Below, piece after piece: positions 1 to 64,000 of a stretch of DNA of 64,000 nucleotides. Source of the stretch: an uncultured Pelagibacteraceae bacterium (GTDB taxonomy: Bacteria > Pseudomonadota > Alphaproteobacteria > Pelagibacterales > Pelagibacteraceae); assembly GCA_902595795.1 (NCBI GenBank), contig CACJRK010000002.1, forward strand, positions 33,608 through 97,607. Reading direction: 5' to 3'. Positions within the stretch are counted from its first letter, which is position 1, and the number at the start of each line of letters is the position of its first letter. The position numbers and the translations under genes are program-made. The notes under the pieces were generated by a model. That model saw only the letters and a list, made by a program, of their open reading frames with translations, was not told where the DNA came from and made no database searches.

Positions 1-432
1 AGATCTATCACCAATGATACTACTAGCTCCTTTAACTCGAAGGTCTAAAACAGGAACAGTATTTATATTAACACCGATTGATTTAAGTAAATACGAAGTC
101 TTATCGATAAATAATTTATAAATAATATTAAATTTTTTCTTATCTTTTGTGAATAAATTACCAAAATATTCAGCAGTCAAATTATCAAATGAGATAATTT
201 TACTTAATCGATTTACACGTCCACCTTCTTGATCAATTAATATTGGGTATTTTTTATCTTTAAATATCTTTTTTATTCTATCAGTTAATTTTTTAGTTTG
301 TTCAATTGAACTTATGTTTCTTGAAAATAAAATAACACCCCATGGCTTATATTTTTTTAAAAAAGCTATTTCTTTATTTGATAATGTTGAGGATTTTAAA
401 CCAACAATAAAAGATCTTCTATTCTTAATCAT
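1..432 (-). CDS. nagZ: Beta-N-acetylhexosaminidase NagZ, N-terminal part (runs off the window)
   Basis: Glycoside hydrolase family 3 enzyme that removes N-acetylglucosamine from peptidoglycan fragments during cell-wall recycling in the cytoplasm. Reading the minus strand from the ATG at 432 gives 144 uninterrupted codons to the window edge, with the family segments PWGVILFSRNI and LIDQEGGRVNRL. The catalytic KH-containing part lies outside the window. It is absent from the supplied ORF track because it has no stop here. The start overlaps the end of the upstream small gene by 8 bp, consistent with one transcript from argS. The family call is firm; full length cannot be judged. Confidence 0.9.
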   Translation of the reverse strand, partial: MIKNRRSFIVGLKSSTLSNKEIAFLKKYKPWGVILFSRNISSIEQTKKLTDRIKKIFKDKKYPILIDQEGGRVNRLSKIISFDNLTAEYFGNLFTKDKKKFNIIYKLFIDKTSYLLKSIGVNINTVPVLDLRVKGASSIIGDRS

Positions 433-685
433 TCTCTAAAAGTTTCCAAAAATTAAACTTTTTTTTCTTTTTTTTGTTTGTTTGCTTCACGTATTCAATT
501 ATATTTTGAGTATCATTTTCTAAAACAGGTAAATTTTTTGAATATAATTTAATTTTTTCATCGATATTTTTATATGATCTGTATGATTTCTTCTTATTTT
601 CATCTGAAAAATAATATCTACCAGTCAAAAAAATAAATAAAACAATTACAACAATGAAGATTAAATACTTAATTTCTTTTAGCAT
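425..685 (-). CDS. Small single-pass membrane protein, function unknown
   Basis: An 86-residue protein with an N-terminal membrane segment (about residues 6-22, YLIFIVVIVLFIFLTG) followed by a polar, lysine-rich tail ending KKKKKKFNFWKLLEND. I recognise no domain. Its start shares a base with the argS stop (TAATG) and its end overlaps nagZ by 8 bp, so it is probably translated as part of the operon. In many alphaproteobacteria this slot between argS and nagZ holds a longer SPOR-domain protein. The membrane anchor is retained here but no SPOR repeat is visible, so it may be a shrunken counterpart. That link is positional inference only. Confidence 0.7.
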   Translation of the reverse strand: MLKEIKYLIFIVVIVLFIFLTGRYYFSDENKKKSYRSYKNIDEKIKLYSKNLPVLENDTQNIIEYVKQTNKKKKKKFNFWKLLEND

Positions 686-2418
686 TACATTTTATCTGGT
701 GTATCTACACCAACTATATCCATTCCTAATTTTACAACGTTAGATATTGCTTTTAAAAAAATTAATTTATCTGGTGAAACTGTTTTTTGATCATTAATAA
801 ATCTTTTTTCTGGATGTTTTTTACCAAGATTCCAATACGAGTGAAATTCTGAGGCAAGATCATATAAATAAACAGGTATTCTATGTGGTTCTAATTTGGA
901 GCTAGCAGCATCAATACATTTAGGCCATTCTGAAATCTTTTTTAAAATTTTGATCTCATCATTTGAATATTCAAAACTAAAATCATCTAATTCAATGTTT
1001 GAATTTAAATCTTTATCAATATGTCTAAACACAGATGAAATTCTTGCATAACAATATTGAACATAATACAATGGATTATCTTTTGATTTTTCTTTAACAG
1101 CATCAAAATCAAAATCTAATTCTACATCACTACTTCTGTTAAGCATGATAAATCTAGTTGCATCTTTTCCTACTTCTTTAATTAAATCATCAACGGTAAT
1201 GTAGTCGCCCTTTCGTTTAGACATCTTAAATGGTTTGTTATCTTTAATTAATTTTACAAGCTGACTAATTTTGCAGATTAATTTATCTTTTTTTCCTGAT
1301 AGAGCCTCAACCGAGGATGAAATTCTTTTAATATAACCAGCATGATCAGCACCAAGAATGTTTATTAAATAATCAAATTTACGATCAACTTTATTTTTAT
1401 GATATGCAACATCGCTTGCAAAATAAGTCCATGCTCCATCTGATTTTTGTAATGCTCTATCTTTATCGTCACCAAAATCAGTTGATTTAAATAGTAGCTG
1501 TTCTCGTTCTACCCAGTTTTTACTATCTTCTCCTGCTGGAGCTTTTATCTTTCCTTTGTATACAAATTTATTTTTTTCTAAAAATTTTATTACATTCTCA
1601 ACTTCTTTGTTTAATACAATACTTTTTTCACTAACAAAATTATCATGATTAATTCCTAAGCTCTTAAGGTTCTTTTTAATTAAAAGTAACGCCTGTTCTA
1701 TAGATAAAGCTGTTAACTTATCCCTAATTTCATCATAATTATCAAAATTTAGATTTGAATTATTTGAAACTATATTTTTCGCAAAATCGATTAAATAATC
1801 TCCTGGATATAAATCAGGATTATCTTGAGGGAATGTTTCGTTAAATTTTACTTCTCTAATTCTAAAGTATACAGATTTAGTAAAATTTATAATCTGGTTA
1901 CCATAATCATTTACATAATATTCTCTTGTAACCTGGTGTTTATTAAATATTAAAACATTAGATATAACATCGCCTAAAATAGCTCCTCTGCAGTGACCTA
2001 CATGCAAGGGTCCTGTAGGGTTAGCTGATACGAATTCAACTAAATAATTATTTTTTTTCTCTTTTTCATTAATTCCAAATTTTTCAGCGTTATCAATTAT
2101 TTCTTTAATAAAGTTTGACCAAAATGATGGCTTAAATTTAATATTTATGAAACCAGGTTTAGCAATGGATATGTTTTCTATTTGATCGTCATTATTTTTT
2201 ATTTCAGGTGCAAGTTTTTCTGCCAATTCTATTGGAGAAGTTTTGTTTAGTTTTGATAAAACCATTGCAACATTAGTTGAAATATCACAATCAAATTTTG
2301 GGGGTGGTATTTCCGCATTAATACCATTAAAACTTTCTGGAACGATGATCTGATTTTTTTTACTAAGCTCAACAATAACAGATTTGATTTTATCTAGATA
2401 TAATTCAAAAATATTCAT
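685..2418 (-). CDS. argS: Arginyl-tRNA synthetase
   Basis: Class I aminoacyl-tRNA synthetase charging tRNA-Arg in the cytoplasm. The 577-residue length is normal. The HIGH-type motif appears as ANPTGPLHVGHCRGAILGD near residue 130 and the KMSKS-type loop as FKMSKRKGDYITVDDL near residue 400. The C-terminal anticodon-binding DALR domain follows, with YYVQYCYARISSVFRH and a final helix set. The N-terminal tRNA D-loop recognition domain is intact. It overlaps the dgt stop by 4 bp (ATGA), so translation is coupled to the upstream gene. Confidence 0.97.
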   Translation of the reverse strand: MNIFELYLDKIKSVIVELSKKNQIIVPESFNGINAEIPPPKFDCDISTNVAMVLSKLNKTSPIELAEKLAPEIKNNDDQIENISIAKPGFINIKFKPSFWSNFIKEIIDNAEKFGINEKEKKNNYLVEFVSANPTGPLHVGHCRGAILGDVISNVLIFNKHQVTREYYVNDYGNQIINFTKSVYFRIREVKFNETFPQDNPDLYPGDYLIDFAKNIVSNNSNLNFDNYDEIRDKLTALSIEQALLLIKKNLKSLGINHDNFVSEKSIVLNKEVENVIKFLEKNKFVYKGKIKAPAGEDSKNWVEREQLLFKSTDFGDDKDRALQKSDGAWTYFASDVAYHKNKVDRKFDYLINILGADHAGYIKRISSSVEALSGKKDKLICKISQLVKLIKDNKPFKMSKRKGDYITVDDLIKEVGKDATRFIMLNRSSDVELDFDFDAVKEKSKDNPLYYVQYCYARISSVFRHIDKDLNSNIELDDFSFEYSNDEIKILKKISEWPKCIDAASSKLEPHRIPVYLYDLASEFHSYWNLGKKHPEKRFINDQKTVSPDKLIFLKAISNVVKLGMDIVGVDTPDKM

Positions 2419-3533
2419 TTATTATTGTTATATAGGTTAATTGCGTATCTATCTGTCATACCAGATATAAAATCTGAAATAGCTCTATATTTGTCTTTAG
2501 TCAATTGCTCTTTAGTAAGAAATTTTCTTGGATTTGATTTAATTATTTTAAATAATTTCTTAATTATCATTTTACCTCTTTGATTCTTATTAAGTACTGA
2601 TTTATTGTCATACATTCTATGTCTTAAAAATGATCTGATTTCTTGTTCTGAATTTTCTATTTTATCTGAAAAAGAAACTATTAATTGATTTGATTTTGAT
2701 ACATCTTTTAATGACTTAATTTTAAATTTTTTAATATTTTTTTTTGTATTACTTAGTAAATCTCTTATCATAATATCTATTGAGTCTCTTATGATTTGGT
2801 AAATAGCAATTTTATAATTTTTTTTATTAATTTTGTTTTTATATTTTTGGTAAATATTTTTGAAAAAATCTAATTCAACTAATTCCTCAAGTTTAAATAG
2901 GTTTGCTTTAATTCCATCCTGAATATCATGGTTATTATATGCAATATCATCTGATATAGCTGATATTTGAGCTTCTAATGATGGATAAGTATTAAAATTA
3001 ATTTTATTTTTGAAAACTTTTAAACCAATTAGTTTATTGATCATGCTTAGATCATCTACAGGTCCGTTATGTTTTAAAAGTCCTTCTAAAGTTTCAAGAG
3101 TTAAATTTAATCCAGCAAATTTAAAATATTTATTCTCTAAAAACATTACTATTCTTAGTGTCTGAAGATTGTGATCGAAACCTCCATAGTTTTGCATACA
3201 ATCATCTAAAGCATCCTCTCCTGCATGGCCAAAAGGGGTGTGACCTAAATCATGAGCAAGACTTAAGGTTTCAGCTAAATCTTCATTTAATTTTAGATAT
3301 TTTGCAATTGATCTTGCTATTTGAGCAACTTCAATTGAATGGGTAATCCTGGTTCTAAAATGATCCCCTTCGGTGTTAACAAATACTTGGGTTTTATGCT
3401 TTAATCTTCTAAATGATGCACTGTGAATTATCCGATCTCTGTCGCGTTGAAAAGGAGATCTATATTTTGAATTAGCTTCGTTATTAAGTCTACCTTTACT
3501 TTTAAATACGCCTAACAAAGTGTCTTTTTTCAT
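2415..3533 (-). CDS. dgt: Deoxyguanosinetriphosphate triphosphohydrolase-like protein
   Basis: HD-superfamily dNTPase, type 2 dGTPase-like, which removes triphosphate from deoxynucleoside triphosphates. The N-terminus carries the family segment SPFQRDRDRIIHSASFRRLKHKTQVF. The metal-binding HD residues are in RITHSIEVAQIARS and LAHDLGHTPFGHAGE near residues 63-105, and a further conserved aspartate is in AISDDIAYNNHD near 195. Length is 372. The gene is divergent from erpA across only 50 bp. An AAGG run lies directly against the ATG, an unusually close Shine-Dalgarno spacing. Substrate preference cannot be read from sequence. Confidence 0.93.
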   Translation of the reverse strand: MKKDTLLGVFKSKGRLNNEANSKYRSPFQRDRDRIIHSASFRRLKHKTQVFVNTEGDHFRTRITHSIEVAQIARSIAKYLKLNEDLAETLSLAHDLGHTPFGHAGEDALDDCMQNYGGFDHNLQTLRIVMFLENKYFKFAGLNLTLETLEGLLKHNGPVDDLSMINKLIGLKVFKNKINFNTYPSLEAQISAISDDIAYNNHDIQDGIKANLFKLEELVELDFFKNIYQKYKNKINKKNYKIAIYQIIRDSIDIMIRDLLSNTKKNIKKFKIKSLKDVSKSNQLIVSFSDKIENSEQEIRSFLRHRMYDNKSVLNKNQRGKMIIKKLFKIIKSNPRKFLTKEQLTKDKYRAISDFISGMTDRYAINLYNNNK

Positions 3534-3555
3534 CCTTTAATTTAAATAATTAAGT

Positions 3556-3561
3556 ATTATA
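3556..3561 (-). promoter_or_regulatory. Candidate -10 box for dgt-argS-nagZ
   Basis: The 50 bp between divergent dgt and erpA contain a perfect TATAAT on the minus strand about 23 bp from the dgt start. No convincing -35 hexamer sits 16-18 bp upstream. Weak evidence from one box only. Confidence 0.3.
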
Positions 3562-3583
3562 TTAGTAATAACAGTGTTCAGAC

Positions 3584-3901
3584 ATGATTAAAGAAATTAA
3601 ATTTACGGATAAAGCGTTAAAACAAATAGATAATTTGTTATCAAAAAAAGACAAAGGATCATTCTTCAGAATCGCTATCAAAGGTGGAGGATGTTCTGGT
3701 TTTCAATATGAATTTACATTTGATAAATCAAAACAAGATGATGATTTAAATTATCAAAATATTTTAATTGATAAAACTTCAGCTGATTTGCTTAAAGGAT
3801 CTGAAGTTGATTATGTGTCTGAACTTATAGGTGAACAATTCAAAATATCTAATCCACAAACCAAATCTTCATGTGGTTGTGGAGTTTCTTTCTCACTTTA
3901 A
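3584..3901 (+). CDS. erpA: A-type iron-sulfur cluster insertion protein (ErpA/IscA family)
   Basis: Small A-type carrier that delivers Fe-S clusters to apo-proteins. The 105-residue length fits. The three conserved cysteines are present: GGGCSGFQYEF near residue 37 and the C-terminal SSCGCGVSF pair. It is preceded by a compact divergent promoter region shared with dgt. Its TAA stop overlaps the xth ATG (TAATG), giving a two-gene operon. ErpA versus IscA/SufA cannot be settled by the motif; the dgt/argS neighbourhood is the usual alphaproteobacterial erpA site. Confidence 0.9.
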   Translation: MIKEIKFTDKALKQIDNLLSKKDKGSFFRIAIKGGGCSGFQYEFTFDKSKQDDDLNYQNILIDKTSADLLKGSEVDYVSELIGEQFKISNPQTKSSCGCGVSFSL

Positions 3902-4677
3902 TGCTCATTTCATCTTGGAATGTAAACTCAGTGCGAGCAAGAATTGAAAATATCAAAAGCTATTTATTAAAATATAAACCTGATATTTTAATGATGCAGG
4001 AAATCAAAACTGAAGATGTTAATTTTCCATATGATGATTTTTCATCAATGGACTATGAAAGTCATGTGTTTGGTCAAAAAAGTTATAATGGTGTAGCAAT
4101 AATTTCTAAAATTAAATTTAAAAATGTCAAAACAGATTTGATTAAGGATAAGTTAAAACAATCTAGAATAATTTCAGCTGAATTTGAGCATAAGAAAAAA
4201 AATATACAATTAATAAATATTTACACGCCTAATGGTAATCCTGTAGATACAGAAAAATATGATTATAAGAAAGATTGGCTTAATCAATTAATAAAGCAAT
4301 TAAAAAATTTATCTAAAAAAAATTCTAACATTATTCTAGCTGGTGATTTTAACATCATTCCATCAGCAGAAGATGTTTATAATGTTAAAAGTTTTGAAGA
4401 CGATGCTTTATACAGACTTGAAATAAGAAAAAAATTTAGAGAAATGATTAATCTTGGGTTTAACGATGTCTACAGACATTTTCATGAAGATAAAGAAGGA
4501 TATACATTCTGGGATTATATGAGAGGTGCTTGGCAAAAAAATAATGGAATGCGTATTGATCATTTTTTAGTTTCAAACTCAATAATTAATCAAATTAAAG
4601 ATATTAATATTAATAAAGATCCACGTGGAAGAGAAAAGCCCTCTGATCACACACCTATTGAGATTAATTTAGCTTAA
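3901..4677 (+). CDS. xth: Exodeoxyribonuclease III (AP endonuclease)
   Basis: Base-excision repair nuclease of the endonuclease/exonuclease/phosphatase fold that cuts at abasic sites and trims 3' ends. The start at 3901 (MLISSWNVNSVRARI) is preferred over the track start at 3871: it gives the standard N-terminus and overlaps the erpA stop as TAATG, whereas the extra ten residues are erpA codons read in another frame. Catalytic segments visible are QEIKTED, GDFNIIPSAEDVYN, MRIDHFLVS and the C-terminal SDHTPIEI. Length is 258. The 3' end overlaps the convergent Ldh gene by 9 bp. Confidence 0.95.
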   Translation: MLISSWNVNSVRARIENIKSYLLKYKPDILMMQEIKTEDVNFPYDDFSSMDYESHVFGQKSYNGVAIISKIKFKNVKTDLIKDKLKQSRIISAEFEHKKKNIQLINIYTPNGNPVDTEKYDYKKDWLNQLIKQLKNLSKKNSNIILAGDFNIIPSAEDVYNVKSFEDDALYRLEIRKKFREMINLGFNDVYRHFHEDKEGYTFWDYMRGAWQKNNGMRIDHFLVSNSIINQIKDININKDPRGREKPSDHTPIEINLA

Positions 4678-5667
4678 AGATTTAATTTTATTTACTAATT
4701 CCTGGTTAATATTTCTTGGGCCAGTATCCATTCTATTCTTATGACGTCTTTCTCCAGGTAATCTTACTTCACCCATTGATTTCATTTTTTCAAAAAATTC
4801 CTCAGCATGTTTTTGCCAATTAGTACCTGATGTTTTATCTGGATTGATAGCTAGTATGAATTCACCACCACTTGGGGGGCCACCATCATTATTATCTTTG
4901 GCAGCAGTTTCAAAACTAAAATTATCTCCAACTAATGCACCTGCCATTAATTCTACCATCATTGCAATTGCAGATCCTTTGTAACCACCAAAGGGTAATA
5001 AAACTCCACCATCTGCAATTTCCCCAGGATCAGTTGTTTCTTTACCATCTTTAGTTAATCCTGTTCCAAGTGGAACTTTATGCCCTTCTCTTTTAGCAAC
5101 TTGAACTTCTCCCATTGCCATTGAGGCTGTTGCCATATCATAAACAACTGGTGTTTTACCTGGACGTGGCCAAGCAAAAGAAATTGGGTTCGTTCCAAAT
5201 AATGGCTTTATAGCACCGGCAGGTGCAACAGCAGGTTTGTAAGATGTACAAGCAAATGCAACTAAACCATCCTCTGCTAATTTCTCTGTTTCGGGCCACA
5301 TAGCAGCCATATGATGTGAATTATTTATTGCTAATACAGCAACACCATTTTCTTTTGCGGCTTTTGCTAATTCGGGTAATCCTTTATTTAATACAACAGG
5401 TGCTAAACAATTATTTCCTTCAACTTTGATAACAGATGGAGATATTTTTTTTACCTCAGGTTTTCCTTTTCCATTAATCTTTCCACTTTTTAATCCAGTG
5501 ACATATGCTGGTAATCTAAATAGACCATGTGATACCGAGCCATCTCGTTCAGCATTTCTGATCAAGTCTGATAGTATTGATGCTGTTTCATCATCACAAC
5601 CGTTAGCTAAAAGAGTTTTTTTAGCTAGTTCAAATATTTCGTCTAAAGTTATAGATACAGTGCTCAT
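4669..5667 (-). CDS. Ldh family (malate/lactate-type) NAD(P)H-dependent oxidoreductase
   Basis: 332-residue member of the Ldh_2 family (COG2055-type), unrelated in fold to classical Rossmann dehydrogenases. Family segments are the N-terminal R-D-x-SHGLFRLPAYV, the catalytic histidine pair in NNSHHMAAMWP near residue 118, FGTNPISFAWP, and the nucleotide-site segment LPFGGYKGSAIAMMVELM. Possible substrates in this family include malate, lactate, ureidoglycolate and the cyclic imines piperideine- or pyrroline-2-carboxylate. The SHHMAAMWP region reminds me of the last group, but that is not proof. The start overlaps the zur stop (TAATG), making it the fourth gene of znuC-znuB-zur-ldh and suggesting zinc-linked expression. 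No RBS separates it from zur. Confidence 0.85.
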   Translation of the reverse strand: MSTVSITLDEIFELAKKTLLANGCDDETASILSDLIRNAERDGSVSHGLFRLPAYVTGLKSGKINGKGKPEVKKISPSVIKVEGNNCLAPVVLNKGLPELAKAAKENGVAVLAINNSHHMAAMWPETEKLAEDGLVAFACTSYKPAVAPAGAIKPLFGTNPISFAWPRPGKTPVVYDMATASMAMGEVQVAKREGHKVPLGTGLTKDGKETTDPGEIADGGVLLPFGGYKGSAIAMMVELMAGALVGDNFSFETAAKDNNDGGPPSGGEFILAINPDKTSGTNWQKHAEEFFEKMKSMGEVRLPGERRHKNRMDTGPRNINQELVNKIKSLS

Positions 5668-6065
5668 TATTTTGATTTACATTTCTTGCATAAACCAAAA
5701 AATTCTAAATTATATTTGCTATATTTCATTCCTGAATTGTCTGAAAAATTAGATAAATATTTAGAAAGTTTTGAATTACTTATTTCAGATACGTTTTCAC
5801 AACTTTCACAAATTGAAAAAGCAGTTGCTTTTGAAACCTGACAGCTAGAATTTTGACAAGCAATAAAAGCATTTCTACTTTCGATCTTATGAATTTTTCC
5901 AATTTCAACCAGCTTATCTAACGCTCTGTAAACTTGTAATGGAGCTTTAATTCCTTTTTTTTGAACATTAAATAAAATTGAATAAGCTTTCATAGGCCCA
6001 CCAAATTTATCAATGAGATCAAAAATTATTTTTTGATTTTTGGAAAGGATATGTTCTTTTTGCAT
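5667..6065 (-). CDS. zur: Fur-family zinc uptake regulator (Zur)
   Basis: 132-residue ferric-uptake-regulator-family repressor. The winged helix spans about residues 1-80 (QVYRALDKLVEIGKIHKIESRNAFIAC) and the dimer domain follows. The structural zinc cysteines are visible as CESCENV and the terminal CKKCKSK. An additional CQNSSC pair replaces the usual histidine-rich segment. Its place between znuB and the Ldh gene, in a locus with znuA and znuC, supports Zur over Fur. It starts 24 bp after znuB and probably represses its own operon through the palindromes at 7661-7693. Confidence 0.88.
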   Translation of the reverse strand: MQKEHILSKNQKIIFDLIDKFGGPMKAYSILFNVQKKGIKAPLQVYRALDKLVEIGKIHKIESRNAFIACQNSSCQVSKATAFSICESCENVSEISNSKLSKYLSNFSDNSGMKYSKYNLEFFGLCKKCKSK

Positions 6066-6089
6066 CTTTAAATTCTTATCAATAAGTTA

Positions 6090-6893
6090 TTAGTTTTTCA
6101 ATTTAATCGATTGTTTAATATTAAGTAAAGAGAGTATAAATAATACTAAAGCGGCCATGATTATTGAAGGTCCAGATGATGTATTAAATTCTAATGAAGA
6201 AAATAGCCCTAATAAAACTGATAAAAGACCACCAATAACAGAAAATAAAACCATCTTTTGAGGACTGTCTGATATGTTTCTAGCCATCGCAGCGGGTATA
6301 ATTAACATTCCAGTAATCAATAATAATCCAACCATTTTAATTGATATGGCTATTACAGCAGCCATGAGAATAGTAAATGTTGCTTTTGCTCTATCAGGAT
6401 TTAATCCCTCAGCCTCAGCTAATTCATAATTAACTGTCGATGCAAACAATGGTTTCCAAATTAATTTAAGAACTATTAAAATTACTGCTCCACCAGTCCA
6501 TATGATAAATATGTCATTTGTTGTTACAGCTAAGATGTCTCCAAATAAAAGCCCCATAATATCAAAACGAATAAAAGTTAGAAATCCAATTACTACTAAA
6601 CCAACTGCTAAAGAAGAGTGGGCTAACAGACCTAACAAAGCGTCTCCTGGTAAATTAGTTTTTTTTTGTAGCTGAATTAATATCAGTGCAATTACAGATG
6701 AAATTATGAACACAGACAGTGCAATATTAAGCTCAAACGAATAAGCTAACGTCACACCTAATAAAGCTGAATGAGATAAAGTATCACCAAAATAAGATAA
6801 TCTTCTCCAAACAACAAAACATCCAAGTGGTCCTGTTACTAAAGCAACACCAATACCAGCAATTAACGCTCTAACGAAAAAATCATCTAACAT
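6090..6893 (-). CDS. znuB: Zinc ABC transporter permease ZnuB
   Basis: Inner-membrane permease of the high-affinity zinc importer, metal ABC-3 family. The 267 residues are almost entirely hydrophobic, with about eight membrane segments. The N-terminal GPLGCFVVWRRLSYFGDTLSHS is the family signature, and LLITGMLIIPAAMARN is the conserved cytoplasmic loop region that couples to the ATPase. It is one base downstream of znuC and upstream of zur on the same strand. Confidence 0.95.
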   Translation of the reverse strand: MLDDFFVRALIAGIGVALVTGPLGCFVVWRRLSYFGDTLSHSALLGVTLAYSFELNIALSVFIISSVIALILIQLQKKTNLPGDALLGLLAHSSLAVGLVVIGFLTFIRFDIMGLLFGDILAVTTNDIFIIWTGGAVILIVLKLIWKPLFASTVNYELAEAEGLNPDRAKATFTILMAAVIAISIKMVGLLLITGMLIIPAAMARNISDSPQKMVLFSVIGGLLSVLLGLFSSLEFNTSSGPSIIMAALVLFILSLLNIKQSIKLKN

Positions 6894-6894
6894 A

Positions 6895-7641
6895 TTAATT
6901 TTTTTTTATTTGACCTTCGTCAGAATGAACATGGTCATGCTTATGTTCATAAACTGTTAAAATTTGAGAAGCTTGTTCACCAAATAGAGTTTTGTACTCG
7001 TTATTTTTTGCAACATCCATTGGTGTTCCTGAACAACATACATGTCCATTTAAACAAACAACATGATCTGTTGCGGTCATGACTGTGTGTAGATCGTGAG
7101 AAATTAGTAAAATTCCACAATTTAAAGTATCTGAAATTTTTTTAATAAGCTCATATAATGCAATCTCTCCAGTGTAATCAACACCTTGAACAGGTTCATC
7201 TAAGACTAATAACTCAGGTTTTTTAGAAATAGCTCTAGCTATTAAAACTCTCTGAAATTCACCTCCTGATAAATTCCCTAGATTTTTATTTTTAAGATGC
7301 ATTACACCTGTAAGCGTAAGAGCTTCATCAATTGCTTCATCTTTTATATCTTCTGTTAAAAGCATAAAATCATATACTCTTAATGGTAGTGTCCAATCAA
7401 TTGAGATTTTTTGAGGAACATAACCAACTTTGTTAGTATATTTTTCTACAGATCCTTCTATGTTTTTGTAAATTCCTAATGCAATTTTGGCTGTAGTACT
7501 TTTCCCAGAACCATTAGGTCCAATAAGGGTAACAATTTTTCCTCTTTCAACAGTTAATGAAACACCTTCCACTAGCCATTTATTATTTTGTTTAAAACCA
7601 GCGTTATTTAATTTTACTAATGTACTATTTTCTAAACTCAT
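6895..7641 (-). CDS. znuC: Zinc ABC transporter ATP-binding protein ZnuC
   Basis: ATPase of the zinc importer. Walker A is GPNGSGKST near residue 42, the ABC signature is LSGGEFQRVLIARAI, and Walker B is LLVLDEP followed by the switch histidine in LLISHDL. The C-terminus carries a short histidine-rich tail (YEHKHDHVHSDEG), common in zinc ATPases. Length is 248. It is the first gene of znuC-znuB-zur-ldh, divergent from znuA across 71 bp that hold two Zur-type operators. Confidence 0.95.
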   Translation of the reverse strand: MSLENSTLVKLNNAGFKQNNKWLVEGVSLTVERGKIVTLIGPNGSGKSTTAKIALGIYKNIEGSVEKYTNKVGYVPQKISIDWTLPLRVYDFMLLTEDIKDEAIDEALTLTGVMHLKNKNLGNLSGGEFQRVLIARAISKKPELLVLDEPVQGVDYTGEIALYELIKKISDTLNCGILLISHDLHTVMTATDHVVCLNGHVCCSGTPMDVAKNNEYKTLFGEQASQILTVYEHKHDHVHSDEGQIKKN

Positions 7642-7660
7642 AAATTGCTTGACTTATAAA

Positions 7661-7693
7661 TGTTATATTATTACATACTGTTATATTATAACA
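7661..7693. promoter_or_regulatory. Two Zur-type operators between znuC and znuA
   Basis: The divergent spacer holds TGTTATATTATAACA at 7679-7693, a perfect 15-bp palindrome, and TGTTATATTATTACA at 7661-7675, the same with one mismatch. Their centres are 18 bp apart. The sequence matches the TGTTATA-N-TATAACA core known for proteobacterial Zur boxes. Placement between the zinc binding protein and the znuC-znuB-zur operon supports Zur control of both transcripts. Confidence 0.85.
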
Positions 7694-7712
7694 ACTAATT
7701 AAATTACTTATT

Positions 7713-8765
7713 ATGAAAAATATTAAAAAAATACCACTTATATTCTCAATATTATCAATTATAACATTCTTTACACCAGCAAACGCTGAAATAAAAGTAG
7801 TAGCTTCTATTAAACCAATTCATTCATTAGCCAGTTATTTGATGGACGGTATTGCTAAGCCTGATCTCATAGTTGATGGATATGCATCTCCGCACGGATT
7901 TGCAATGAAACCTTCTCATGCAAAAATGCTCCAAAATGCAGATCTAATATTTTGGGTAGGTGAAGATTTAGAAAATTTTTTAGAAAAACCACTAAGCTCA
8001 ATTGCAAAAAAAGCAGAAAAAATTGAACTAATGGAAACTAAAGGATTACAGGTATTAAAATTTAGAGAAAGAAATATTTTTGACGAACATGATCATGACG
8101 ATCACGGACATGACGATCATGGTAAAAAAGAAGATGATCATGATGACCATGGACATGATGACCACGGTAAAAAGGAAGATGATCACGACCATGACGATCA
8201 TGGTAAAAAAGAAGATGATCATGATGATCACGGACATGACGATCATGATGGACATGCGCATGGTGAATTTGATCCACACATTTGGTTGGACCCAATTAAT
8301 GCAAAAGCTATTTTAAATGAAATGGCAGAACATTTAATTGAAAATGATCCAAAAAATGAAGCTAAATACAAAAGTAATTTAGCTAAAGCTTTAAAAGAAA
8401 TCGATAAACTTACAATTGATGTAATGACAGATTTAAGCAGCAGTGTTTCTTCAATTGTATTCCATGATGCTTATCAGTATTTTGAAGAAAGATTTAATGT
8501 TAAAGTATTAGGTGCATTTACTGTTAATACAGATGTGATGCCTGGAGCTGAACAACTTGCTGAAATTAGAGAAATTATCGAGCATGACAAAGTTGCATGT
8601 GTATTCTCTGAACCTCAATTTAACCCAGATATTATCAAAGCTGTAGCTAAAGATATGAAGATTAAAACTGGTGTTTTGGATCCATTAGGTGCAACTTTAG
8701 ATCCGGGTAAAGACTTGTATTTCAAATTAATTAGAAATATGTCCAATTCTTTCAAAGGTTGTTAA
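7713..8765 (+). CDS. znuA: Zinc ABC transporter substrate-binding protein ZnuA
   Basis: Periplasmic zinc-binding protein (cluster A-I solute-binding family). It starts with a signal peptide, MKNIKKIPLIFSILSIITFF...ANA. Likely metal ligands are the histidine in YASPHGFAMKPSH near residue 62, the one in EFDPHIWLDP after the loop, VFHDAYQYF near 250, and the acidic site near the C-terminus (VLDPLGATLDPG). Residues 126-183 are a long His/Asp loop built from repeats, typical of ZnuA but large for a streamlined genome. Expressed divergently from znuC and probably repressed by Zur. Confidence 0.96.
   Translation: MKNIKKIPLIFSILSIITFFTPANAEIKVVASIKPIHSLASYLMDGIAKPDLIVDGYASPHGFAMKPSHAKMLQNADLIFWVGEDLENFLEKPLSSIAKKAEKIELMETKGLQVLKFRERNIFDEHDHDDHGHDDHGKKEDDHDDHGHDDHGKKEDDHDHDDHGKKEDDHDDHGHDDHDGHAHGEFDPHIWLDPINAKAILNEMAEHLIENDPKNEAKYKSNLAKALKEIDKLTIDVMTDLSSSVSSIVFHDAYQYFEERFNVKVLGAFTVNTDVMPGAEQLAEIREIIEHDKVACVFSEPQFNPDIIKAVAKDMKIKTGVLDPLGATLDPGKDLYFKLIRNMSNSFKGC
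8088..8261 (+). repeat. In-frame tandem repeats coding the ZnuA His/Asp loop
   Basis: About 174 bp of near-repeats encoding DDHGHDDHGKKEDDH-type units. The marker GGTAAAAA recurs at 8121, 8166 and 8202, spacings of 45 and 36 bp, so the units are 15 and 12 codons. Steps are multiples of three and keep the frame. The repeat probably varies in copy number between strains. The three long overlapping ORFs in the track here are shadows of it. Confidence 0.9.
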
Positions 8766-8766
8766 G

Positions 8767-8789
8767 ATACTATTTATTGATATTAGTAT
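8767..8789 (+). terminator. Weak hairpin after znuA
   Basis: ATACTA pairs with TAGTAT across an 11-nt loop just after the znuA stop. There is only a short interrupted T run behind it, so it may be an mRNA 3'-end stabiliser rather than an efficient terminator. Confidence 0.35.
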
Positions 8790-8836
8790 TTCTTGAATTG
8801 TAATTAGTTATTAAATTTACAAGAAAGGAAAAAATA

Positions 8837-9058
8837 ATGTTCATAAAAAAGTATCTTAAATGGATAAGTACATTTCTCGTTCTAGTTGGTATTCTTTTAA
8901 CAAATCTAAACGTATATCCATTGAATATCTACTTTCACGGATTAGGAGTTGTAGGATGGACTATCGCTGGATTTATCAGCAAAGATAAAGCGATCCTAAC
9001 TAATTTTGGATTGCAAATACCATTATTTGTAATTGGTATATATAAAATAATATTTTAA
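8837..9058 (+). CDS. Small two/three-helix membrane protein (possibly DUF6552-type)
   Basis: 73 residues with a good ribosome binding site (AAGAAAGGAAAAAATAATG) and clear hydrophobic segments at about residues 11-25, 32-48 and 57-72. The layout is a short basic N-terminus (MFIKKYLKW), then TFLVLVGILLTNLNVYP, then YFHGLGVVGWTIAGF. I associate this pattern with the small DUF6552 family from memory, not from a search. No catalytic residues are visible. It lies between znuA and the PiT-like permease and may be separately transcribed. Real coding is supported by the RBS and the conserved-looking topology. Confidence 0.65.
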   Translation: MFIKKYLKWISTFLVLVGILLTNLNVYPLNIYFHGLGVVGWTIAGFISKDKAILTNFGLQIPLFVIGIYKIIF

Positions 9059-9077
9059 TTTTTTTATATAGACTTTG

Positions 9078-9217
9078 AACTAAATTAGTTTAGTTGTAGA
9101 TGAATCTACTCTCTGATTCTTTAATAAATAAATTTATACGTAGAAAAATTCTTTGACCTACATTAAACACTCCTCAAGTCATAAAACGATTGAACCGAAA
9201 ACAATAATATTTAGGAG
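9078..9217 (+). promoter_or_regulatory. Hairpin-rich leader upstream of the PiT-like permease
   Basis: Two directly abutting hairpins: AACTAAA-TTAG-TTTAGTT (9078-9095) and GTAGA-TGAA-TCTAC (9096-9109). A 10-bp palindrome ATAAATTTAT follows near 9127. Further down, CTCCT at 9170-9174 is complementary to the AGGAG ribosome binding site at 9213-9217. The arrangement could form an RNA switch that hides the RBS. No known riboswitch class is recognised, and the transcription start is not established. Confidence 0.4.
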
Positions 9218-9224
9218 ATAAAAA

Positions 9225-10190
9225 ATGGAAATGACTTTAATTTACACGGTTATAGGGTTTGCCCTTGCCGGTTATAGTGTAATCGCTAACGACTCAATCC
9301 AAACACTTGGTACCTTTATTGCTTCAAAAAAGAAGTGGTTTAAATGGTATGTACTTGCTGGATCAGCTTCAGCTGTTATGATTTTAGCACTTGGATGGGG
9401 TTGGTATTCTTATGATGGAGATATTTCTTATGGAAGATTAAATAGAATACCTTATCAAGAAATTCAATGGTATCATGCAGTAGCTCCTGCAATACTATTA
9501 TTATTAACAAGAATTGGAATACCAGTATCAACAACCTTTTTAGTTCTTTCGGCATTTGCTTCAACCGTTGTGCTTGAAAAAATGCTATTGAAAAGTGTGG
9601 TTGGTTATGGATTAGCAGCAATGGTTGCTTACATAGCCTGGATAGCTGTATCTAAATTTATTAATGAAAAATTTGATGAAGTAGATGAAAAATGGATATC
9701 ATTCTGGAGAAATGCTGTTTGGGTTTCGTCAGGTTGGTTATGGTGGGTTTGGTTATCTCACGATGTAGCTAATATAGCTGTATATCTACCTAGACAATTA
9801 GATTTAACATTGCTTTTAATTGTAATGGGTTACTTTACAGCATTATTATTTTATATTTTCTACATTCAAGGTGGACCAATTCAAAAAGTTGTTCTTGAAA
9901 AAACAGGAACAAGATATGCAAGATCAGCTACAATTATTAATGTGATTTATGCTGGTGTTTTATTCTACTTTAAAGAGCTTAATGATTTGCCAATGTCAAC
10001 AACATGGGTGTTCGTTGGGTTATTGTGTGGAAGAGAGCTTGCAATATCTACAATGAATAAGGACTATAAATTTAAGTATGTCTTCCCATTAATTGGTAAA
10101 GACTTTCTTAAAATGATCTTTGGATTAAGTGTTTCAGTAGGTATCGTTTTAGCGATCCACTACATAATTATTCCAAATAATTGGTTTTAA
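9225..10190 (+). CDS. Divergent PiT-family-like inorganic phosphate/anion permease
   Basis: 321-residue integral membrane protein with about eight to ten hydrophobic segments. It shows the internal duplication of the PiT (inorganic phosphate transporter) family. The first half has ANDSIQTLGTFIAS then GIPVSTTFLVLSAFAS; the second half has SHDVANIAVYLPRQL then DLPMSTTWVFVGLLCGRELA. The paired ND/HD and P-V/M-S-T-T motifs are the family hallmark. However, the first ND motif lacks the usual ANA pattern, and the central soluble loop is short (NEKFDEVDEKW). Substrate is inferred, not shown. It has a strong RBS (AGGAG, 7 nt before the ATG), and the strong convergent terminator with manC follows. Confidence 0.65.
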   Translation: MEMTLIYTVIGFALAGYSVIANDSIQTLGTFIASKKKWFKWYVLAGSASAVMILALGWGWYSYDGDISYGRLNRIPYQEIQWYHAVAPAILLLLTRIGIPVSTTFLVLSAFASTVVLEKMLLKSVVGYGLAAMVAYIAWIAVSKFINEKFDEVDEKWISFWRNAVWVSSGWLWWVWLSHDVANIAVYLPRQLDLTLLLIVMGYFTALLFYIFYIQGGPIQKVVLEKTGTRYARSATIINVIYAGVLFYFKELNDLPMSTTWVFVGLLCGRELAISTMNKDYKFKYVFPLIGKDFLKMIFGLSVSVGIVLAIHYIIIPNNWF

Positions 10191-10200
10191 ATAAATCTTT

Positions 10201-10231
10201 ATGGTCGTGTTATATTATTTAACACGGCCAT
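10201..10231. terminator. Strong bidirectional terminator between the PiT-like gene and manC
   Basis: ATGGTCGTGTTA pairs with TAACACGGCCAT (12 bp, one G-T wobble) around a 7-nt loop. The minus-strand stop codon of manC (10215-10217) lies inside the loop, so the last manC codons form one arm. T runs flank the stem on the plus side only weakly. It serves two convergent genes. Confidence 0.8.
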
Positions 10232-11420
10232 ATACATCTTGATATCTAACAATATCACTTTCCTTCAAAATTGAGCCAATTTGAGCTTCGACAATTTTTA
10301 CAGGTTTTTTTCCTGAGTTTTGAACTCTATGGATTGCCTCTAACGGAATGAATATATGTTCACCTGGTTTTTTAATTATAATATCTTTGTTAAGAGTTAT
10401 TTTAGCATTACCTTGGGTGACTAACCAATGTTCCGCTCGGTGATGGTGTTTTTGTAAACTTAAAATACCTTTTGGTTTTACGTATAGTTCTTTTATTAAA
10501 AACTCTTTTCCTTCAAATAAATTAGTGTATCTGCCCCATGGACGGTAATACACGTTTTTTTTCTTAATATATTTGTTTTTATTTTTATCATACATTTTCA
10601 GAATTTCTTTCCAACTACCAAGATCTGACCAAGGTATATCTAGTTTGATAGCGTTAATTTGTTTGGTTTTTTCTAGAATTGCATAATCAAAAGATTTAGC
10701 AGTAGCTTTTATAAATGAAGCTTTATTTAAATAATATGTATTAGCCTTATATTTTGCCTTATTAACTGCATTTAAACAATTTCTGTAAGTTTTAGGCTGA
10801 TATTTTTTAAAGTTATTAATAATGGAATCTTTTCTAAGAAAAAACATTCCTGAATTCCAATAACCTTTTTTCTTTATAATTTGTTTAGCTTTAGCTTCTT
10901 TTGGTTTTTCAATAAATCTAGTTACTTTATTAATATTTCCTTTAATTTTTTTGGTTAAAAAATAACCATATTCGCTAGATGGTGAATTTGGTTTTATTCC
11001 AAATATAAATATATTTTGATCACTTAAGTTCTTTTTGTTTTTATTAATTGCCCTATTAAAAATACTCATCTTTTCAATTAAATGGTCTGCTGTAAAAAAC
11101 ATTAAAGGTTGATTGTCAGGAATATCTTTAATTAAAGCTGTACTTAATATAGCTGGTGCAGTATTTTTTTTTGCTGGTTCAAGAACAATTTTATATTTAC
11201 TTATTTTGAGTTTTTTAAGATGTTGTTTAACTTGTTTAAGATATTTTTTATTTGTACTTATAACTGGAGCATCAAATATTGATGCTTTTGTTCTATCAAG
11301 TGTTTTACCAAGCAAAGTCCAATTACCAAAATCAATGAACTGTTTAGCTTGATGATTTTTAGAATTTGGCCAAAGTCGAGTTCCAGCACCTCCACATAAA
11401 ATAACTGGACGAATTTTCAT
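10215..11420 (-). CDS. manC: Mannose-1-phosphate guanylyltransferase / mannose-6-phosphate isomerase
   Basis: Bifunctional enzyme making GDP-mannose for surface polysaccharide. The N-terminal nucleotidyltransferase has VILCGGAGTRLWP and KQFIDFG near residues 7-30, FFTADHLIEK, and VTRFIEKPKEAKAKQ. The C-terminal cupin (about residues 290-400) has YRPWGRYTNLF, LQKHHHRAEHWLV and the GEHIFIPLEAIHRVQN segment. At 401 residues it is shorter than the usual 450-480, with the linker between the domains trimmed. It is the last gene of valS-ilvD-manC and overlaps the ilvD stop as TAATG. Isomerase activity is inferred from the cupin. Confidence 0.9.
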   Translation of the reverse strand: MKIRPVILCGGAGTRLWPNSKNHQAKQFIDFGNWTLLGKTLDRTKASIFDAPVISTNKKYLKQVKQHLKKLKISKYKIVLEPAKKNTAPAILSTALIKDIPDNQPLMFFTADHLIEKMSIFNRAINKNKKNLSDQNIFIFGIKPNSPSSEYGYFLTKKIKGNINKVTRFIEKPKEAKAKQIIKKKGYWNSGMFFLRKDSIINNFKKYQPKTYRNCLNAVNKAKYKANTYYLNKASFIKATAKSFDYAILEKTKQINAIKLDIPWSDLGSWKEILKMYDKNKNKYIKKKNVYYRPWGRYTNLFEGKEFLIKELYVKPKGILSLQKHHHRAEHWLVTQGNAKITLNKDIIIKKPGEHIFIPLEAIHRVQNSGKKPVKIVEAQIGSILKESDIVRYQDVYGRVK

Positions 11421-13138
11421 TAAATCTCTGAATAATCCTTAACTTCTTTTTTCTTACCTGGATGTGTTGGTGCACCTAAATATGCTGGTCCAACTGTTTG
11501 TGCATATTTCCATAAAGTGCCTGATCCAAAATCTGATTTTCTAGCTTTCCATTTTCTTTTTCTTGCAGCTAATTCTTTTTTAGAAAGCCTTACATTGATA
11601 GTTCCTTTTCTGGCATCGATATCAATAATATCTCCAGTACGTAAAAGGCCTATAGGACCCCCTAGAGCGGCCTCAGGGCCCACGTGACCAACACAAAAGC
11701 CTCTTGTAGCCCCAGAGAACCTGCCATCAGTGATAAGAGCTACTTTCTCCCCTTTTCCCTGTCCATAGATTGCACCTGTTGTCGATAACATTTCTCTCAT
11801 ACCAGGACCACCAACGGGTCCTTCGTATCTAATTATAATTACATCACCATCTTTATACTTTCTGCTTTGAACAGCTTTCATTGCACTTTCTTCATTATCA
11901 AAGCATCTTGCTTTTCCAGTAAATTGTAATTTTTTAAGTCCAGCAACTTTAACAATTGCACCTTCTGGTGCTAAGTTTCCTTTTAACCCAACAACACCAC
12001 CAGTTGGAGATAATGGATTTTTATAAGATCTCATTACTTTTTGTTTTGGATTAAATTTAATACTTTTTAAATTTTCCTTCATAGTTTTTCCAGTAACAGT
12101 CATGCATTCTCCATGAATATATCCACCTTCATATAAAGTTTTTAATAACATTGGAACACCACCTGCTAACCACATATCTTTTGCAACATATTTTCCACCT
12201 GGTTTTAAATCTGCAAGATAAGGTGTTTTTTTAAAAATTTTAGCAACGTCCATTAAATCAAATTTAATTCCTGCTTCGTTTGCAATAGCAGGTAAATGTA
12301 ATCCTGCATTAGTAGATCCACCAGTTGCAGCTACAATCGTTGCAGCATTTTCTAAAGCTTTTCTTGTAACTATATCTCTTGGTTTAATTCCTTTTTTTAA
12401 AAGGTTCATAACCATTTTACCACTCGCTTTCGCGTATTTATCTCTTTCTTCATATGGAGCTGGTGTTCCAGCTGAATAAGGTAAAGCTAATCCAATAGCT
12501 TCAGATACACATGCCATTGTATTTGCTGTAAATTGACCACCACAAGCACCTGCACTTGGACAAGCAACTAATTCTAATTTTCTAAGTTCTGCAGCTGACA
12601 TTTGACCAGATGAATGTTTTCCAACAGCTTCAAATACATCTACTACTGTTACATCTTTACCTTTGTATCTACCTGGAAGAATTGAACCACCATATATAAA
12701 CACACTTGGTACATTTAATCTAACCATTGACATCATCAAACCTGGTAAAGATTTATCACACCCAGCAATCCCTACTAAAGCATCATAACAATGACCTCTA
12801 ACCGTAAGTTCAGCAGAATCAGCAATTACCTCTCTAGAAATCAATGAGGATTTCATTCCTTCGTGACCCATTGCGATACCATCTGTTACAGTGATTGTAC
12901 AAAATTCTCTTGGAGTTCCACCATTAGCTCTAACTCCTTTTTTAACTGATTGAGCTTGTCTCATTAGGGCAATATTACAAGGAGCTGCCTCATTCCATGT
13001 GGAAACGACACCAACAAATGGTTTTGCTACATCTTTCTCAGTTTCTCCCATGGCATAATAAAAAGATCTATGTGGAGCTCTGTCTGCTCCTAATGATGTG
13101 TGTCTGCTTGGAAGTTTCTTTTTATTAAATTTAGACAT
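11420..13138 (-). CDS. ilvD: Dihydroxy-acid dehydratase
   Basis: Fe-S enzyme of branched-chain amino acid and pantothenate synthesis, converting 2,3-dihydroxy-isovalerate or -methylvalerate to the 2-oxo acid. The cluster cysteines are in [11 protein letters not shown] near residue 127 and [17 protein letters not shown] near residue 200. The C-terminal catalytic segment [11 protein letters not shown] is present near 475. The 572-residue length is typical. It is translationally coupled (TAATG) to valS upstream, putting valine synthesis and valine tRNA charging on one message. Confidence 0.96.
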
Positions 13139-15765
13139 TATATACCCTTTATTGTTACTGATATTTTCTCAATATCATTCTTTAAATTATTATAATTATT
13201 TTTTTCTTGTTCAACAATCTCTTTTGGAGCTCGATCTACAAAACTCTTATTATCCAATCTTTGAGATATTTTATTCATCTCTTGCTCTAATCTACTTTGT
13301 TTATTTGTTAAATTTTCTTTTATTAATTTTAAATCAACATCTTTATCAAAATAAATCTTAAACAAATCACCAGAAACAACCATTGTGGCAGCTGGTTTGT
13401 CTAAATCATTATCTAATATGGTGTTTATTCTTCCTAGTTTTTTTAGAATAATTTCATTTGTATTAATGAATTTTTTTTGATTTTTATTAATATTGCTTAT
13501 TGATATATCAATAAATGAACCTGGACTCACATTTAGCTCATTTTTAAACGATCTAATCTCTGAAATAATATTAATAATATTCTCAACCTGCTCAGTGCTA
13601 CTATCCTTATTTATCTCACCAGATAACCAATTTTTTAGCATCAAATAATCATTACCGTCATTATCAAATTTATTTTTAAGCCAAATTTCTTCTGTAACAA
13701 AAGGAATAAAGGGATGTAGCAAAATCAAAATTTGTTTGAATACAAAAGATGATACTTTTTTAACCTCTGCTTTAGCTTTTTCATCTTCTGAAAATAATAT
13801 TGTTTTAGATAGTTCTAAATACCAATCACAATACGAATGCCATGCAAATTGATAGGCATTTTTAGCAGCCTCATCAAATCTATAATCATTAAGGTTTTTT
13901 TCTATCTTGTTTTTAGTTTCAACAAGTTCTGAATGAATCCATTTATTAATATTTACATTTAAACTAGGAACTTTGTCTATATCTTTAAAATCACATTCAT
14001 TAGTGATTAAAAAATTATTTGCATTCCATAATTTGTTTAAAAAATTTCTATAACCTTTTACTCTATCCTCAGAAAGCTTAACATCTGTACCTGGTGATGC
14101 CATTGATAACAAAGTAAATCTAAGAGCATCTGCACTATATTTTTCAATTAAATCTAAAGGATCAATTACATTTCCTTTCGATTTAGACATTTTTTGTCCC
14201 TTCTCGTCTCTAACCAATGCGTGAACATAAATATCTTTAAATGGTTCTTTATTTAAAAACTCTGTACCAAACATAATCATTCTAGCTACCCAAAAAAATA
14301 TAATATCAAAACCTGTAACCAATACTGATGTTGGATAAAATTTATCTACATAATTTTTATCATCAGGCCAACCCAATGTTGCAAAGGGCCATAAGCCAGA
14401 CGAAAACCAAGTATCTAAAACATCCGGATCACGATTTAATTCAACATCTTTACCATAATGGTTTTTAGCTTGTTGCTTTGCATCATCTTCATTTTCTGCA
14501 ACAAAAATTTTTTCATCAGGACCATACCAAGCAGGTATTTGATGGCCCCACCAAAGCTGTCTTGAAATACACCAAGGCTCTATATTGTTCATCCACTGGA
14601 AATAAGTTTTTGACCAATTCTCAGGAAAGAAATTTGTTTTTTTTGAGTTAACAACTTCTTTAGCTTTGACTGATAATTTACCAGCATCAGCAAACCATTG
14701 TTCTGTTAAAAAAGGTTCTATTATTGAATTAGATCTATCTCCATAAGGAACTTTGTTTTTAATATTTTCTTCTTTTACAAAAAATTCTTTTTCTTTAAGT
14801 TCTTTTAAAATTCTTTTTCTAGCTTCAAACCTATCAAGACCTACATAATTTTCTGGAGCGTTTTCATTTATTTTACCGGCTTCAGTGAAAATATTAATTA
14901 TTTCAAGATTATTTCTTTGACCAACATCATAGTCATTGAAATCATGTGCAGGAGTTATTTTTAATGCTCCTGTTCCTTGCTCAGGATCTGCGTAATCATC
15001 TTCAATTATTTTTATTTTTCTTTCAACAATTGGAATAGTAACTGTTTTTCCAACAAAGGATTTAAATCTTTGGTCTTTTGGATTAACTGCTATTGCTGTG
15101 TCACCGAGCATTGTTTCGGGTCTTGTGGTTGCAATTGTTATAAATTCATCTGTTCCATCTATAGGATATCTTATGTAATAAATTTTAGAGTTTACCTCTC
15201 TTTGATCAACTTCAAGATCTGAAATTGCAGTTTTTAAAACGGTATCCCAATTAACTAATTTCTTGTCTTTGTAGATCAAACCTTTGTTATAAAGATCTAC
15301 AAAAACCTTAATTACTGACTTAGATAAGTTCTCATCCATTGTGAAAGCATTTCTTGACCAATCACAAGAACAACCTAGTTTTTTCAATTGATTAATTATT
15401 ATGTCCCCGTATTGATCTTTCCATTCCCAAACTTTTTCAATGAATTTTTCTCTTCCGATTTCGTTTTTATCTATTTTTTCAGAGCTTAGTTTTTTTTCTA
15501 CTAAGGCTTGAGTAGCTATTCCGGCGTGATCTGTACCTGGTTGCCATAAAGTTTCAAAATTATTCATTCTATGATAACGAACTAATAAATCTTGAATAGA
15601 ATTATTAAGAGCATGACCCATATGCAAACTACCTGTTACGTTTGGCGGGGGTATTACAATTGAGAATTTTTTTGAATTTTCTTTAGGTTTAAAAAGTCCA
15701 TTTTTTTCCCAATAAGAATAAATCCTATTTTCAACATCAGAATGTATATATTTATCGCTACTCAT
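13138..15765 (-). CDS. valS: Valyl-tRNA synthetase
   Basis: Class I synthetase with an editing domain. The HIGH motif is in [18 protein letters not shown] near residue 41, the editing-domain segment is [17 protein letters not shown] near residue 210, and [12 protein letters not shown] is near residue 530. The C-terminal coiled-coil arm ([20 protein letters not shown]) is retained. The 875-residue length is normal. First gene of the valS-ilvD-manC operon, divergent from tRNA-Cys. Confidence 0.97.
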
Positions 15766-15776
15766 TGATGTTAAAG

Positions 15777-15804
15777 TTTATAATTTAATAATCTAAATTA
15801 ACAA
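15777..15804 (-). promoter_or_regulatory. Candidate promoter of valS-ilvD-manC
   Basis: On the minus strand TTGTTA, a 16-bp spacer, then TATAAA. The -10 box ends only 11 bp before the valS ATG, so the message would have a leader of a few bases and no Shine-Dalgarno. Confidence 0.5.
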
Positions 15805-15828
15805 TCATCAATTTGGTTCGTTATTTAA

Positions 15829-15856
15829 TAGACTAATAGAAAATATTTAATATAAA
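15829..15856 (+). promoter_or_regulatory. Candidate promoter of the tRNA-Cys/tRNA-Asn transcript
   Basis: TAGACT, a 16-bp spacer and TATAAA lie 34 bp before tRNA-Cys. The -35 match is partial. It would start a transcript carrying both tRNAs. Confidence 0.35.
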
Positions 15857-15889
15857 AAGGCATCTGTAGCTATTAGCTAAAAATAAGAT

Positions 15890-15963
15890 GGCAACGTGGC
15901 GGAATGGTTACGCAGAGGATTGCAAATCCTTGTATCCCGGTTCGATTCCGGGCGTTGCCTCCA
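15890..15963 (+). tRNA. tRNA-Cys (GCA)
   Basis: Complete cloverleaf: acceptor GGCAACG pairs with CGTTGCC, the anticodon arm AGGATTGCAAATCCT has anticodon GCA, and the T arm is CCCGG-TTCGATT-CCGGG. The discriminator is T and CCA is encoded. The D arm is GCGGAATGGTTACGC. It is 49 bp ahead of tRNA-Asn on the same strand. Confidence 0.96.
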
Positions 15964-16012
15964 AAAAAATCTTGTTTTAGTTATAAAAAAAAGTATGTTG
16001 GCTTTTTTACAT

Positions 16013-16088
16013 TCCTCGGTAGCTCAGTTGGTAGAGCAGTTGACTGTTAATCAATTGGTCGCAGGTTCGAGTCCTGCCCGAGGAGCCA
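16013..16088 (+). tRNA. tRNA-Asn (GTT)
   Basis: Complete cloverleaf: acceptor TCCTCGG pairs with CCGAGGA, the D arm is GCTCAGTTGGTAGAGC, the anticodon loop CTGTTAA gives GTT, and the T arm is GCAGG-TTCGAGT-CCTGC. The discriminator is G and CCA is encoded. The 66-codon ORF running over both tRNAs in the track is not a gene. Confidence 0.96.
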
Positions 16089-16138
16089 AAAAATAAAATA
16101 CAGAAATTAAAACTTCTCTTAAATACAATTATTGGGTC

Positions 16139-16158
16139 TTAATTAAAAATTTAATTAA
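16139..16158. terminator. AT-only hairpin at the 3' end of the XRE gene
   Basis: TTAATTAAA pairs with TTTAATTAA across a 2-nt gap. It overlaps the XRE stop codon. Stability would be low, but it is the only stem between the convergent tRNA-Asn and XRE genes. Confidence 0.35.
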
Positions 16159-16526
16159 ACTGCTTTTGAAATTCCTGATCCTGAAATTTGTAAAGATTTA
16201 TTAAATTTTAATTTTTGGTCAGCATTAAGCTCTGAATATACTTTAACTAAAAAATTATAGTTAATATTCAAATGACCTTCTTGTGATTTTTCTAAATTTA
16301 CCAAATATTCTGAAAAATCTTCAAAAAAATAATTAATCGGTACTTTTAAATAATTAGCTAGTTGAAGTAGTCTAATTGAACTTACTCCATTAGTACCTTT
16401 TTCGTATTTTTGAATTTGTTGGAATGTCACATTTATTGCTTTTGCTACTTTAGTTTGTGTTAAACCTAAAGCTAACCTTCTTAGCTTAAGCTTGCTGCCT
16501 AAGTGTTTGTTGAAATTATCTTCCAT
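16155..16526 (-). CDS. XRE-family helix-turn-helix transcriptional regulator
   Basis: 123 residues. The HTH lies at about residues 12-66: GSKLKLRRLALGLTQTKVAKAI, then NVTFQQIQKYEKGTNGVSS, then RLLQLANYLKVPINYFFED. The FQQIQKYEKG recognition helix and FFED end resemble the small cro/C1-type regulators common in alphaproteobacteria. The C-terminal 50 residues are unassigned. It stands alone between tRNA-Asn and the aap operon, so its targets cannot be inferred from context. The start at 16526 follows an AGAGGGG Shine-Dalgarno placed in the loop of a hairpin that includes the start codon. Confidence 0.9.
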   Translation of the reverse strand: MEDNFNKHLGSKLKLRRLALGLTQTKVAKAINVTFQQIQKYEKGTNGVSSIRLLQLANYLKVPINYFFEDFSEYLVNLEKSQEGHLNINYNFLVKVYSELNADQKLKFNKSLQISGSGISKAV

Positions 16527-16542
16527 TAAGACCCCTCTTAAT
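16525..16542 (-). promoter_or_regulatory. Hairpin over the RBS and start codon of the XRE gene
   Basis: A perfect 7-bp inverted repeat, ATTAAGA-GGGG-TCTTAAT on the minus strand. The GGGG loop is the core of the Shine-Dalgarno and the last AT is the start of the ATG. It could act as an RNA hairpin on translation or as a DNA operator for autoregulation. A TATAAT lies 9 bp upstream, and a consensus TTGACA lies at 16636-16641 without a clear partner. Confidence 0.55.
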
Positions 16543-16700
16543 TAAATTATAAAAGACCATTGAACAAATTTATTAATGTTACTGCAATAAAAAAATTTAT
16601 TTATTTTTATTAAAAATTTAAAATAATCAAAATACTGTCAAGCATTAGTTGAATGTAAAACAAACATATTTAATTTGTTATAATCTTACATTTCGCCTTA

Positions 16701-16716
16701 AAAAGTATATACTTTT
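16701..16716. terminator. 16-bp palindrome at the end of aapP
   Basis: AAAAGTATATACTTTT is a perfect palindrome overlapping the aapP stop, followed on the minus strand by one more T. It can fold as a 6-bp stem with a 4-nt loop. It is a weak terminator candidate for the aap operon, or an operator-like site. Confidence 0.4.
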
Positions 16717-17449
16717 ATAATATTTGACTTAAAAATAGCTTAGTTCTGTCACTCTTAGGGTTAGCAAAAAACTCTTTAGTATTAGCTTTTTCTACAATCA
16801 TTCCTTCGTCCATAAATATCATTTCATCTGCCACTTCTTTAGCAAATCCCATTTCATGGGTAACAACTATCATTGTCATACCTTGGTTAGCTAAATTTAC
16901 CATTACATCTAACACTTCCTTAATCATCTCAGGATCGAGAGCTGAAGTTGGTTCGTCGAATAGCATTATTTTTGGTTCCATACAAAGTGCTCTTGCTATA
17001 GCTACTCTTTGTTGTTGACCACCTGATAACTGACCAGGATATTTTTGTGCCTGATCAAGAATTTGAACTCTCTCTAAATGTTTTAAAGCCAACTCTTCGG
17101 CTTCTTTTTTAGGCATTTTTTTTACCCAAATTGGAGCAAGTGTGCAATTATCAACAATCGATAAATGTGGAAATAAATTAAATTGCTGAAATACCATTCC
17201 TACTTCAGCTCTTATTTGTTCAATATTTTTTGTATCTTCCGTTAAAGTGTTTCCATCAACAATAATATCACCTTCCTGATGTTCCTCTAATCTGTTTATA
17301 CATCTGATTAAAGTCGATTTACCAGACCCTGATGGACCACAAACAACAATTTTTTCTTTTGGTTTAACTTCTAAATTTATATCTTTTAAAACTTGGAAAT
17401 CTCCAAACCATTTATTTACATTTTTTATTTCAATAATGCTGTCAGACAT
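16715..17449 (-). CDS. aapP: General L-amino acid ABC transporter, ATP-binding protein
   Basis: ATPase of the polar/general amino-acid importer. Walker A is [13 protein letters not shown] near residue 38, the signature is [15 protein letters not shown], Walker B is [14 protein letters not shown], and the switch histidine is in VVTHEMGFA. The 244-residue length is standard. It is the last gene of aapJ-aapQ-aapM-aapP, 3 bp after aapM. The AapP/YhdZ assignment rests on the four-gene arrangement. Confidence 0.95.
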
Positions 17450-17452
17450 AGT

Positions 17453-18895
17453 TTATCGCTCTGTTTTATATTTCTGTTCTAGATTATAGCTATACTTACT
17501 CATTGCATAACAAATAATCCAGAAAATTATTGCAGCAAATACGTAGCCTTCCATTGCAAAACCTAACCACTCTGGATTAGTTTTTGCCAAATTTAACATC
17601 CCTACTATCTCAAGCAGACCAACTACAAATATTAAAGGTGTATCTTTAACTAAAGCTAAAAATGTATTGGCAATTCCTGGAATTACCAATTTTAAAGCTT
17701 GGGGAAGAATTACAAAAATATGCATTTTCCAATAACCCATTCCAAGTGATTTTGCGGCCTCATATTGGCCACGTGGTAACGCTTGTAAGCCTCCTCTAAT
17801 TACTTCAGCAACATAAGCAGCTTCAAATAAAGAAATAGCTATTATACATCTTACCAATTTATCTATAAAAAAATCTGCTGGTAAAAACATTGGAAACATT
17901 ACAGCAGACATAAATAAAACTGTAATTAATGGAACCCCTCTCCAGAACTCAATAAATCCTATTGATATATATCTAATTAAAGGAAAATCAGATCTTCTGC
18001 CTAATGCAAATGCCATTCCAATAGGAAAACAAAATATTAAACAGAAAAATGAAATTATAAATGTAAGAGATAAACCACCCCAAGCACCTGTTTCAACCCA
18101 ATTCAATCCATCAAGTTTACCTAGTTCAATTAATTCTTCATAAAAGATGAAATATTTTAAAGCAATATAAAGAGTAATTGGCACAAATATAAAATAATAA
18201 AATTTAAATCTACTTGGAATAAAGAAGCCAACAATTATTGAAATTACTGCCGCAATAATCCCATATGAAAAATCAAAAAATACAGGACCACCTGATATAA
18301 AAAAGAAGATAAATAAAAATGCTATAAATGGATAAATTACAACATAATATAAAGTTAAATATTTTTTAAATTTCTCAGTCGCAAAATATCCAACAGAACC
18401 AAGTAATGCTAATGCCACAAAAGAAAGGTTTATTCTCCATTGCTCAGCATTAGGATACATGCCATACATAAATCTTCTCATCCAAACTTTAATATAAGTC
18501 CAACAAGCTCCAGATCCAGAACATATATCTTTACTATCTCCAGCAAAACTAGCATCTATTACAAACCAGCTAAGTATTGGTGGTGTTGACTTTATTATCA
18601 CAAAAATGATGAACAAAGATAAGATAGCATTAAAATTATTTGTGTTTATGTGTTTATTAATGAGATCTAAATTTTTTATTCCACTGAATTCAATTCTTAT
18701 AAAGTAAAGTCCTATAAATCCTAAAATTAAAGGTAATAAGAAACTTATAAAGCTAGGTAAGAAACTTGTTAAATTTATTCTAAAAAATGAGTTTAAAAAA
18801 ACATCAATCACACTGATAAAAAATAAAAAAGAACCAGTATACAAAAAAGTACTTAAATTTGATTTATCAGGTTTTAAAAAATTAATTTTAGACAT
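17453..18895 (-). CDS. aapM: General L-amino acid ABC transporter permease AapM
   Basis: Inner-membrane permease, 480 residues, HisM family. The N-terminal half has several extra membrane segments and a periplasmic stretch with DASFAGDSKDICSGSGACWTY. The C-terminal half carries the binding-protein-dependent transport domain with the EAA loop EVIRGGLQALPRGQYEAAKSLGM near residue 365. Longer than simple HisM permeases, as is normal for AapM/YhdY. The start shares one base with the aapQ stop. Confidence 0.94.
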   Translation of the reverse strand: MSKINFLKPDKSNLSTFLYTGSFLFFISVIDVFLNSFFRINLTSFLPSFISFLLPLILGFIGLYFIRIEFSGIKNLDLINKHINTNNFNAILSLFIIFVIIKSTPPILSWFVIDASFAGDSKDICSGSGACWTYIKVWMRRFMYGMYPNAEQWRINLSFVALALLGSVGYFATEKFKKYLTLYYVVIYPFIAFLFIFFFISGGPVFFDFSYGIIAAVISIIVGFFIPSRFKFYYFIFVPITLYIALKYFIFYEELIELGKLDGLNWVETGAWGGLSLTFIISFFCLIFCFPIGMAFALGRRSDFPLIRYISIGFIEFWRGVPLITVLFMSAVMFPMFLPADFFIDKLVRCIIAISLFEAAYVAEVIRGGLQALPRGQYEAAKSLGMGYWKMHIFVILPQALKLVIPGIANTFLALVKDTPLIFVVGLLEIVGMLNLAKTNPEWLGFAMEGYVFAAIIFWIICYAMSKYSYNLEQKYKTER

Positions 18896-20046
18896 TATTT
18901 TTCCTGAATTGCTATTTTTTTATTGTACCAATTCATCAAAATTGAAATTGAAATACTTAAAGTTAGATAAGTAAACATTGTAATAGAAACTATTTCAATT
19001 GCTTTACCTGTTTGCATTAAAGCTGTTCCAGCAAAAACTAAAACTAAATCGGGATAAGCTATTGCTGCAGCCAACGAAGAATTTTTAGTAAGATTTAAAT
19101 ACTGGTTAGTTGTTGGTGGAATTATTATTCTAAGTGCTTGTGGCATAACAACTAATTTCAAAACTTGATTAGGATTAAGACCAATTGATGCAGCTGCCTC
19201 TTTTTGACCTTTACCAACACCTTGAATACCTGCTCTAACACATTCAGCTATAAAAGTTGCAGTATATAAGGACAGAGATAATGCTAAAGCTATTAATTCT
19301 GGAGGTAAACTTACACCGCCTTCATAAATAAATGAGGTTGTTGCTAACTGTTTTAAAACAGGAACCTCAAATGATAATCTTACACCACCAATTAAAAAAC
19401 TTAAAAGAGGTAAAATTAAAATTAAACCTATTGATATTAACAAAACTGGTGTTTGTTTACCTTGATTTTCTTGAACTTTTTTTGCGTAAGTTCGAATTAC
19501 TATTATTGCTATAACTGCTGCGACTACTGAATAAAAGAAAATATTATAATTTTGCCAAATAAAAGCAGGTACATATAAACCTTTTATTGTTAAATAAGAA
19601 ACTCCAAACATTGGCTCAGCATCTTGTGGAAGTGGTAAAGCTCTAAGAGCAGCAAAATACCAAAAAAATATTTGCAAAAGTAATGGTATATTTCTAAAAA
19701 ATTCTACATAAAAAGCTGCAAATTTATTTATCAAATAATTTGGAGATAATCTTGCTATGCCTACAATTACACCAAGTATAGTTGCAATAACAATTCCTAT
19801 AACTGAAACAAGTATAGTGTTTAATAAACCAACTAAATATGCTCTAAAATAAGAGTGAGATCCGTCATACTCTATTAAAGAAAACTGAACATCAAATGAA
19901 GATTCTTGTGATAAGAATCCATACCCAAAATCAATACCTCTATTCTCCATATTGACTTGTGCGTTATAAGTAAAAAAACCAAAAACAAGAACAACAGCTA
20001 AAACTGTTATTAATTGTGGACCTATATCTTTAAGTTTAAAATTCAC
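18895..20046 (-). CDS. aapQ: General L-amino acid ABC transporter permease AapQ
   Basis: Partner permease, 383 residues, of the AapQ/YhdX type. The N-terminal membrane anchor is followed by the transport domain, with FFRNIPLLLQIFFWYFAALRALPLP near residue 137 and the EAA loop ECVRAGIQGVGKGQKEAAASIGL near residue 266. It sits 76 bp after aapJ; that gap contains a strong terminator hairpin, so its expression probably depends on read-through. Confidence 0.94.
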   Translation of the reverse strand: MNFKLKDIGPQLITVLAVVLVFGFFTYNAQVNMENRGIDFGYGFLSQESSFDVQFSLIEYDGSHSYFRAYLVGLLNTILVSVIGIVIATILGVIVGIARLSPNYLINKFAAFYVEFFRNIPLLLQIFFWYFAALRALPLPQDAEPMFGVSYLTIKGLYVPAFIWQNYNIFFYSVVAAVIAIIVIRTYAKKVQENQGKQTPVLLISIGLILILPLLSFLIGGVRLSFEVPVLKQLATTSFIYEGGVSLPPELIALALSLSLYTATFIAECVRAGIQGVGKGQKEAAASIGLNPNQVLKLVVMPQALRIIIPPTTNQYLNLTKNSSLAAAIAYPDLVLVFAGTALMQTGKAIEIVSITMFTYLTLSISISILMNWYNKKIAIQEK

Positions 20047-20075
20047 AGCGTGGTCAATATATGAGTTTATAAAAA

Positions 20076-20101
20076 AAAGGGCTAGAAAAATCTAGCCCTT
20101 T
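20076..20101 (-). terminator. Terminator between aapJ and aapQ
   Basis: A perfect 11-bp stem, AAAGGGCTAGA / TCTAGCCCTTT, with a 4-nt loop, followed on the minus strand by an uninterrupted T run. It is the best intrinsic terminator in the window and sits inside an operon. Confidence 0.9.
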
Positions 20102-20122
20102 TTAATTAATTGATAACTATAA

Positions 20123-21163
20123 TTATCTTGATGGTGGAACGTATAAAATACCACCTTTAGTCCATAATTCGTTTGGACCTCTGTCTGGTAATATACCAGT
20201 GTCAGCTATATTTCTCTTATAGCTTTCACCATAGTTTCCAACTTGTTTGATAATTCTTAAGTTCCACTCATTGTCTAGACCGAATGCAGCACCTAATTCA
20301 CCTTCAGCACCAACTAGTCTTTTAACAGCTGGGTTATCTGAAGTTTTCATAGAGTCAGCATTAGCAGAAGTTATTCCTAACTCCTCAGCTTCAATCATAG
20401 TATTTAAAGACCATCTTACGATATCTTCCCATACTGAGTCACCTTGTCTAACAACTGGGCCTAATGGCTCTTTTGAAATAGTTTCAGGTAACACGATGTG
20501 CTCATCTGGATTAGACATTTTTGTTCTTTGTGCAGCTAAACCTGATTTATCTGTAGTGTAAGTATCACATCTACCAGCATCATAAGCAGCTACGACTTCA
20601 TCAGCTTTTTCGAAAGCAACTGGCTCATAAGAAATTCCTTTAGAGTTAAAGAAGTCTCTCATATTTAACTCAGTTGTTGTACCAATGTTCGTACAAGCTG
20701 AGATACCATCTTTGAATTGGCTTGTTGAAGTAATACCAGAACTTTTTCTAACCATGAAACCTTGACCATCATAGAAGTTTACTCCTACGAAAGTAAGTCC
20801 AATATCAGCATCTCTAGAAAGAGTCCAAGTTGTGTTTCTTGATAAGATATCAATCTCACCAGATGTTAAAGCTGTAAATCTTTCTTTAGCACTTAATGGT
20901 GTAAACTTAACTTTGTTTGCATCACCTAGTACTGCAGCAGCTACCGCTCTACATACATCAACGTCAACACCAGTCCAATTTCCTGCAGCATCAGCGTTAG
21001 AAAATCCTGGAAGACCTTGAGATACTCCACATCTTACAAAACCCTTCTTTTGAGTGTTTTTAAGTGTTTTAGATTTTTTAGCAGCCATAGTTTCTGTTGT
21101 AAAAGTAAACAACACCGCAACCATAGCAACTAATGAAGTTAATTGTTTTAAGTATTTAAACAT
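20123..21163 (-). CDS. aapJ: General L-amino acid ABC transporter substrate-binding protein AapJ
   Basis: Periplasmic binding protein of 346 residues with a signal peptide (LTSLVAMVAVLFTFTTETMAA). Mature segments typical of AapJ/YhdW are KGFVRCGVSQGLPGFSN, GVDVDVCRAVAAAVLGD and LTSGEIDILSRNTTWTLSRD. First gene of aapJQMP. A good RBS (AAAAGGAAGAATAATG) and a structured leader precede it, and a terminator follows it. Binding proteins of this kind are usually made in large excess over the permeases, which matches that layout. In low-nutrient marine bacteria they are major proteins. Confidence 0.96.
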   Translation of the reverse strand: MFKYLKQLTSLVAMVAVLFTFTTETMAAKKSKTLKNTQKKGFVRCGVSQGLPGFSNADAAGNWTGVDVDVCRAVAAAVLGDANKVKFTPLSAKERFTALTSGEIDILSRNTTWTLSRDADIGLTFVGVNFYDGQGFMVRKSSGITSTSQFKDGISACTNIGTTTELNMRDFFNSKGISYEPVAFEKADEVVAAYDAGRCDTYTTDKSGLAAQRTKMSNPDEHIVLPETISKEPLGPVVRQGDSVWEDIVRWSLNTMIEAEELGITSANADSMKTSDNPAVKRLVGAEGELGAAFGLDNEWNLRIIKQVGNYGESYKRNIADTGILPDRGPNELWTKGGILYVPPSR

Positions 21164-21186
21164 TATTCTTCCTTTTAGTTATTTTT

Positions 21187-21221
21187 ATTTGTTAACAAAT
21201 AATTCAAAACGTATTTTGAAT
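21187..21221 (-). promoter_or_regulatory. Two inverted repeats in the aapJ leader
   Basis: ATTTGTTAACAAAT (21187-21200) is a perfect 14-bp palindrome. ATTCAAAA-CGTA-TTTTGAAT (21202-21221) is an 8-bp hairpin with a 4-nt loop. The hairpin would lie at the very 5' end of the message from the candidate promoter. Possible roles are mRNA stabilisation or operator sites. Confidence 0.5.
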
Positions 21222-21228
21222 ATTCTTA

Positions 21229-21257
21229 ATTTAAGCATGTAAGAAAATACTGTTCAA
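21229..21257 (-). promoter_or_regulatory. Candidate promoter of aapJQMP
   Basis: TTGAAC, a 17-bp spacer and TTAAAT on the minus strand, ending 65 bp before the aapJ ATG. Predicted transcription would start close to 21222, beside the inverted repeat. Confidence 0.45.
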
Positions 21258-21339
21258 GAAAAATTAATTTAAAATTGAGTTCATTATAAAATCTCGTCAA
21301 GCAAAATTTCAAATAATTAGTGGCTAAAAAAGTAAGAAA

Positions 21340-21416
21340 TGGCGCGCCCTGGAGGATTCGAACCTCCGACCCTCGGTTTAGAAAACCGATGCTCTATCCA
21401 GCTGAGCTAAGGGCGC
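21340..21416 (-). tRNA. tRNA-Arg (TCT)
   Basis: On the minus strand, acceptor GCGCCCT pairs with AGGGCGC, the D arm is GCTCAGCTGGATAGAGC, the anticodon loop TTTCTAA gives TCT, and the T arm is GGAGG-TTCGAAT-CCTCC. The discriminator is G and CCA is encoded. It lies 34 bp after trkH, so it may be co-transcribed with the ntrYX-trk operon or have its own promoter inside the trkH end. Confidence 0.96.
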
Positions 21417-21450
21417 ATAGTTTAAATATTCATACATATATAATACTTAA

Positions 21451-22857
21451 TTAATTTTTAAATAGAAATTTTTTAGCTATTAACAACAATGATAAAAGCT
21501 CAACTCTTCCGATAATCATAAAAAAAATAAGAAAATATTTAGTTAAAAAATGTAGGTTATTAAAATCAAAATCATTTAATCCATATGCTGTGGAATTCAC
21601 TGTATTCATAAGAGTTAAAATGGCTAATTTGAATGAACTTTCAAAATCAATATCACCTAAGGTTAATAAAGTTGTTAAGAAAAATAAAGAAATTACAAAA
21701 ATAATTATTGTTAAAAAATATTTATTTATCTCGTCAAAGTTAAAAATAATTTTTGAAAACATCAGCTTATTCATAAAAACATTCTTAGGCTTACTAAATG
21801 ATAAAATTTGATTAATTGAATATTTTGTCAACGAATAAATTTTTAAAAATCTTATTCCAGAACTTGTTGAAAAAAAAGAACCACCTATAATTACTAAAAT
21901 TAGATAAATAAAAGTTAAATTACTTTTTTCTAGATTCAATGAAATACCAATATTAGACATACTACTTACCAGTGTTAAGAAACTATAAATAAAATTTTTA
22001 TCATAACTAAAAAAAACAAAAAAAATACTCACAACAACTACAAAATATAGAAATAAATGAATATCTTCATAAAAAAAATTAAGGTTTTTATTTCTTAAAA
22101 AAATTAGATTGTAAGTAAAGAAAATACTAAAAAAAGAAATCATCATTAAAAGAGAAAAAATAATTACTTGTGAATTATAAATTAAAATAGATGAAAGATC
22201 ATTTACAGGTAAAAAACCACCTGAAGAAATAATTGTCATTGCTAAATTTAATGAATTAAAAGATCTTATTCCAAAAATGTTCAAAATTATAAAAATAGCA
22301 ATTGTTAAACTAGAATATAAGAAAAATATTTTAATTGACTGTTTTAAAACTTCTGAACTATTAAAAGACAAAAAATTTGTTAAAGTTTTTTTTAAACTTT
22401 CATCATATATATCAATAAGAAATATTATAGAGTATAAAAAATACAAACCTCCTATCCATTGAATTGAAGATCTCCACAAAATTAAACCTTGATCAATATG
22501 TTTTATATTTTCAAATATAGTAAACCCTGTAGAGGTAAAACCTGATACTGCTTCAAAGTATGCGCTTAAGAAAGTCAAGTTATATATGCTTAAATACAAT
22601 GGAATAGACAAAATCATTGGCATTAAAAAATAGCCTAGAAGAACAGTTAATATTTTTTCAAATATAGTTGTTTTTTTTTCAGGAGTTTTTAACTTATAAA
22701 AAGCTAAACCTATAAAAGCTGAAATAATTAAACTGAAATAATAGGTATTTAAATTTAGATACAAATTGAAATAGTAAGAATAAATAATATTAAAAAATGA
22801 AAAAAAAGAAATCAGTATAAAAAAAAAACTTAAATATTTTACTCTAAAAAATGACAT
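21451..22857 (-). CDS. trkH: Trk/Ktr-type potassium transporter membrane subunit
   Basis: 468-residue TrkH-family channel-like protein with about ten membrane segments and four K+-filter repeats, one visible as AVSGFTSTGFTIFENI near residue 115 and others as ISSGGF and NSTAYGLNDF. It pairs with TrkA, encoded 4 bp upstream. Its extreme AT content gives many Phe, Ile and Leu codons. It is the distal gene of ntrY-ntrX-trkA-trkH, an arrangement known in alphaproteobacteria. Confidence 0.9.
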   Translation of the reverse strand: MSFFRVKYLSFFFILISFFSFFNIIYSYYFNLYLNLNTYYFSLIISAFIGLAFYKLKTPEKKTTIFEKILTVLLGYFLMPMILSIPLYLSIYNLTFLSAYFEAVSGFTSTGFTIFENIKHIDQGLILWRSSIQWIGGLYFLYSIIFLIDIYDESLKKTLTNFLSFNSSEVLKQSIKIFFLYSSLTIAIFIILNIFGIRSFNSLNLAMTIISSGGFLPVNDLSSILIYNSQVIIFSLLMMISFFSIFFTYNLIFLRNKNLNFFYEDIHLFLYFVVVVSIFFVFFSYDKNFIYSFLTLVSSMSNIGISLNLEKSNLTFIYLILVIIGGSFFSTSSGIRFLKIYSLTKYSINQILSFSKPKNVFMNKLMFSKIIFNFDEINKYFLTIIIFVISLFFLTTLLTLGDIDFESSFKLAILTLMNTVNSTAYGLNDFDFNNLHFLTKYFLIFFMIIGRVELLSLLLIAKKFLFKN

Positions 22858-22861
22858 TTAA

Positions 22862-24253
22862 TTAAATAGAACTAATGCTAAATATATTTTCTACTACTGA
22901 AATTGAGTCTTTTTTTGCTAAAAAAACAACCTTGTCTTTTTTTTGAAAAACAAAATTTGATCTTGGTATAATAACTTTATTTTCTCTCAAAAGAGCTCCG
23001 ATTCTTATCTCCTCTGGTAAATTAGAATTTTTTAGCTCTTTATTAATCAATTCAGATGTCTCAATAATTTCAGCTTCAATTACCTCATATTCACCTTTCA
23101 TAATAGTATAAGCTGTTTCAATTGTTCCTTTGTGCACATGCTTTAAAATACTTGAAACAGTATTCATTCGAGGATCAATTAAATCATCAATTTTTAAAGA
23201 ACCTTGTAATAATGAATAATTAGGTTTGTTGATTAATGCCATTGTTCTTTTATCATCAATTTCTTTTTCATCTTTTGCAAATTTTTCTACAAGAACACTT
23301 ACCATTAGGTTGTCCTCATCATCATTCGTTAAAGCAAGTACCGTTTCTGCTTCTTCTAAATTAGCTTCAGCTAAAACCTCTTCATCCAAAGCATCTCCAT
23401 TTATAACTATTGTATTGTTTAATTCATTTGCGAGAAACTCCGCTCTATCTTTGTTTTTTTCGATAATTTTAACTCTTGATGCATCTAAGCTTTCTTCTAA
23501 ATTTTTTGCCAAATTGAAGCCAATATTTCCACCTCCAACAATTAAAATTTTTTTAGAAACTTTTTCATTATGACCAAATGCCTCTAAAGTTTCAGACATT
23601 TGAGAGGAGTTAATAATAACATAAATTTTATCATCTTTCCTTACTTCATCATTTTTCTTTGGAATTAAAAATTTATCATCTCTTATAATACCAATAATAT
23701 TAGCATCTAAATTTGGAAATTTTTTTGTCAACTCATTAAGTTTAATATTGCTTAATTTGCAATTTTCATTAATTAAAATTTCTAATAATCTTATTTTATT
23801 ATTGGCAAAAGGAACGCTATCTAATGCTCCTGGAGCCTCAAGTTTTCTTTGAATTGATTTTGCAATTTCAATTTCAGGAGAAATAATTACGTCAATTGGT
23901 AAGTTTTCTTTATTATATACTCTTGTAAATTTTGGGTTTAAATAATCTTGCGATCTAATCCTGGCTATTTTTTTTGGAATATTAAAAATTGAAAATGCTA
24001 TCTGGCAAATAACCATATTAATTTCATCATTTCTTGTTACTGCAATAATCATATCTGTCTCTGCTGCATTAGCTTTTTCAAGTATGGAGGGGTATGTTCC
24101 TTTACCAACTATTGCTTTGACATCTAAAGCTTCATCAATTTTTTGAATATCTTCACTAGATGGATCTATAACAGTTATAGAGTGACCTTGTTCACTTAGC
24201 TGTTTAGCTATAGTGAACCCTACTCTTCCAGCCCCACAAATGATTATATTCAT
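22862..24253 (-). CDS. trkA: Trk potassium uptake regulatory subunit TrkA
   Basis: Cytoplasmic NAD-binding gating subunit of the K+ uptake system, 463 residues. It has two RCK repeats: MNIIICGAGRVGFTIAKQL at the N-terminus and KKILIVGGGNIGFNLAKNL near residue 230, each followed by a TrkA-C domain. Both Rossmann GxGxxG motifs are intact. It abuts ntrX with no gap. Confidence 0.95.
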   Translation of the reverse strand: MNIIICGAGRVGFTIAKQLSEQGHSITVIDPSSEDIQKIDEALDVKAIVGKGTYPSILEKANAAETDMIIAVTRNDEINMVICQIAFSIFNIPKKIARIRSQDYLNPKFTRVYNKENLPIDVIISPEIEIAKSIQRKLEAPGALDSVPFANNKIRLLEILINENCKLSNIKLNELTKKFPNLDANIIGIIRDDKFLIPKKNDEVRKDDKIYVIINSSQMSETLEAFGHNEKVSKKILIVGGGNIGFNLAKNLEESLDASRVKIIEKNKDRAEFLANELNNTIVINGDALDEEVLAEANLEEAETVLALTNDDEDNLMVSVLVEKFAKDEKEIDDKRTMALINKPNYSLLQGSLKIDDLIDPRMNTVSSILKHVHKGTIETAYTIMKGEYEVIEAEIIETSELINKELKNSNLPEEIRIGALLRENKVIIPRSNFVFQKKDKVVFLAKKDSISVVENIFSISSI

Positions 24254-25609
24254 TTAATTAAATTCTTTAATTCCTAAACCTTTTAATTTACGATGTAAGG
24301 CACTTCTTTCCATTCCAACAAAATTTGCAGTTTTTGAAATATTTCCATTAAATTTTTTTAATTGAATAGTTAAATACTCTTTTTCAAATTTTTCTCTAGC
24401 TTCTTTTAATGGCACAGATAGGCTGTTTTCAGCAATTTGATCATCAAAATTATCATTTTTAAGAGATTCTTTTATTATATTTGAAATCTTTTCTCTACTA
24501 TCAGGTTGTAATATAGCGATCCTTTCAATTAAATTTCTTAATTCTCTTACATTTCCTTTCCAGTTATGATTTAAAATATAACTATTGTTTTCATCAATAT
24601 CTAACTCATTAATATTATAATTTTGTGATATTTTTTTTGAAAAATATTTTATCAAAAGTGGTATATCCGAAATTCTTTGACTTAGTGATTCAATATTAAT
24701 CTCAAAAACGTTAATACGATGAAATAAATCTTCTCTAAAGTTTCCAATTTGAATTTCTTTTTTCAAGTCTTTGCTAGATGAGCAAATTAGCCTAACATCA
24801 ACTGTAATATCATTATTACCATTAACTCTTTTAAATTTTTGATCTATCAAAACCCTTAAAATTTTTGATTGAATATCTAATGGTATTTCAGAAATTTGAT
24901 CTATAAGAAGAGTTCCTTTATTTGCTTTTTCAAGTGCGCCATAAGAAATTGAACCATTTTCTTTTTCTTCACCAAATAATTCTAGCTCATATTTATTAAA
25001 GTCTAATAAGGCTCCATTTAATATTATAAATGGTCTCTTATTTCTCAAAGAGTTTTTATGTATTTTTCTTGCAACTAGCTCTTTACCTGATCCTGAAGGA
25101 CCATTTATAAGAACTCTACTTTCTGTTAATGATATTTTTTTAATTTGATCAATTATATTTGTAGTGTTTTTACTATCACCTATTAAATCATATGATGAAA
25201 ATAATTTACTTTCATACTCTTTATTTTGTTTTTTTAAATCATAATTTTCGACAGCTCGACTTATAAAATTTAATAATCTGTTTTGATCAAATGGCTTTTC
25301 GATAAATTCAAAAGCTCCATATTTTAGAGATTTTACTGCCATCTCAATATTTGCATGTCCTGAAATTATTATTACTGGAAGATCTTTATCTTTTGTTTTT
25401 ATATGAGATAAAAGTTCAATACCATCATTATCTCCTTTGTCTAATTTCACATCTAATATAGCAACATCAGGTAATTTTTTATCAATTTCTGTTAAAGCCT
25501 GATTATAGTTAGCAGCAACTCTTGTTTTATATCCTGCGTCAATAATTAATTCATTAATTATATTTCTAATATCGGCATTATCATCAACAATTAATATCTC
25601 AGCGCTCAT
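24254..25609 (-). CDS. ntrX: NtrX-type response regulator (degenerate AAA+ activator)
   Basis: 451 residues in three parts. The receiver domain (about 3-118) has the acidic pair D9/D10 and phosphoacceptor D53. The AAA+ domain (about 140-375) has Walker A GPSGSGKELVARKIH. The C-terminal Fis-type HTH ends SALHRKLKGLGI. Two features are unusual: the GAFTGA loop needed to contact sigma-54 is absent (the segment reads EKENGSISYGALEKA), and the Walker B glutamate is replaced (GTLLIDQISEIP, Q238). It is therefore probably a sigma-54-independent regulator with impaired ATP hydrolysis. It is coupled to ntrY by TAATG. Confidence 0.92.
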   Translation of the reverse strand: MSAEILIVDDNADIRNIINELIIDAGYKTRVAANYNQALTEIDKKLPDVAILDVKLDKGDNDGIELLSHIKTKDKDLPVIIISGHANIEMAVKSLKYGAFEFIEKPFDQNRLLNFISRAVENYDLKKQNKEYESKLFSSYDLIGDSKNTTNIIDQIKKISLTESRVLINGPSGSGKELVARKIHKNSLRNKRPFIILNGALLDFNKYELELFGEEKENGSISYGALEKANKGTLLIDQISEIPLDIQSKILRVLIDQKFKRVNGNNDITVDVRLICSSSKDLKKEIQIGNFREDLFHRINVFEINIESLSQRISDIPLLIKYFSKKISQNYNINELDIDENNSYILNHNWKGNVRELRNLIERIAILQPDSREKISNIIKESLKNDNFDDQIAENSLSVPLKEAREKFEKEYLTIQLKKFNGNISKTANFVGMERSALHRKLKGLGIKEFN

Positions 25610-27390
25610 TATTTAATAAATGTAATTTTTACTTTAGCTCCATCATTAGTTGATATGAAATCAATAACTCCATTATGATCATTAATAATTTTACTCACTA
25701 TGGATAGTCCAAGTCCTGTTCCATTTTTTTTTGTTGTAAAATATGGGTTTAATATATCCTTAATATTATTTTCTAATTTTTTAAATCCAATTCCTGTATC
25801 ATCAATTATGAGATTGATATGATCATTTTTGTTAAATAGTTCAATAGTTATGTTTTTATTGCTATTGCTTGATTTTTCTAATTTTTGATGGATGCTTTCA
25901 ATAGAATTTTTAATGAGATTTAATATTACCCTACTTAATTGTTCTTTATCACTACTGAAATAAATTTTTTCAGCATTGCTTGTAAAAGTAATTTTTATAG
26001 AACTATCTAATTCTTGAAGTAATTTAATATTTTCTTTTATGAGTGTAACTAAATTATTTTTTTGAAATACAGGCTTTGGCATTCTTGCAAAATCAGAAAA
26101 TTCATTTACTAATTTTTCGATTTGTTTAATTTGATTATTAATAATCTTTAAATTTTCTCTAAAATTTACTTTATCTTCTTCAACAAGTTGGGTTGAATAT
26201 TTGCTTTTTAATCTATCGATTGTTAATTGTATTGGAGTAAGAGGATTCTTAATTTCATGTGCCATCTTTCTAGCTAAACTACCCCAAGCTTCATGTCTTT
26301 CATTAAGGATAAGCTTTTCTTGTTGGTTTTTTAATTTATCAATCATTTGATTAAAATTTTTATTTAAAATTTCTAAATCTTTATCAGTTTTAACCTCTGG
26401 AACTTTTGTATCTAAATTACCCATACCAATTGAAGTTGATGCCAAAATTAAATTATTTATAGATCTAAAAAATCTTGAAGAAAATCTAATTGCAATTGAT
26501 ATAGAGATAAACAAAAGTAAAGAGACTATTATTATATAAATAATTGCGAATGAAATTTTTATACCAGTGCTTTTTTCCTCAACTGTATAATAAAAATTAA
26601 TGGCTTCTTCAGATTCTGTAAGATATTTAGAAATATTTTTATCTAAATATTTTATTACATAAAGAAATTGATCATCGAAATTTTGTAACCGCATAATTGC
26701 TGCTGATCTATTTTCAAAAGCATTAATAATTTTTAATGGACGATCATCCTCTAAAACAAGATTTAAAGCTCTGTCTATTGGAGGTAAATATAATTTATTG
26801 TCATCAAGAGAGCTAAATAACAATTTTTTGTTAATATCAATTATGTGTATTTCATCGACTCTTCTTATTATTTTTTGAGTTTTTAAAAATCTTTTATATT
26901 CGATAATATTATTATTTAAAAAATTTTTACTTTTATTTATGTCAAAAGCAATAAGAACTATTTCTGATTTAATTTTGTCTCTTAATTGATCAACATAATC
27001 TTGTGCTAATTCATACGAATTATTAACAACGGTTGTTACTTTTTTGTCAAAATATTTTTCTAAAGCAAATGAAAATAAAAATAATGAAAATATAGAAATT
27101 AATAATGAAGGAATAAAAGTGAATAAAGCAAAATATGTTATATATTTTTTATTTGATTTAATACCTTCTGTATCAATATCATTTTTGATAGCTTTGTTAA
27201 TTTCTAAAAAAATAAAAAGGAAAAGTAGAAATAATAAAATAATATTTAAAATTAATAAATATTGTAAATTTTTATTTGAAAGTTCAACAAAACTTTTATC
27301 AATGAATGTTAAAAAAGTTAAAAACCCTACAAATAATGTAATAATAAATAGGAATATTAAATATATATTTTTTTTGATAAAATCGTACAT
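25609..27390 (-). CDS. ntrY: NtrY-type sensor histidine kinase
   Basis: 593-residue membrane kinase. Two or three N-terminal membrane segments and a periplasmic sensor region (to about residue 270) lead to another membrane segment and a HAMP domain (SINNLILASTSIGMGNLDT). This is followed directly by HisKA with the phosphorylatable histidine in ARKMAHEIKNPLTPIQLTI and by the HATPase boxes NLIKNSIES, DTGIGF and GTGLGLSIV. Typical NtrY proteins are over 700 residues with a PAS domain after HAMP; none is evident here. It heads the ntrY-ntrX-trkA-trkH operon, only 22 bp from divergent ispDF. Confidence 0.93.
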   Translation of the reverse strand: MYDFIKKNIYLIFLFIITLFVGFLTFLTFIDKSFVELSNKNLQYLLILNIILLFLLFLFIFLEINKAIKNDIDTEGIKSNKKYITYFALFTFIPSLLISIFSLFLFSFALEKYFDKKVTTVVNNSYELAQDYVDQLRDKIKSEIVLIAFDINKSKNFLNNNIIEYKRFLKTQKIIRRVDEIHIIDINKKLLFSSLDDNKLYLPPIDRALNLVLEDDRPLKIINAFENRSAAIMRLQNFDDQFLYVIKYLDKNISKYLTESEEAINFYYTVEEKSTGIKISFAIIYIIIVSLLLFISISIAIRFSSRFFRSINNLILASTSIGMGNLDTKVPEVKTDKDLEILNKNFNQMIDKLKNQQEKLILNERHEAWGSLARKMAHEIKNPLTPIQLTIDRLKSKYSTQLVEEDKVNFRENLKIINNQIKQIEKLVNEFSDFARMPKPVFQKNNLVTLIKENIKLLQELDSSIKITFTSNAEKIYFSSDKEQLSRVILNLIKNSIESIHQKLEKSSNSNKNITIELFNKNDHINLIIDDTGIGFKKLENNIKDILNPYFTTKKNGTGLGLSIVSKIINDHNGVIDFISTNDGAKVKITFIK

Positions 27391-27412
27391 TCTTTATAAA
27401 TAATCACCATTA

Positions 27413-28516
27413 ATGATAAATAATTATTTTATAATACTTGCCTCAGGACAAAGCAAAAGATTTAATTCTGCAAAACAAAAACAGTTCATTAAGTATAAAA
27501 ATAGAGCTCTTTTTGAACATTCCATACTTAAAGGTGTAAAATCAAAACTATTTAAGAAAATAATCTTAGTAATTAATAATAAAAATAAAATTAAAAAAAA
27601 ATATTCGAAAGATGTTCTGATTATTAAAGGAGGTAAAGAAAGATCAGACTCCTCATTAATAGCTTTAAAATATATTAAGAAATTCAAACCTGGTAACGTT
27701 TTAATTCATGATGCGGCAAGACCCGATTTTTCTATAAAGCTTTTATTTAATATAATTAAAAATCTTAAAAAAAACCAAGCGGTTATTCCTTATTTAAAAG
27801 CAAAAGATACTGTTAAATACAAAATTAAAAATGAATATTATAATTTACAAAGAAATAATTCATTACTTACTCAAACACCTCAAGGATTTAAATTTAATAA
27901 ATTATTTAATTTATCAATTAAGAATAAAAATAAAATTACAGATGAAGCTACATTATTTATTAATAATAATGAAAAAGTAAAATTTATAAAAGGTGAAATT
28001 TTAAATAATAAAATTACTTTCAAAGAGGATATTAAAATTAACAAAATCTACTACGGAATAGGATTTGATATTCATAGATTGATAAAAGATAAAAAACTTT
28101 ATCTGGGTGGAATAAAAATTCCTTTTCACTCTGGTCTTAAAGGACATTCAGACGGTGATGTTATTATTCATTCTGTAATTGACTCACTTTTAGGAGCAAT
28201 GAGAAAAAAAGATATCGGTTCTATTTTTCCAGATAACCAAAAAAAATTTAAGAATATTAGATCATCAAAAATGCTTAAAACTGTTATTGAAATGTTAAAT
28301 AAAAACAATCTATACATAAACAATTTAGATATAAATTTAATTTGTGAGCAGCCCAAGGTTTCAATTTATAGAGATAGAATAATTAAATCTTTAACAAGTC
28401 TATTAGACATTGATAGAGGTATTATTAATTTAAAAGGTAAAACTGTTGAAAAACTAGGATTAATTGGAAAGGAAAAAGCAATAGCTTGTGAAGTTATTTG
28501 CTCAATATCTGAATGA
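27413..28516 (+). CDS. ispDF: Bifunctional MEP cytidylyltransferase / MECDP synthase
   Basis: Fused IspD-IspF of the non-mevalonate isoprenoid pathway. The IspD half (about residues 1-205) has LASGQSKRFNSAKQKQF and VLIHDAARPDFS. The IspF half (about 210-367) has GIGFDIHRLIKDKKLYLGG and KGHSDGDVIIHSVIDSLLGA with the zinc-site histidines and aspartate. The fusion is common in alphaproteobacteria. Dxr, the preceding step, lies elsewhere in this window. The stop overlaps pgpA by 4 bp (ATGA). Confidence 0.95.
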   Translation: MINNYFIILASGQSKRFNSAKQKQFIKYKNRALFEHSILKGVKSKLFKKIILVINNKNKIKKKYSKDVLIIKGGKERSDSSLIALKYIKKFKPGNVLIHDAARPDFSIKLLFNIIKNLKKNQAVIPYLKAKDTVKYKIKNEYYNLQRNNSLLTQTPQGFKFNKLFNLSIKNKNKITDEATLFINNNEKVKFIKGEILNNKITFKEDIKINKIYYGIGFDIHRLIKDKKLYLGGIKIPFHSGLKGHSDGDVIIHSVIDSLLGAMRKKDIGSIFPDNQKKFKNIRSSKMLKTVIEMLNKNNLYINNLDINLICEQPKVSIYRDRIIKSLTSLLDIDRGIINLKGKTVEKLGLIGKEKAIACEVICSISE

Positions 28517-29004
28517 AAAAAATAAATATATTATTGTCTACTTTTTTTGGTTGTGGATATTTAACAAAGATTCCTGGAACAGCTACGTCAGCAGTGACAA
28601 CTATTTTTATTTATATAGCTTATGAAATACTTGAATACGCCAATCTTAAATTTTCAATAATTATTTTTATTCTTTTATTTTTTTACTCTTTTTATGCTGT
28701 AAAAGACTCAGAATCTGAATTTGAAAATAAAGATCCTCGTCAAATTGTAATAGATGAAGTTTTGGGTCAATCAATGCCTTTAATATTATTATTGTATTTA
28801 AATCAAGCTAATCAAATCTATATATCTATTGAGGTTTGTTATATTTTAGCTTTTTTATTTTTTAGATTTTTTGATATTTTAAAACCTTTTCCAGTAAGTT
28901 ATTTTGATAAAAATCATAAAAACTATTTTGGGATAATTATGGATGATATAATAGCTGGATTGTATTCGATGATATTAATTTACTTAATAAGTCTAAAATT
29001 TTAA
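28513..29004 (+). CDS. pgpA: Phosphatidylglycerophosphatase A
   Basis: 163-residue membrane phosphatase converting phosphatidylglycerophosphate to phosphatidylglycerol. It has the N-terminal segment FFGCGYLTKIPGTATSAVTT, the catalytic acidic stretch RQIVIDEVLGQSMPL near residue 77, four membrane segments, and the C-terminal GIIMDDIIAGLYS. It overlaps ispDF upstream and shares a base with cinA downstream. Confidence 0.92.
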   Translation: MKKINILLSTFFGCGYLTKIPGTATSAVTTIFIYIAYEILEYANLKFSIIIFILLFFYSFYAVKDSESEFENKDPRQIVIDEVLGQSMPLILLLYLNQANQIYISIEVCYILAFLFFRFFDILKPFPVSYFDKNHKNYFGIIMDDIIAGLYSMILIYLISLKF

Positions 29005-29468
29005 TGAGCATTCAAGCGCTTCATAAAAAACTAGTTAAAAAAAAATTAACTATATCTGTAGCTGAATCTTGTACCGGTGGACTACTGGCTAGCAATTTAA
29101 CTAAATTAGCTAACTCATCAAAATACTTTCAAATGGGTCTAATAACATACTCTAATCAAGCAAAAATAAAGATATTAAAGGTTAATAAAAATATTATAGG
29201 TAAATATGGTGCAGTAAGCAATGAGTGTTGCAAAGCGATGGTTTTAAGTTTATCAAAAATTTCAAAGAGTAAAATAAATGTGTCAATAACAGGAATTGCT
29301 GGTCCAGGTGGAGGCTCAAAAGAAAAACCAGTTGGTCTTGTTTATATTGGGGTCAAAAAAGGAAAAAATTTAATTATTAAAGAAAATAAATTTAAATCAA
29401 AAAATCGTAATTCAATTCAAAAATCAACAGTTCGTACTGTTATTAAGATAATCAGTAAAATTATTTAA
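29004..29468 (+). CDS. CinA C-terminal family protein (nicotinamide-nucleotide amidase, PncC-like)
   Basis: 154 residues matching the stand-alone CinA C-terminal domain, which deamidates nicotinamide mononucleotide in NAD salvage. Motifs are SVAESCTGGLLASNLT near residue 20 and SITGIAGPGGGSKEKPVGLVYIGV near residue 95. The N-terminal MoCF-like half of full CinA is absent, as in PncC. The 3' end overlaps the convergent coq10-like gene by 8 bp. Confidence 0.92.
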   Translation: MSIQALHKKLVKKKLTISVAESCTGGLLASNLTKLANSSKYFQMGLITYSNQAKIKILKVNKNIIGKYGAVSNECCKAMVLSLSKISKSKINVSITGIAGPGGGSKEKPVGLVYIGVKKGKNLIIKENKFKSKNRNSIQKSTVRTVIKIISKII

Positions 29469-29916
29469 TACTTTCAGCTCTTTTTTGAAACGCGTCTGCT
29501 ATCTTTTCCAAACCAAATTGAAAAGATTTGGTCATTAAAATATTTAAAAACTTATTTTCGATTTCAAAATCAATATCAAACATAACCTCAGTTTTGTAAC
29601 CATCAGTATCATTTCCTACTTCAATAAATTTCCAATTATTTTCTAAATGATTTAATGGTCCACCTAAATTAACAACTTGAATATGATCATTTTTTTTATT
29701 TAATTTAACATCACTTTTAAAAGTATCCTTAAACGGCCCCTTGCCTATTGTAAGATCAGCAATTATATTTATGATATCACCGTTATCACTTCTCTCATAA
29801 ACCTTTGAATTATCGCAAAAAGGAATAAATTCTGGGTATTTTTCAATATCTAAAACAAACTCAATTAGCTTATCTTTTCTGTTATCAATTAAACGCTTAA
29901 CTGATGCTTTTGGCAT
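29461..29916 (-). CDS. Coenzyme Q-binding COQ10/RatA-like SRPBCC protein
   Basis: 151-residue START/SRPBCC-fold protein, with FVLDIEKYPEFIPFCDNSKVYERS near residue 20 and FKDTFKSDVKLNKKN and LNHLENNWKFIEV following. It is related to eukaryotic COQ10, which chaperones ubiquinone, and to bacterial RatA, which inhibits 70S assembly. In alphaproteobacteria it regularly follows lipA, as here (TAATG with lipA). The ubiquinone role is the more likely one; sequence alone does not decide. Confidence 0.88.
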   Translation of the reverse strand: MPKASVKRLIDNRKDKLIEFVLDIEKYPEFIPFCDNSKVYERSDNGDIINIIADLTIGKGPFKDTFKSDVKLNKKNDHIQVVNLGGPLNHLENNWKFIEVGNDTDGYKTEVMFDIDFEIENKFLNILMTKSFQFGLEKIADAFQKRAESIK

Positions 29917-30836
29917 TAATTATTTTTTAATCTGTTTTGTTGAAGTTTCGCAAAATCTTCATCAGCATGATATGATGATCTAGTTAAAGGAGATGAAGAC
30001 ACTAACAAAAATCCTTTGGCTTTTGCTATTGTTCCTAAATCTTCAAACTCTTTTGGTGTATAATATCGATCTAATGGATAATGTTTAGTTGATGGTTGTA
30101 AATATTGACCGATCGTTATGAAATCAACATCTGCAGCTCTTAAATCATCCATGACTTGTAAAATTTCATCTCTTATCTCTCCCAAGCCGACCATTACTCC
30201 AGATTTTGTAAAAATATTTTTATTAACTTTTTTAGCATTTTTCAAAAGTTCTAATGATGCGAAATATCTAGAACCTGGTCTCACTTTTAAATAAAGACTA
30301 GGGACGGTTTCAATATTATGATTAAAAACATCAGGTTTAGCGGCTAAAACTTTTTTATATGCATCTCCTTTTCTTAAAAAATCAGGTGTGAGAACTTCAA
30401 TAGTTGTATTTGGGTTTGTTTTTCTAGTTTGGTTAATTACTTCAAAAAAATGTTCTGATCCACCATCATCTAAATCATCTCTATCCACTGAAGTAATCAC
30501 AACATGCTTTAAATTTAATTTTTTTACTGCTTCTGCAATCTTAACAGGTTCAAGTTGATCCAATTTTCCTGGCACACCAGTTTTAACATCACAAAAAGCA
30601 CAAGCTCTTGTACAGGTATCTCCCATAATCATAAAAGTTGCATGTCGCTTACTCCAACATTCGGTTATATTTGGGCAGTTTGCTTCCTGACAAACAGTTA
30701 CAAGATTATTTTTATTTACTATTGTTTTAGTTAAAAAAAATTCCTTACTATTTGTAAGTTTTGATCTAATCCATTCTGGTTTTTTTTTAATTGGATTGAC
30801 CGGTTTGTTTTCTTTTTCTGGATGTCTACTTTTCAT
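29916..30836 (-). CDS. lipA: Lipoyl synthase
   Basis: Radical SAM enzyme inserting sulfur into protein-bound octanoate. The auxiliary cluster motif is [12 protein letters not shown] near residue 50 and the radical SAM motif is CTRACAFC near residue 75. The C-terminal [10 protein letters not shown] supplies the conserved serine. Length is 306. It overlaps ftsB by 11 bp. The pyruvate dehydrogenase genes often found just upstream in alphaproteobacteria are not here. Confidence 0.96.
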
Positions 30837-31128
30837 CTTTTTTAATTATATAAATTGTCTCATTTTTTCTACCAAATAAAAATCGTTCTCTAATTAAAGT
30901 CTCAATATAATCAAGATCTAAATTAGTACTTAGAAGTGAATTTTTATGATCCATATCTTCTATTTTACTAGTTAGGGTTAATTCTTCTTTTTTCAAGTTA
31001 GACAAAAGTTCCTTTTTTTCTATATACGAAAAAAGACCCCTTTCTCCAGATACTAAGTTAAAACCAAAATAGAAAATAAGAAAAACAGAAATTAATAAAA
31101 AATAATTTCTTTTTATTAATCGAAGCAT
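30826..31128 (-). CDS. ftsB: FtsB/DivIC-type septum formation initiator
   Basis: 100 residues: a short cytoplasmic start, one membrane helix ([18 protein letters not shown]), a periplasmic coiled coil (about residues 35-65, [25 protein letters not shown]) and a conserved end ([14 protein letters not shown]). This is the divisome FtsB layout. It follows eno with overlapping stop/start, the usual place for ftsB in proteobacteria. Confidence 0.88.
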
Positions 31129-32384
31129 TAATTGATCTTATTCATCCTCGCTTTTTTTCCAAGTTCTTCTTCAATACGGATTAATTGATTATATTTTGCA
31201 ACCCTTTCAGATCTAGCTAGAGATCCGGTTTTAATTTGATTTGAATTAGTACCTACTGCTAAATCAGCAATAAATGTATCTTCACTGTCACCTGATCGGT
31301 GAGATATAATTGTTTTATATCCAATAGTTTGAGCAAATTTAATTACATCTATCGTTTCTGAAACAGTGCCAATTTGATTAAGCTTAATTAAGATGGAGTT
31401 TGAGGTAGTATTCAAGAAACCTTTTTTTAATCTTTCAAGATTTGTTACATATAAATCATCTCCGACGATCTGAACTTTTTTTATTGATTTCATTAATTTA
31501 TTCCATGCCAACCAATCATTTTCAGCAAATGGATCCTCAATAGACTTGATTTTATATTTTTTAATAATTTTTTGATATTCTTTAATGGATTTCTCTACTG
31601 AAATATAATTTTTTGAATGAATAGAGTATTTGTTCTTTTTATATAATTCATTAGCAGCCACATCTAGGCAAATAGAAACATCTTTACCATTAATAAATCC
31701 TGATTTTTTAATTGCACTCACAATTAAATCTAAGGCTTGATTATTACTACTGATCATGGGTGCAAAACCACCTTCATCACCTACTGAAGTTGATAAACCT
31801 TTGTCCTTAATTAATTTGCTTAAGTTTTTAATGACAACAAAACAAATCCGCATCGCCTCAGAAAAACTTTTTGCTCGATCAGGTCTAATCATAAACTCTT
31901 GAATTCTAAGACCATTATTTGCATGCGCTCCACCGTTAATAATGTTCATTAATGGATAAGGTAATTGAAAGTTATTTTTTTGAGAAAAAGTTTTATACAA
32001 AGGTAATTTTTTTGCTTTTGCAGACAGTTTTTTTACAGCCATTGAAACAGCTAACATCGCATTAGCTCCTAAATTAGTTTTTTGTCTTGTACCATCCAAG
32101 TTAATCAACAAAGCATCAACTCTTTCTTGATTGTGAATATTTTGACCTTTTAATTTTTTTGAAATTTTTGTGTTTACTAAATTAACTGCATTTAAAACAC
32201 TTTTTCCTAAATAACGTTTATTGTTCTTATCTCTTTTTTCAAAAGCTTCAAAAGTTCCAGTGGAAGCTCCTGATGGACAAATAGCAGATGCACTATTGTT
32301 TTTTATATAAACCTCAGCCTCAACGGTTGGATTTCCTCTGCTGTCAAAAACTTGACGTGCTTTAACTTTTAAAATTTTGCTCAC
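31128..32384 (-). CDS. eno: Enolase
   Basis: Interconverts 2-phosphoglycerate and phosphoenolpyruvate. Segments include VKARQVFDSRGNPTVEAEV, GDEGGFAPMI, the Mg site IEDPFAENDW and GDDLYVTN, and the active-site signature ILIKLNQIGTVSETI with SHRSGDSEDTFIADLAVG. The 418-residue length is normal. It lies between kdsA and ftsB with overlapping ends on both sides. Confidence 0.97.
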   Translation of the reverse strand: MSKILKVKARQVFDSRGNPTVEAEVYIKNNSASAICPSGASTGTFEAFEKRDKNNKRYLGKSVLNAVNLVNTKISKKLKGQNIHNQERVDALLINLDGTRQKTNLGANAMLAVSMAVKKLSAKAKKLPLYKTFSQKNNFQLPYPLMNIINGGAHANNGLRIQEFMIRPDRAKSFSEAMRICFVVIKNLSKLIKDKGLSTSVGDEGGFAPMISSNNQALDLIVSAIKKSGFINGKDVSICLDVAANELYKKNKYSIHSKNYISVEKSIKEYQKIIKKYKIKSIEDPFAENDWLAWNKLMKSIKKVQIVGDDLYVTNLERLKKGFLNTTSNSILIKLNQIGTVSETIDVIKFAQTIGYKTIISHRSGDSEDTFIADLAVGTNSNQIKTGSLARSERVAKYNQLIRIEEELGKKARMNKIN

Positions 32385-33208
32385 TATTTTTTAATTAGAT
32401 TGTCTATATCGTGCAATTGTTTTAATAAATTTTCTAATTTATTCAATGGTACCATGTTAGGCCCATCTGAAGGTGCATTGTCTGGATCTTGATGAGTTTC
32501 AATAAAAACTCCTGCAACACCAACGGCTACCGCAGCTCTTGCTAAATATTCTACAAATTCTCTTTGACCACCTGATGATTCTCCTTGCCCACCTGGTTGT
32601 TGAACAGAATGTGTTGCATCAAAAATTACAGGATAACCATTCTTTGCCATTATTGGTAATGATCTCATATCAGAAACTAAAGTATTGTAACCAAAACTTG
32701 CTCCTCTTTCAGTTACCAAAATATTTTCATTTCCAGAATCTGAAATTTTTTTAGTTACATTAACCATGTCCCATGGTGCTAAGAACTGACCTTTTTTTAC
32801 ATTAATTATTTTGTTTGTTTTCGCTGCAGCTATCAATAAATCTGTTTGTCTGCATAAAAAAGCTGGTATCTGAAGCACATCAACGTGATTTGCTACCACA
32901 GAACATTGTTCAGCGTTATGAATGTCTGTTAAAATAGGAACATCTAGTTCTTTTCTAATTTTATCAAAAACTGGTAATGATGCTTCAAGACCTGCACCTC
33001 TTTTACCTTTTAAGCTAGTTCTATTTGCTTTATCAAATGAGGTTTTATAAATAAATCCAAGTCCAAATTTTTTTGTAATTTCTTTGATTTTGCCAGCCAT
33101 ATCCATTGCATGTTGCTCTGTTTCAAGCTGGCAGGGTCCAGCAATAATACAAATTCTATTATCGTTTGAAATTTCTATATTTCCGCAATTTACTTTAATA
33201 CTACTCAT
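32384..33208 (-). CDS. kdsA: 3-deoxy-8-phosphooctulonate synthase
   Basis: Condenses phosphoenolpyruvate with arabinose-5-phosphate to give KDO-8-phosphate for lipopolysaccharide core. Motifs are [40 protein letters not shown] and [12 protein letters not shown]. Length is 274. It overlaps pyrG by 4 bp and abuts eno, which supplies its PEP substrate. Confidence 0.97.
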
Positions 33209-34821
33209 TTATGATTTTTTGATGCCTTGATAAATGAAGAGAATAAAGGATGAGGTGTCAAAGGTCTAGATTTAAATTCTGGATGAAATTGAACACCTAT
33301 AAACCAAGGATGATTTTCTAGCTCTATGATCTCTGGAAGCTTATTATCTGGTGATAAACCTGAAAAAATCATACCTTTTTTTTCAAATTTATCTTTGAAA
33401 GCAATGTTAACTTCATACCTGTGTCTATGTCTCTCTTTTATTAACCTTGATTTATATATTTTTCTTATTTTTGAATGTTCTTTTAATTTAGCATCATAAG
33501 AACCTAGTCTCATCGTACCACCTAGATCTTTATCTGTACCTTTTATTTTTTTACCATCTTTTGTCCACTCGTTTATTAGACCTATAATAGGTAAACCTTT
33601 CTTATCAAATTCACTTGATGTTGCTTTTTTTAAATTTAACTGGTTTCTAGCAAATTCAATTATTGCCATTTGCATTCCATAACAAATCCCTAAAAAAGGT
33701 ATCTTATTCCTTCTAGCATGTTTTATTGCCTCTATTTTTCCATCAGTTCCTCTTTTACCAAAACCGCCTGGAATTAAAATTCCTGAAATATTGATAAGCT
33801 TTTTCTTTATTTCAGAAACTTTCAATTTTTCAGAGTCAATTCTTACTAAATTTACTTTAATATTATTTTCAATACCCCCATGGGTAAGTGCTTCATCCAA
33901 AGATTTATATGCATCTTTAAGCTCCACATACTTTCCAATTATTGCAATATTCACTTGTTTTTTGTTTTGTAAAATAATTTTTGTAATTTTTTTCCAAGGT
34001 TTTAAATTTGCAGGTTTTTTAGATTTTAATTTAAAATAATTTAAAACTTGGATGTCTAATTTTTGATTAAAGAAACTAATTGGTGCTTCATATATAGTTT
34101 TAACATCTACTGTTTCAATTACATTCTTTATATCTACATTACAAAACAATGAAATTTTCTTTCTATGCTCTAAAGGTATAGGTCTTTCTGATCTACAAAT
34201 TATTATATCTGGTTGAATACCAATGCTTCTTAATTCTTTAACTGAATGTTGAGTTGGTTTTGTTTTTATTTCATCCGATGCTTTCAAGTATGGCACTAAT
34301 GTTAAATGAATAAATAAGGCATTCTTTTTGCCAACATCGTTTGCAAATTGTCTTATTGCTTCTACAAACGGTAAGCTTTCTATATCTCCTACAATTCCAC
34401 CAATTTCACAAATTACAAAATCTTCTTTAGATGAATCGTTTTTTATAAACTGTTTTATACGATCAGTTATATGGGGAATGACTTGAACTGTTTTACCTAA
34501 ATACTCCCCTTTACGTTCTTTTTTTAGAACATCATTATAAATTTTTCCTGTAGTAATATTATCTGATTTTTTAGCTGATACTCCTGAAAATCTCTCATAA
34601 TGACCAAGATCTAAATCTGTTTCAGCTCCATCATCAGTGACATATACCTCGCCATGCTGAAACGGGCTCATTGTTCCTGGATCAACATTTAGATAAGGAT
34701 CTAATTTTCTTAATCTAACTTTATAACCTCTAGATTGTAATAAATAAGCTAGTGATGCTGAAGAGAGACCTTTACCAAGGGAAGAAACCACGCCGCCGGT
34801 GACAAATATATATCGCGCCAT
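33205..34821 (-). CDS. pyrG: CTP synthase
   Basis: Amidates UTP to CTP using glutamine. The N-terminal synthase domain starts [18 protein letters not shown] and includes [20 protein letters not shown]. The C-terminal class I glutamine amidotransferase has [11 protein letters not shown] with the nucleophilic cysteine and the HPE triad in FHPEFKSRP. Length is 538. It sits between secG (44 bp upstream) and kdsA. CTP is also needed for KDO activation, so the neighbourhood is functionally coherent. Confidence 0.97.
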
Positions 34822-34865
34822 GGAAGTATCTTATAGCGAATAAAAAATGAATTGAAAAGTATTAA

Positions 34866-35165
34866 TTAATTATTTTCTGGAATTGAAGGTGTATCTTCAG
34901 TTTTTTCTTCTACAGTATCTAATACAGAGCCAGTTGGAGTAAGTTCTGCTCTAGAAATTATTGTTAAAGCTAAACTACAAATAATAAAAAGAGTTGCAAC
35001 TATTGCAGTAGTTTTTGTCATAAAGCTACCTGCTGATCTAGATAGCATGAAATTTTCTTGAGAAACTCCAATACCAAGCGCACCTCCCTCAGATTTCTGT
35101 AATAAAACTAATATAACTAAAATAACTGCTAATGTGATGTTAACTACAAGTAATAAAGTTTCCAT
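34866..35165 (-). CDS. secG: Preprotein translocase subunit SecG
   Basis: 99 residues with two membrane helices (TLLLVVNITLAVILVILVLLQ and TTAIVATLFIICSLALTII). The linking segment has the SecG pattern QKSEGGALGIG and FMLSRSAGSFMTKTTAI. The C-terminal acidic tail (DTVEEKTEDTPSIPENN) is low complexity. It lies 6 bp after tpiA, the usual partner. Confidence 0.93.
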   Translation of the reverse strand: METLLLVVNITLAVILVILVLLQKSEGGALGIGVSQENFMLSRSAGSFMTKTTAIVATLFIICSLALTIISRAELTPTGSVLDTVEEKTEDTPSIPENN

Positions 35166-35171
35166 GAAAGT

Positions 35172-35912
35172 CTAGATAATGGTTTTTTGAATTATATCAA
35201 TAAATTTCTTTGAACTCTGTGATGCTCCTCCAATTAAAAAACCATCTATGTTGGGTATTTTTTTTAATTTTTCAACATTCTTATTATTTACAGATCCACC
35301 ATATAAAATTTTAGGATATTTTTTAGCAAATCTACTTTTTATAAATGAAATAGTCTGAGTTAAAGCCGCCTCTTTTGGAATTGCACCGGTACCAATAGAC
35401 CATACTGGTTCATAGGCTATAATAATTTTAGATTTATTTTTTATCGATTTTAATCCTTTTTCAATTTGTCTCTTTAAAATTTGATTAGTTTTTTTGGATC
35501 TTTTTTCTTTCAAAGTTTCACCAATACAAAATATAATTTTTAGACCTGATTTAATTGCACTTTTAATTTTTAAATTAATTAAATTATCTGTTTCACCTAT
35601 TTGCCTATTTTCTGAATGTCCCAAAATAACATACTTTGCACCAACACTTTTTATCATACTTGAGTTTACTTGGCCTGTGTAAGCACCAAACTCATAAGTA
35701 TGATGACAATTTTGAGCACCAACCTGAATTGTAGTTTTTTTAAGCCTTTTAGACATAGGGCGAATAAGTGTATTAGGTGGACAATAAATTATTTTATATT
35801 TTTTTTTTTTATTGGTTTTTGAAAACTTTATAACCTTATCTAGGGAGTTTAGACTTCTTAAATTACCAAACATTTTCCAATTAGCTACAAAATATATATA
35901 TTTATTTGTCAT
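35172..35912 (-). CDS. tpiA: Triosephosphate isomerase
   Basis: TIM-barrel isomerase of dihydroxyacetone phosphate and glyceraldehyde-3-phosphate. The N-terminal ANWKMFGN holds the catalytic lysine, ILGHSENR the histidine, and IAYEPVWSIGTG the glutamate. Phosphate-binding LYGGSVNNKN and GFLIGGAS close the barrel. Length is 246. First gene of the tpiA-secG-pyrG run, divergent from the PpiD-like gene. Confidence 0.96.
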   Translation of the reverse strand: MTNKYIYFVANWKMFGNLRSLNSLDKVIKFSKTNKKKKYKIIYCPPNTLIRPMSKRLKKTTIQVGAQNCHHTYEFGAYTGQVNSSMIKSVGAKYVILGHSENRQIGETDNLINLKIKSAIKSGLKIIFCIGETLKEKRSKKTNQILKRQIEKGLKSIKNKSKIIIAYEPVWSIGTGAIPKEAALTQTISFIKSRFAKKYPKILYGGSVNNKNVEKLKKIPNIDGFLIGGASQSSKKFIDIIQKTII

Positions 35913-35968
35913 AATTGACTTTTTAATCTATAGATTTGTTTTTTACAGATCAATAAATTTATAACGTG

Positions 35969-37390
35969 ATGATTGAAAAAATAAAAAAATTAGGGTGGAA
36001 ACAATTTGGTGGATTAGTACTGATTGTAATAATTGTTATTGCTTTTGGCTTTGGGGGCTTCGGTGGTGGATTTAGCACTAATAATCAAAACAATATTGCA
36101 AAAATAAATAAAGCAAACATAACAACCCAAGATTTTATTGACTATGTGAATCAAAGTGGGATTTCTCAAGAAGCTATTAGAGACAATATAGAAAATAATA
36201 TTATTGAAGAACTTTTATCAGGATTAATTTCAACTAAAATAATTGACTTAGAAATAAAAGACTTCAACCTTTCAATAAATAAAAAAACAATATTAAAAAA
36301 TATCAAAGAAAATAAAAATTTTCACGATGAAAATGGCAAATTTCAAAGAGTAAAATATGAAAAATTTTTATTATCAAACAATATGAGTGCTGCAATGTTT
36401 GAATTAAAACTAAAAAATAAAGAACTACAAAAGCACCTATTTGATTTTATTGGAGCTGGGACTATTACACCTGAATTTTTAGTTAATAAAAAATTTGAAG
36501 AAAATAACAAATCTTTAGACATTGAATACTTTGATATGGAGAGTCTATACAAAATGAAATCTGAGTATACTGATAATGAAATAAAGGTATTTATAGAAGA
36601 AAATAAAGATCAATTAAAAAGACAATATATTGATTTTAAATATGTAGCTTTAACTCCTAAAAATTTAATTGGTATAGAAGAATTTAATCAAGAATTTTTC
36701 GATAGAATTGATGAAATTGAAAACAAAATATCTCAAGGGCATACATTTGATGTTATATTGGAAAGTATAAATATAAATGCCACAAAAGTTACTGAATTTG
36801 CTCCAAGTTCAAATAAACAAATAAATGAAGATTTGATATATTCAAAAAAAGTTACAAAATTAGACTTAATTGAAAGTGGTGATGAATTTTTACTTTACAA
36901 CATTGAAAAAGAATATGATCGAGCTCCAGATTTAAATGATGAGATAATAAAAGATGAAATTGCTGAATTAATTTATCAGAAAGGAAAGTTTGATTATAAT
37001 AGAAAAATATTAGAAGACATTCAAAATAACAAATTTAGCAATACAGAATTTGAAGAGTTAAGCAATCTAAATAAAAAAAATATGTCAATTAGTTCTATTA
37101 ATGATGATAAAGTTTTTGAAATAAATTCTGTAAAAATGCTTTATTCATTACCTATCAATTCATTTACTTTGGTTAATAATAGTAAAAATAAAATTTATTT
37201 AGTAAAAATTATTGGTTCAAATAAAAACCTATTTAACAAATCAGATACTAATTATTTAGAGTTTGTGAATAATGAAAATACAAATAATAGAAAAAATATT
37301 TTGCAAACCTATGACCAATTAATGAATACAAAGTACAAAGTACATTTAAATCAAAAAACTTTAGATAGAGTTAAAAATTACTTCAAATGA
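35969..37390 (+). CDS. PpiD-like membrane-anchored periplasmic foldase (SurA N-terminal domain)
   Basis: The track starts at a GTG (35966); the ATG three bases later is the better start. An N-terminal membrane anchor (FGGLVLIVIIVIAFGFGGFGGGF) is followed by a SurA/PpiD chaperone domain: IAKINKANITTQDFIDYVNQ, LISTKIIDLEIKDFNLSI and FHDENGKFQRVKYEKFLLSNN. The parvulin prolyl-isomerase domain expected near residues 230-330 is not recognisable, and the length of about 473 is well below the roughly 600 of PpiD. It is probably a chaperone without isomerase activity. The stop overlaps trpE by 4 bp, as in other alphaproteobacteria. Confidence 0.82.
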   Translation: MIEKIKKLGWKQFGGLVLIVIIVIAFGFGGFGGGFSTNNQNNIAKINKANITTQDFIDYVNQSGISQEAIRDNIENNIIEELLSGLISTKIIDLEIKDFNLSINKKTILKNIKENKNFHDENGKFQRVKYEKFLLSNNMSAAMFELKLKNKELQKHLFDFIGAGTITPEFLVNKKFEENNKSLDIEYFDMESLYKMKSEYTDNEIKVFIEENKDQLKRQYIDFKYVALTPKNLIGIEEFNQEFFDRIDEIENKISQGHTFDVILESININATKVTEFAPSSNKQINEDLIYSKKVTKLDLIESGDEFLLYNIEKEYDRAPDLNDEIIKDEIAELIYQKGKFDYNRKILEDIQNNKFSNTEFEELSNLNKKNMSISSINDDKVFEINSVKMLYSLPINSFTLVNNSKNKIYLVKIIGSNKNLFNKSDTNYLEFVNNENTNNRKNILQTYDQLMNTKYKVHLNQKTLDRVKNYFK

Positions 37391-38847
37391 TTATTAATCG
37401 AGGCTTCAAAGATTTTAAGTTTCGACACAGAAGCAAAAAAAATCAAATCATATACACATCAAAAAAAGTAAAAAATGACGAAGAGGTACTAAACTTAATT
37501 GATAATTTTCTTGATGAGAAAAATAGTTTTATATTTGAATCTGTTGAAAAAGGTAAAATCAAAGGTAGATATACGATATTTGGTAAAAATCCTGATAAAA
37601 TTTGGGAATTTAATAACAAAAATTCCTACCTAATTCAAAAAAGTAAAAAGATTAAGTTAAGTCAAAAACCTGAAATATTAATTGAAAAAATAATAGAAGA
37701 TTTCAAATTTGATACTCCAAAAAATTTACCTAAAATTTGTTCTTTAATATCTGGTTATTTTTCTTACGATTCAATTAGATATATAGAAAAAATTCCAAAT
37801 AGTTGCAAAAATGATCTCAACTTACCTGATGTGAGACTTTTGCGTCCAAGAACCTTAATAATTCATGATAATTTAAAAAAAGAAATTTTTTTTATATGTA
37901 ATATTTTTAAAGATGAAAAAATTTCCAATTACCAAAAAAAATATAACCAGATTAAATCTGAATTATTTAAAATATTAATCCAATCATCAATTAAAAATAT
38001 TGATAAGAAAATAATTTATAAATCAAAAAATATTAGAGTTAAATCAAACACCTCAAAAAATAAATTTTTAGCAATGGTAAATAAGGCTAAAAAATACATT
38101 AAATTAGGCGATATTTTTCAAGTTGTTTTAAGTCAAAGATTTGAAGCAAAATTATCTAAAAAACCTATAGATATTTATAAAAAACTTAGAGTGACTAACC
38201 CCTCACCTTTTATGTTTTTCTTTAATTTTGATGATTTTCAAATAATAGGTGCAAGTCCTGAAATACTAGTGAGACTTAGGAATAATAAAATTACTGTTAG
38301 ACCAATTGCAGGAACTAGACCAAGAGGTAAAAATAAAAAAGAAGATCTTTTTTATGAAAAAGACCTACTTAAAGATAAAAAAGAACTTTCAGAACATCTA
38401 ATGTTGCTTGATTTAGGTAGAAATGATGCTGGTAAAGTTTCAAAGATAAATTCTATAAAAGTGACAGAAAGTTTTATCATTGAACGATATTCTCATGTCA
38501 TGCATATAGTTTCAAATGTAATTGGTGAATATAATAAAAAATTTTCAAAATTTAAATCACTCTTGGCTGGTTTTCCAGCTGGAACTGTTTCTGGAGCTCC
38601 AAAAATCCGTGCTATGGAAATTATAGATGAATTAGAAACATCAAAAAGAAAAGTTTACGCAGGTGGTATTGGATATTTTGCTGCAAATGGAGAATTTGAT
38701 ACTTGTATAGCTTTAAGAACTGCTGTTGCTAAAAATAAAAAATTCTATGTTCAAGCTGGTGCAGGTATAGTTGCAGATAGTAAACCTAAAAATGAATACG
38801 AGGAAACAGTTAATAAAGCAAAAGCTTTAATTAATGCTTTAAGATAA
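37387..38847 (+). CDS. trpE: Anthranilate synthase component I
   Basis: 486-residue chorismate-using subunit. The N-terminal tryptophan-feedback region is FIFESVEKGKIKGRYTIFG. The catalytic domain has the segments KYIKLGDIFQVVLSQRF, PFMFFFNF, IAGTRPRGKN, ERYSHVMHIVSNV and FPAGTVSGAPKIRAMEIID. It begins the trpE-trpG-trpD-trpC operon, coupled to the PpiD-like gene by ATGA and to trpG by TAATG. No trp leader peptide is evident because there is no spacer. Confidence 0.97.
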   Translation: MIINRGFKDFKFRHRSKKNQIIYTSKKVKNDEEVLNLIDNFLDEKNSFIFESVEKGKIKGRYTIFGKNPDKIWEFNNKNSYLIQKSKKIKLSQKPEILIEKIIEDFKFDTPKNLPKICSLISGYFSYDSIRYIEKIPNSCKNDLNLPDVRLLRPRTLIIHDNLKKEIFFICNIFKDEKISNYQKKYNQIKSELFKILIQSSIKNIDKKIIYKSKNIRVKSNTSKNKFLAMVNKAKKYIKLGDIFQVVLSQRFEAKLSKKPIDIYKKLRVTNPSPFMFFFNFDDFQIIGASPEILVRLRNNKITVRPIAGTRPRGKNKKEDLFYEKDLLKDKKELSEHLMLLDLGRNDAGKVSKINSIKVTESFIIERYSHVMHIVSNVIGEYNKKFSKFKSLLAGFPAGTVSGAPKIRAMEIIDELETSKRKVYAGGIGYFAANGEFDTCIALRTAVAKNKKFYVQAGAGIVADSKPKNEYEETVNKAKALINALR

Positions 38848-39413
38848 TGAAAATATTATTGATAGATAATTATGATAGTTTTACTTTTAATTTGTATCAC
38901 TATATTTCTTCGTTAAACACAAAAGTTGACGTTGTTAGAAACGATAAAATTAATTCAAAAGAAATAAAAATAAAAAATTACGATAGAATAGTTATTTCAC
39001 CTGGACCAGGTAATCCAAATCAATCTGGAAACTGTATTAATATTTTAAAATCTTTGCATAAGGAATTACCTTTTTTAGGAGTTTGTCTAGGTCATCAAAT
39101 TATTGGTCAAGTTTTTGGATCAAAAATTGTCCAAGCAAGAAAGTTAATGCACGGCAAAACGAGTAAAATAAAATCTAAAAAAATTGGTATCCTTAAAAAT
39201 CTTCCAAGTTCTTTTGAAGCAACAAGATATCATAGTTTGATAATTGATAAGAAAACGCTGTCTGAGGATCTAGTGATTACAGCAGAGACAGAAGATGGAG
39301 TGATAATGGGTGTTCAGCATAAAAAATTTAATATTCATGGTGTACAATTCCATCCAGAAAGCATTAAAACAAAATTTGGGATGAAAATATTAAAAAACTT
39401 TATAAATTATTAA
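38847..39413 (+). CDS. trpG: Anthranilate synthase component II (glutamine amidotransferase)
   Basis: 188-residue class I amidotransferase supplying ammonia to TrpE. Motifs are LLIDNYDSFTFNLYHYI, ISPGPGNPNQSG, the nucleophile GVCLGHQIIGQ, and HGVQFHPESI with the His-Glu pair. It may also serve p-aminobenzoate synthesis, as TrpG/PabA proteins often do. It is 4 bp upstream of trpD. Confidence 0.96.
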   Translation: MKILLIDNYDSFTFNLYHYISSLNTKVDVVRNDKINSKEIKIKNYDRIVISPGPGNPNQSGNCINILKSLHKELPFLGVCLGHQIIGQVFGSKIVQARKLMHGKTSKIKSKKIGILKNLPSSFEATRYHSLIIDKKTLSEDLVITAETEDGVIMGVQHKKFNIHGVQFHPESIKTKFGMKILKNFINY

Positions 39414-39417
39414 ATTT

Positions 39418-40410
39418 ATGGATCAAATTTTAGATAAACTAAAAAATAAACAAGATTTAACATTTGAAGAAAGTAAGTCGGCATTTGAAATTTTAATGAC
39501 GGGAAAAGCCAGTGATGAACAAATTTTTAGTTTTTTAACACTGTTGTCTGCAAAAGGTGAAGTTTCTGACGAAATAGCAGGTGGAGTTTTTGTTCTAAGA
39601 GAGAAATCAAAAAGAGTATCTGTAAGCAATTGTATTGATACTTGTGGCACTGGTGGCGATGGTATGAATACGCTTAATATTTCAACAGCATCAGCTCTAC
39701 TTTTAGCTAGTATGGGAATTAAAGTAGCTAAACATGGTAATAAAGCTGTTTCTTCAAAATGTGGATCTGGTGATGTTTTGGAAGCTCTTAAGATTAAAAT
39801 TGATTTAGAGCCACAAGATATTGAGAAGGAAATTAATACTAATAATTTTGGGTTTATGTTTGCTCCAAATTATCATAGTGCAATGAAATTTGTTGGACCT
39901 GTAAGAAAGAAAATTGGAAAAAGAACCATTTTTAATATGATTGGTCCATTAAGTAATCCAGCTCTTGTAGAGAGACAAGTTGTAGGTGTTTTTGATAAAA
40001 AATTATTAAAAATTTTTGCAGAAGGACTTAAAAATTTAGATTTAAAATTTGCTTGGATTGTTAATAGTGAAGATGGATTGGATGAAATATCTCCATATTC
40101 AAAAACTAATGTTATTCAATTAAAAAATAGTCAAATATCTGAAATTAAAATAGATCCAAATGATTTAGGGGTTAATGCAGATAATTTTAAAAATTTAGTA
40201 GGTGATGATGCAAAATTTAATGCTGAAAAAATGATTGAAATATTTAAAGGTGAAGATAATGATTTTTCAAAAGCAGTTTGTCTAAATGCTGCGGCAGGTT
40301 TAATTGTTGGAGAAAAATTTTCTGAATTTTCTGAAGCATATACACATGCAAGAGAATTTATTCTTTCTGGAAAAACTTTTTCACATCTAGAAAAGATTCA
40401 AAATGTCTGA
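39418..40410 (+). CDS. trpD: Anthranilate phosphoribosyltransferase
   Basis: 330-residue enzyme attaching phosphoribosyl to anthranilate. Motifs are DTCGTGGDGMNTLNISTASA for PRPP binding, KHGNKAVSSKCGSGDVLEAL, FMFAPNYHSAMKFVGPVRK and GPLSNPA. Third gene of the operon, overlapping trpC by 8 bp. Confidence 0.97.
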   Translation: MDQILDKLKNKQDLTFEESKSAFEILMTGKASDEQIFSFLTLLSAKGEVSDEIAGGVFVLREKSKRVSVSNCIDTCGTGGDGMNTLNISTASALLLASMGIKVAKHGNKAVSSKCGSGDVLEALKIKIDLEPQDIEKEINTNNFGFMFAPNYHSAMKFVGPVRKKIGKRTIFNMIGPLSNPALVERQVVGVFDKKLLKIFAEGLKNLDLKFAWIVNSEDGLDEISPYSKTNVIQLKNSQISEIKIDPNDLGVNADNFKNLVGDDAKFNAEKMIEIFKGEDNDFSKAVCLNAAAGLIVGEKFSEFSEAYTHAREFILSGKTFSHLEKIQNV

Positions 40411-41194
40411 AAATATACTTCAAAATATAATTCAAAAAAAAATTGAAAAAGTTGATAAATTAAAAAAAACTTTAGATCTTAAAGTTTTAAATGAGTTAAT
40501 AAATAAAAATAATAGCTATATTAATTTTAAAGAGAAAATAGAAAATAATATAAAAAATAATAAAACTTCAATTATTGCTGAAATTAAAAAAGCAAGTCCC
40601 TCGGCAGGTATAATAGTTGAAAATTACAACCCAGTAGATATTGCTCAAATTTATTTAAATAATAAAGCAACTTGTCTTTCAGTTTTAACTGAAGAAGATT
40701 ATTTTTTAGGAAATTTAATTCACATCAGCAAAATAAAAGATAAAATAAATTTACCTGTATTGTGTAAGGATTTTTTTATCGATAAATTTCAAATACCTTT
40801 GGCAAAAAGTTTTGGCGCAGATGCTATTTTAATTATTTTGGCTGGAGTTTCGGATGACCTTGCCTCTGAATTATATAATGAAGCTTTGAAATATAATATG
40901 TCGGTTATTGTTGAAGTTCATACAGTAAATGAAGCAAAAAAGGCTTTAAATTTTAAAGATGCATTAATTGGAATAAACAATAGAAATTTAAAAACACTTA
41001 AAACCGATATACATACAACCTATGATATTTATGATGTTGTAAAAAATCACAAATGTCCTTTGATATCTGAAAGTGGAATTAAGACTAAAGAAGAGTTGTT
41101 GGAGCTGAATAATAAAACATCAATTAATACTTTTTTAATTGGTGAATCACTTTTAAAAAATTTAGATAAAAATTCTATTTTTTCTATTTTATAG
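40403..41194 (+). CDS. trpC: Indole-3-glycerol phosphate synthase
   Basis: 263-residue TIM barrel closing the indole ring. Motifs are IIAEIKKASPSAG with the catalytic lysine, CLSVLTEEDYFLG, VLCKDFFIDKFQIPLAKSFG, IGINNRNLKTLKTD and ISESGI. Last of trpEGDC; trpF, trpB and trpA are not in the window. An 89-bp gap then leads to lexA. Confidence 0.97.
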   Translation: MSENILQNIIQKKIEKVDKLKKTLDLKVLNELINKNNSYINFKEKIENNIKNNKTSIIAEIKKASPSAGIIVENYNPVDIAQIYLNNKATCLSVLTEEDYFLGNLIHISKIKDKINLPVLCKDFFIDKFQIPLAKSFGADAILIILAGVSDDLASELYNEALKYNMSVIVEVHTVNEAKKALNFKDALIGINNRNLKTLKTDIHTTYDIYDVVKNHKCPLISESGIKTKEELLELNNKTSINTFLIGESLLKNLDKNSIFSIL

Positions 41195-41244
41195 TCAAAT
41201 AAAGCCTAATTTCATTGGTTATTTTTAGTATTGTTAATTTAAAA

Positions 41245-41259
41245 GAACTTTTATAGAAC
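41245..41259. promoter_or_regulatory. LexA-binding SOS box upstream of lexA
   Basis: GAAC-TTTTATA-GAAC, the reverse complement of the alphaproteobacterial SOS box GTTC-N7-GTTC, with the exact seven-base spacer. It lies 24 bp before the lexA ATG, overlapping a TATA-rich -10-like stretch, as expected for LexA autorepression. Confidence 0.85.
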
Positions 41260-41283
41260 ATTGTTTGTACGATATTTGTTCTT

Positions 41284-41961
41284 ATGCTAACAAAAAAACA
41301 AAAAAACCTACTTTTATTTATCAACAAGAAGTTGAGAAGTTCAGGTGTGTCTCCTTCTTATGAAGAGATGAAGCAATCACTTAATTTAAAATCTAAATCA
41401 GGAATTCACAGATTAATTAGTGCTTTAGAAGAAAGAGGATTTATTAAAAGGTTAGCTCACAAAGCAAGAGCTTTAGAAGTAATTAAATTACCAGAGACAG
41501 CTTCAGCAAATGATATTTATAACAGTTTTTCACCAAGCGTAATTAAAGGTGGATTAGATGAAGAACAAACTAATTCTGATGAAATTGAAGTTCCTGTTCT
41601 TGGAAAAATTGCTGCAGGAACACCTGTAGAAGCGATACAAAATGAAGTTTCAAGAATTCCCTTACCTAATAACTTAGAAAAAAATGGAGATTACTTTGGA
41701 TTGAAAGTTCAAGGTGACTCTATGATAGAAGCGGGTATTCATGAAGGTGATACGGTTATCATAAAAAGAACCGACACTGCTGATAATGGTAAAATTGTTG
41801 TTGCACTAATTGATGAACATGAGGCTATGTTAAAAAGAATTCGAAAAAAAGGTAAAGTTGTAGCACTCGAAAGTGCTAACAGGAACTATGAAACTAAGAT
41901 TTTTGGACCTGACAGAGTAAAAGTTCAAGGAGTTTTAGTATCTTTATATAGAAACTTCTAA
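41284..41961 (+). CDS. lexA: LexA repressor
   Basis: SOS regulator of 225 residues. The N-terminal winged helix is LLLFINKKLRSSGVSPSYEEMKQSL and SKSGIHRLISALEERGFIKRL. The self-cleavage site is the Ala-Gly in GKIAAGTPVEA. The catalytic serine is in VQGDSMIEAGIHEGD and the lysine in EAMLKRIRKKG. An SOS box lies just upstream. The comEC and moaC/moeA genes often found beside lexA in alphaproteobacteria are absent. Confidence 0.96.
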   Translation: MLTKKQKNLLLFINKKLRSSGVSPSYEEMKQSLNLKSKSGIHRLISALEERGFIKRLAHKARALEVIKLPETASANDIYNSFSPSVIKGGLDEEQTNSDEIEVPVLGKIAAGTPVEAIQNEVSRIPLPNNLEKNGDYFGLKVQGDSMIEAGIHEGDTVIIKRTDTADNGKIVVALIDEHEAMLKRIRKKGKVVALESANRNYETKIFGPDRVKVQGVLVSLYRNF

Positions 41962-41983
41962 AAAAATAGTCTAAACAACATTG

Positions 41984-43381
41984 ATGTCAAAAATAGCAAC
42001 TCGTTTTGCTCCATCTCCTACTGGAGCTCTTCATATTGGAGGGGTTAGAACCGCTTTATTTAATTGGTTATTCTCTAAAAATCAAAAAGGGACATTTCAC
42101 CTAAGAATTGAAGATACTGATAAAGAAAGATCTAAGGATGAGCATAAAGTACAAATTATTAAATCATTAAAGTGGATAGGAATTGAGCATGATGGTGAAG
42201 AGTACATTCAGTCAAAAAAAATAGATGATCACATTAAAATTGCTAATGAATTATTAAAAAATGGTAATGCATATAAGTGCTACTGCTCTACAGAAGAAAT
42301 TGAAGAGCAAAAAAAAAGAGCTAAGCAAAAAAAGATTCCTTATATTTATAATAGAAAATGGAGAGATGCTGATGAAAAAGATGCTCCTAAAGATATAAAG
42401 CCTGTAATTAGATTTAAAAGTAAAATTGAAGGAAGTTCTAAACTTAATGATTTAGTTCAAGGAGATGTTGAGATTGAAAATAATACAATAGAAGACTTTA
42501 TAATTTTAAGAAATGATGGAACACCAACTTATAATTTATCTGCAACTGTTGACGATCATCAAATGGGAATGACACACATAATTAGAGGAGATGATCATAA
42601 GATAAATACTTTTAAACAAATGCAAATATACCAAGCAATGAATTGGGATGTTCCAGAATTTGCTCATATTCCATTAATTCATACAATTGAAGGTAAAAAA
42701 TTATCAAAAAGAGACAATGCTTCAACTTTGGATGATTACTCAAAAGTAGGTATAATGGCCGATGCACTAAGAAATTATCTGCTTAGACTTGGATGGTCAT
42801 ATCAAGATAAAGAAATCTTTACTTTAGAAGAAAGTATTAAGTACTTTAATTTAGAAGGTATTGGTAAATCACCGTCAAAACTAGATATTAGTAGAATATT
42901 ATCAATCAATGAGCACTATATAAAATCAATTGATGAGAATGATCTTTACAAAAATTTAGTTGAATATTGTAAAATCTATAAAGAAAAAATTAATAGTAAT
43001 AAAGAAACAAAAATTAAATCCTCATTATCATTTTTAAAAAATAAGGCAAAAACACTAGAAGATATTTATAATAATGCGAAATTTATTATTGATGATGAAA
43101 TTAATTATAATCAAGATGATTTTAAATTAATTGATGACAAAGCAAAAAAAATTATTTCAGAATTTAAGAAAGATCTTTCGGATATAGAAAAAATAAATAA
43201 AGCGAACTTAGAACCTATAGTTAATAATTTAATTAAAAAAAATGAAACAAATTTTAAGGGAGTTGGTCAACCAATACGAATAGCTTTAACAGGTTCAAAA
43301 TTTGGACCGGGTTTATATGATATAGTTATGTCCTTGGGCAAAGAAGAGGTTGGCAAAAGACTAGCTAAGATAATTTCTTAA
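41984..43381 (+). CDS. gltX: Glutamyl-tRNA synthetase
   Basis: Class I synthetase. The track start at 41981 is a TTG; the ATG at 41984 (MSKIATRFAPSPTGAL) is preferred. HIGH motif: APSPTGALHIGGVRTALFNW; KLSKR motif: EGKKLSKRDNASTLDDY near residue 240. Catalytic and anticodon domains are complete at 465 residues. Whether it also charges tRNA-Gln, with correction by GatCAB, is not visible here. The 3' end overlaps convergent lpxB by 21 bp. Confidence 0.96.
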   Translation: MSKIATRFAPSPTGALHIGGVRTALFNWLFSKNQKGTFHLRIEDTDKERSKDEHKVQIIKSLKWIGIEHDGEEYIQSKKIDDHIKIANELLKNGNAYKCYCSTEEIEEQKKRAKQKKIPYIYNRKWRDADEKDAPKDIKPVIRFKSKIEGSSKLNDLVQGDVEIENNTIEDFIILRNDGTPTYNLSATVDDHQMGMTHIIRGDDHKINTFKQMQIYQAMNWDVPEFAHIPLIHTIEGKKLSKRDNASTLDDYSKVGIMADALRNYLLRLGWSYQDKEIFTLEESIKYFNLEGIGKSPSKLDISRILSINEHYIKSIDENDLYKNLVEYCKIYKEKINSNKETKIKSSLSFLKNKAKTLEDIYNNAKFIIDDEINYNQDDFKLIDDKAKKIISEFKKDLSDIEKINKANLEPIVNNLIKKNETNFKGVGQPIRIALTGSKFGPGLYDIVMSLGKEEVGKRLAKIIS

Positions 43382-44494
43382 AACTAGACAAGTTTCATCT
43401 GAAGAAGACGTTCTAGATCTAATACCTTCTAATGTTTTTGAACAATCATTTAATTGTTTGTTAATTAGCTCTGGATTTTTTAAAAAATAAATTACGGATT
43501 TATAGATTTCATTTGCGTTACATTCTTTTTGTAACAATTCAGGTATAACTTCACGATTATTAATTATATTTATAATATTCGCAAATTTTACATTGACTAA
43601 CATTTTGAATATAAAAAAATTTATAAAACTTAGTTTGTAAATAATTATAGATGGTATATTTAAACTACAAATTTGTAACGAAACAGTACCAGATTTAGAA
43701 ACAGCAAAAATTGAATTAGATAATATTTTATTTTTAATATTTTCTTCTGAAGCTACATCTACATTATCTATATTCAATTTTTTAATTAATGAAAAAATAA
43801 AATCTTTATTATCATCAGTTGCGTGAAAGTAAAAATGATATCCATCATGTCTTTTATTCATAAGCTTTATAAAATCAATTAAGATTGGTAATAATACATC
43901 TGTTTCAAATTTTCTGCTGCCTGGAAAAATAGATATAATTTTTTTATCTTTAGGAATTAAATTTTCAATTATAATATTATTATTTTCATTATTTTCAATT
44001 AGTGGGTGACCAACAAAAGTATTTTTTATATTTTCTTCATCAAAGTATTTTTTTTCAAAATTAAATAATAAAATTATATGATCAATAAACTTCTTGATCT
44101 TTTTAACTCTATTTTTTCTCCAAATCCAAACTTGAGGAGCTACATAGTGAATTGTTTTAATATTATTGTTAATTTTTTTTACTTTTTCAGCCACCCTCAT
44201 TGTAAAATCAGGACTATCAACAGAAAATAAAATATCAGGATTAAATTTTATTATTTCATTAACTGTTTGATCAATTTTTTTTCTTATTTTAAATAAATTA
44301 AGAACAACACTCGTAAAACCAAGAAAAGTAATTTCACTTAAATTAAAAATTGATTTAATGCCTATTTTTTTTAAATGATTTCCTCCTACACATAAATATT
44401 CAATATCTGGACTTTGAGACTTTAGCTTTGAAATAACAGTTGAAGCTAATTTATCTCCTGATGGTTCACCTGTTAGTATAAAAATTTTTTTCAT
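43361..44494 (-). CDS. lpxB: Lipid-A-disaccharide synthase
   Basis: 377-residue glycosyltransferase joining lipid X and UDP-diacylglucosamine. Motifs are FILTGEPSGDKLASTVI, IHYVAPQVWIWRKNRVKKI, FVGHPLIE, IFPGSRKFE and SKSGTVSLQICSLNIPSIIIYK. Last gene of the long rpsB-to-lpxB run, overlapping lpxI by 4 bp. Its last seven codons are antisense to the end of gltX. Confidence 0.95.
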   Translation of the reverse strand: MKKIFILTGEPSGDKLASTVISKLKSQSPDIEYLCVGGNHLKKIGIKSIFNLSEITFLGFTSVVLNLFKIRKKIDQTVNEIIKFNPDILFSVDSPDFTMRVAEKVKKINNNIKTIHYVAPQVWIWRKNRVKKIKKFIDHIILLFNFEKKYFDEENIKNTFVGHPLIENNENNNIIIENLIPKDKKIISIFPGSRKFETDVLLPILIDFIKLMNKRHDGYHFYFHATDDNKDFIFSLIKKLNIDNVDVASEENIKNKILSNSIFAVSKSGTVSLQICSLNIPSIIIYKLSFINFFIFKMLVNVKFANIINIINNREVIPELLQKECNANEIYKSVIYFLKNPELINKQLNDCSKTLEGIRSRTSSSDETCLVLRNYLS

Positions 44495-45276
44495 ATAATA
44501 TAAATAAATATCTTGTTTTTATTTGCAAAATTAATGCATTTATTTTTATTTAAACAAATATTTTTTTTAGACCGCATAACTACACCCTTTAATTTATATT
44601 TTTTTATATCTTTTAAAGTTTGTAAACCTATTGTTGGTAAATCCATTCTTAGATCTTGCTTCTTTTTAGGAAGTTTTATTAAAATTCCACCTGTTTTTTT
44701 TTTTAATTTTGATAACATTTTTTTTGTTCCTTCTCTTCCTTCTTTGGCTAAAATTTTATGATCTTTAACAACAAGTGCTTGCACATGATCTAAACTTTTT
44801 GTTTTATTGAAAAAAACTTTACCTTTTTTTATTGAAATAAAGTCCTGTTTATTAGGTTTCAATTTGGTATAAATTCCTTTTTTTAATGATAGCTCTGGGT
44901 TAAAAAATATAGAACTTATAACTTTAATTCCTTCTTTATTTAAAATATTTATAATTGATTTAATAATTGCTGCATCACCTATTTTCGCTGCTTTAATAAC
45001 TCCTGGCATATAATAAATCCCTTTAAAATCTAATCTTAAAGATGAAAAATTCGGTTTTGCAATTTTTCCAGCAAATAAAACTTTTTTACATTTTTTTTGT
45101 TTTATAAGATCTATTATTGCTCCAAATTTTCCAATACTTATTCTGAAAGAATTTTTATCTTTTTGAAATTTATTATTTTTTGAAAAATCAATTATAAAAT
45201 ATTTTTTATGTAATTTTTTTATTTTGTTAAGTACTATTTGTGAAAAATCTGTGTCACCTAAAAATAATCCAATCAT
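44491..45276 (-). CDS. lpxI: UDP-2,3-diacylglucosamine pyrophosphatase LpxI
   Basis: 261-residue DUF1009-type protein, the alphaproteobacterial replacement for LpxH, which hydrolyses UDP-diacylglucosamine to lipid X. Segments are VLFAGKIAKPNFSSLRLDF, GDAAIIKSIINILNKEGI, DHVQALVVKDHKILAKEGREGT and KQDLRMDLPTIGLQTL. It lies one base after lpxA and overlaps lpxB, the enzyme that uses its product. Confidence 0.93.
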   Translation of the reverse strand: MIGLFLGDTDFSQIVLNKIKKLHKKYFIIDFSKNNKFQKDKNSFRISIGKFGAIIDLIKQKKCKKVLFAGKIAKPNFSSLRLDFKGIYYMPGVIKAAKIGDAAIIKSIINILNKEGIKVISSIFFNPELSLKKGIYTKLKPNKQDFISIKKGKVFFNKTKSLDHVQALVVKDHKILAKEGREGTKKMLSKLKKKTGGILIKLPKKKQDLRMDLPTIGLQTLKDIKKYKLKGVVMRSKKNICLNKNKCINFANKNKIFIYII

Positions 45277-45277
45277 T

Positions 45278-46060
45278 TTATTTAAAAAATGGGGTACAAA
45301 TTGGTCTTTTTTTATCCTTTTCTATAAAGTTAATAATCTCTTTAACTAATTCATTAGCTCTATACTCATCTGATAAATTTTTTAAATTATCAGTTAAATT
45401 TTCACTTTTAAAAATTTCTTTATAAGCATCACTTAAAATCATTATTTTCTTGTTAGGAATATTATTTCTTCTCAAACCTATTAGATTTAGTCCTTGTAAT
45501 ACACTCCTATTTCCATGAACTATTCCATAAGGTATTATGTCTCTTACTACACCGCACATACCACCAATCATTGCTGATTTACCTACTCTTGTAAATTGTT
45601 GCACAGCTGAATTTCCTCCAATTATTGCGTTATCATCTATATGGGCATGACCTCCTAAAGGAACATTGTTGGCTAAAATAACATTATCACCAACTAAACA
45701 ATCATGGGCGATGTGGGCTGAAACCATAAATAAGCAATTGTTACCTACCCTAGTTAATCCACCTCCACCTTTCGTACCTGGGTTAATAGTCACGTATTCT
45801 CTTATTTTATTATTATCACCAATCTCTAATTTTGTTTCTTCACCCTGAAATTTTAAATCCTGCGGATCATTTCCAATAGAAGCAAATGGATAAATTATAT
45901 TTTTTTTTCCGATTTTTGTGTTTCCTGTAATAATAACATGAGACTGAATTTCTGTTTCTTCGTCTATTTGTACATTAGGTCCAACTACAACATAAGGACC
46001 AATTTTTACATTATTAGAAATTTTTGCATTTTTATCAATTATTGCAGTCTTATGTATCAT
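45278..46060 (-). CDS. lpxA: UDP-N-acetylglucosamine acyltransferase
   Basis: First step of lipid A synthesis. The 260-residue protein is a left-handed beta helix of hexapeptide repeats (IDKNAKISNNVKIGPYVVVG), with the catalytic histidine region FMVSAHIAHDCLVGDNVILANN and GGHAHIDDNAIIGG. The C-terminal helical part is NLIGLRRNNIPNKKIMILSDAYK. It overlaps lpxD by 4 bp. Confidence 0.96.
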   Translation of the reverse strand: MIHKTAIIDKNAKISNNVKIGPYVVVGPNVQIDEETEIQSHVIITGNTKIGKKNIIYPFASIGNDPQDLKFQGEETKLEIGDNNKIREYVTINPGTKGGGGLTRVGNNCLFMVSAHIAHDCLVGDNVILANNVPLGGHAHIDDNAIIGGNSAVQQFTRVGKSAMIGGMCGVVRDIIPYGIVHGNRSVLQGLNLIGLRRNNIPNKKIMILSDAYKEIFKSENLTDNLKNLSDEYRANELVKEIINFIEKDKKRPICTPFFK

Positions 46061-47055
46061 GATTTATTGTCTCTTAAAAATTCTCTAATATTTTTTGCTG
46101 GATAACCCATCACTTTAGAATTATCGGGAATGTTTCTTATTACACCTGATCCACCTCCTATCTCTACATTGTCCCCAATTTTTAAGTGTCCTGAAATACC
46201 AGCTTGTCCACCAATTTTAACATTTTTACCAATGAATGAGCTTCCTGCTATTCCAACTTGGCCCGCTAAAATTGAATTTTCACCTATTTTGACATTATGA
46301 GCAATGTGAATTTGGTTATCTAAGTAAGTATTTTTTCCTATAACTGTGTTAGACATTGAACCTCTGTCAATAGTGGCCCCACACCCAATTTCACAATTAT
46401 CATCAATTAAAACTGTTCCAATATGCGGGTATCTTAAATTTTTATTCTTAATTGGAAAAAAACCAAAGCCATGTTTTCCAATTACACAATTATCTAATAT
46501 TTTAACATTGTTTTTAATTAAGGTGTTTCTAATTATGTTGTTTGAACCTATAGAACAGTTATCTCCAATAACAACATTCTTTTCTATAATTGTGTTATGT
46601 CCAATTTTACAATTAATTCCAATTGAAACATTTCTTCCTATTAAAATATTTTTACCAAAACTAACTTTGTCTTTAAATTTTGTATCTTCAATATTTATTG
46701 TGGTTTCATCAAAATCATCATTTATAGAATCTGGATAAAATATTGAGGTAATTTTTGATGTAGAAACCAAAACATTTTCAACAACTATAGCTGTACAATT
46801 TTTTGGTAATTCATTTTTTAAAGCTTCGGTAGTTAAGCATAAAGATGCTTTAGTTTTTTTCGCAACATCTTTATATTTTTTTGAGTGAAAAAAGCTTATA
46901 TCATTTTTGCCAGATGATATTAGGTCCTTGATATCTTGGATTTCTTGATCCTTATTTAATTTATCATCATTCAAATTAAGAGATTTGATTATATCTATAA
47001 TTTTTATTGGTCCATGATTTTTAAAAAAAGGATTTGACATAATTGCTTTTAACAA
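46057..47055 (-). CDS. lpxD: UDP-3-O-(3-hydroxyacyl)glucosamine N-acyltransferase
   Basis: 332-residue hexapeptide-repeat acyltransferase adding the second acyl chain. The N-terminal uridine-binding domain (about residues 1-100) includes DISFFHSKKYKDVAKKTKASLC. The beta helix follows with GKHGFGFFPIKN, GCGATIDRGSMSNTVIG and the catalytic histidine in DNQIHIAHNVKIGENSILAGQVGIAG. It is preceded by fabZ, the reverse of the usual lpxD-fabZ order. Confidence 0.95.
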   Translation of the reverse strand: MLKAIMSNPFFKNHGPIKIIDIIKSLNLNDDKLNKDQEIQDIKDLISSGKNDISFFHSKKYKDVAKKTKASLCLTTEALKNELPKNCTAIVVENVLVSTSKITSIFYPDSINDDFDETTINIEDTKFKDKVSFGKNILIGRNVSIGINCKIGHNTIIEKNVVIGDNCSIGSNNIIRNTLIKNNVKILDNCVIGKHGFGFFPIKNKNLRYPHIGTVLIDDNCEIGCGATIDRGSMSNTVIGKNTYLDNQIHIAHNVKIGENSILAGQVGIAGSSFIGKNVKIGGQAGISGHLKIGDNVEIGGGSGVIRNIPDNSKVMGYPAKNIREFLRDNKS

Positions 47056-47091
47056 AGCATTAAAAAAAAAGTTATCAATATTTATTGCTAT

Positions 47092-47538
47092 TTATTTCTT
47101 ATCTACAATAGTGGCAGACCATATAGCATCAGCCATTTTTTTATCTTTTACAAAAGCTTCACCTTTATATTTCCAAACTTTTCCGTGTGATCTAATTGCT
47201 TCAATTTTAAGTAAGAGTTTACAATCAGGCATAACTGGATTCCTAAACCTGGCTTTTTCAACACCCATCAGAAAAACAAGTTTATTTTTGTATGTTTCTT
47301 TATCAATACCATGAGCTGTTAGTGCGGCAGCTGTTTGACCAAAAGCTTCTACAATTAAAACACCGGGCATAACTGGTTGATCTGGAAAATGACCTTGAAC
47401 AAAAAAACTATCCTTTTTTACTTGGACAACACCTGTGGCTGAAGTTAATTTTTTAATATCATAAAGTTCTTCAATTAAAAGCATTGGTTCTCTATGAGGT
47501 AACAAGTTTTTAATTTGATTTTTATCTAATCTGTCCAT
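47092..47538 (-). CDS. fabZ: 3-hydroxyacyl-ACP dehydratase FabZ
   Basis: 148-residue hot-dog-fold dehydratase of fatty acid elongation. The LLPHREPMLLIEEL start and the catalytic HFPDQPVMPGVLIVEAFGQTAA histidine/glutamate are present. It competes with LpxA and LpxD for 3-hydroxyacyl-ACP, which explains its place here. It abuts ompH; a 36-bp AT-rich gap separates it from lpxD. Confidence 0.96.
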   Translation of the reverse strand: MDRLDKNQIKNLLPHREPMLLIEELYDIKKLTSATGVVQVKKDSFFVQGHFPDQPVMPGVLIVEAFGQTAAALTAHGIDKETYKNKLVFLMGVEKARFRNPVMPDCKLLLKIEAIRSHGKVWKYKGEAFVKDKKMADAIWSATIVDKK

Positions 47539-48068
47539 TATTCGTTTATTTTAAAGTTTTGTATATTTTTATTTATATTTTCTATAACGATTTGTGTAAT
47601 GTCATAATTAGATTTTGCAATAAATATATTTTTTTTTTCAAATAAAATATCTATAGAATTGTCCTCCATAATTTTTTCTATTATTGGATTAACTAGTTTA
47701 AAAAAACGTAGGATTTCTGTATTTCTAATTTTTTTCAGATTTTCAATATCTTGATTTTTTACATTTTTAAAATTATCAACTTTTTTTTTAAAATTATTAA
47801 CATTTTTATTATATTCCTCATTTGAAATTATATTTTTTGTACTTAAAATCTTCTTTTCTTCTTCTTTTAACTTTAATTCATCGTTTTTTAATTTTTTAAG
47901 TTTTTTTTCTTCGATTTCTTTAAGTTGTAAAAAAAGAAATTTTGAAGGTTTTGACTCTGACAAAATCAAATCTACATCGATATAAGCTATTTTATTATCA
48001 GCAAATGAATATGATGAAACAAAAAAAATACAAATAATAATAAAAAAAAAATTTACAAATTTTTGCAT
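47538..48068 (-). CDS. OmpH/Skp-family periplasmic chaperone
   Basis: 176 residues: a signal peptide (FVNFFFIIICIFFVSSYSFA), then AYIDVDLILSESKPSKFL, a long lysine- and glutamate-rich coiled coil (about residues 45-120), and a C-terminal strand pair (LFEKKNIFIAKSNYDIT). Skp trimers hold unfolded outer-membrane proteins for BamA, encoded immediately upstream (TAATG). Confidence 0.88.
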   Translation of the reverse strand: MQKFVNFFFIIICIFFVSSYSFADNKIAYIDVDLILSESKPSKFLFLQLKEIEEKKLKKLKNDELKLKEEEKKILSTKNIISNEEYNKNVNNFKKKVDNFKNVKNQDIENLKKIRNTEILRFFKLVNPIIEKIMEDNSIDILFEKKNIFIAKSNYDITQIVIENINKNIQNFKINE

Positions 48069-50311
48069 TAAAATGTAGTTCCTAGTTGAAATCTAAAAGT
48101 TTCTGTTTTGTCAGTATCTTTTTTTGTTATAGGAAGAGATAATGAAAAATTTAAAGGTCCAATTGGTGTGAACCAGTCTAATGCTATACCTGTAGAACTT
48201 CTTATAGTACCATCGTCATCTAAACTACTATCATAATCTACCCCCCAAAGATTGGCTGCATCAAGAAAAAATAAAAAATCTATATTCTGAGATTCTTCAA
48301 AAATTTGCGGCATAGTTGAAGAAAAATTCATTGCTGCTGCGTAATTACCACCAATAAAATCTTCTCCATCTTTAGGTCCAACTCTTCCAGCTTCAAAACC
48401 TCTTAATTTCCTTGATGGTATATTTATTCTTTCTGATAATTTAATATCATCATTTGTTATTGAGTTTGCAGTTTTCAACATCAATGAAAATGTAGATATA
48501 TTTCGATCAAATAAGTCAAAATAATGTGAATAATTGTAAAGATTTTTTAAAGTATTTTTTTCACTTATAATAGGTAGATCTAAAGAATAATATGATTTAA
48601 ATCCAGATGATGTTTGAAATTTTTGATTTCTTTTATCATAATTGAAATCAAAATTTAAAAAAGAATCCCAGTAATTTCCTTTTTGATTTTGTTGTGACTT
48701 TGATGCAGTACTATCTGTTTTTATTACTTCATAAAAATTAGATGTTCCTACTCCCAATCTAAAGTCGTCTAAATACTCAAAATTAGTGCCGATATCAATT
48801 CCTGTTTTATTTGATTTGTAACCAAACTTTTCCATATTATCATTTTCTATAGCTAAAAAACTAACATATAAAGATTTATCACTATTTCTATAATTGGGGT
48901 TATTTAGAGAAAACTTTCCTTTAAAAGACTCTTCCGTCAATAAAAAATTACTATCAAGAGAAACACCTTTTCCAATAAAATTATTTTCTTTTATACCAAA
49001 ACCTATAGATCCACCAGACGTTCCAATACCAGCGGTAGCAGAAATTTCACCTGTTGGTTTTTCTTCAATAAAAATATCTAATATATTTGTATTTAAATCA
49101 TCGTTTTCAGAAACATTATAATTTACAGTTTTAAAAAAATTTAAGCTTTTTATATTGTTAATTGATTTATTAAATAAAATTTCATTAAATGGGTCTCCTT
49201 CGTCCAGCTCCAATTGATTACGTATTACACTTTCTTCAGTAACTGAATTACCATATATATTAATTTTTTTTACATAAATCTTTTCAGTTTCGTTTATCTT
49301 AAATGTTAAGTTAATTTTATCTAAAACTAAATTTTCTAGTACTGTTGCATTTATAAATTGATATTGTTCTAATGCAGTAATTTTATCAATTTCATTTAAA
49401 ATTTTACTTATTATATTTATAGAATATGGTTCATTTTTAACTTTTTTAAATAAATTATTTATATTTTCAAAATTTTCTTTTTCAAAATCAACCGGTAATT
49501 CTAATTTAAGGTCACCAAAATAAATTTTGTTTTTTGCATCAATATTAAAAATTAATTCAAATTCATTATTGTTAATTAATCTTGCAAATGACGAGTTAAT
49601 TGAAACATTGTAATAACCATTATTTAAATAATAATTTTTTAATAATCTTTGATCTATATCAACTAAACTAGGATTTAAATATTTTTTACCTGAAATAAAT
49701 TTCCAATATTTGTATTCAGTGCTAGCTATTAATCTTTTAAGTTTGCTGTCCTTAAAAATTTTATTACCAATAAATGATATCTTTTTAATTTTAGCTTTTT
49801 CACCTAATTCAATATTAAAATTTATACTAACAAGATTTTCATCTAAACTTTCTACTGTTATTTCAATATTAGAATCGTAATAACCTATTTCTTTTATTTT
49901 TTTAGATAATCTATTTTTTTCATTCTCAAGTGTAATTAAGTTATATGGTGATTTTTCTCTAATTAATTTTTCAGAATTAATTTCTTGTAATAAAGATTTT
50001 GATTTGATTCCAATATAATTAATATTCTGTATAATAGGGTATTCTTTTACAGAAATAGTTAAAGTATTTTTTTCAAATGAAACTTTTACATCTTCAAAAA
50101 AAGTAGTTTCATATAAATCTTTTAATATTGAATTAAGTTTTGTATCTGAGATCTCATCTTCTAATTCAATATTAGAAAACATTAGAATTGTTTTATTTGA
50201 TATACGCTCATTTCCTTTGATTGAAATTTTATTAATAATTTCAGAATAAACAGATGTTGAAAAAAATATACAAAATAGAGTGATTTTAAGAATGGTAACT
50301 AATATATTCAT
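48068..50311 (-). CDS. bamA: Outer membrane protein assembly factor BamA
   Basis: 747-residue Omp85 protein. A signal peptide (ILVTILKITLFCIFFSTSVYS) is followed by five POTRA domains (about residues 24-420; for example ISIKGNERISNKTILMFSNI and INIYGNSVTEESVIRNQLEL) and a 16-strand barrel. The lid motif is visible as KLRGFEAGRVGP near residue 640. The C-terminal beta signal ends in FRFQLGTTF. It sits 6 bp after dxr; the rseP homologue commonly found between them is absent. Confidence 0.96.
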   Translation of the reverse strand: MNILVTILKITLFCIFFSTSVYSEIINKISIKGNERISNKTILMFSNIELEDEISDTKLNSILKDLYETTFFEDVKVSFEKNTLTISVKEYPIIQNINYIGIKSKSLLQEINSEKLIREKSPYNLITLENEKNRLSKKIKEIGYYDSNIEITVESLDENLVSINFNIELGEKAKIKKISFIGNKIFKDSKLKRLIASTEYKYWKFISGKKYLNPSLVDIDQRLLKNYYLNNGYYNVSINSSFARLINNNEFELIFNIDAKNKIYFGDLKLELPVDFEKENFENINNLFKKVKNEPYSINIISKILNEIDKITALEQYQFINATVLENLVLDKINLTFKINETEKIYVKKINIYGNSVTEESVIRNQLELDEGDPFNEILFNKSINNIKSLNFFKTVNYNVSENDDLNTNILDIFIEEKPTGEISATAGIGTSGGSIGFGIKENNFIGKGVSLDSNFLLTEESFKGKFSLNNPNYRNSDKSLYVSFLAIENDNMEKFGYKSNKTGIDIGTNFEYLDDFRLGVGTSNFYEVIKTDSTASKSQQNQKGNYWDSFLNFDFNYDKRNQKFQTSSGFKSYYSLDLPIISEKNTLKNLYNYSHYFDLFDRNISTFSLMLKTANSITNDDIKLSERINIPSRKLRGFEAGRVGPKDGEDFIGGNYAAAMNFSSTMPQIFEESQNIDFLFFLDAANLWGVDYDSSLDDDGTIRSSTGIALDWFTPIGPLNFSLSLPITKKDTDKTETFRFQLGTTF

Positions 50312-50317
50312 AATTAT

Positions 50318-51481
50318 TTATACACTCAATTTGCTGATTTTTAAACGAACATATGAATTTAGTTTTTCGATAGTATTAATTTTTTTTGGTTTTATTAATT
50401 TATATTTTGCGAATTCAGGCAAAGTTATAAAGCTATAAATTTTATTAGACAATTCGTTAAATTTTATTTTATTATTTAAATATAATTGTACAAACGCATC
50501 ATTAGTTGCAACAATAACTGTTTCAAACAAAGATTCTGAATTGGGTAATTTAGATAAAATTTTAATTAAAGGAAATTTTTTTTTATTAATTTTTTGAAAA
50601 TTAAGGTTGTTTAATTTATTAATATCTAATTCTTTAGTTTTTAAAATAAAATTTTTTTTGAATAATAAAGAATTGTAAATTGGTATTTTCATATCAGTAT
50701 CATGTGCTATAATTTTAATCATACCATCATTAAACTTTAATAAAGCATGAACATAAGATTTTGGATGAATTAAAATTTTCAATTTTTTGTAAGGTATATT
50801 AAATATTTTTTTGGCTTCAATAACTTCAAAAACTTTATTCATTAAGGTAGCAGAATCAATTGATATTTTTTTTCCCATTTTCCAATTAGGATGTTTTAAA
50901 ACATCTGAAATTTTAATATTTTTAAATTTGCTCAAAGGAACATTATGCAATGGGCCACCCGAGGCTGTTAAATAAATGCTATTTACATTAAAATTTAAAT
51001 TATTTTTTAAAGCATAGTTTATAGAAAAGTGTTCAGAATCTACGGGAATAAATTTAGTATTATTTTTTTTAAGTTCTGCATTTAAAATATTCCAACCACA
51101 AATAATAGTTTCTTTATTTGCAATAGCAATAGATTTTGTATACTTTATAATATTAACTGTTGGGCTCAGACCCTCTAAACCTGAAATCGAACACATTGCA
51201 TAGTCTATTTTTTTTTTAAAAATTTTATTATATGACTGAAAATTATTAAAAATATTTACTTTTTTTGAAATATTATTTTGTTTTAATTTTATAAAACTAT
51301 TTTTATTTGTAATAATTAAATTTTTAACATTTAATATTTTAGCCTGCCTTATTAATTCATTATAATTTTTATTAGCAGTTAATAAAACTATTTCAAAATT
51401 TTTTATATCTTTTTTTAAAATCTTGATTAATGTTTTTCCAATTGATCCTGTTGAACCTAATATTGCAATTTTGTTTTTCAT
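50318..51481 (-). CDS. dxr: 1-deoxy-D-xylulose-5-phosphate reductoisomerase
   Basis: Second step of the MEP isoprenoid pathway, making MEP, the substrate for IspD (ispDF elsewhere in this window). Motifs are AILGSTGSIGKTLIKIL for NADPH, VDSEHFSIN, the loop TASGGPLHNVPLSKFKNI, and HPNWKMGKKISIDSATLMNK. Length is 387. It overlaps cdsA by 4 bp. Confidence 0.96.
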   Translation of the reverse strand: MKNKIAILGSTGSIGKTLIKILKKDIKNFEIVLLTANKNYNELIRQAKILNVKNLIITNKNSFIKLKQNNISKKVNIFNNFQSYNKIFKKKIDYAMCSISGLEGLSPTVNIIKYTKSIAIANKETIICGWNILNAELKKNNTKFIPVDSEHFSINYALKNNLNFNVNSIYLTASGGPLHNVPLSKFKNIKISDVLKHPNWKMGKKISIDSATLMNKVFEVIEAKKIFNIPYKKLKILIHPKSYVHALLKFNDGMIKIIAHDTDMKIPIYNSLLFKKNFILKTKELDINKLNNLNFQKINKKKFPLIKILSKLPNSESLFETVIVATNDAFVQLYLNNKIKFNELSNKIYSFITLPEFAKYKLIKPKKINTIEKLNSYVRLKISKLSV

Positions 51482-52158
51482 AAACTTAAAAATAAAATAA
51501 AATATATTAAAACACCAAAAGGGATTGCAAATATAATTCCATCAACTCTATCTAGAATTCCGCCATGTCCTGGTAAAATTTTTCCTGTATCTTTTATGTT
51601 AGCTTTTCTTTTCATATATGAGATAAATAAATCTCCTATTTGACAAAATATGGACATTGAAATTAACCATATATAAAATCTAAAAGAAAATTCTAATTTA
51701 ATCGAATAAGTGTCTATTTTATTTAAAATAAGTATAAAAATAGTTGTCCCTATAATTGTAAAGATAATTGACCCAAGAGCACCTGATATTGTTTTATTAG
51801 GACTTAAGCTTGTTAATTTTGGTCCCCCAATTGTTTTACCAACAAAATATCCACCTATATCTGAAAAAAAACATGTTATTAATAATATAAGAATTATTTC
51901 TTCTCCATAATCTGCTCTTATTTTAATTAAAATAAAATAAAAAAAATATAAATATAAAATAACTAAAAAAAGTAAAATTATAATAATAAGTTTATTTTTA
52001 TAAATTTTACATAAAAGGTTGTTAAACTCATAGAAACATAATATTGAAAATAAAATAACCAAAGTTTGCCAACTTAGCTCATTAAAAAAAAGGCCAATAA
52101 ATAAAATTACTATTAAAATAAATGATGTAATTGTTCTTTTTAATAAATTACTAAGCAT
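51478..52158 (-). CDS. cdsA: Phosphatidate cytidylyltransferase
   Basis: 226-residue membrane enzyme making CDP-diacylglycerol. It has about seven membrane segments and the C-terminal signature DTGKILPGHGGILDRVDGIIFAIP, with DIGGYFVGKTIGG upstream. Its length is at the short end for the family. It lies between uppS and dxr with overlapping ends. Confidence 0.94.
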   Translation of the reverse strand: MLSNLLKRTITSFILIVILFIGLFFNELSWQTLVILFSILCFYEFNNLLCKIYKNKLIIIILLFLVILYLYFFYFILIKIRADYGEEIILILLITCFFSDIGGYFVGKTIGGPKLTSLSPNKTISGALGSIIFTIIGTTIFILILNKIDTYSIKLEFSFRFYIWLISMSIFCQIGDLFISYMKRKANIKDTGKILPGHGGILDRVDGIIFAIPFGVLIYFILFLSL

Positions 52159-52835
52159 TAAATATTCCCGAAATTTCTTTTTATTAATTTAAACTTTTTT
52201 ATAATCTTTAAGTAATCATTTTCATTAAAATCAGGCCACATTTTTTTTTCAAAGAAAATTTCTGAATATGCAATTTGCCATAAAAGAAAATTACTCAATC
52301 GATTAGTGCCACCAGTTCTTATCAAAATATCTGGGTTGGGAATATTTTTAGTATATAAATTTTTTTGAATATTTTTTTCATTTATATTAATTTTTTTTTT
52401 TACAATCGATTTTAAAGATTGAATTAATTCATATTTAGAACCATAATTAAGTGCAAGATTCACCTGTAATTTTTTATTTTTGTAAGTTTTTTTTTCGGAT
52501 AAATTTAGTAAATAGTTCAATCTTTTTGAAAAATTTTTTTTTTTACCAATTACTTTTAATTTAATGTTTTTTTTATGAAGATCTTCAATTTTGTCTTTTA
52601 AAAAACTTTCTAATAAATTGAATAAAAAGTTTATTTCTTCTTTAGGTCTTTTCCAATTTTCTGTAGAAAATACATAGAGCGTTAAATATTTAATTTTCTG
52701 ATCTATCGTTTGTCTAATTATTTTTTCCAATGCAACCAAACCAGCCTTATGGCCCTCGTTTCTTGAGTTTTTATTTTTTAGTCCCCATCTGCCATTACCA
52801 TCCATTATAATGGCTACATGATTAATTGGGTTCAT
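52158..52835 (-). CDS. uppS: Undecaprenyl diphosphate synthase
   Basis: Cis-prenyltransferase producing the lipid carrier for cell-wall and surface glycans. The N-terminus is HVAIIMDGNGRWGLKNKN followed by RNEGHKAG. LTLYVFSTENWKRP and the C-terminal DILIRTGGTNRLSNFLLWQIAYSE complete the signature. Length is 225. It lies one base after frr. Confidence 0.96.
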   Translation of the reverse strand: MNPINHVAIIMDGNGRWGLKNKNSRNEGHKAGLVALEKIIRQTIDQKIKYLTLYVFSTENWKRPKEEINFLFNLLESFLKDKIEDLHKKNIKLKVIGKKKNFSKRLNYLLNLSEKKTYKNKKLQVNLALNYGSKYELIQSLKSIVKKKININEKNIQKNLYTKNIPNPDILIRTGGTNRLSNFLLWQIAYSEIFFEKKMWPDFNENDYLKIIKKFKLIKRNFGNI

Positions 52836-52836
52836 T

Positions 52837-53388
52837 TTATATGGTCATTATTTCTTTTTCTTTTAAAGAAACCTTTTCTTCAACAATTTTAATATGATCA
52901 TCAGTAATTGTCTGAACAATTTTTTCCGAGGACTTTTCTTCATCCTCACCAATTTCTTTTAATTTTAAAAGTTTTTTTAATTCTTCATTTGCTTCTCTAC
53001 GAATATTTCTAATTGAAACTTTGCATTTTTCACCAATTGATTTTATAATTTTTTTTAATTCTGTTCTACGTTCTTCATTTAGTTCTGGCACTGGTAGTCT
53101 TATCAACTGACCATCTATTTGTGGATTTAGACCTAAATCAGACTTTTTAATTGCTGCATCTACCATTGTAACATTATTTGAATCCCAAACTTGGATATTT
53201 ATTGTTCTAGGTTCAGGTGTTGTTATGCTACCAATTTGATTTATAGGCATTTGTTGACCGTAAACATCAACTTTAATCAAATCTAGGATTGATGCATTTG
53301 CTCTACCTGTTCTTAGAGAAGATAGCTCTTTTGAGAATACTTCAATGGCTTTATCCATCTTAATATTGTATGACTTTTCGTCAAACAT
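52837..53388 (-). CDS. frr: Ribosome recycling factor
   Basis: 183-residue factor that splits post-termination ribosomes with EF-G. Segments are ELSSLRTGRANASILD, VDVYGQQMPINQIGSI, IKKSDLGLNPQIDGQLIRLPVPELNEERR and IRNIRREANEELKKL. It directly abuts tsf with no gap; the pyrH gene usually present between tsf and frr is missing. Confidence 0.96.
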   Translation of the reverse strand: MFDEKSYNIKMDKAIEVFSKELSSLRTGRANASILDLIKVDVYGQQMPINQIGSITTPEPRTINIQVWDSNNVTMVDAAIKKSDLGLNPQIDGQLIRLPVPELNEERRTELKKIIKSIGEKCKVSIRNIRREANEELKKLLKLKEIGEDEEKSSEKIVQTITDDHIKIVEEKVSLKEKEIMTI

Positions 53389-54240
53389 TTACTCTCCGAT
53401 CTTAATTCTATAAAACTCTTTTATCTTTAAATCAGCAATTGAAAGTTCTTTGACTATATCTTGCACCTTCTTTTTGGGTTCCATAACCCAAGATTGAGAT
53501 AAAAGAGAGTTTTCCTCTTTAAATTTGTTCATTTTACCTAAGCTAATTTTTTTTGCAATATCATCTGGTTTACCTGAATTTTTTAGCTCTTCATTTACAA
53601 GCTCTTGTTCTTTTTTAATAATTGATTTGTCTATTAGATCGGATGTCAATGCCAAAGGGTTAGAGGCAGCAATATGCATGGATAATTGTTTACCAAAGTT
53701 TTTAACATCATCTGAATTTTCTTTAGTTTCCAATGATACAATAACAGCTAATTTAGAAATATTATCTTTCACAATAGTATGTAAGTAATGACTGTTTATT
53801 GTTCCGGTATTTTCTATAGTTTTTACTTTTCCTATAGAAATTTTTTCACCAATTTTAGCGATCAAAGATACGACATTATTTTCAACAGTTTCACCATTTT
53901 TCATTTTGGTATTTTTTAATTCATCTAAATTAGAATTTTTTTCATTATTTAATTCACTAACCTCTTTAACAAAATTTGTAAAATCTTCGTTTTTTGCAAC
54001 AAAATCGGTTTCACAATTTACTTCAATAACCGATGTTTTATTTTCATTACCACTTACAGCGACAACACCTTCTTTAGCATCTCTAGACATTTTTTTAGAC
54101 GCCTTTGAAATTCCTTTAACTCTTAAAATTTCAATAGCTTTTTCAACATCTCCACCAGACTCTCTAATAGCTAAATTACAATCTTTAAATCCTGCACCTG
54201 TTAATTCTCTTAATTTCTTAACATTTTCAATATTACTCAT
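53389..54240 (-). CDS. tsf: Elongation factor Ts
   Basis: 283-residue nucleotide exchange factor for EF-Tu. The N-terminal UBA-like domain and [10 protein letters not shown] core are preserved: [34 protein letters not shown] and [15 protein letters not shown]. The C-terminal dimer region has [16 protein letters not shown]. It shares a base with rpsB upstream (TAATG). Confidence 0.96.
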
Positions 54241-55058
54241 TAATTTAGTGACTCCTTTTTTTCTTTTGAAAATTTTTGTTCAAGTTTTTCTCTATCTATT
54301 TCTTGAATAGTTTTTTCTTTATCTGTTACTTTATTTTTCTCTGAGGTATCTTTTTTAATTTCAGGTGATGGAATTGAATTTTTTGCATTATTAATCGTTT
54401 CTTTTATTAAACTACAATATAGATCTATGGATCTACGTGCATCATCATTTCCAGGTATTGGATAATCGATATTATCTGGATTAGAATTACTGTCAAGAAT
54501 TGCGATTATAGGTATACCTAATTTTACAGACTCTGCAATTGCCAATGATTCATAATTTGTATCAATTATAAAAACTAAATCAGGAGTTTTTTTCATCTCT
54601 ACTATTCCTCCTAATGATCTTTCAAGTTTATCTTTTTTAACACTCATTTTTAAAAGTTCTTTTTTAGTGAAACCTCTATTTTCAGCTGCAAGATCAGATT
54701 CGTATTTTTTCATTTTTTTGATTGATCCAGATATTGTCCCCCAATTAGTTAACATGCCGCCTAACCATCTGTAGTTTACATAATATTGATCTGTTTCTTT
54801 AGCTATCTCAGCAATAGCTTCTGATGCTTGTTTTTTTGTTGATACAAACAAAATTTTTCCGTTATTTGCAATTGTTGAATATATTTTTTCCAATGCAACT
54901 TTAGTTAGCTCTAAAGTCTGTGTTAAGTCTAATATATGAATAGAGTCTCTTTTTCCAAAAATATATTTTTTCATTTTTGGATTCCATCTTAAGGTTTTAT
55001 GACCAAGATGAACTCCTGCTTCTAATAATTGTTGTATTGTTATGTTAGGTATTTTCAT
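54240..55058 (-). CDS. rpsB: 30S ribosomal protein S2
   Basis: 272 residues. Segments are [63 protein letters not shown] and [26 protein letters not shown]. The last 45 residues are a charged extension ([21 protein letters not shown]). It heads the 13-gene operon that ends with lpxB. The ribosome-binding GGGA lies in the arm of a leader hairpin, suggesting translational feedback. Confidence 0.97.
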
Positions 55059-55066
55059 ATTTATTC

Positions 55067-55105
55067 CCGGTTAAGCCACCACAGTAATTTCCAATTAAGG
55101 ACCGG
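55067..55105 (-). promoter_or_regulatory. Candidate S2 leader RNA element
   Basis: On the minus strand CCGGT (55105-55101) pairs with ACCGG (55071-55067), enclosing an inner TAATT-GGA-AATTA hairpin and a GTGGTGGC stretch. The right arm runs into the GGGA that precedes the rpsB ATG by 7 bases. This could be an autogenous ribosomal-protein leader. The assignment is from position and pairing only. Confidence 0.5.
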
Positions 55106-55151
55106 AGGTATAAAACCAACAACTGTGTGCGTGTTAATTTAATTTATGCAG

Positions 55152-55180
55152 TATTTACAAATATTTGTGATGATTAACAA
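55152..55180 (-). promoter_or_regulatory. Candidate promoter of the rpsB operon
   Basis: TTGTTA, a 17-bp spacer and TAAATA on the minus strand, giving a leader of about 85 bases. The perfect palindrome ACAAATATTTGT (55157-55168) lies between the boxes, where an operator could sit, but it may be chance in AT-rich DNA. Confidence 0.45.
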
Positions 55181-55188
55181 GGTATTAA

Positions 55189-58100
55189 TTACTTAATAAT
55201 TGCTTGAATTTCTTGATTTCTTAAAAGATTTAGGGATTTTCTGTCTAATTTACGTGAATTTTTCAATCTAAATTTAAGGATATTATCCTCAGTAAATAGA
55301 TTAATATTAACTATTGTTTTTCCATCATTTTTTAACATTTTTGATATTTTTTCAATTTGACCTTGAGATTTAAGATCGAATGAAATTTCTTTTATAGGGC
55401 TATTAAATAAATCTTGAAGTGAAGCTATTTTTTGGACATTAATTCTTGTTAACCTATTTTCATCATTAGAAACATTTTTAAATAATGTCAAAATTAGTGA
55501 ACTTCCCTCATTTAAAATTTCCCTATTAAATTCTAAAACGTCAGAAAAAATAAATAGCTCAAATACACTAGATAAATCAGTTAATTTCAAAACGGCATAA
55601 GAATTTCCTTTTGCAGTTTTTCTTTCTTGAACCTTTAATAATGTTGCTGCTATATTAGAATCTTTTAAGTCATCTTTGGAAATAAAGCTAGAATAATCAG
55701 TAATTTTATAATCGTCAAAAATTTCAGTAAATTGATTTAATGGGTGATCAGAAATAAAAAAACCTATCGCTTCAAATTCTTTTGACAATCTTTCTTCAAA
55801 TTTCCAATCTTCGATTTTAATTAAAATATCATCTTGAATATTTGTATCTTCAGAAAATAAATCAATTTGATTAGCTGATTTGTTCTCAAATATATTCTTA
55901 TTTTTAAGAATTATACTTGGGATTGAAGCAAATAATGCTTGTCTATTTGAATTTAAATTATCAAAAGCACCAGCCTTAACTAGTCCTTCTAATTGAAGTT
56001 TATTTATATCTTTAGGATTTACCCTATTCATAAAATCATGAATTGAATCAAATTTTCCATTAGAAATTCTTTCTTCAACTATGTTGGATATTGCCTCGTA
56101 CCCAACAGCTTTAATACCACCCAAAGCATAATAAAATTTATTATCAATTGTTCTAAAATCAGCAAAACATTCATTAATATCAGGACGAACAATTTCGATA
56201 TTTAATCTTTTTAGTTCTTCATAAAATTCACTTAATTTATTTTGATTTGAAATATCCATAGTCATTGATGCTGCTATAAATTCTTTTGGATAATATGTTT
56301 TTAAAAAAGCAGTCTGATAAGAAATAATTGCATATGCCGCTGCATGACTTTTATTAAACCCATATTCAGCAAAAGGTTCTATTTTTAAAAAAATACCTGC
56401 AGCAACATCTTTTGCTATTCCATTTTTAACAGCTCCTTCAATAAATCCCTGTTTCTGTTTTTCAAGCTCTGCACGTTTCTTTTTTCCCATTGCCCTTCTT
56501 AAAAGATCCGCCTGTCCCGCAGTAAAACCTGATAATTTTTGTGCAATTTGCATTACCTGTTCTTGATAAATAATTACTCCATAAGTTGGCTTTAAAATAT
56601 CTTCTAAAAGTGGGTGTAAATAATCGGGTGATTGTTTTCCGTGTTTACAATCATTATAAGTTGGAATGTTACTCATAGGTCCTGGTCTATACAAAGCCAC
56701 CAATGCAATAATGTCTTCAATATGATTAGGCTTCATTTGAATTAAAGCCTCACGCATTCCTGCACTTTCAATTTGGAACAATCCAACTGTTTTACCAGAT
56801 GATAATAGATCAAAAACTTTTTGATCTTCGTAACTAATTTTTTCTATATTAAAATCTTTAATTTTTTTTCTTACAAGCTTTTGTGTATTGTTAATTACTG
56901 TAAGTGTTTTTAAACCCAAGAAATCAAATTTTACTAAACCTGCATTTTCTGCAGAGTACATATCGAATTGAGTTGATGGTAATAACAAATCTGCTGATGC
57001 ATCTTTATATAATGGAACAACTTCAGTGAGTTTTTTATCTGCAATTACAACCCCAGCAGCATGGGTTGCTACATTTCTATTAAGTCCCTCTAATTTTAAA
57101 GATAAATCTGTTAATTTTTTGACTCTAGGATCTTCATTAATAAGTTTTTGTAATCTAGGTTCACCAGCAATACATTGTGTTAGATTTTGTGGTCTAGATG
57201 GATCAAATGGGATCATTTTAGATATACTGTCTACAAAGCCATAGGCTAAACCGAGCACACGCCCCACATCTCTAATTACCATTCGTGCTTTCAGTTTACC
57301 GAAAGTGATTATGTGAGCTACACTTTTTTTGTATTTATTTGTTAAATATTCAAATACTTGATCTCTTTTTTCCTCACAAAAATCGATATCAAAATCTGGC
57401 ATAGAAATTCTATCTGGGTTTAAAAATCTTTCAAAAATAAGATTAAATTTTATTGGATCTACATCGGTAATTGATAAACACCAAGCCACTAAAGAACCAG
57501 CTCCTGAACCTCTTCCAGGACCTACAGGAATATCATTACTTTTAGCCCACTTTATATAGTCAGCGACTATAAGAAAATAACTAGAATATTTCATTTCTAT
57601 AATAATAGAAAGTTCATGATCAAGTCTATCTTTATACTCTTTAAAAGAATTATTATTTTCTAATTCTTCATCACTTAGACTAAAGATTCTGTTGAATTTA
57701 AGTTTTAATCCTTCTATTGAATCTTTTTTTAAAATTTCATCTGCATTTCCGTCTTTATCGCTACTTATATTTGGCAGTATTGGGTTTGAAAATAATGGCC
57801 TGTAATTACATCTTAATGGAAAATTATAATTATTTTCTAAAGCCTCAGGCAAATCTGCAAATAATTCGGACATCTCTGAATTTGTTTTTAAATAATGCTG
57901 GTTAGTTAATCTTAATCTATTTTTTTCATTCACGTATGTTTTGTTACCAATACAAGTTAATGCATCATGTGCTTCATGCATTTCTTTGTCTAAATAAAAA
58001 ACTTCATTGGTTGCAATAATAGGTATTTTTAGATCTAAAGATTTTTTTAAATTAAATTTTTCAAATCCAATTTCATTTTGATCATTGTGTCTTTGAATTT

Positions 58101-58605
58101 CTAAATAAAATCTATCACCAAAAATATTTTTAATTTTACTATAAAGTTCATCAATTTCTGAAAGTTTTCCTTTATCAAATAATTTACCAAATAGACCAAA
58201 CACTGTTCCCGAAAATACAGAAACACCTTCAGAATTTTTTAATAGTAATTCAAAATCTACATGTGGATCAGACAATTCATCGTTTTCTAAATAAGAAAAA
58301 GATGAAAGTTCTATTATATTTTTATATCCAATTTCATTTAAAGCAAATAAAGGAAGTAAACCTGTTGTTTCTCTGATTTTAAAATTAATTTGAGTTCCAA
58401 TAATTGGTTGGGTACCTGACTTTGAGATTTTTTCAGCAAATTCAAGTGCGCCACACAAATTTGAGGTGTCACACAAACCTAATGATTTTATTTTATTTTT
58501 TTTTGAATATTCTTGTAAATCATCAATCCTAGCTGCTCCTTCGCAAATAGAATATTGAGTGTGAATTTTAAGATGATTAAAATTTTGAGAATGAGACTCA
58601 GCCAT
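55189..58605 (-). CDS. dnaE: DNA polymerase III alpha subunit
   Basis: Replicative polymerase, 1138 residues. The N-terminal PHP domain begins FNHLKIHTQYSICEGAARIDDL. The catalytic acidic motif is ISMPDFDIDFCEEKRDQV near residue 400. Finger and thumb segments include VPLYKDASADLLLPSTQFDM, LYRPGPMSNIPTYN and AMGKKKRAELEKQ, and HAAAYAIISYQTAFLKTYYP lies near residue 760. The C-terminal OB-fold part is AATLLKVQERKTAKGNSYAVL. It overlaps lolD by 8 bp. No error-prone paralogue features are seen. Confidence 0.97.
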   Translation of the reverse strand: MAESHSQNFNHLKIHTQYSICEGAARIDDLQEYSKKNKIKSLGLCDTSNLCGALEFAEKISKSGTQPIIGTQINFKIRETTGLLPLFALNEIGYKNIIELSSFSYLENDELSDPHVDFELLLKNSEGVSVFSGTVFGLFGKLFDKGKLSEIDELYSKIKNIFGDRFYLEIQRHNDQNEIGFEKFNLKKSLDLKIPIIATNEVFYLDKEMHEAHDALTCIGNKTYVNEKNRLRLTNQHYLKTNSEMSELFADLPEALENNYNFPLRCNYRPLFSNPILPNISSDKDGNADEILKKDSIEGLKLKFNRIFSLSDEELENNNSFKEYKDRLDHELSIIIEMKYSSYFLIVADYIKWAKSNDIPVGPGRGSGAGSLVAWCLSITDVDPIKFNLIFERFLNPDRISMPDFDIDFCEEKRDQVFEYLTNKYKKSVAHIITFGKLKARMVIRDVGRVLGLAYGFVDSISKMIPFDPSRPQNLTQCIAGEPRLQKLINEDPRVKKLTDLSLKLEGLNRNVATHAAGVVIADKKLTEVVPLYKDASADLLLPSTQFDMYSAENAGLVKFDFLGLKTLTVINNTQKLVRKKIKDFNIEKISYEDQKVFDLLSSGKTVGLFQIESAGMREALIQMKPNHIEDIIALVALYRPGPMSNIPTYNDCKHGKQSPDYLHPLLEDILKPTYGVIIYQEQVMQIAQKLSGFTAGQADLLRRAMGKKKRAELEKQKQGFIEGAVKNGIAKDVAAGIFLKIEPFAEYGFNKSHAAAYAIISYQTAFLKTYYPKEFIAASMTMDISNQNKLSEFYEELKRLNIEIVRPDINECFADFRTIDNKFYYALGGIKAVGYEAISNIVEERISNGKFDSIHDFMNRVNPKDINKLQLEGLVKAGAFDNLNSNRQALFASIPSIILKNKNIFENKSANQIDLFSEDTNIQDDILIKIEDWKFEERLSKEFEAIGFFISDHPLNQFTEIFDDYKITDYSSFISKDDLKDSNIAATLLKVQERKTAKGNSYAVLKLTDLSSVFELFIFSDVLEFNREILNEGSSLILTLFKNVSNDENRLTRINVQKIASLQDLFNSPIKEISFDLKSQGQIEKISKMLKNDGKTIVNINLFTEDNILKFRLKNSRKLDRKSLNLLRNQEIQAIIK

Positions 58606-59275
58606 TGGATGATTTTATACTACCATCTATCATCTCCAATAGGCAATCTGCCTTATTAGCAAAGAATCTATTATGAGTTGCAAATATAATTAGTCTATCC
58701 GACCTTTTTTGTTTGTTTAAAAGTTCAAAAACATCCTTTGCAGTTTTCATATCCAAACTTCCAGTTGGTTCATCTGCTAAAATAATTTCAGGATCATTTA
58801 CAATTGCTCTTGCTATCGCAACTCTTTGGGCCTCGCCACCTGATAATTGAGATGGAAAATGATCAGCCCTATCTGAAAGACCAATTTTTTCTAGCAATTT
58901 TTGAGCATTTGAAATTGCTGAAACTTTACTGTTATTGACTGCAAGTGAAGCCAAATATATATTTTCTAAAGCTGTAAAATCAGGGAGAAGATTGTTTTGT
59001 TGATAAATAATTCCTATTTTTTTTGATCTAAAAACATCATTTTTTTCTGACTCTTCATAATTTACTTTATATTCATTAAAGTTAATTGATCCAGATGTTG
59101 GTCTATCGATCAAAGAAATTAAATTTAATAGAGTTGATTTACCAGATCCAGAGGGTCCCATTATAGAATATGTTTTACCTTTATAAAATTTTTGAGAAAG
59201 ATTTTTTAATACTTTAACTATTTTTTCAGTTTTAAAACTTTTAGATATTTTTTTTAATTCAAGGTAATTATTCAT
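58598..59275 (-). CDS. lolD: Lipoprotein-releasing ABC transporter ATPase LolD
   Basis: 225-residue ATPase releasing lipoproteins from the inner membrane to LolA. Walker A is [13 protein letters not shown], the Q-loop is IGIIYQQNNLLPDF, the signature is [15 protein letters not shown], and Walker B is IILADEPTGSLD. It overlaps lolC by 8 bp and dnaE by 8 bp. Confidence 0.94.
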   Translation of the reverse strand: MNNYLELKKISKSFKTEKIVKVLKNLSQKFYKGKTYSIMGPSGSGKSTLLNLISLIDRPTSGSINFNEYKVNYEESEKNDVFRSKKIGIIYQQNNLLPDFTALENIYLASLAVNNSKVSAISNAQKLLEKIGLSDRADHFPSQLSGGEAQRVAIARAIVNDPEIILADEPTGSLDMKTAKDVFELLNKQKRSDRLIIFATHNRFFANKADCLLEMIDGSIKSSNG

Positions 59276-60497
59276 ATTTTAATGATTTAATTGGGTCTAA
59301 TTTAGCAGCCTTAAAAGCTGGAAAAATTGATACAATAATTGTTATAAGTATTGAACAAATTGAAATTAAAAAAATTGATGTGGGGTTTATTTCAGAGGGC
59401 ATCTTACTTAAAAAATATATTTCTTCTGGAAATAAACTAATATTAAATGTTGAGCTTAAAAACTGTCTAAAACTTTCTATGTAAAGAGAAAAAATTACAC
59501 CTAAGAAAATTCCAAAAATGGTAGCTGATGTTCCTATAATTACCCCTACTAAAAAAAATATTTTTACAATTGATTTATTTAAAACACCAATTGATTTCAA
59601 AATTGCGATATCTCTTGTTTTATTTTTAACTAAAATTGTTAATCCCGAAATTATATTAAAGGCTGCAACAATAATTATTAAAGATAAGATAATAAACATT
59701 ACATTTCTTTCTACTTTTAAAGCAGAAAATAACGAACTATTCGTATCAGCCCAGCTAAAGACAAATTCTTCATCAAAAATTTCTTGAACAATGAATTTTT
59801 GCTCTTCAATTTTATTTGGATTCTTTAAATATATTTCTAAATTTCTATCTTCTGACTTATAGTTAAAAAAATCTTCAAGAGTACTTAAATTAATAAATGC
59901 TATATTGTTATCAAATTCAGCCAATCCACTATTATAAATTGATGTCACCAGAAACGTTTTTTGTTTTGGCATACTGCCAATAATTGTTTCTACCCCTGAT
60001 GGTGACATTAAAGTTAATTCATCACCTATTTTAAGATCTAAAGAAAAACTTAATTCGTTTCCTATAGATATAAAATTTCTATTTAATTGTTTCTTTCCTT
60101 TAAATTTATCATTTTTAACGATTTCCAAACTTGAAAAATTATCTGTTTCATATCCACGTAAAATTATTCCTTTTGAAGTATTGTTTTTAAGTATAATAGC
60201 TTCACCTGAGTTACTAAAAATAATATTTTCTGAAATTAATTCTAAATTATTATTATGTATTTTGTTTTCATTAATTGAATTTCCATAAGTTTGTACAGTG
60301 ATGTGTGAATTAAAGCCTACAATTTTATCAATCAGTTCTGTCCTAAATCCATTCATTACTGACATCACTATGATAAGAACTGCAACTCCAAGACTTATAC
60401 CAATAAAAGAAAAAATAGATATTACATTCAAAAAACCATCTTTTTTTCTGGCTTTTAAAAATCTAAAAGTAATTTCTTTTTCTAAAGTAGAAATCAA
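59268..60497 (-). CDS. Lipoprotein-releasing permease, LolC/LolE family
   Basis: 409-residue MacB/FtsX-type permease with four membrane helices: one near residue 25 (FIGISLGVAVLIIVMSVMNGFRTEL), a large periplasmic domain, and three at 265-400. Alphaproteobacteria usually encode a single LolC/E (LolF-like) protein that works as a homodimer with LolD, and only one is seen here. It overlaps proS by 4 bp. Confidence 0.92.
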   Translation of the reverse strand: MISTLEKEITFRFLKARKKDGFLNVISIFSFIGISLGVAVLIIVMSVMNGFRTELIDKIVGFNSHITVQTYGNSINENKIHNNNLELISENIIFSNSGEAIILKNNTSKGIILRGYETDNFSSLEIVKNDKFKGKKQLNRNFISIGNELSFSLDLKIGDELTLMSPSGVETIIGSMPKQKTFLVTSIYNSGLAEFDNNIAFINLSTLEDFFNYKSEDRNLEIYLKNPNKIEEQKFIVQEIFDEEFVFSWADTNSSLFSALKVERNVMFIILSLIIIVAAFNIISGLTILVKNKTRDIAILKSIGVLNKSIVKIFFLVGVIIGTSATIFGIFLGVIFSLYIESFRQFLSSTFNISLFPEEIYFLSKMPSEINPTSIFLISICSILITIIVSIFPAFKAAKLDPIKSLKYE

Positions 60498-61828
60498 ATT
60501 GAATTTTTCTGTTTATTTATAATTTCTATAATTTTACTTAGTTGTAAATTTTGAGTTTCTCTACCAGTTTCTTTGAACTCTAATAAATCACCTTCACTTT
60601 TTTTACCGATAATAATCTGGTACGGAGCGCCAATTAAATTCATTTTTTTAATTTTTGATGAGAAATTTTCATCTGTATCATCAATAATTGCATCAATATT
60701 ATTATTGAGTAATTCTTTATTAATATTATTTGCTTTTTCTAAAGCAGAGGCATCATTTTTATTTATCATAGGTATTAAAGCAATATCATAAGGAGCAACA
60801 GACAATGGCCATTTCATGATTTCATTTTTCTCATCATATTTAGCCTCAATTATAGCACCTACGAGCCTTGATACACCAACTCCATAAGAACCCATTTTAA
60901 CAAAATCTTTTTTTCCTCCTGGCAAATCAACAGATGCACCCATTGGTTTTGAATACTTGTCACCAAAATAAAATATATGACCTACTTCTATACCTTTTGT
61001 GATCAATTGATTTTCTTTAGAAACAGTTTTTTCAAATTCTTCTTTATTAAACTTTTCATCAGTTACAGCATAAAACTGTTCATATTTTTTTCTCATACTT
61101 TCTAGTGATGCTTTTTCTAATTGAGTATCATCGCTATTAAGGTCAAATATTCTTTTATCTGTGAAAATTTTGCTTTCACCTGTATCAGCAAGAATAATAA
61201 ATTCATGAGATAAATTTCCACCAATTGGTCCTGTATCAGCAGCCATGGGTATTGCTATTAGAGATAATCTTTTAAATGTTCTTAAATATGAAAGAAAAAA
61301 TTTATTATAAGAATAAAATGCTTCTTCATCAGATACATCAAATGAATAGGCATCTTTCATATAAAACTCTCTACCACGCATAATTCCAAATCTAGGTCTA
61401 ATTTCATCTCTGAACTTCCATTGTATGTGGTACAAAAGTTGTGGAAGTGATTTATAAGATTTTAGTGAAGATCTAAAAATTTCAGTAACTTGCTCTTCAT
61501 TAGTTGGTCCATACAACATTTCTCTATTTTGGCGATCAGTTATTCTAAGCATCTCCTCACCATAGTCTTCATAACGACCACTTTCTTTCCAAATTTCACT
61601 AGATTGAATTGTTGGCATTAATATTTCTTGAGCTCCAATTTTATTTTGCTCTTGTCTAACAATATCTTCTATTTTTTTCATTACCTTAAAACCTAAAGGT
61701 AACCATGAATAAATTCCTGCTGACGCTTGCTTAATCATACCTACTCTCAACATTAATTGATGAGACTTAATTTTTGCTTCTGAAGGATTATTTTTTAATA
61801 TTGGTATAAATGAATTTGATAAAAGCAT
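60494..61828 (-). CDS. proS: Prolyl-tRNA synthetase (short alphaproteobacterial type)
   Basis: Class II synthetase of 444 residues, lacking the editing insertion of the roughly 570-residue bacterial form, as is usual in alphaproteobacteria. Motif 1 is in LMLRVGMIKQASAGIYSWLPLG and motif 2 in QWKFRDEIRPRFGIMRGREFYMKDAYSFD. Motif 3 is MGSYGVGVSRLVGAII, and the anticodon domain follows. It lies one base after the DUF1467 gene. Confidence 0.96.
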   Translation of the reverse strand: MLLSNSFIPILKNNPSEAKIKSHQLMLRVGMIKQASAGIYSWLPLGFKVMKKIEDIVRQEQNKIGAQEILMPTIQSSEIWKESGRYEDYGEEMLRITDRQNREMLYGPTNEEQVTEIFRSSLKSYKSLPQLLYHIQWKFRDEIRPRFGIMRGREFYMKDAYSFDVSDEEAFYSYNKFFLSYLRTFKRLSLIAIPMAADTGPIGGNLSHEFIILADTGESKIFTDKRIFDLNSDDTQLEKASLESMRKKYEQFYAVTDEKFNKEEFEKTVSKENQLITKGIEVGHIFYFGDKYSKPMGASVDLPGGKKDFVKMGSYGVGVSRLVGAIIEAKYDEKNEIMKWPLSVAPYDIALIPMINKNDASALEKANNINKELLNNNIDAIIDDTDENFSSKIKKMNLIGAPYQIIIGKKSEGDLLEFKETGRETQNLQLSKIIEIINKQKNSI

Positions 61829-61829
61829 C

Positions 61830-62075
61830 TTAATTAATCATATTTCTTAAATTTAAATATTCAAATTTAATTAATAAGTAAATTATGATGAAAATGACAG
61901 TAGTAATTCCAGTACAATATAAGAATTTTTTCAACATTTTTGGATTTTCAGGTGATCCAGGATCCTCACCATCGATTTTTACAGTCTTTGTTCGATTCAC
62001 ATCAATAGGTAAAATAGCAAAAAAAACTATCCACCATATAATTATATAGATAATAGCTAAGCCTGTTGTGCTCAT
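61830..62075 (-). CDS. DUF1467 family membrane protein
   Basis: 81 residues, two membrane helices (AIIYIIIWWIVFFAILPI and TGITTVIFIIIYLLIKF) joined by a polar loop containing DGEDPGSPENPKMLKKF. This matches the small DUF1467 proteins always found between rnj and proS in alphaproteobacteria. Function unknown. The start overlaps the rnj stop. Confidence 0.85.
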   Translation of the reverse strand: MSTTGLAIIYIIIWWIVFFAILPIDVNRTKTVKIDGEDPGSPENPKMLKKFLYCTGITTVIFIIIYLLIKFEYLNLRNMIN

Positions 62076-63733
62076 TAAATTCTTACTAAATTAATATTGG
62101 TAAAAGGTTTTTTTCCTGTTCTCTCTTTAGAAAATTTTCTACAGGTAATTTTTAATGCATCAATAAGATTGTGTTCTTGTTGTTTGCTTCCTATTTTAAA
62201 AGTTCTAGAGGTTTTCTCTATTTCCTCCTCTAATCCATAAACGAAATCATCACGATCATCTACAGGCAAACCACGAAATGAAATTATAGGGTTGTTGTGC
62301 ATATTTCCTTTAGGTGTAATCATTATTGTTACCTCAAGATATCCATTTGCACTTAAATTTTTCCTATCTTTTATCGATTGTGAATCTGGATCAACACTAA
62401 CACTGCCATCTAAATAGAGTCTACCACTTGGAGCCTTGTCATATACTTCAGGTTTCTCACCTGGATATAACTTAACGATATCACCATTTTCTACTTGAAC
62501 TGGATTTGGCACTTGCATTTCTTTTGCAAAATTAATGTGTTCTATCATGTGCCTATGTTCACCGTGTACAGGTATTACACATCTAGGTTTTACCCATTGA
62601 TACATTTCTTTAAGGTCTTCTCTATTTGGATGTCCAGAAACATGAACAAATTCAGTTTCTTCAGATATCACCTCTATTCCATCCTTAACAAGTTGATTGT
62701 GAAGTTTATAAAGTTTTTTTTCATTACCAGGTATAATTTTTGAAGAAAAAATTACAGCATCACCTTTTTCAATAAAAACATCTGGATGTACATAACTTGA
62801 AATTCTCATCATTGCACCCATTGGTTCACCTTGACTTCCAGTACATAAATATACAATTTTTTCTCTTGAGAAATTTTTAGCTTCTCTTGGATCAATTGGT
62901 TCAATTGTATTTTTTAAATATCCACATTGACGTGCAGCTTTATAAATACGATGCATTGACCTCCCAACTAACGAGATTTGTCTTCCTGTTTGTTCTGCAC
63001 AATAAAAAGCTGTCTCCATTCTAGCTACATTTGAAGCAAAAGACGTTATGATAATTCTTTTTTTTAATCGAGACATAACGTTTAACATACTTTTTCTTAC
63101 ATCTAATTCTGAACCTGACCTACCAGCGCTAAAAACATTTGTTGAGTCACAAATCATTGCTAGCACACCTTCTTCACCTATTTCCTTTAATCTTTTTTCG
63201 TTTATATTGTCTCCAATCAAAGGATTTGGATCTACCTTCCAATCTCCAGTATGCAAAATAACTCCTGCAGGAGTTTTTATCCTAAGTCCGTTTGGTTCTA
63301 ATATGGAATGAGTTAAAGTAATGTATTCAATTTCAAATGGATCCAAAGAAACCTTTCCATTTAACTCAACAATCTGTAAATCTTTGGTTATATCGATTTG
63401 TTTTTCTCTAAACTTTTCTCGAATTAATACAGCTGTAAAAGGAGTTGCAAAAATTTTACATTGTAATTTTGGCCATAGATGAGCAATAGCACCTATGTGA
63501 TCCTCATGAGCATGTGTTAAAACAATTCCTAATAAATTATCTTTTCTTTCAACTATAAATCCAGGATCTGGATAAATTAAATCAACACCTGGAATAGTAT
63601 CATCTGCAAATGTTACCCCTATGTCGACCATAATCCATTTATGATCACTAGGCTGTCCATAGCCGAACAAATTCATGTTCATACCTATTTCGCCTGATCC
63701 GCCTAAGGGACAAAATAATAGTTCATCTTTCAT
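62075..63733 (-). CDS. rnj: Ribonuclease J
   Basis: 552-residue metallo-beta-lactamase/beta-CASP nuclease for mRNA decay and rRNA maturation. The metal motif is LTHAHEDHIGA near residue 72, with further ligands in ILHTGDWKVDP. The beta-CASP part has ICDSTNVFSAGRSGSE, CTGSQGEPMGAMMRIS, HVSGHPNREDLKEMYQWVKPR and IPVHGEHRH. The C-terminal domain is complete. It is coupled to coaX upstream. Alphaproteobacteria carry RNase J alongside RNase E. Confidence 0.95.
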   Translation of the reverse strand: MKDELLFCPLGGSGEIGMNMNLFGYGQPSDHKWIMVDIGVTFADDTIPGVDLIYPDPGFIVERKDNLLGIVLTHAHEDHIGAIAHLWPKLQCKIFATPFTAVLIREKFREKQIDITKDLQIVELNGKVSLDPFEIEYITLTHSILEPNGLRIKTPAGVILHTGDWKVDPNPLIGDNINEKRLKEIGEEGVLAMICDSTNVFSAGRSGSELDVRKSMLNVMSRLKKRIIITSFASNVARMETAFYCAEQTGRQISLVGRSMHRIYKAARQCGYLKNTIEPIDPREAKNFSREKIVYLCTGSQGEPMGAMMRISSYVHPDVFIEKGDAVIFSSKIIPGNEKKLYKLHNQLVKDGIEVISEETEFVHVSGHPNREDLKEMYQWVKPRCVIPVHGEHRHMIEHINFAKEMQVPNPVQVENGDIVKLYPGEKPEVYDKAPSGRLYLDGSVSVDPDSQSIKDRKNLSANGYLEVTIMITPKGNMHNNPIISFRGLPVDDRDDFVYGLEEEIEKTSRTFKIGSKQQEHNLIDALKITCRKFSKERTGKKPFTNINLVRI

Positions 63734-64000
63734 TATTTAATTAATTTTGAAATCTTGATTAAGCCTTTAATTGTAATATCTTGGTTATGACTTGCTTTCG
63801 TTTTAATTGATTTTTTAAATAAATTTGAAAATCCTCCAGTAATAATTACTTTAAAAGATTTTCCGGTCTCTTTCTTAATTAAATTAATAATATTGTCAAT
63901 TAAACCCGCATAACCCCAAAAAAAACCCGATCTAACAGCTGAGATTGTATTATTGCCAATGACTTTATTTATTTTTTTTAAATTTATTTTAGGAATCAAA
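63733..64000 (-). CDS. coaX: Type III pantothenate kinase, C-terminal part (runs off the window)
   Basis: The last 89 codons of an ASKHA-fold kinase for the first step of coenzyme A synthesis. Recognisable segments are VIGNNTISAVRSGFFWGYAGLIDNII and VIITGGFSNLF. The track shows a TTG start at 63999; this is an edge artefact, since the sequence aligns with the middle of CoaX and the frame is open to the edge. Coupled to rnj (TAATG). Confidence 0.88.
   Translation of the reverse strand, partial: LIPKINLKKINKVIGNNTISAVRSGFFWGYAGLIDNIINLIKKETGKSFKVIITGGFSNLFKKSIKTKASHNQDITIKGLIKISKLIK

Follow-up and report, generated by a model that had tools for sequence, protein, structure and literature searches.

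NtrX of a Pelagibacter clade carries glutamine at the Walker B catalytic glutamate position within a conserved ATP pocket

The NtrX response regulator encoded in a 64,000-nucleotide stretch of DNA from an uncultured Pelagibacteraceae bacterium (the window) has glutamine, Q238, at the position of the Walker B catalytic glutamate of its AAA+ domain, and this residue is shared across the protein's own Pelagibacter clade, in which the rest of the ATP pocket is conserved. We infer that Q238 NtrX binds DNA as a regulator of the sigma-70 type under the control of phosphorylation, and that ATP bound to its AAA+ domain serves as an oligomer clamp and is barely hydrolysed; we put the probability of this reading at roughly 0.6.

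The gene adjoins ntrY, which it overlaps by one base, and is followed downstream by trkA and then trkH. Pfam matches over cut-off (Response_reg, Sigma54_activat, AAA_lid_14 and HTH_8) give the product the receiver (REC), AAA+ and Fis-type helix-turn-helix (HTH) layout of NtrX response regulators. Its best NCBIfam match is NtrX, at 533.7 bits over residues 3-447, with NtrC at 337.2; the NtrX score lies below the NF051870 equivalog cut-off of 600, which fits the general divergence of SAR11. The phospho-accepting histidine of NtrY lies within MAHEIKNPLTP. The window protein is an ordinary NtrX of an NtrY-NtrX two-component system, with the features listed here, where Q clade denotes the 132 NtrX sequences at 80% identity or more to it:

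24254 to 25609, minus strand: ntrX, a REC - AAA+ - Fis-type HTH response regulator of 451 amino acids
25609 to 27390, minus strand: ntrY, the cognate sensor kinase, with Pfam domains NtrY_N, HAMP, HisKA and HATPase_c
25451 to 25453, minus strand: receiver phospho-acceptor Asp53, in 132 of 132 Q-clade sequences
25079 to 25102, minus strand: Walker A, residues 170-177 (GPSGSGKE), with K176 in 132 of 132 Q-clade sequences
25016 to 25018, minus strand: Asn198, the partner residue in the 'glutamate switch' (PspF N64 by position; the role of N64 is described in PMC4132715), in 132 of 132 Q-clade sequences and 44 of 44 of the glutamate-bearing sister clade
24938 to 24973, minus strand: loop 1 region, residues 213-224, GEEKENGSISYG, without GAFTGA, placed by alignments to solved relatives
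24896 to 24898, minus strand: codon CAA for Gln238, at the Walker B catalytic glutamate by alignment
24716 to 24736, minus strand: putative arginine fingers R292 and R298 (REDLFHR), placed by alignment to NtrC1 and NtrC4, each in 132 of 132 Q-clade sequences
24545 to 24547, minus strand: sensor II Arg355 (GNVRELRN), in 132 of 132 Q-clade sequences
24281 to 24397, minus strand: Fis-type HTH DNA-binding domain, residues 405-443 (HTH_8, E 9.4e-11)

Both by sequence and by fold, the nearest solved structure is NtrX of Brucella abortus (PDB 5m7n with ATP, 5m7p with ADP, and 5m7o), which aligns over its full length with an E-value of 4.5e-115 and is the best fold match, at 41-42% identity. Like the window protein it has the REC-AAA+-Fis architecture and no GAFTGA; unlike it, it keeps the Walker B glutamate. 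An AlphaFold model of the window NtrX, made with 57 homologues, has a mean pLDDT of 87.6, the AAA+ domain being mostly above 90 and nearly all above 85, and its fold matches include Brucella NtrX with ATP and with ADP as well as a Walker B mutant of NtrC1 in its ATP-bound form.

The part of the window protein that includes residue 238 reads ELFGEEKENGSISYGALEKANKGTLLIDQISEIP; GAFTGA is missing from it, and DQ stands in place of DE. Translation of the reading frame and alignment to solved relatives bear out the placement of Q238 at Walker B that had been proposed in an earlier note on this DNA: the residue aligns with the Walker B glutamate of Brucella NtrX (LYLDEVADMP), NtrC4 (LFLDEVGEL), NtrC1 and FleQ, a position equivalent to PspF E108 and NtrC1 E239 (PMC7175178). 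We give almost no credence to a sequencing error, a frameshift or a pseudogene as its source. The reading frame is full-length, all of its domains score over cut-off, its comparative pN/pS is about 0.11, and the same glutamine occurs in more than 100 genomes; because 127 of 132 relatives share it, across many separate single-cell genomes and metagenome-assembled genomes and in both glutamine codons (CAA in 114 and CAG in 13), neither error nor chance accounts for it.

The five remaining members of the Q clade carry histidine (three), asparagine (one) and glutamate (one) at this position; the count of 132 draws on two collections and includes some isolates twice. Across the whole SAR11 set with identical proteins removed (n = 189), the position holds glutamine in 106, glutamate in 65, asparagine in 15 and histidine in three; among the glutamine-bearing proteins is the NtrX of genome G013. 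The sister clade within the same genus (66-80% identity) has glutamate in 44 of 44, including Candidatus Pelagibacter ubique HTCC1062, whose NtrX reads GILLIDEISEIP and is 78% identical to that of the window. HTCC1062 shares the gene order ntrY-ntrX-trkA-trkH with the window and differs from it in the glutamate. Our genome G011 is HTCC1062: the published intergenic region 1189853-1189956 fits the G011 reading-frame boundaries at both ends, and regions 676100-676308 and 1212757-1212865 fit at one end each (PMC2704228). Glutamate is also kept in genera g5 and g6 and in the outgroup family f2, and asparagine is found in all of genera g2, g3, g4 and g8 (14 loci, L123-L136), where at least two base changes are needed to pass from GAA or GAG to AAT or AAC. 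The earlier note had treated the exchange as general to SAR11, and this does not hold, given glutamate in the HTCC1062 clade, g5, g6 and f2 and asparagine in g2, g3, g4 and g8.

An NtrX protein tree built without column 238 unites the sequences with glutamine, histidine or asparagine of the window's clade (SH-aLRT 98) and places them beside the all-glutamate sister (91). Judged from these sequences, the change from glutamate to glutamine goes back to the common ancestor of the Pelagibacter clade to which the window belongs and is fixed in that clade, and the glutamine lineage later gave rise to histidine, asparagine and one return to glutamate. The last of these is a Q-clade member from AG-447-P18 (L109, positions 4001-5353) that has glutamate again, encoded by GAA, either by reversion or by recombination. 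From the tree topology together with the asparagine in g2, g3, g4 and g8, it follows that SAR11 lost the glutamate at least twice, once to glutamine and once to asparagine; as the asparagine sequences form two adjacent branches, a third loss is possible.

The residues around position 238 are strictly conserved. All 132 Q-clade sequences retain K176, E177, N198, R292, R298 and R355, along with D53 and K105 of the receiver, and all 14 sequences of the asparagine clade retain K176, R292, R298 and R355. The AAA+ domain of the Q clade has a pN/pS of 0.116, compared with 0.25 (the glutamate sister) and 0.27 in the glutamate clades, and the HTH domain of the Q clade, at 0.039, has the lowest value of the protein, all of these being comparative figures only since pS is near saturation. 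As the Q-clade value is not above those of the glutamate clades, we see no decay of its AAA+ domain. Together, the conserved pocket and the low pN/pS argue against a dead AAA+ domain and for retained nucleotide binding. The exact residue at 238 is not essential, since glutamate (at L109), histidine and asparagine all occur within the Q clade. A search for sites co-evolving with position 238 gave only six other positions (132, 246, 303, 345, 368 and 407) at which the Q clade has a fixed residue that is rare in every glutamate group, and none of the six is convincingly common to the asparagine clade.

Both hallmarks of a sigma-54 activator, the GAFTGA loop and an rpoN gene, are missing for the window NtrX. 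Its loop 1 is, by alignment, four residues shorter than that of NtrC4 and NtrC1. A GAFTGA-like pattern was found in none of 341 NtrX proteins from SAR11 and other Alphaproteobacteria, the window's included, 117 of which come from rpoN-bearing genomes, and Caulobacter NtrX is also said to lack the motif (PMC10274813). With rpoN-bearing species included among these 341, the absence of GAFTGA is a trait of NtrX that says nothing about the sigma factors of a genome, and it would be a misreading to take it as a mark of sigma-54 loss. A search for the sigma-54 DNA-binding domain (PF04552) detected no rpoN in the window's genome, whose completeness is 84%, and gave no match over cut-off in any of 397 SAR11-order genomes, including 151 with a completeness of 90% or more; the one sub-threshold match in SAR11 is to an 874-residue frame in genome G021. 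As a control, the same search recovered rpoN in 297 of 386 genomes of the class. SAR11 sigma factors are sigma-70 and sigma-32 only (PMC13198564). The earlier interpretation therefore survives in part: the missing GAFTGA in this protein, the absence of sigma-54 from SAR11, a real and clade-fixed exchange of glutamate for glutamine and an intact pocket all stand, and the link drawn from GAFTGA to SAR11 and its loss of sigma-54 falls, as does the SAR11-wide scope.

Outside SAR11, the Walker B glutamate is common in NtrX without defining the family: it is present in 150 of 167 sampled members of the class, and the other 17 carry asparagine (six), histidine (four), aspartate (three), glutamine (two), cysteine (one) or serine (one). 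Loss of the glutamate is seen in 9 of 50 NtrX proteins from rpoN-less genomes versus 8 of 117 from rpoN-bearing ones (Fisher p 0.047, in a partly hand-picked sample and with kinship left uncorrected). That the loss of rpoN drives the change at position 238 can be set aside, with glutamate kept in HTCC1062 and in 41 of the 50 rpoN-less genomes and lost in eight rpoN-bearing ones. Some of the glutamate-less proteins outside SAR11 have an intact pocket; others have a broken Walker A as well, and these look like decay. Four NtrX proteins of small-genome alphaproteobacteria (L225, L230, L231 and L261) have lost Walker A together with Walker B, suggesting that their AAA+ domain may be reduced to a scaffold.

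How a regulator with Q238 might work can be pictured from its relatives. The NtrX family would no longer serve sigma-54, so that hydrolysis for open-complex formation would be dispensable; the exchange of glutamate for glutamine would keep ATP binding, probably make it tighter, and leave hydrolysis very slow; and the bound ATP would have a structural role, clamping one AAA+ subunit to another. Switching would then fall to NtrY-dependent phosphorylation of Asp53, by which the Fis-type HTH domains would be freed, or arranged on the DNA of sigma-70 promoters. It is an inference that ATP is bound tightly and hardly turned over at all, that it stabilises oligomers, and that the regulator works at promoters of the sigma-70 type. 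Direct DNA binding is an established mode of NtrX, as the earlier note's proposal of classical, non-sigma-54 binding would have it: in Sinorhizobium, direct binding of NtrX to CAAN2-5TTG sites requires a D53 that can be phosphorylated, and Brucella NtrX also binds DNA directly (PMC9223101). For an AAA+ protein of this kind without GAFTGA, a precedent is Rhodobacter capsulatus NtrC, an NtrC and not an NtrX, which, as cited in PMC10274813, acts with sigma-70 RNA polymerase and needs ATP binding, not hydrolysis, at its promoters. A precedent that points the other way is Caulobacter NtrC, also without GAFTGA, whose Walker A and Walker B Asp mutants cannot support growth on ammonium (PMC10274813), so that hydrolysis can matter without sigma-54.

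The closest model for the substitution itself is PspF E108Q, which has the same exchange at the same position, with the switch asparagine and arginine fingers present; unlike the window protein it is man-made, in a GAFTGA-bearing activator that targets sigma-54, whereas the change in the window's NtrX arose naturally and has become fixed across a clade. PspF E108Q has less than 1% ATPase activity, binds ATP about 30-fold more tightly, forms hexamers constitutively, whether nucleotide is present or absent, and has its switch pair engaged whichever nucleotide is bound (PMC4132715). By analogy with it, an 'ATP-locked' state of Q238 NtrX is plausible. More tentatively, at somewhat less than even odds, such an NtrX may be a naturally hydrolysis-dead AAA+ factor, a high-affinity ATP clamp that serves as scaffold and not motor, evolved at least twice within SAR11, once with glutamine and once with asparagine.

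Three other accounts of Q238 can be set beside this one. One holds that NtrX in this lineage needs no ATP, so that the AAA+ domain is a folded spacer or dimeriser from which the glutamate drifted away. The repeated losses outside SAR11 to six different residues, some of them with the Walker A lysine gone too, speak for it, as does Vibrio cholerae VspR, which functions without ATP (PMC10274813). We consider it unlikely for SAR11, whose pocket is untouched, with Walker A, the arginine fingers and the sensor II arginine varying little or not at all among 132 sequences, and whose AAA+ domain is strongly constrained by purifying selection; drift from CAA should, moreover, also have yielded lysine, arginine, leucine and proline, none of which is seen. 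Slightly less likely again, and drawn by analogy, is a strict lock, in which NtrX with its bound ATP would be assembled constitutively into a ring or a higher oligomer that is always on and that phosphorylation would do no more than tune. The PspF E108Q hexamers and the tighter ATP binding of that mutant would fit such a lock, and the residues round the switch are conserved in the Q clade; against it, Brucella NtrX is reported to be dimeric (PMC9223101), and the Q clade shows no variation at D53 or K105, which means that selection still acts on the phosphorylation switch.

The substitution might also be functionally mild, with useful hydrolysis retained through another residue or water. Some AAA+ proteins retain weak turnover without the glutamate, and histidine and aspartate occupy the position in other lineages. 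We regard this as quite improbable, given that the Q clade has no compensating acid of its own: the acidic residue at 241 is also present in the glutamate forms, and E303, the one acidic residue that the clade has newly fixed, falls within none of the catalytic motifs. The residual activity of PspF E108Q speaks against it as well. The preferred reading remains a phosphorylation-controlled regulator with ATP as its clamp.

As for where such a regulator might bind, no NtrX operator was seen in the 22-bp gap between ntrY and ispDF, and the CAAN2-5TTG pattern of Brucella and Sinorhizobium is uninformative here because it is too weak for an AT-rich genome. Elsewhere in the window, a perfect palindrome, TTCAAAA-N4-TTTTGAA, lies at 21203-21220, next to a second one, TTTGTTAACAAA, also perfect, at 21188-21199; together they stand 25-57 bases before the gene for an amino-acid ABC transporter binding protein (20123-21163, minus strand). 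The region 21188-21220 is conserved in 63 close relatives, the 4-base spacer being variable, and the exact pattern occurs mostly once per matching genome, often at this same gene. Its spacing differs from that of CAAN2-5TTG, and we rejected the pair as NtrX sites of that type; it is a candidate operator or 5'UTR hairpin. A tRNA-Arg (TCT) gene at 21340-21416 is flanked by the gene for the amino-acid transporter and a trkH-like gene.

NtrX proteins without GAFTGA and sigma-70-type action are already known. A change of the catalytic glutamate in NtrX looks undescribed so far, and we found no account in the open-access literature of NtrX proteins in which the Walker B glutamate has been lost naturally, repeatedly and throughout a clade while the pocket is preserved. 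Q238 is a natural, repeated counterpart of the laboratory mutation that traps AAA+ activators with ATP, and its setting is among very common ocean bacteria, in which NtrY-NtrX is one of the four two-component systems of SAR11. It bears on the question of whether a bEBP-like regulator without GAFTGA needs ATP turnover or binding alone, and because glutamate and glutamine forms occur in relatives as close as 78% identity, the two can be told apart with natural proteins.
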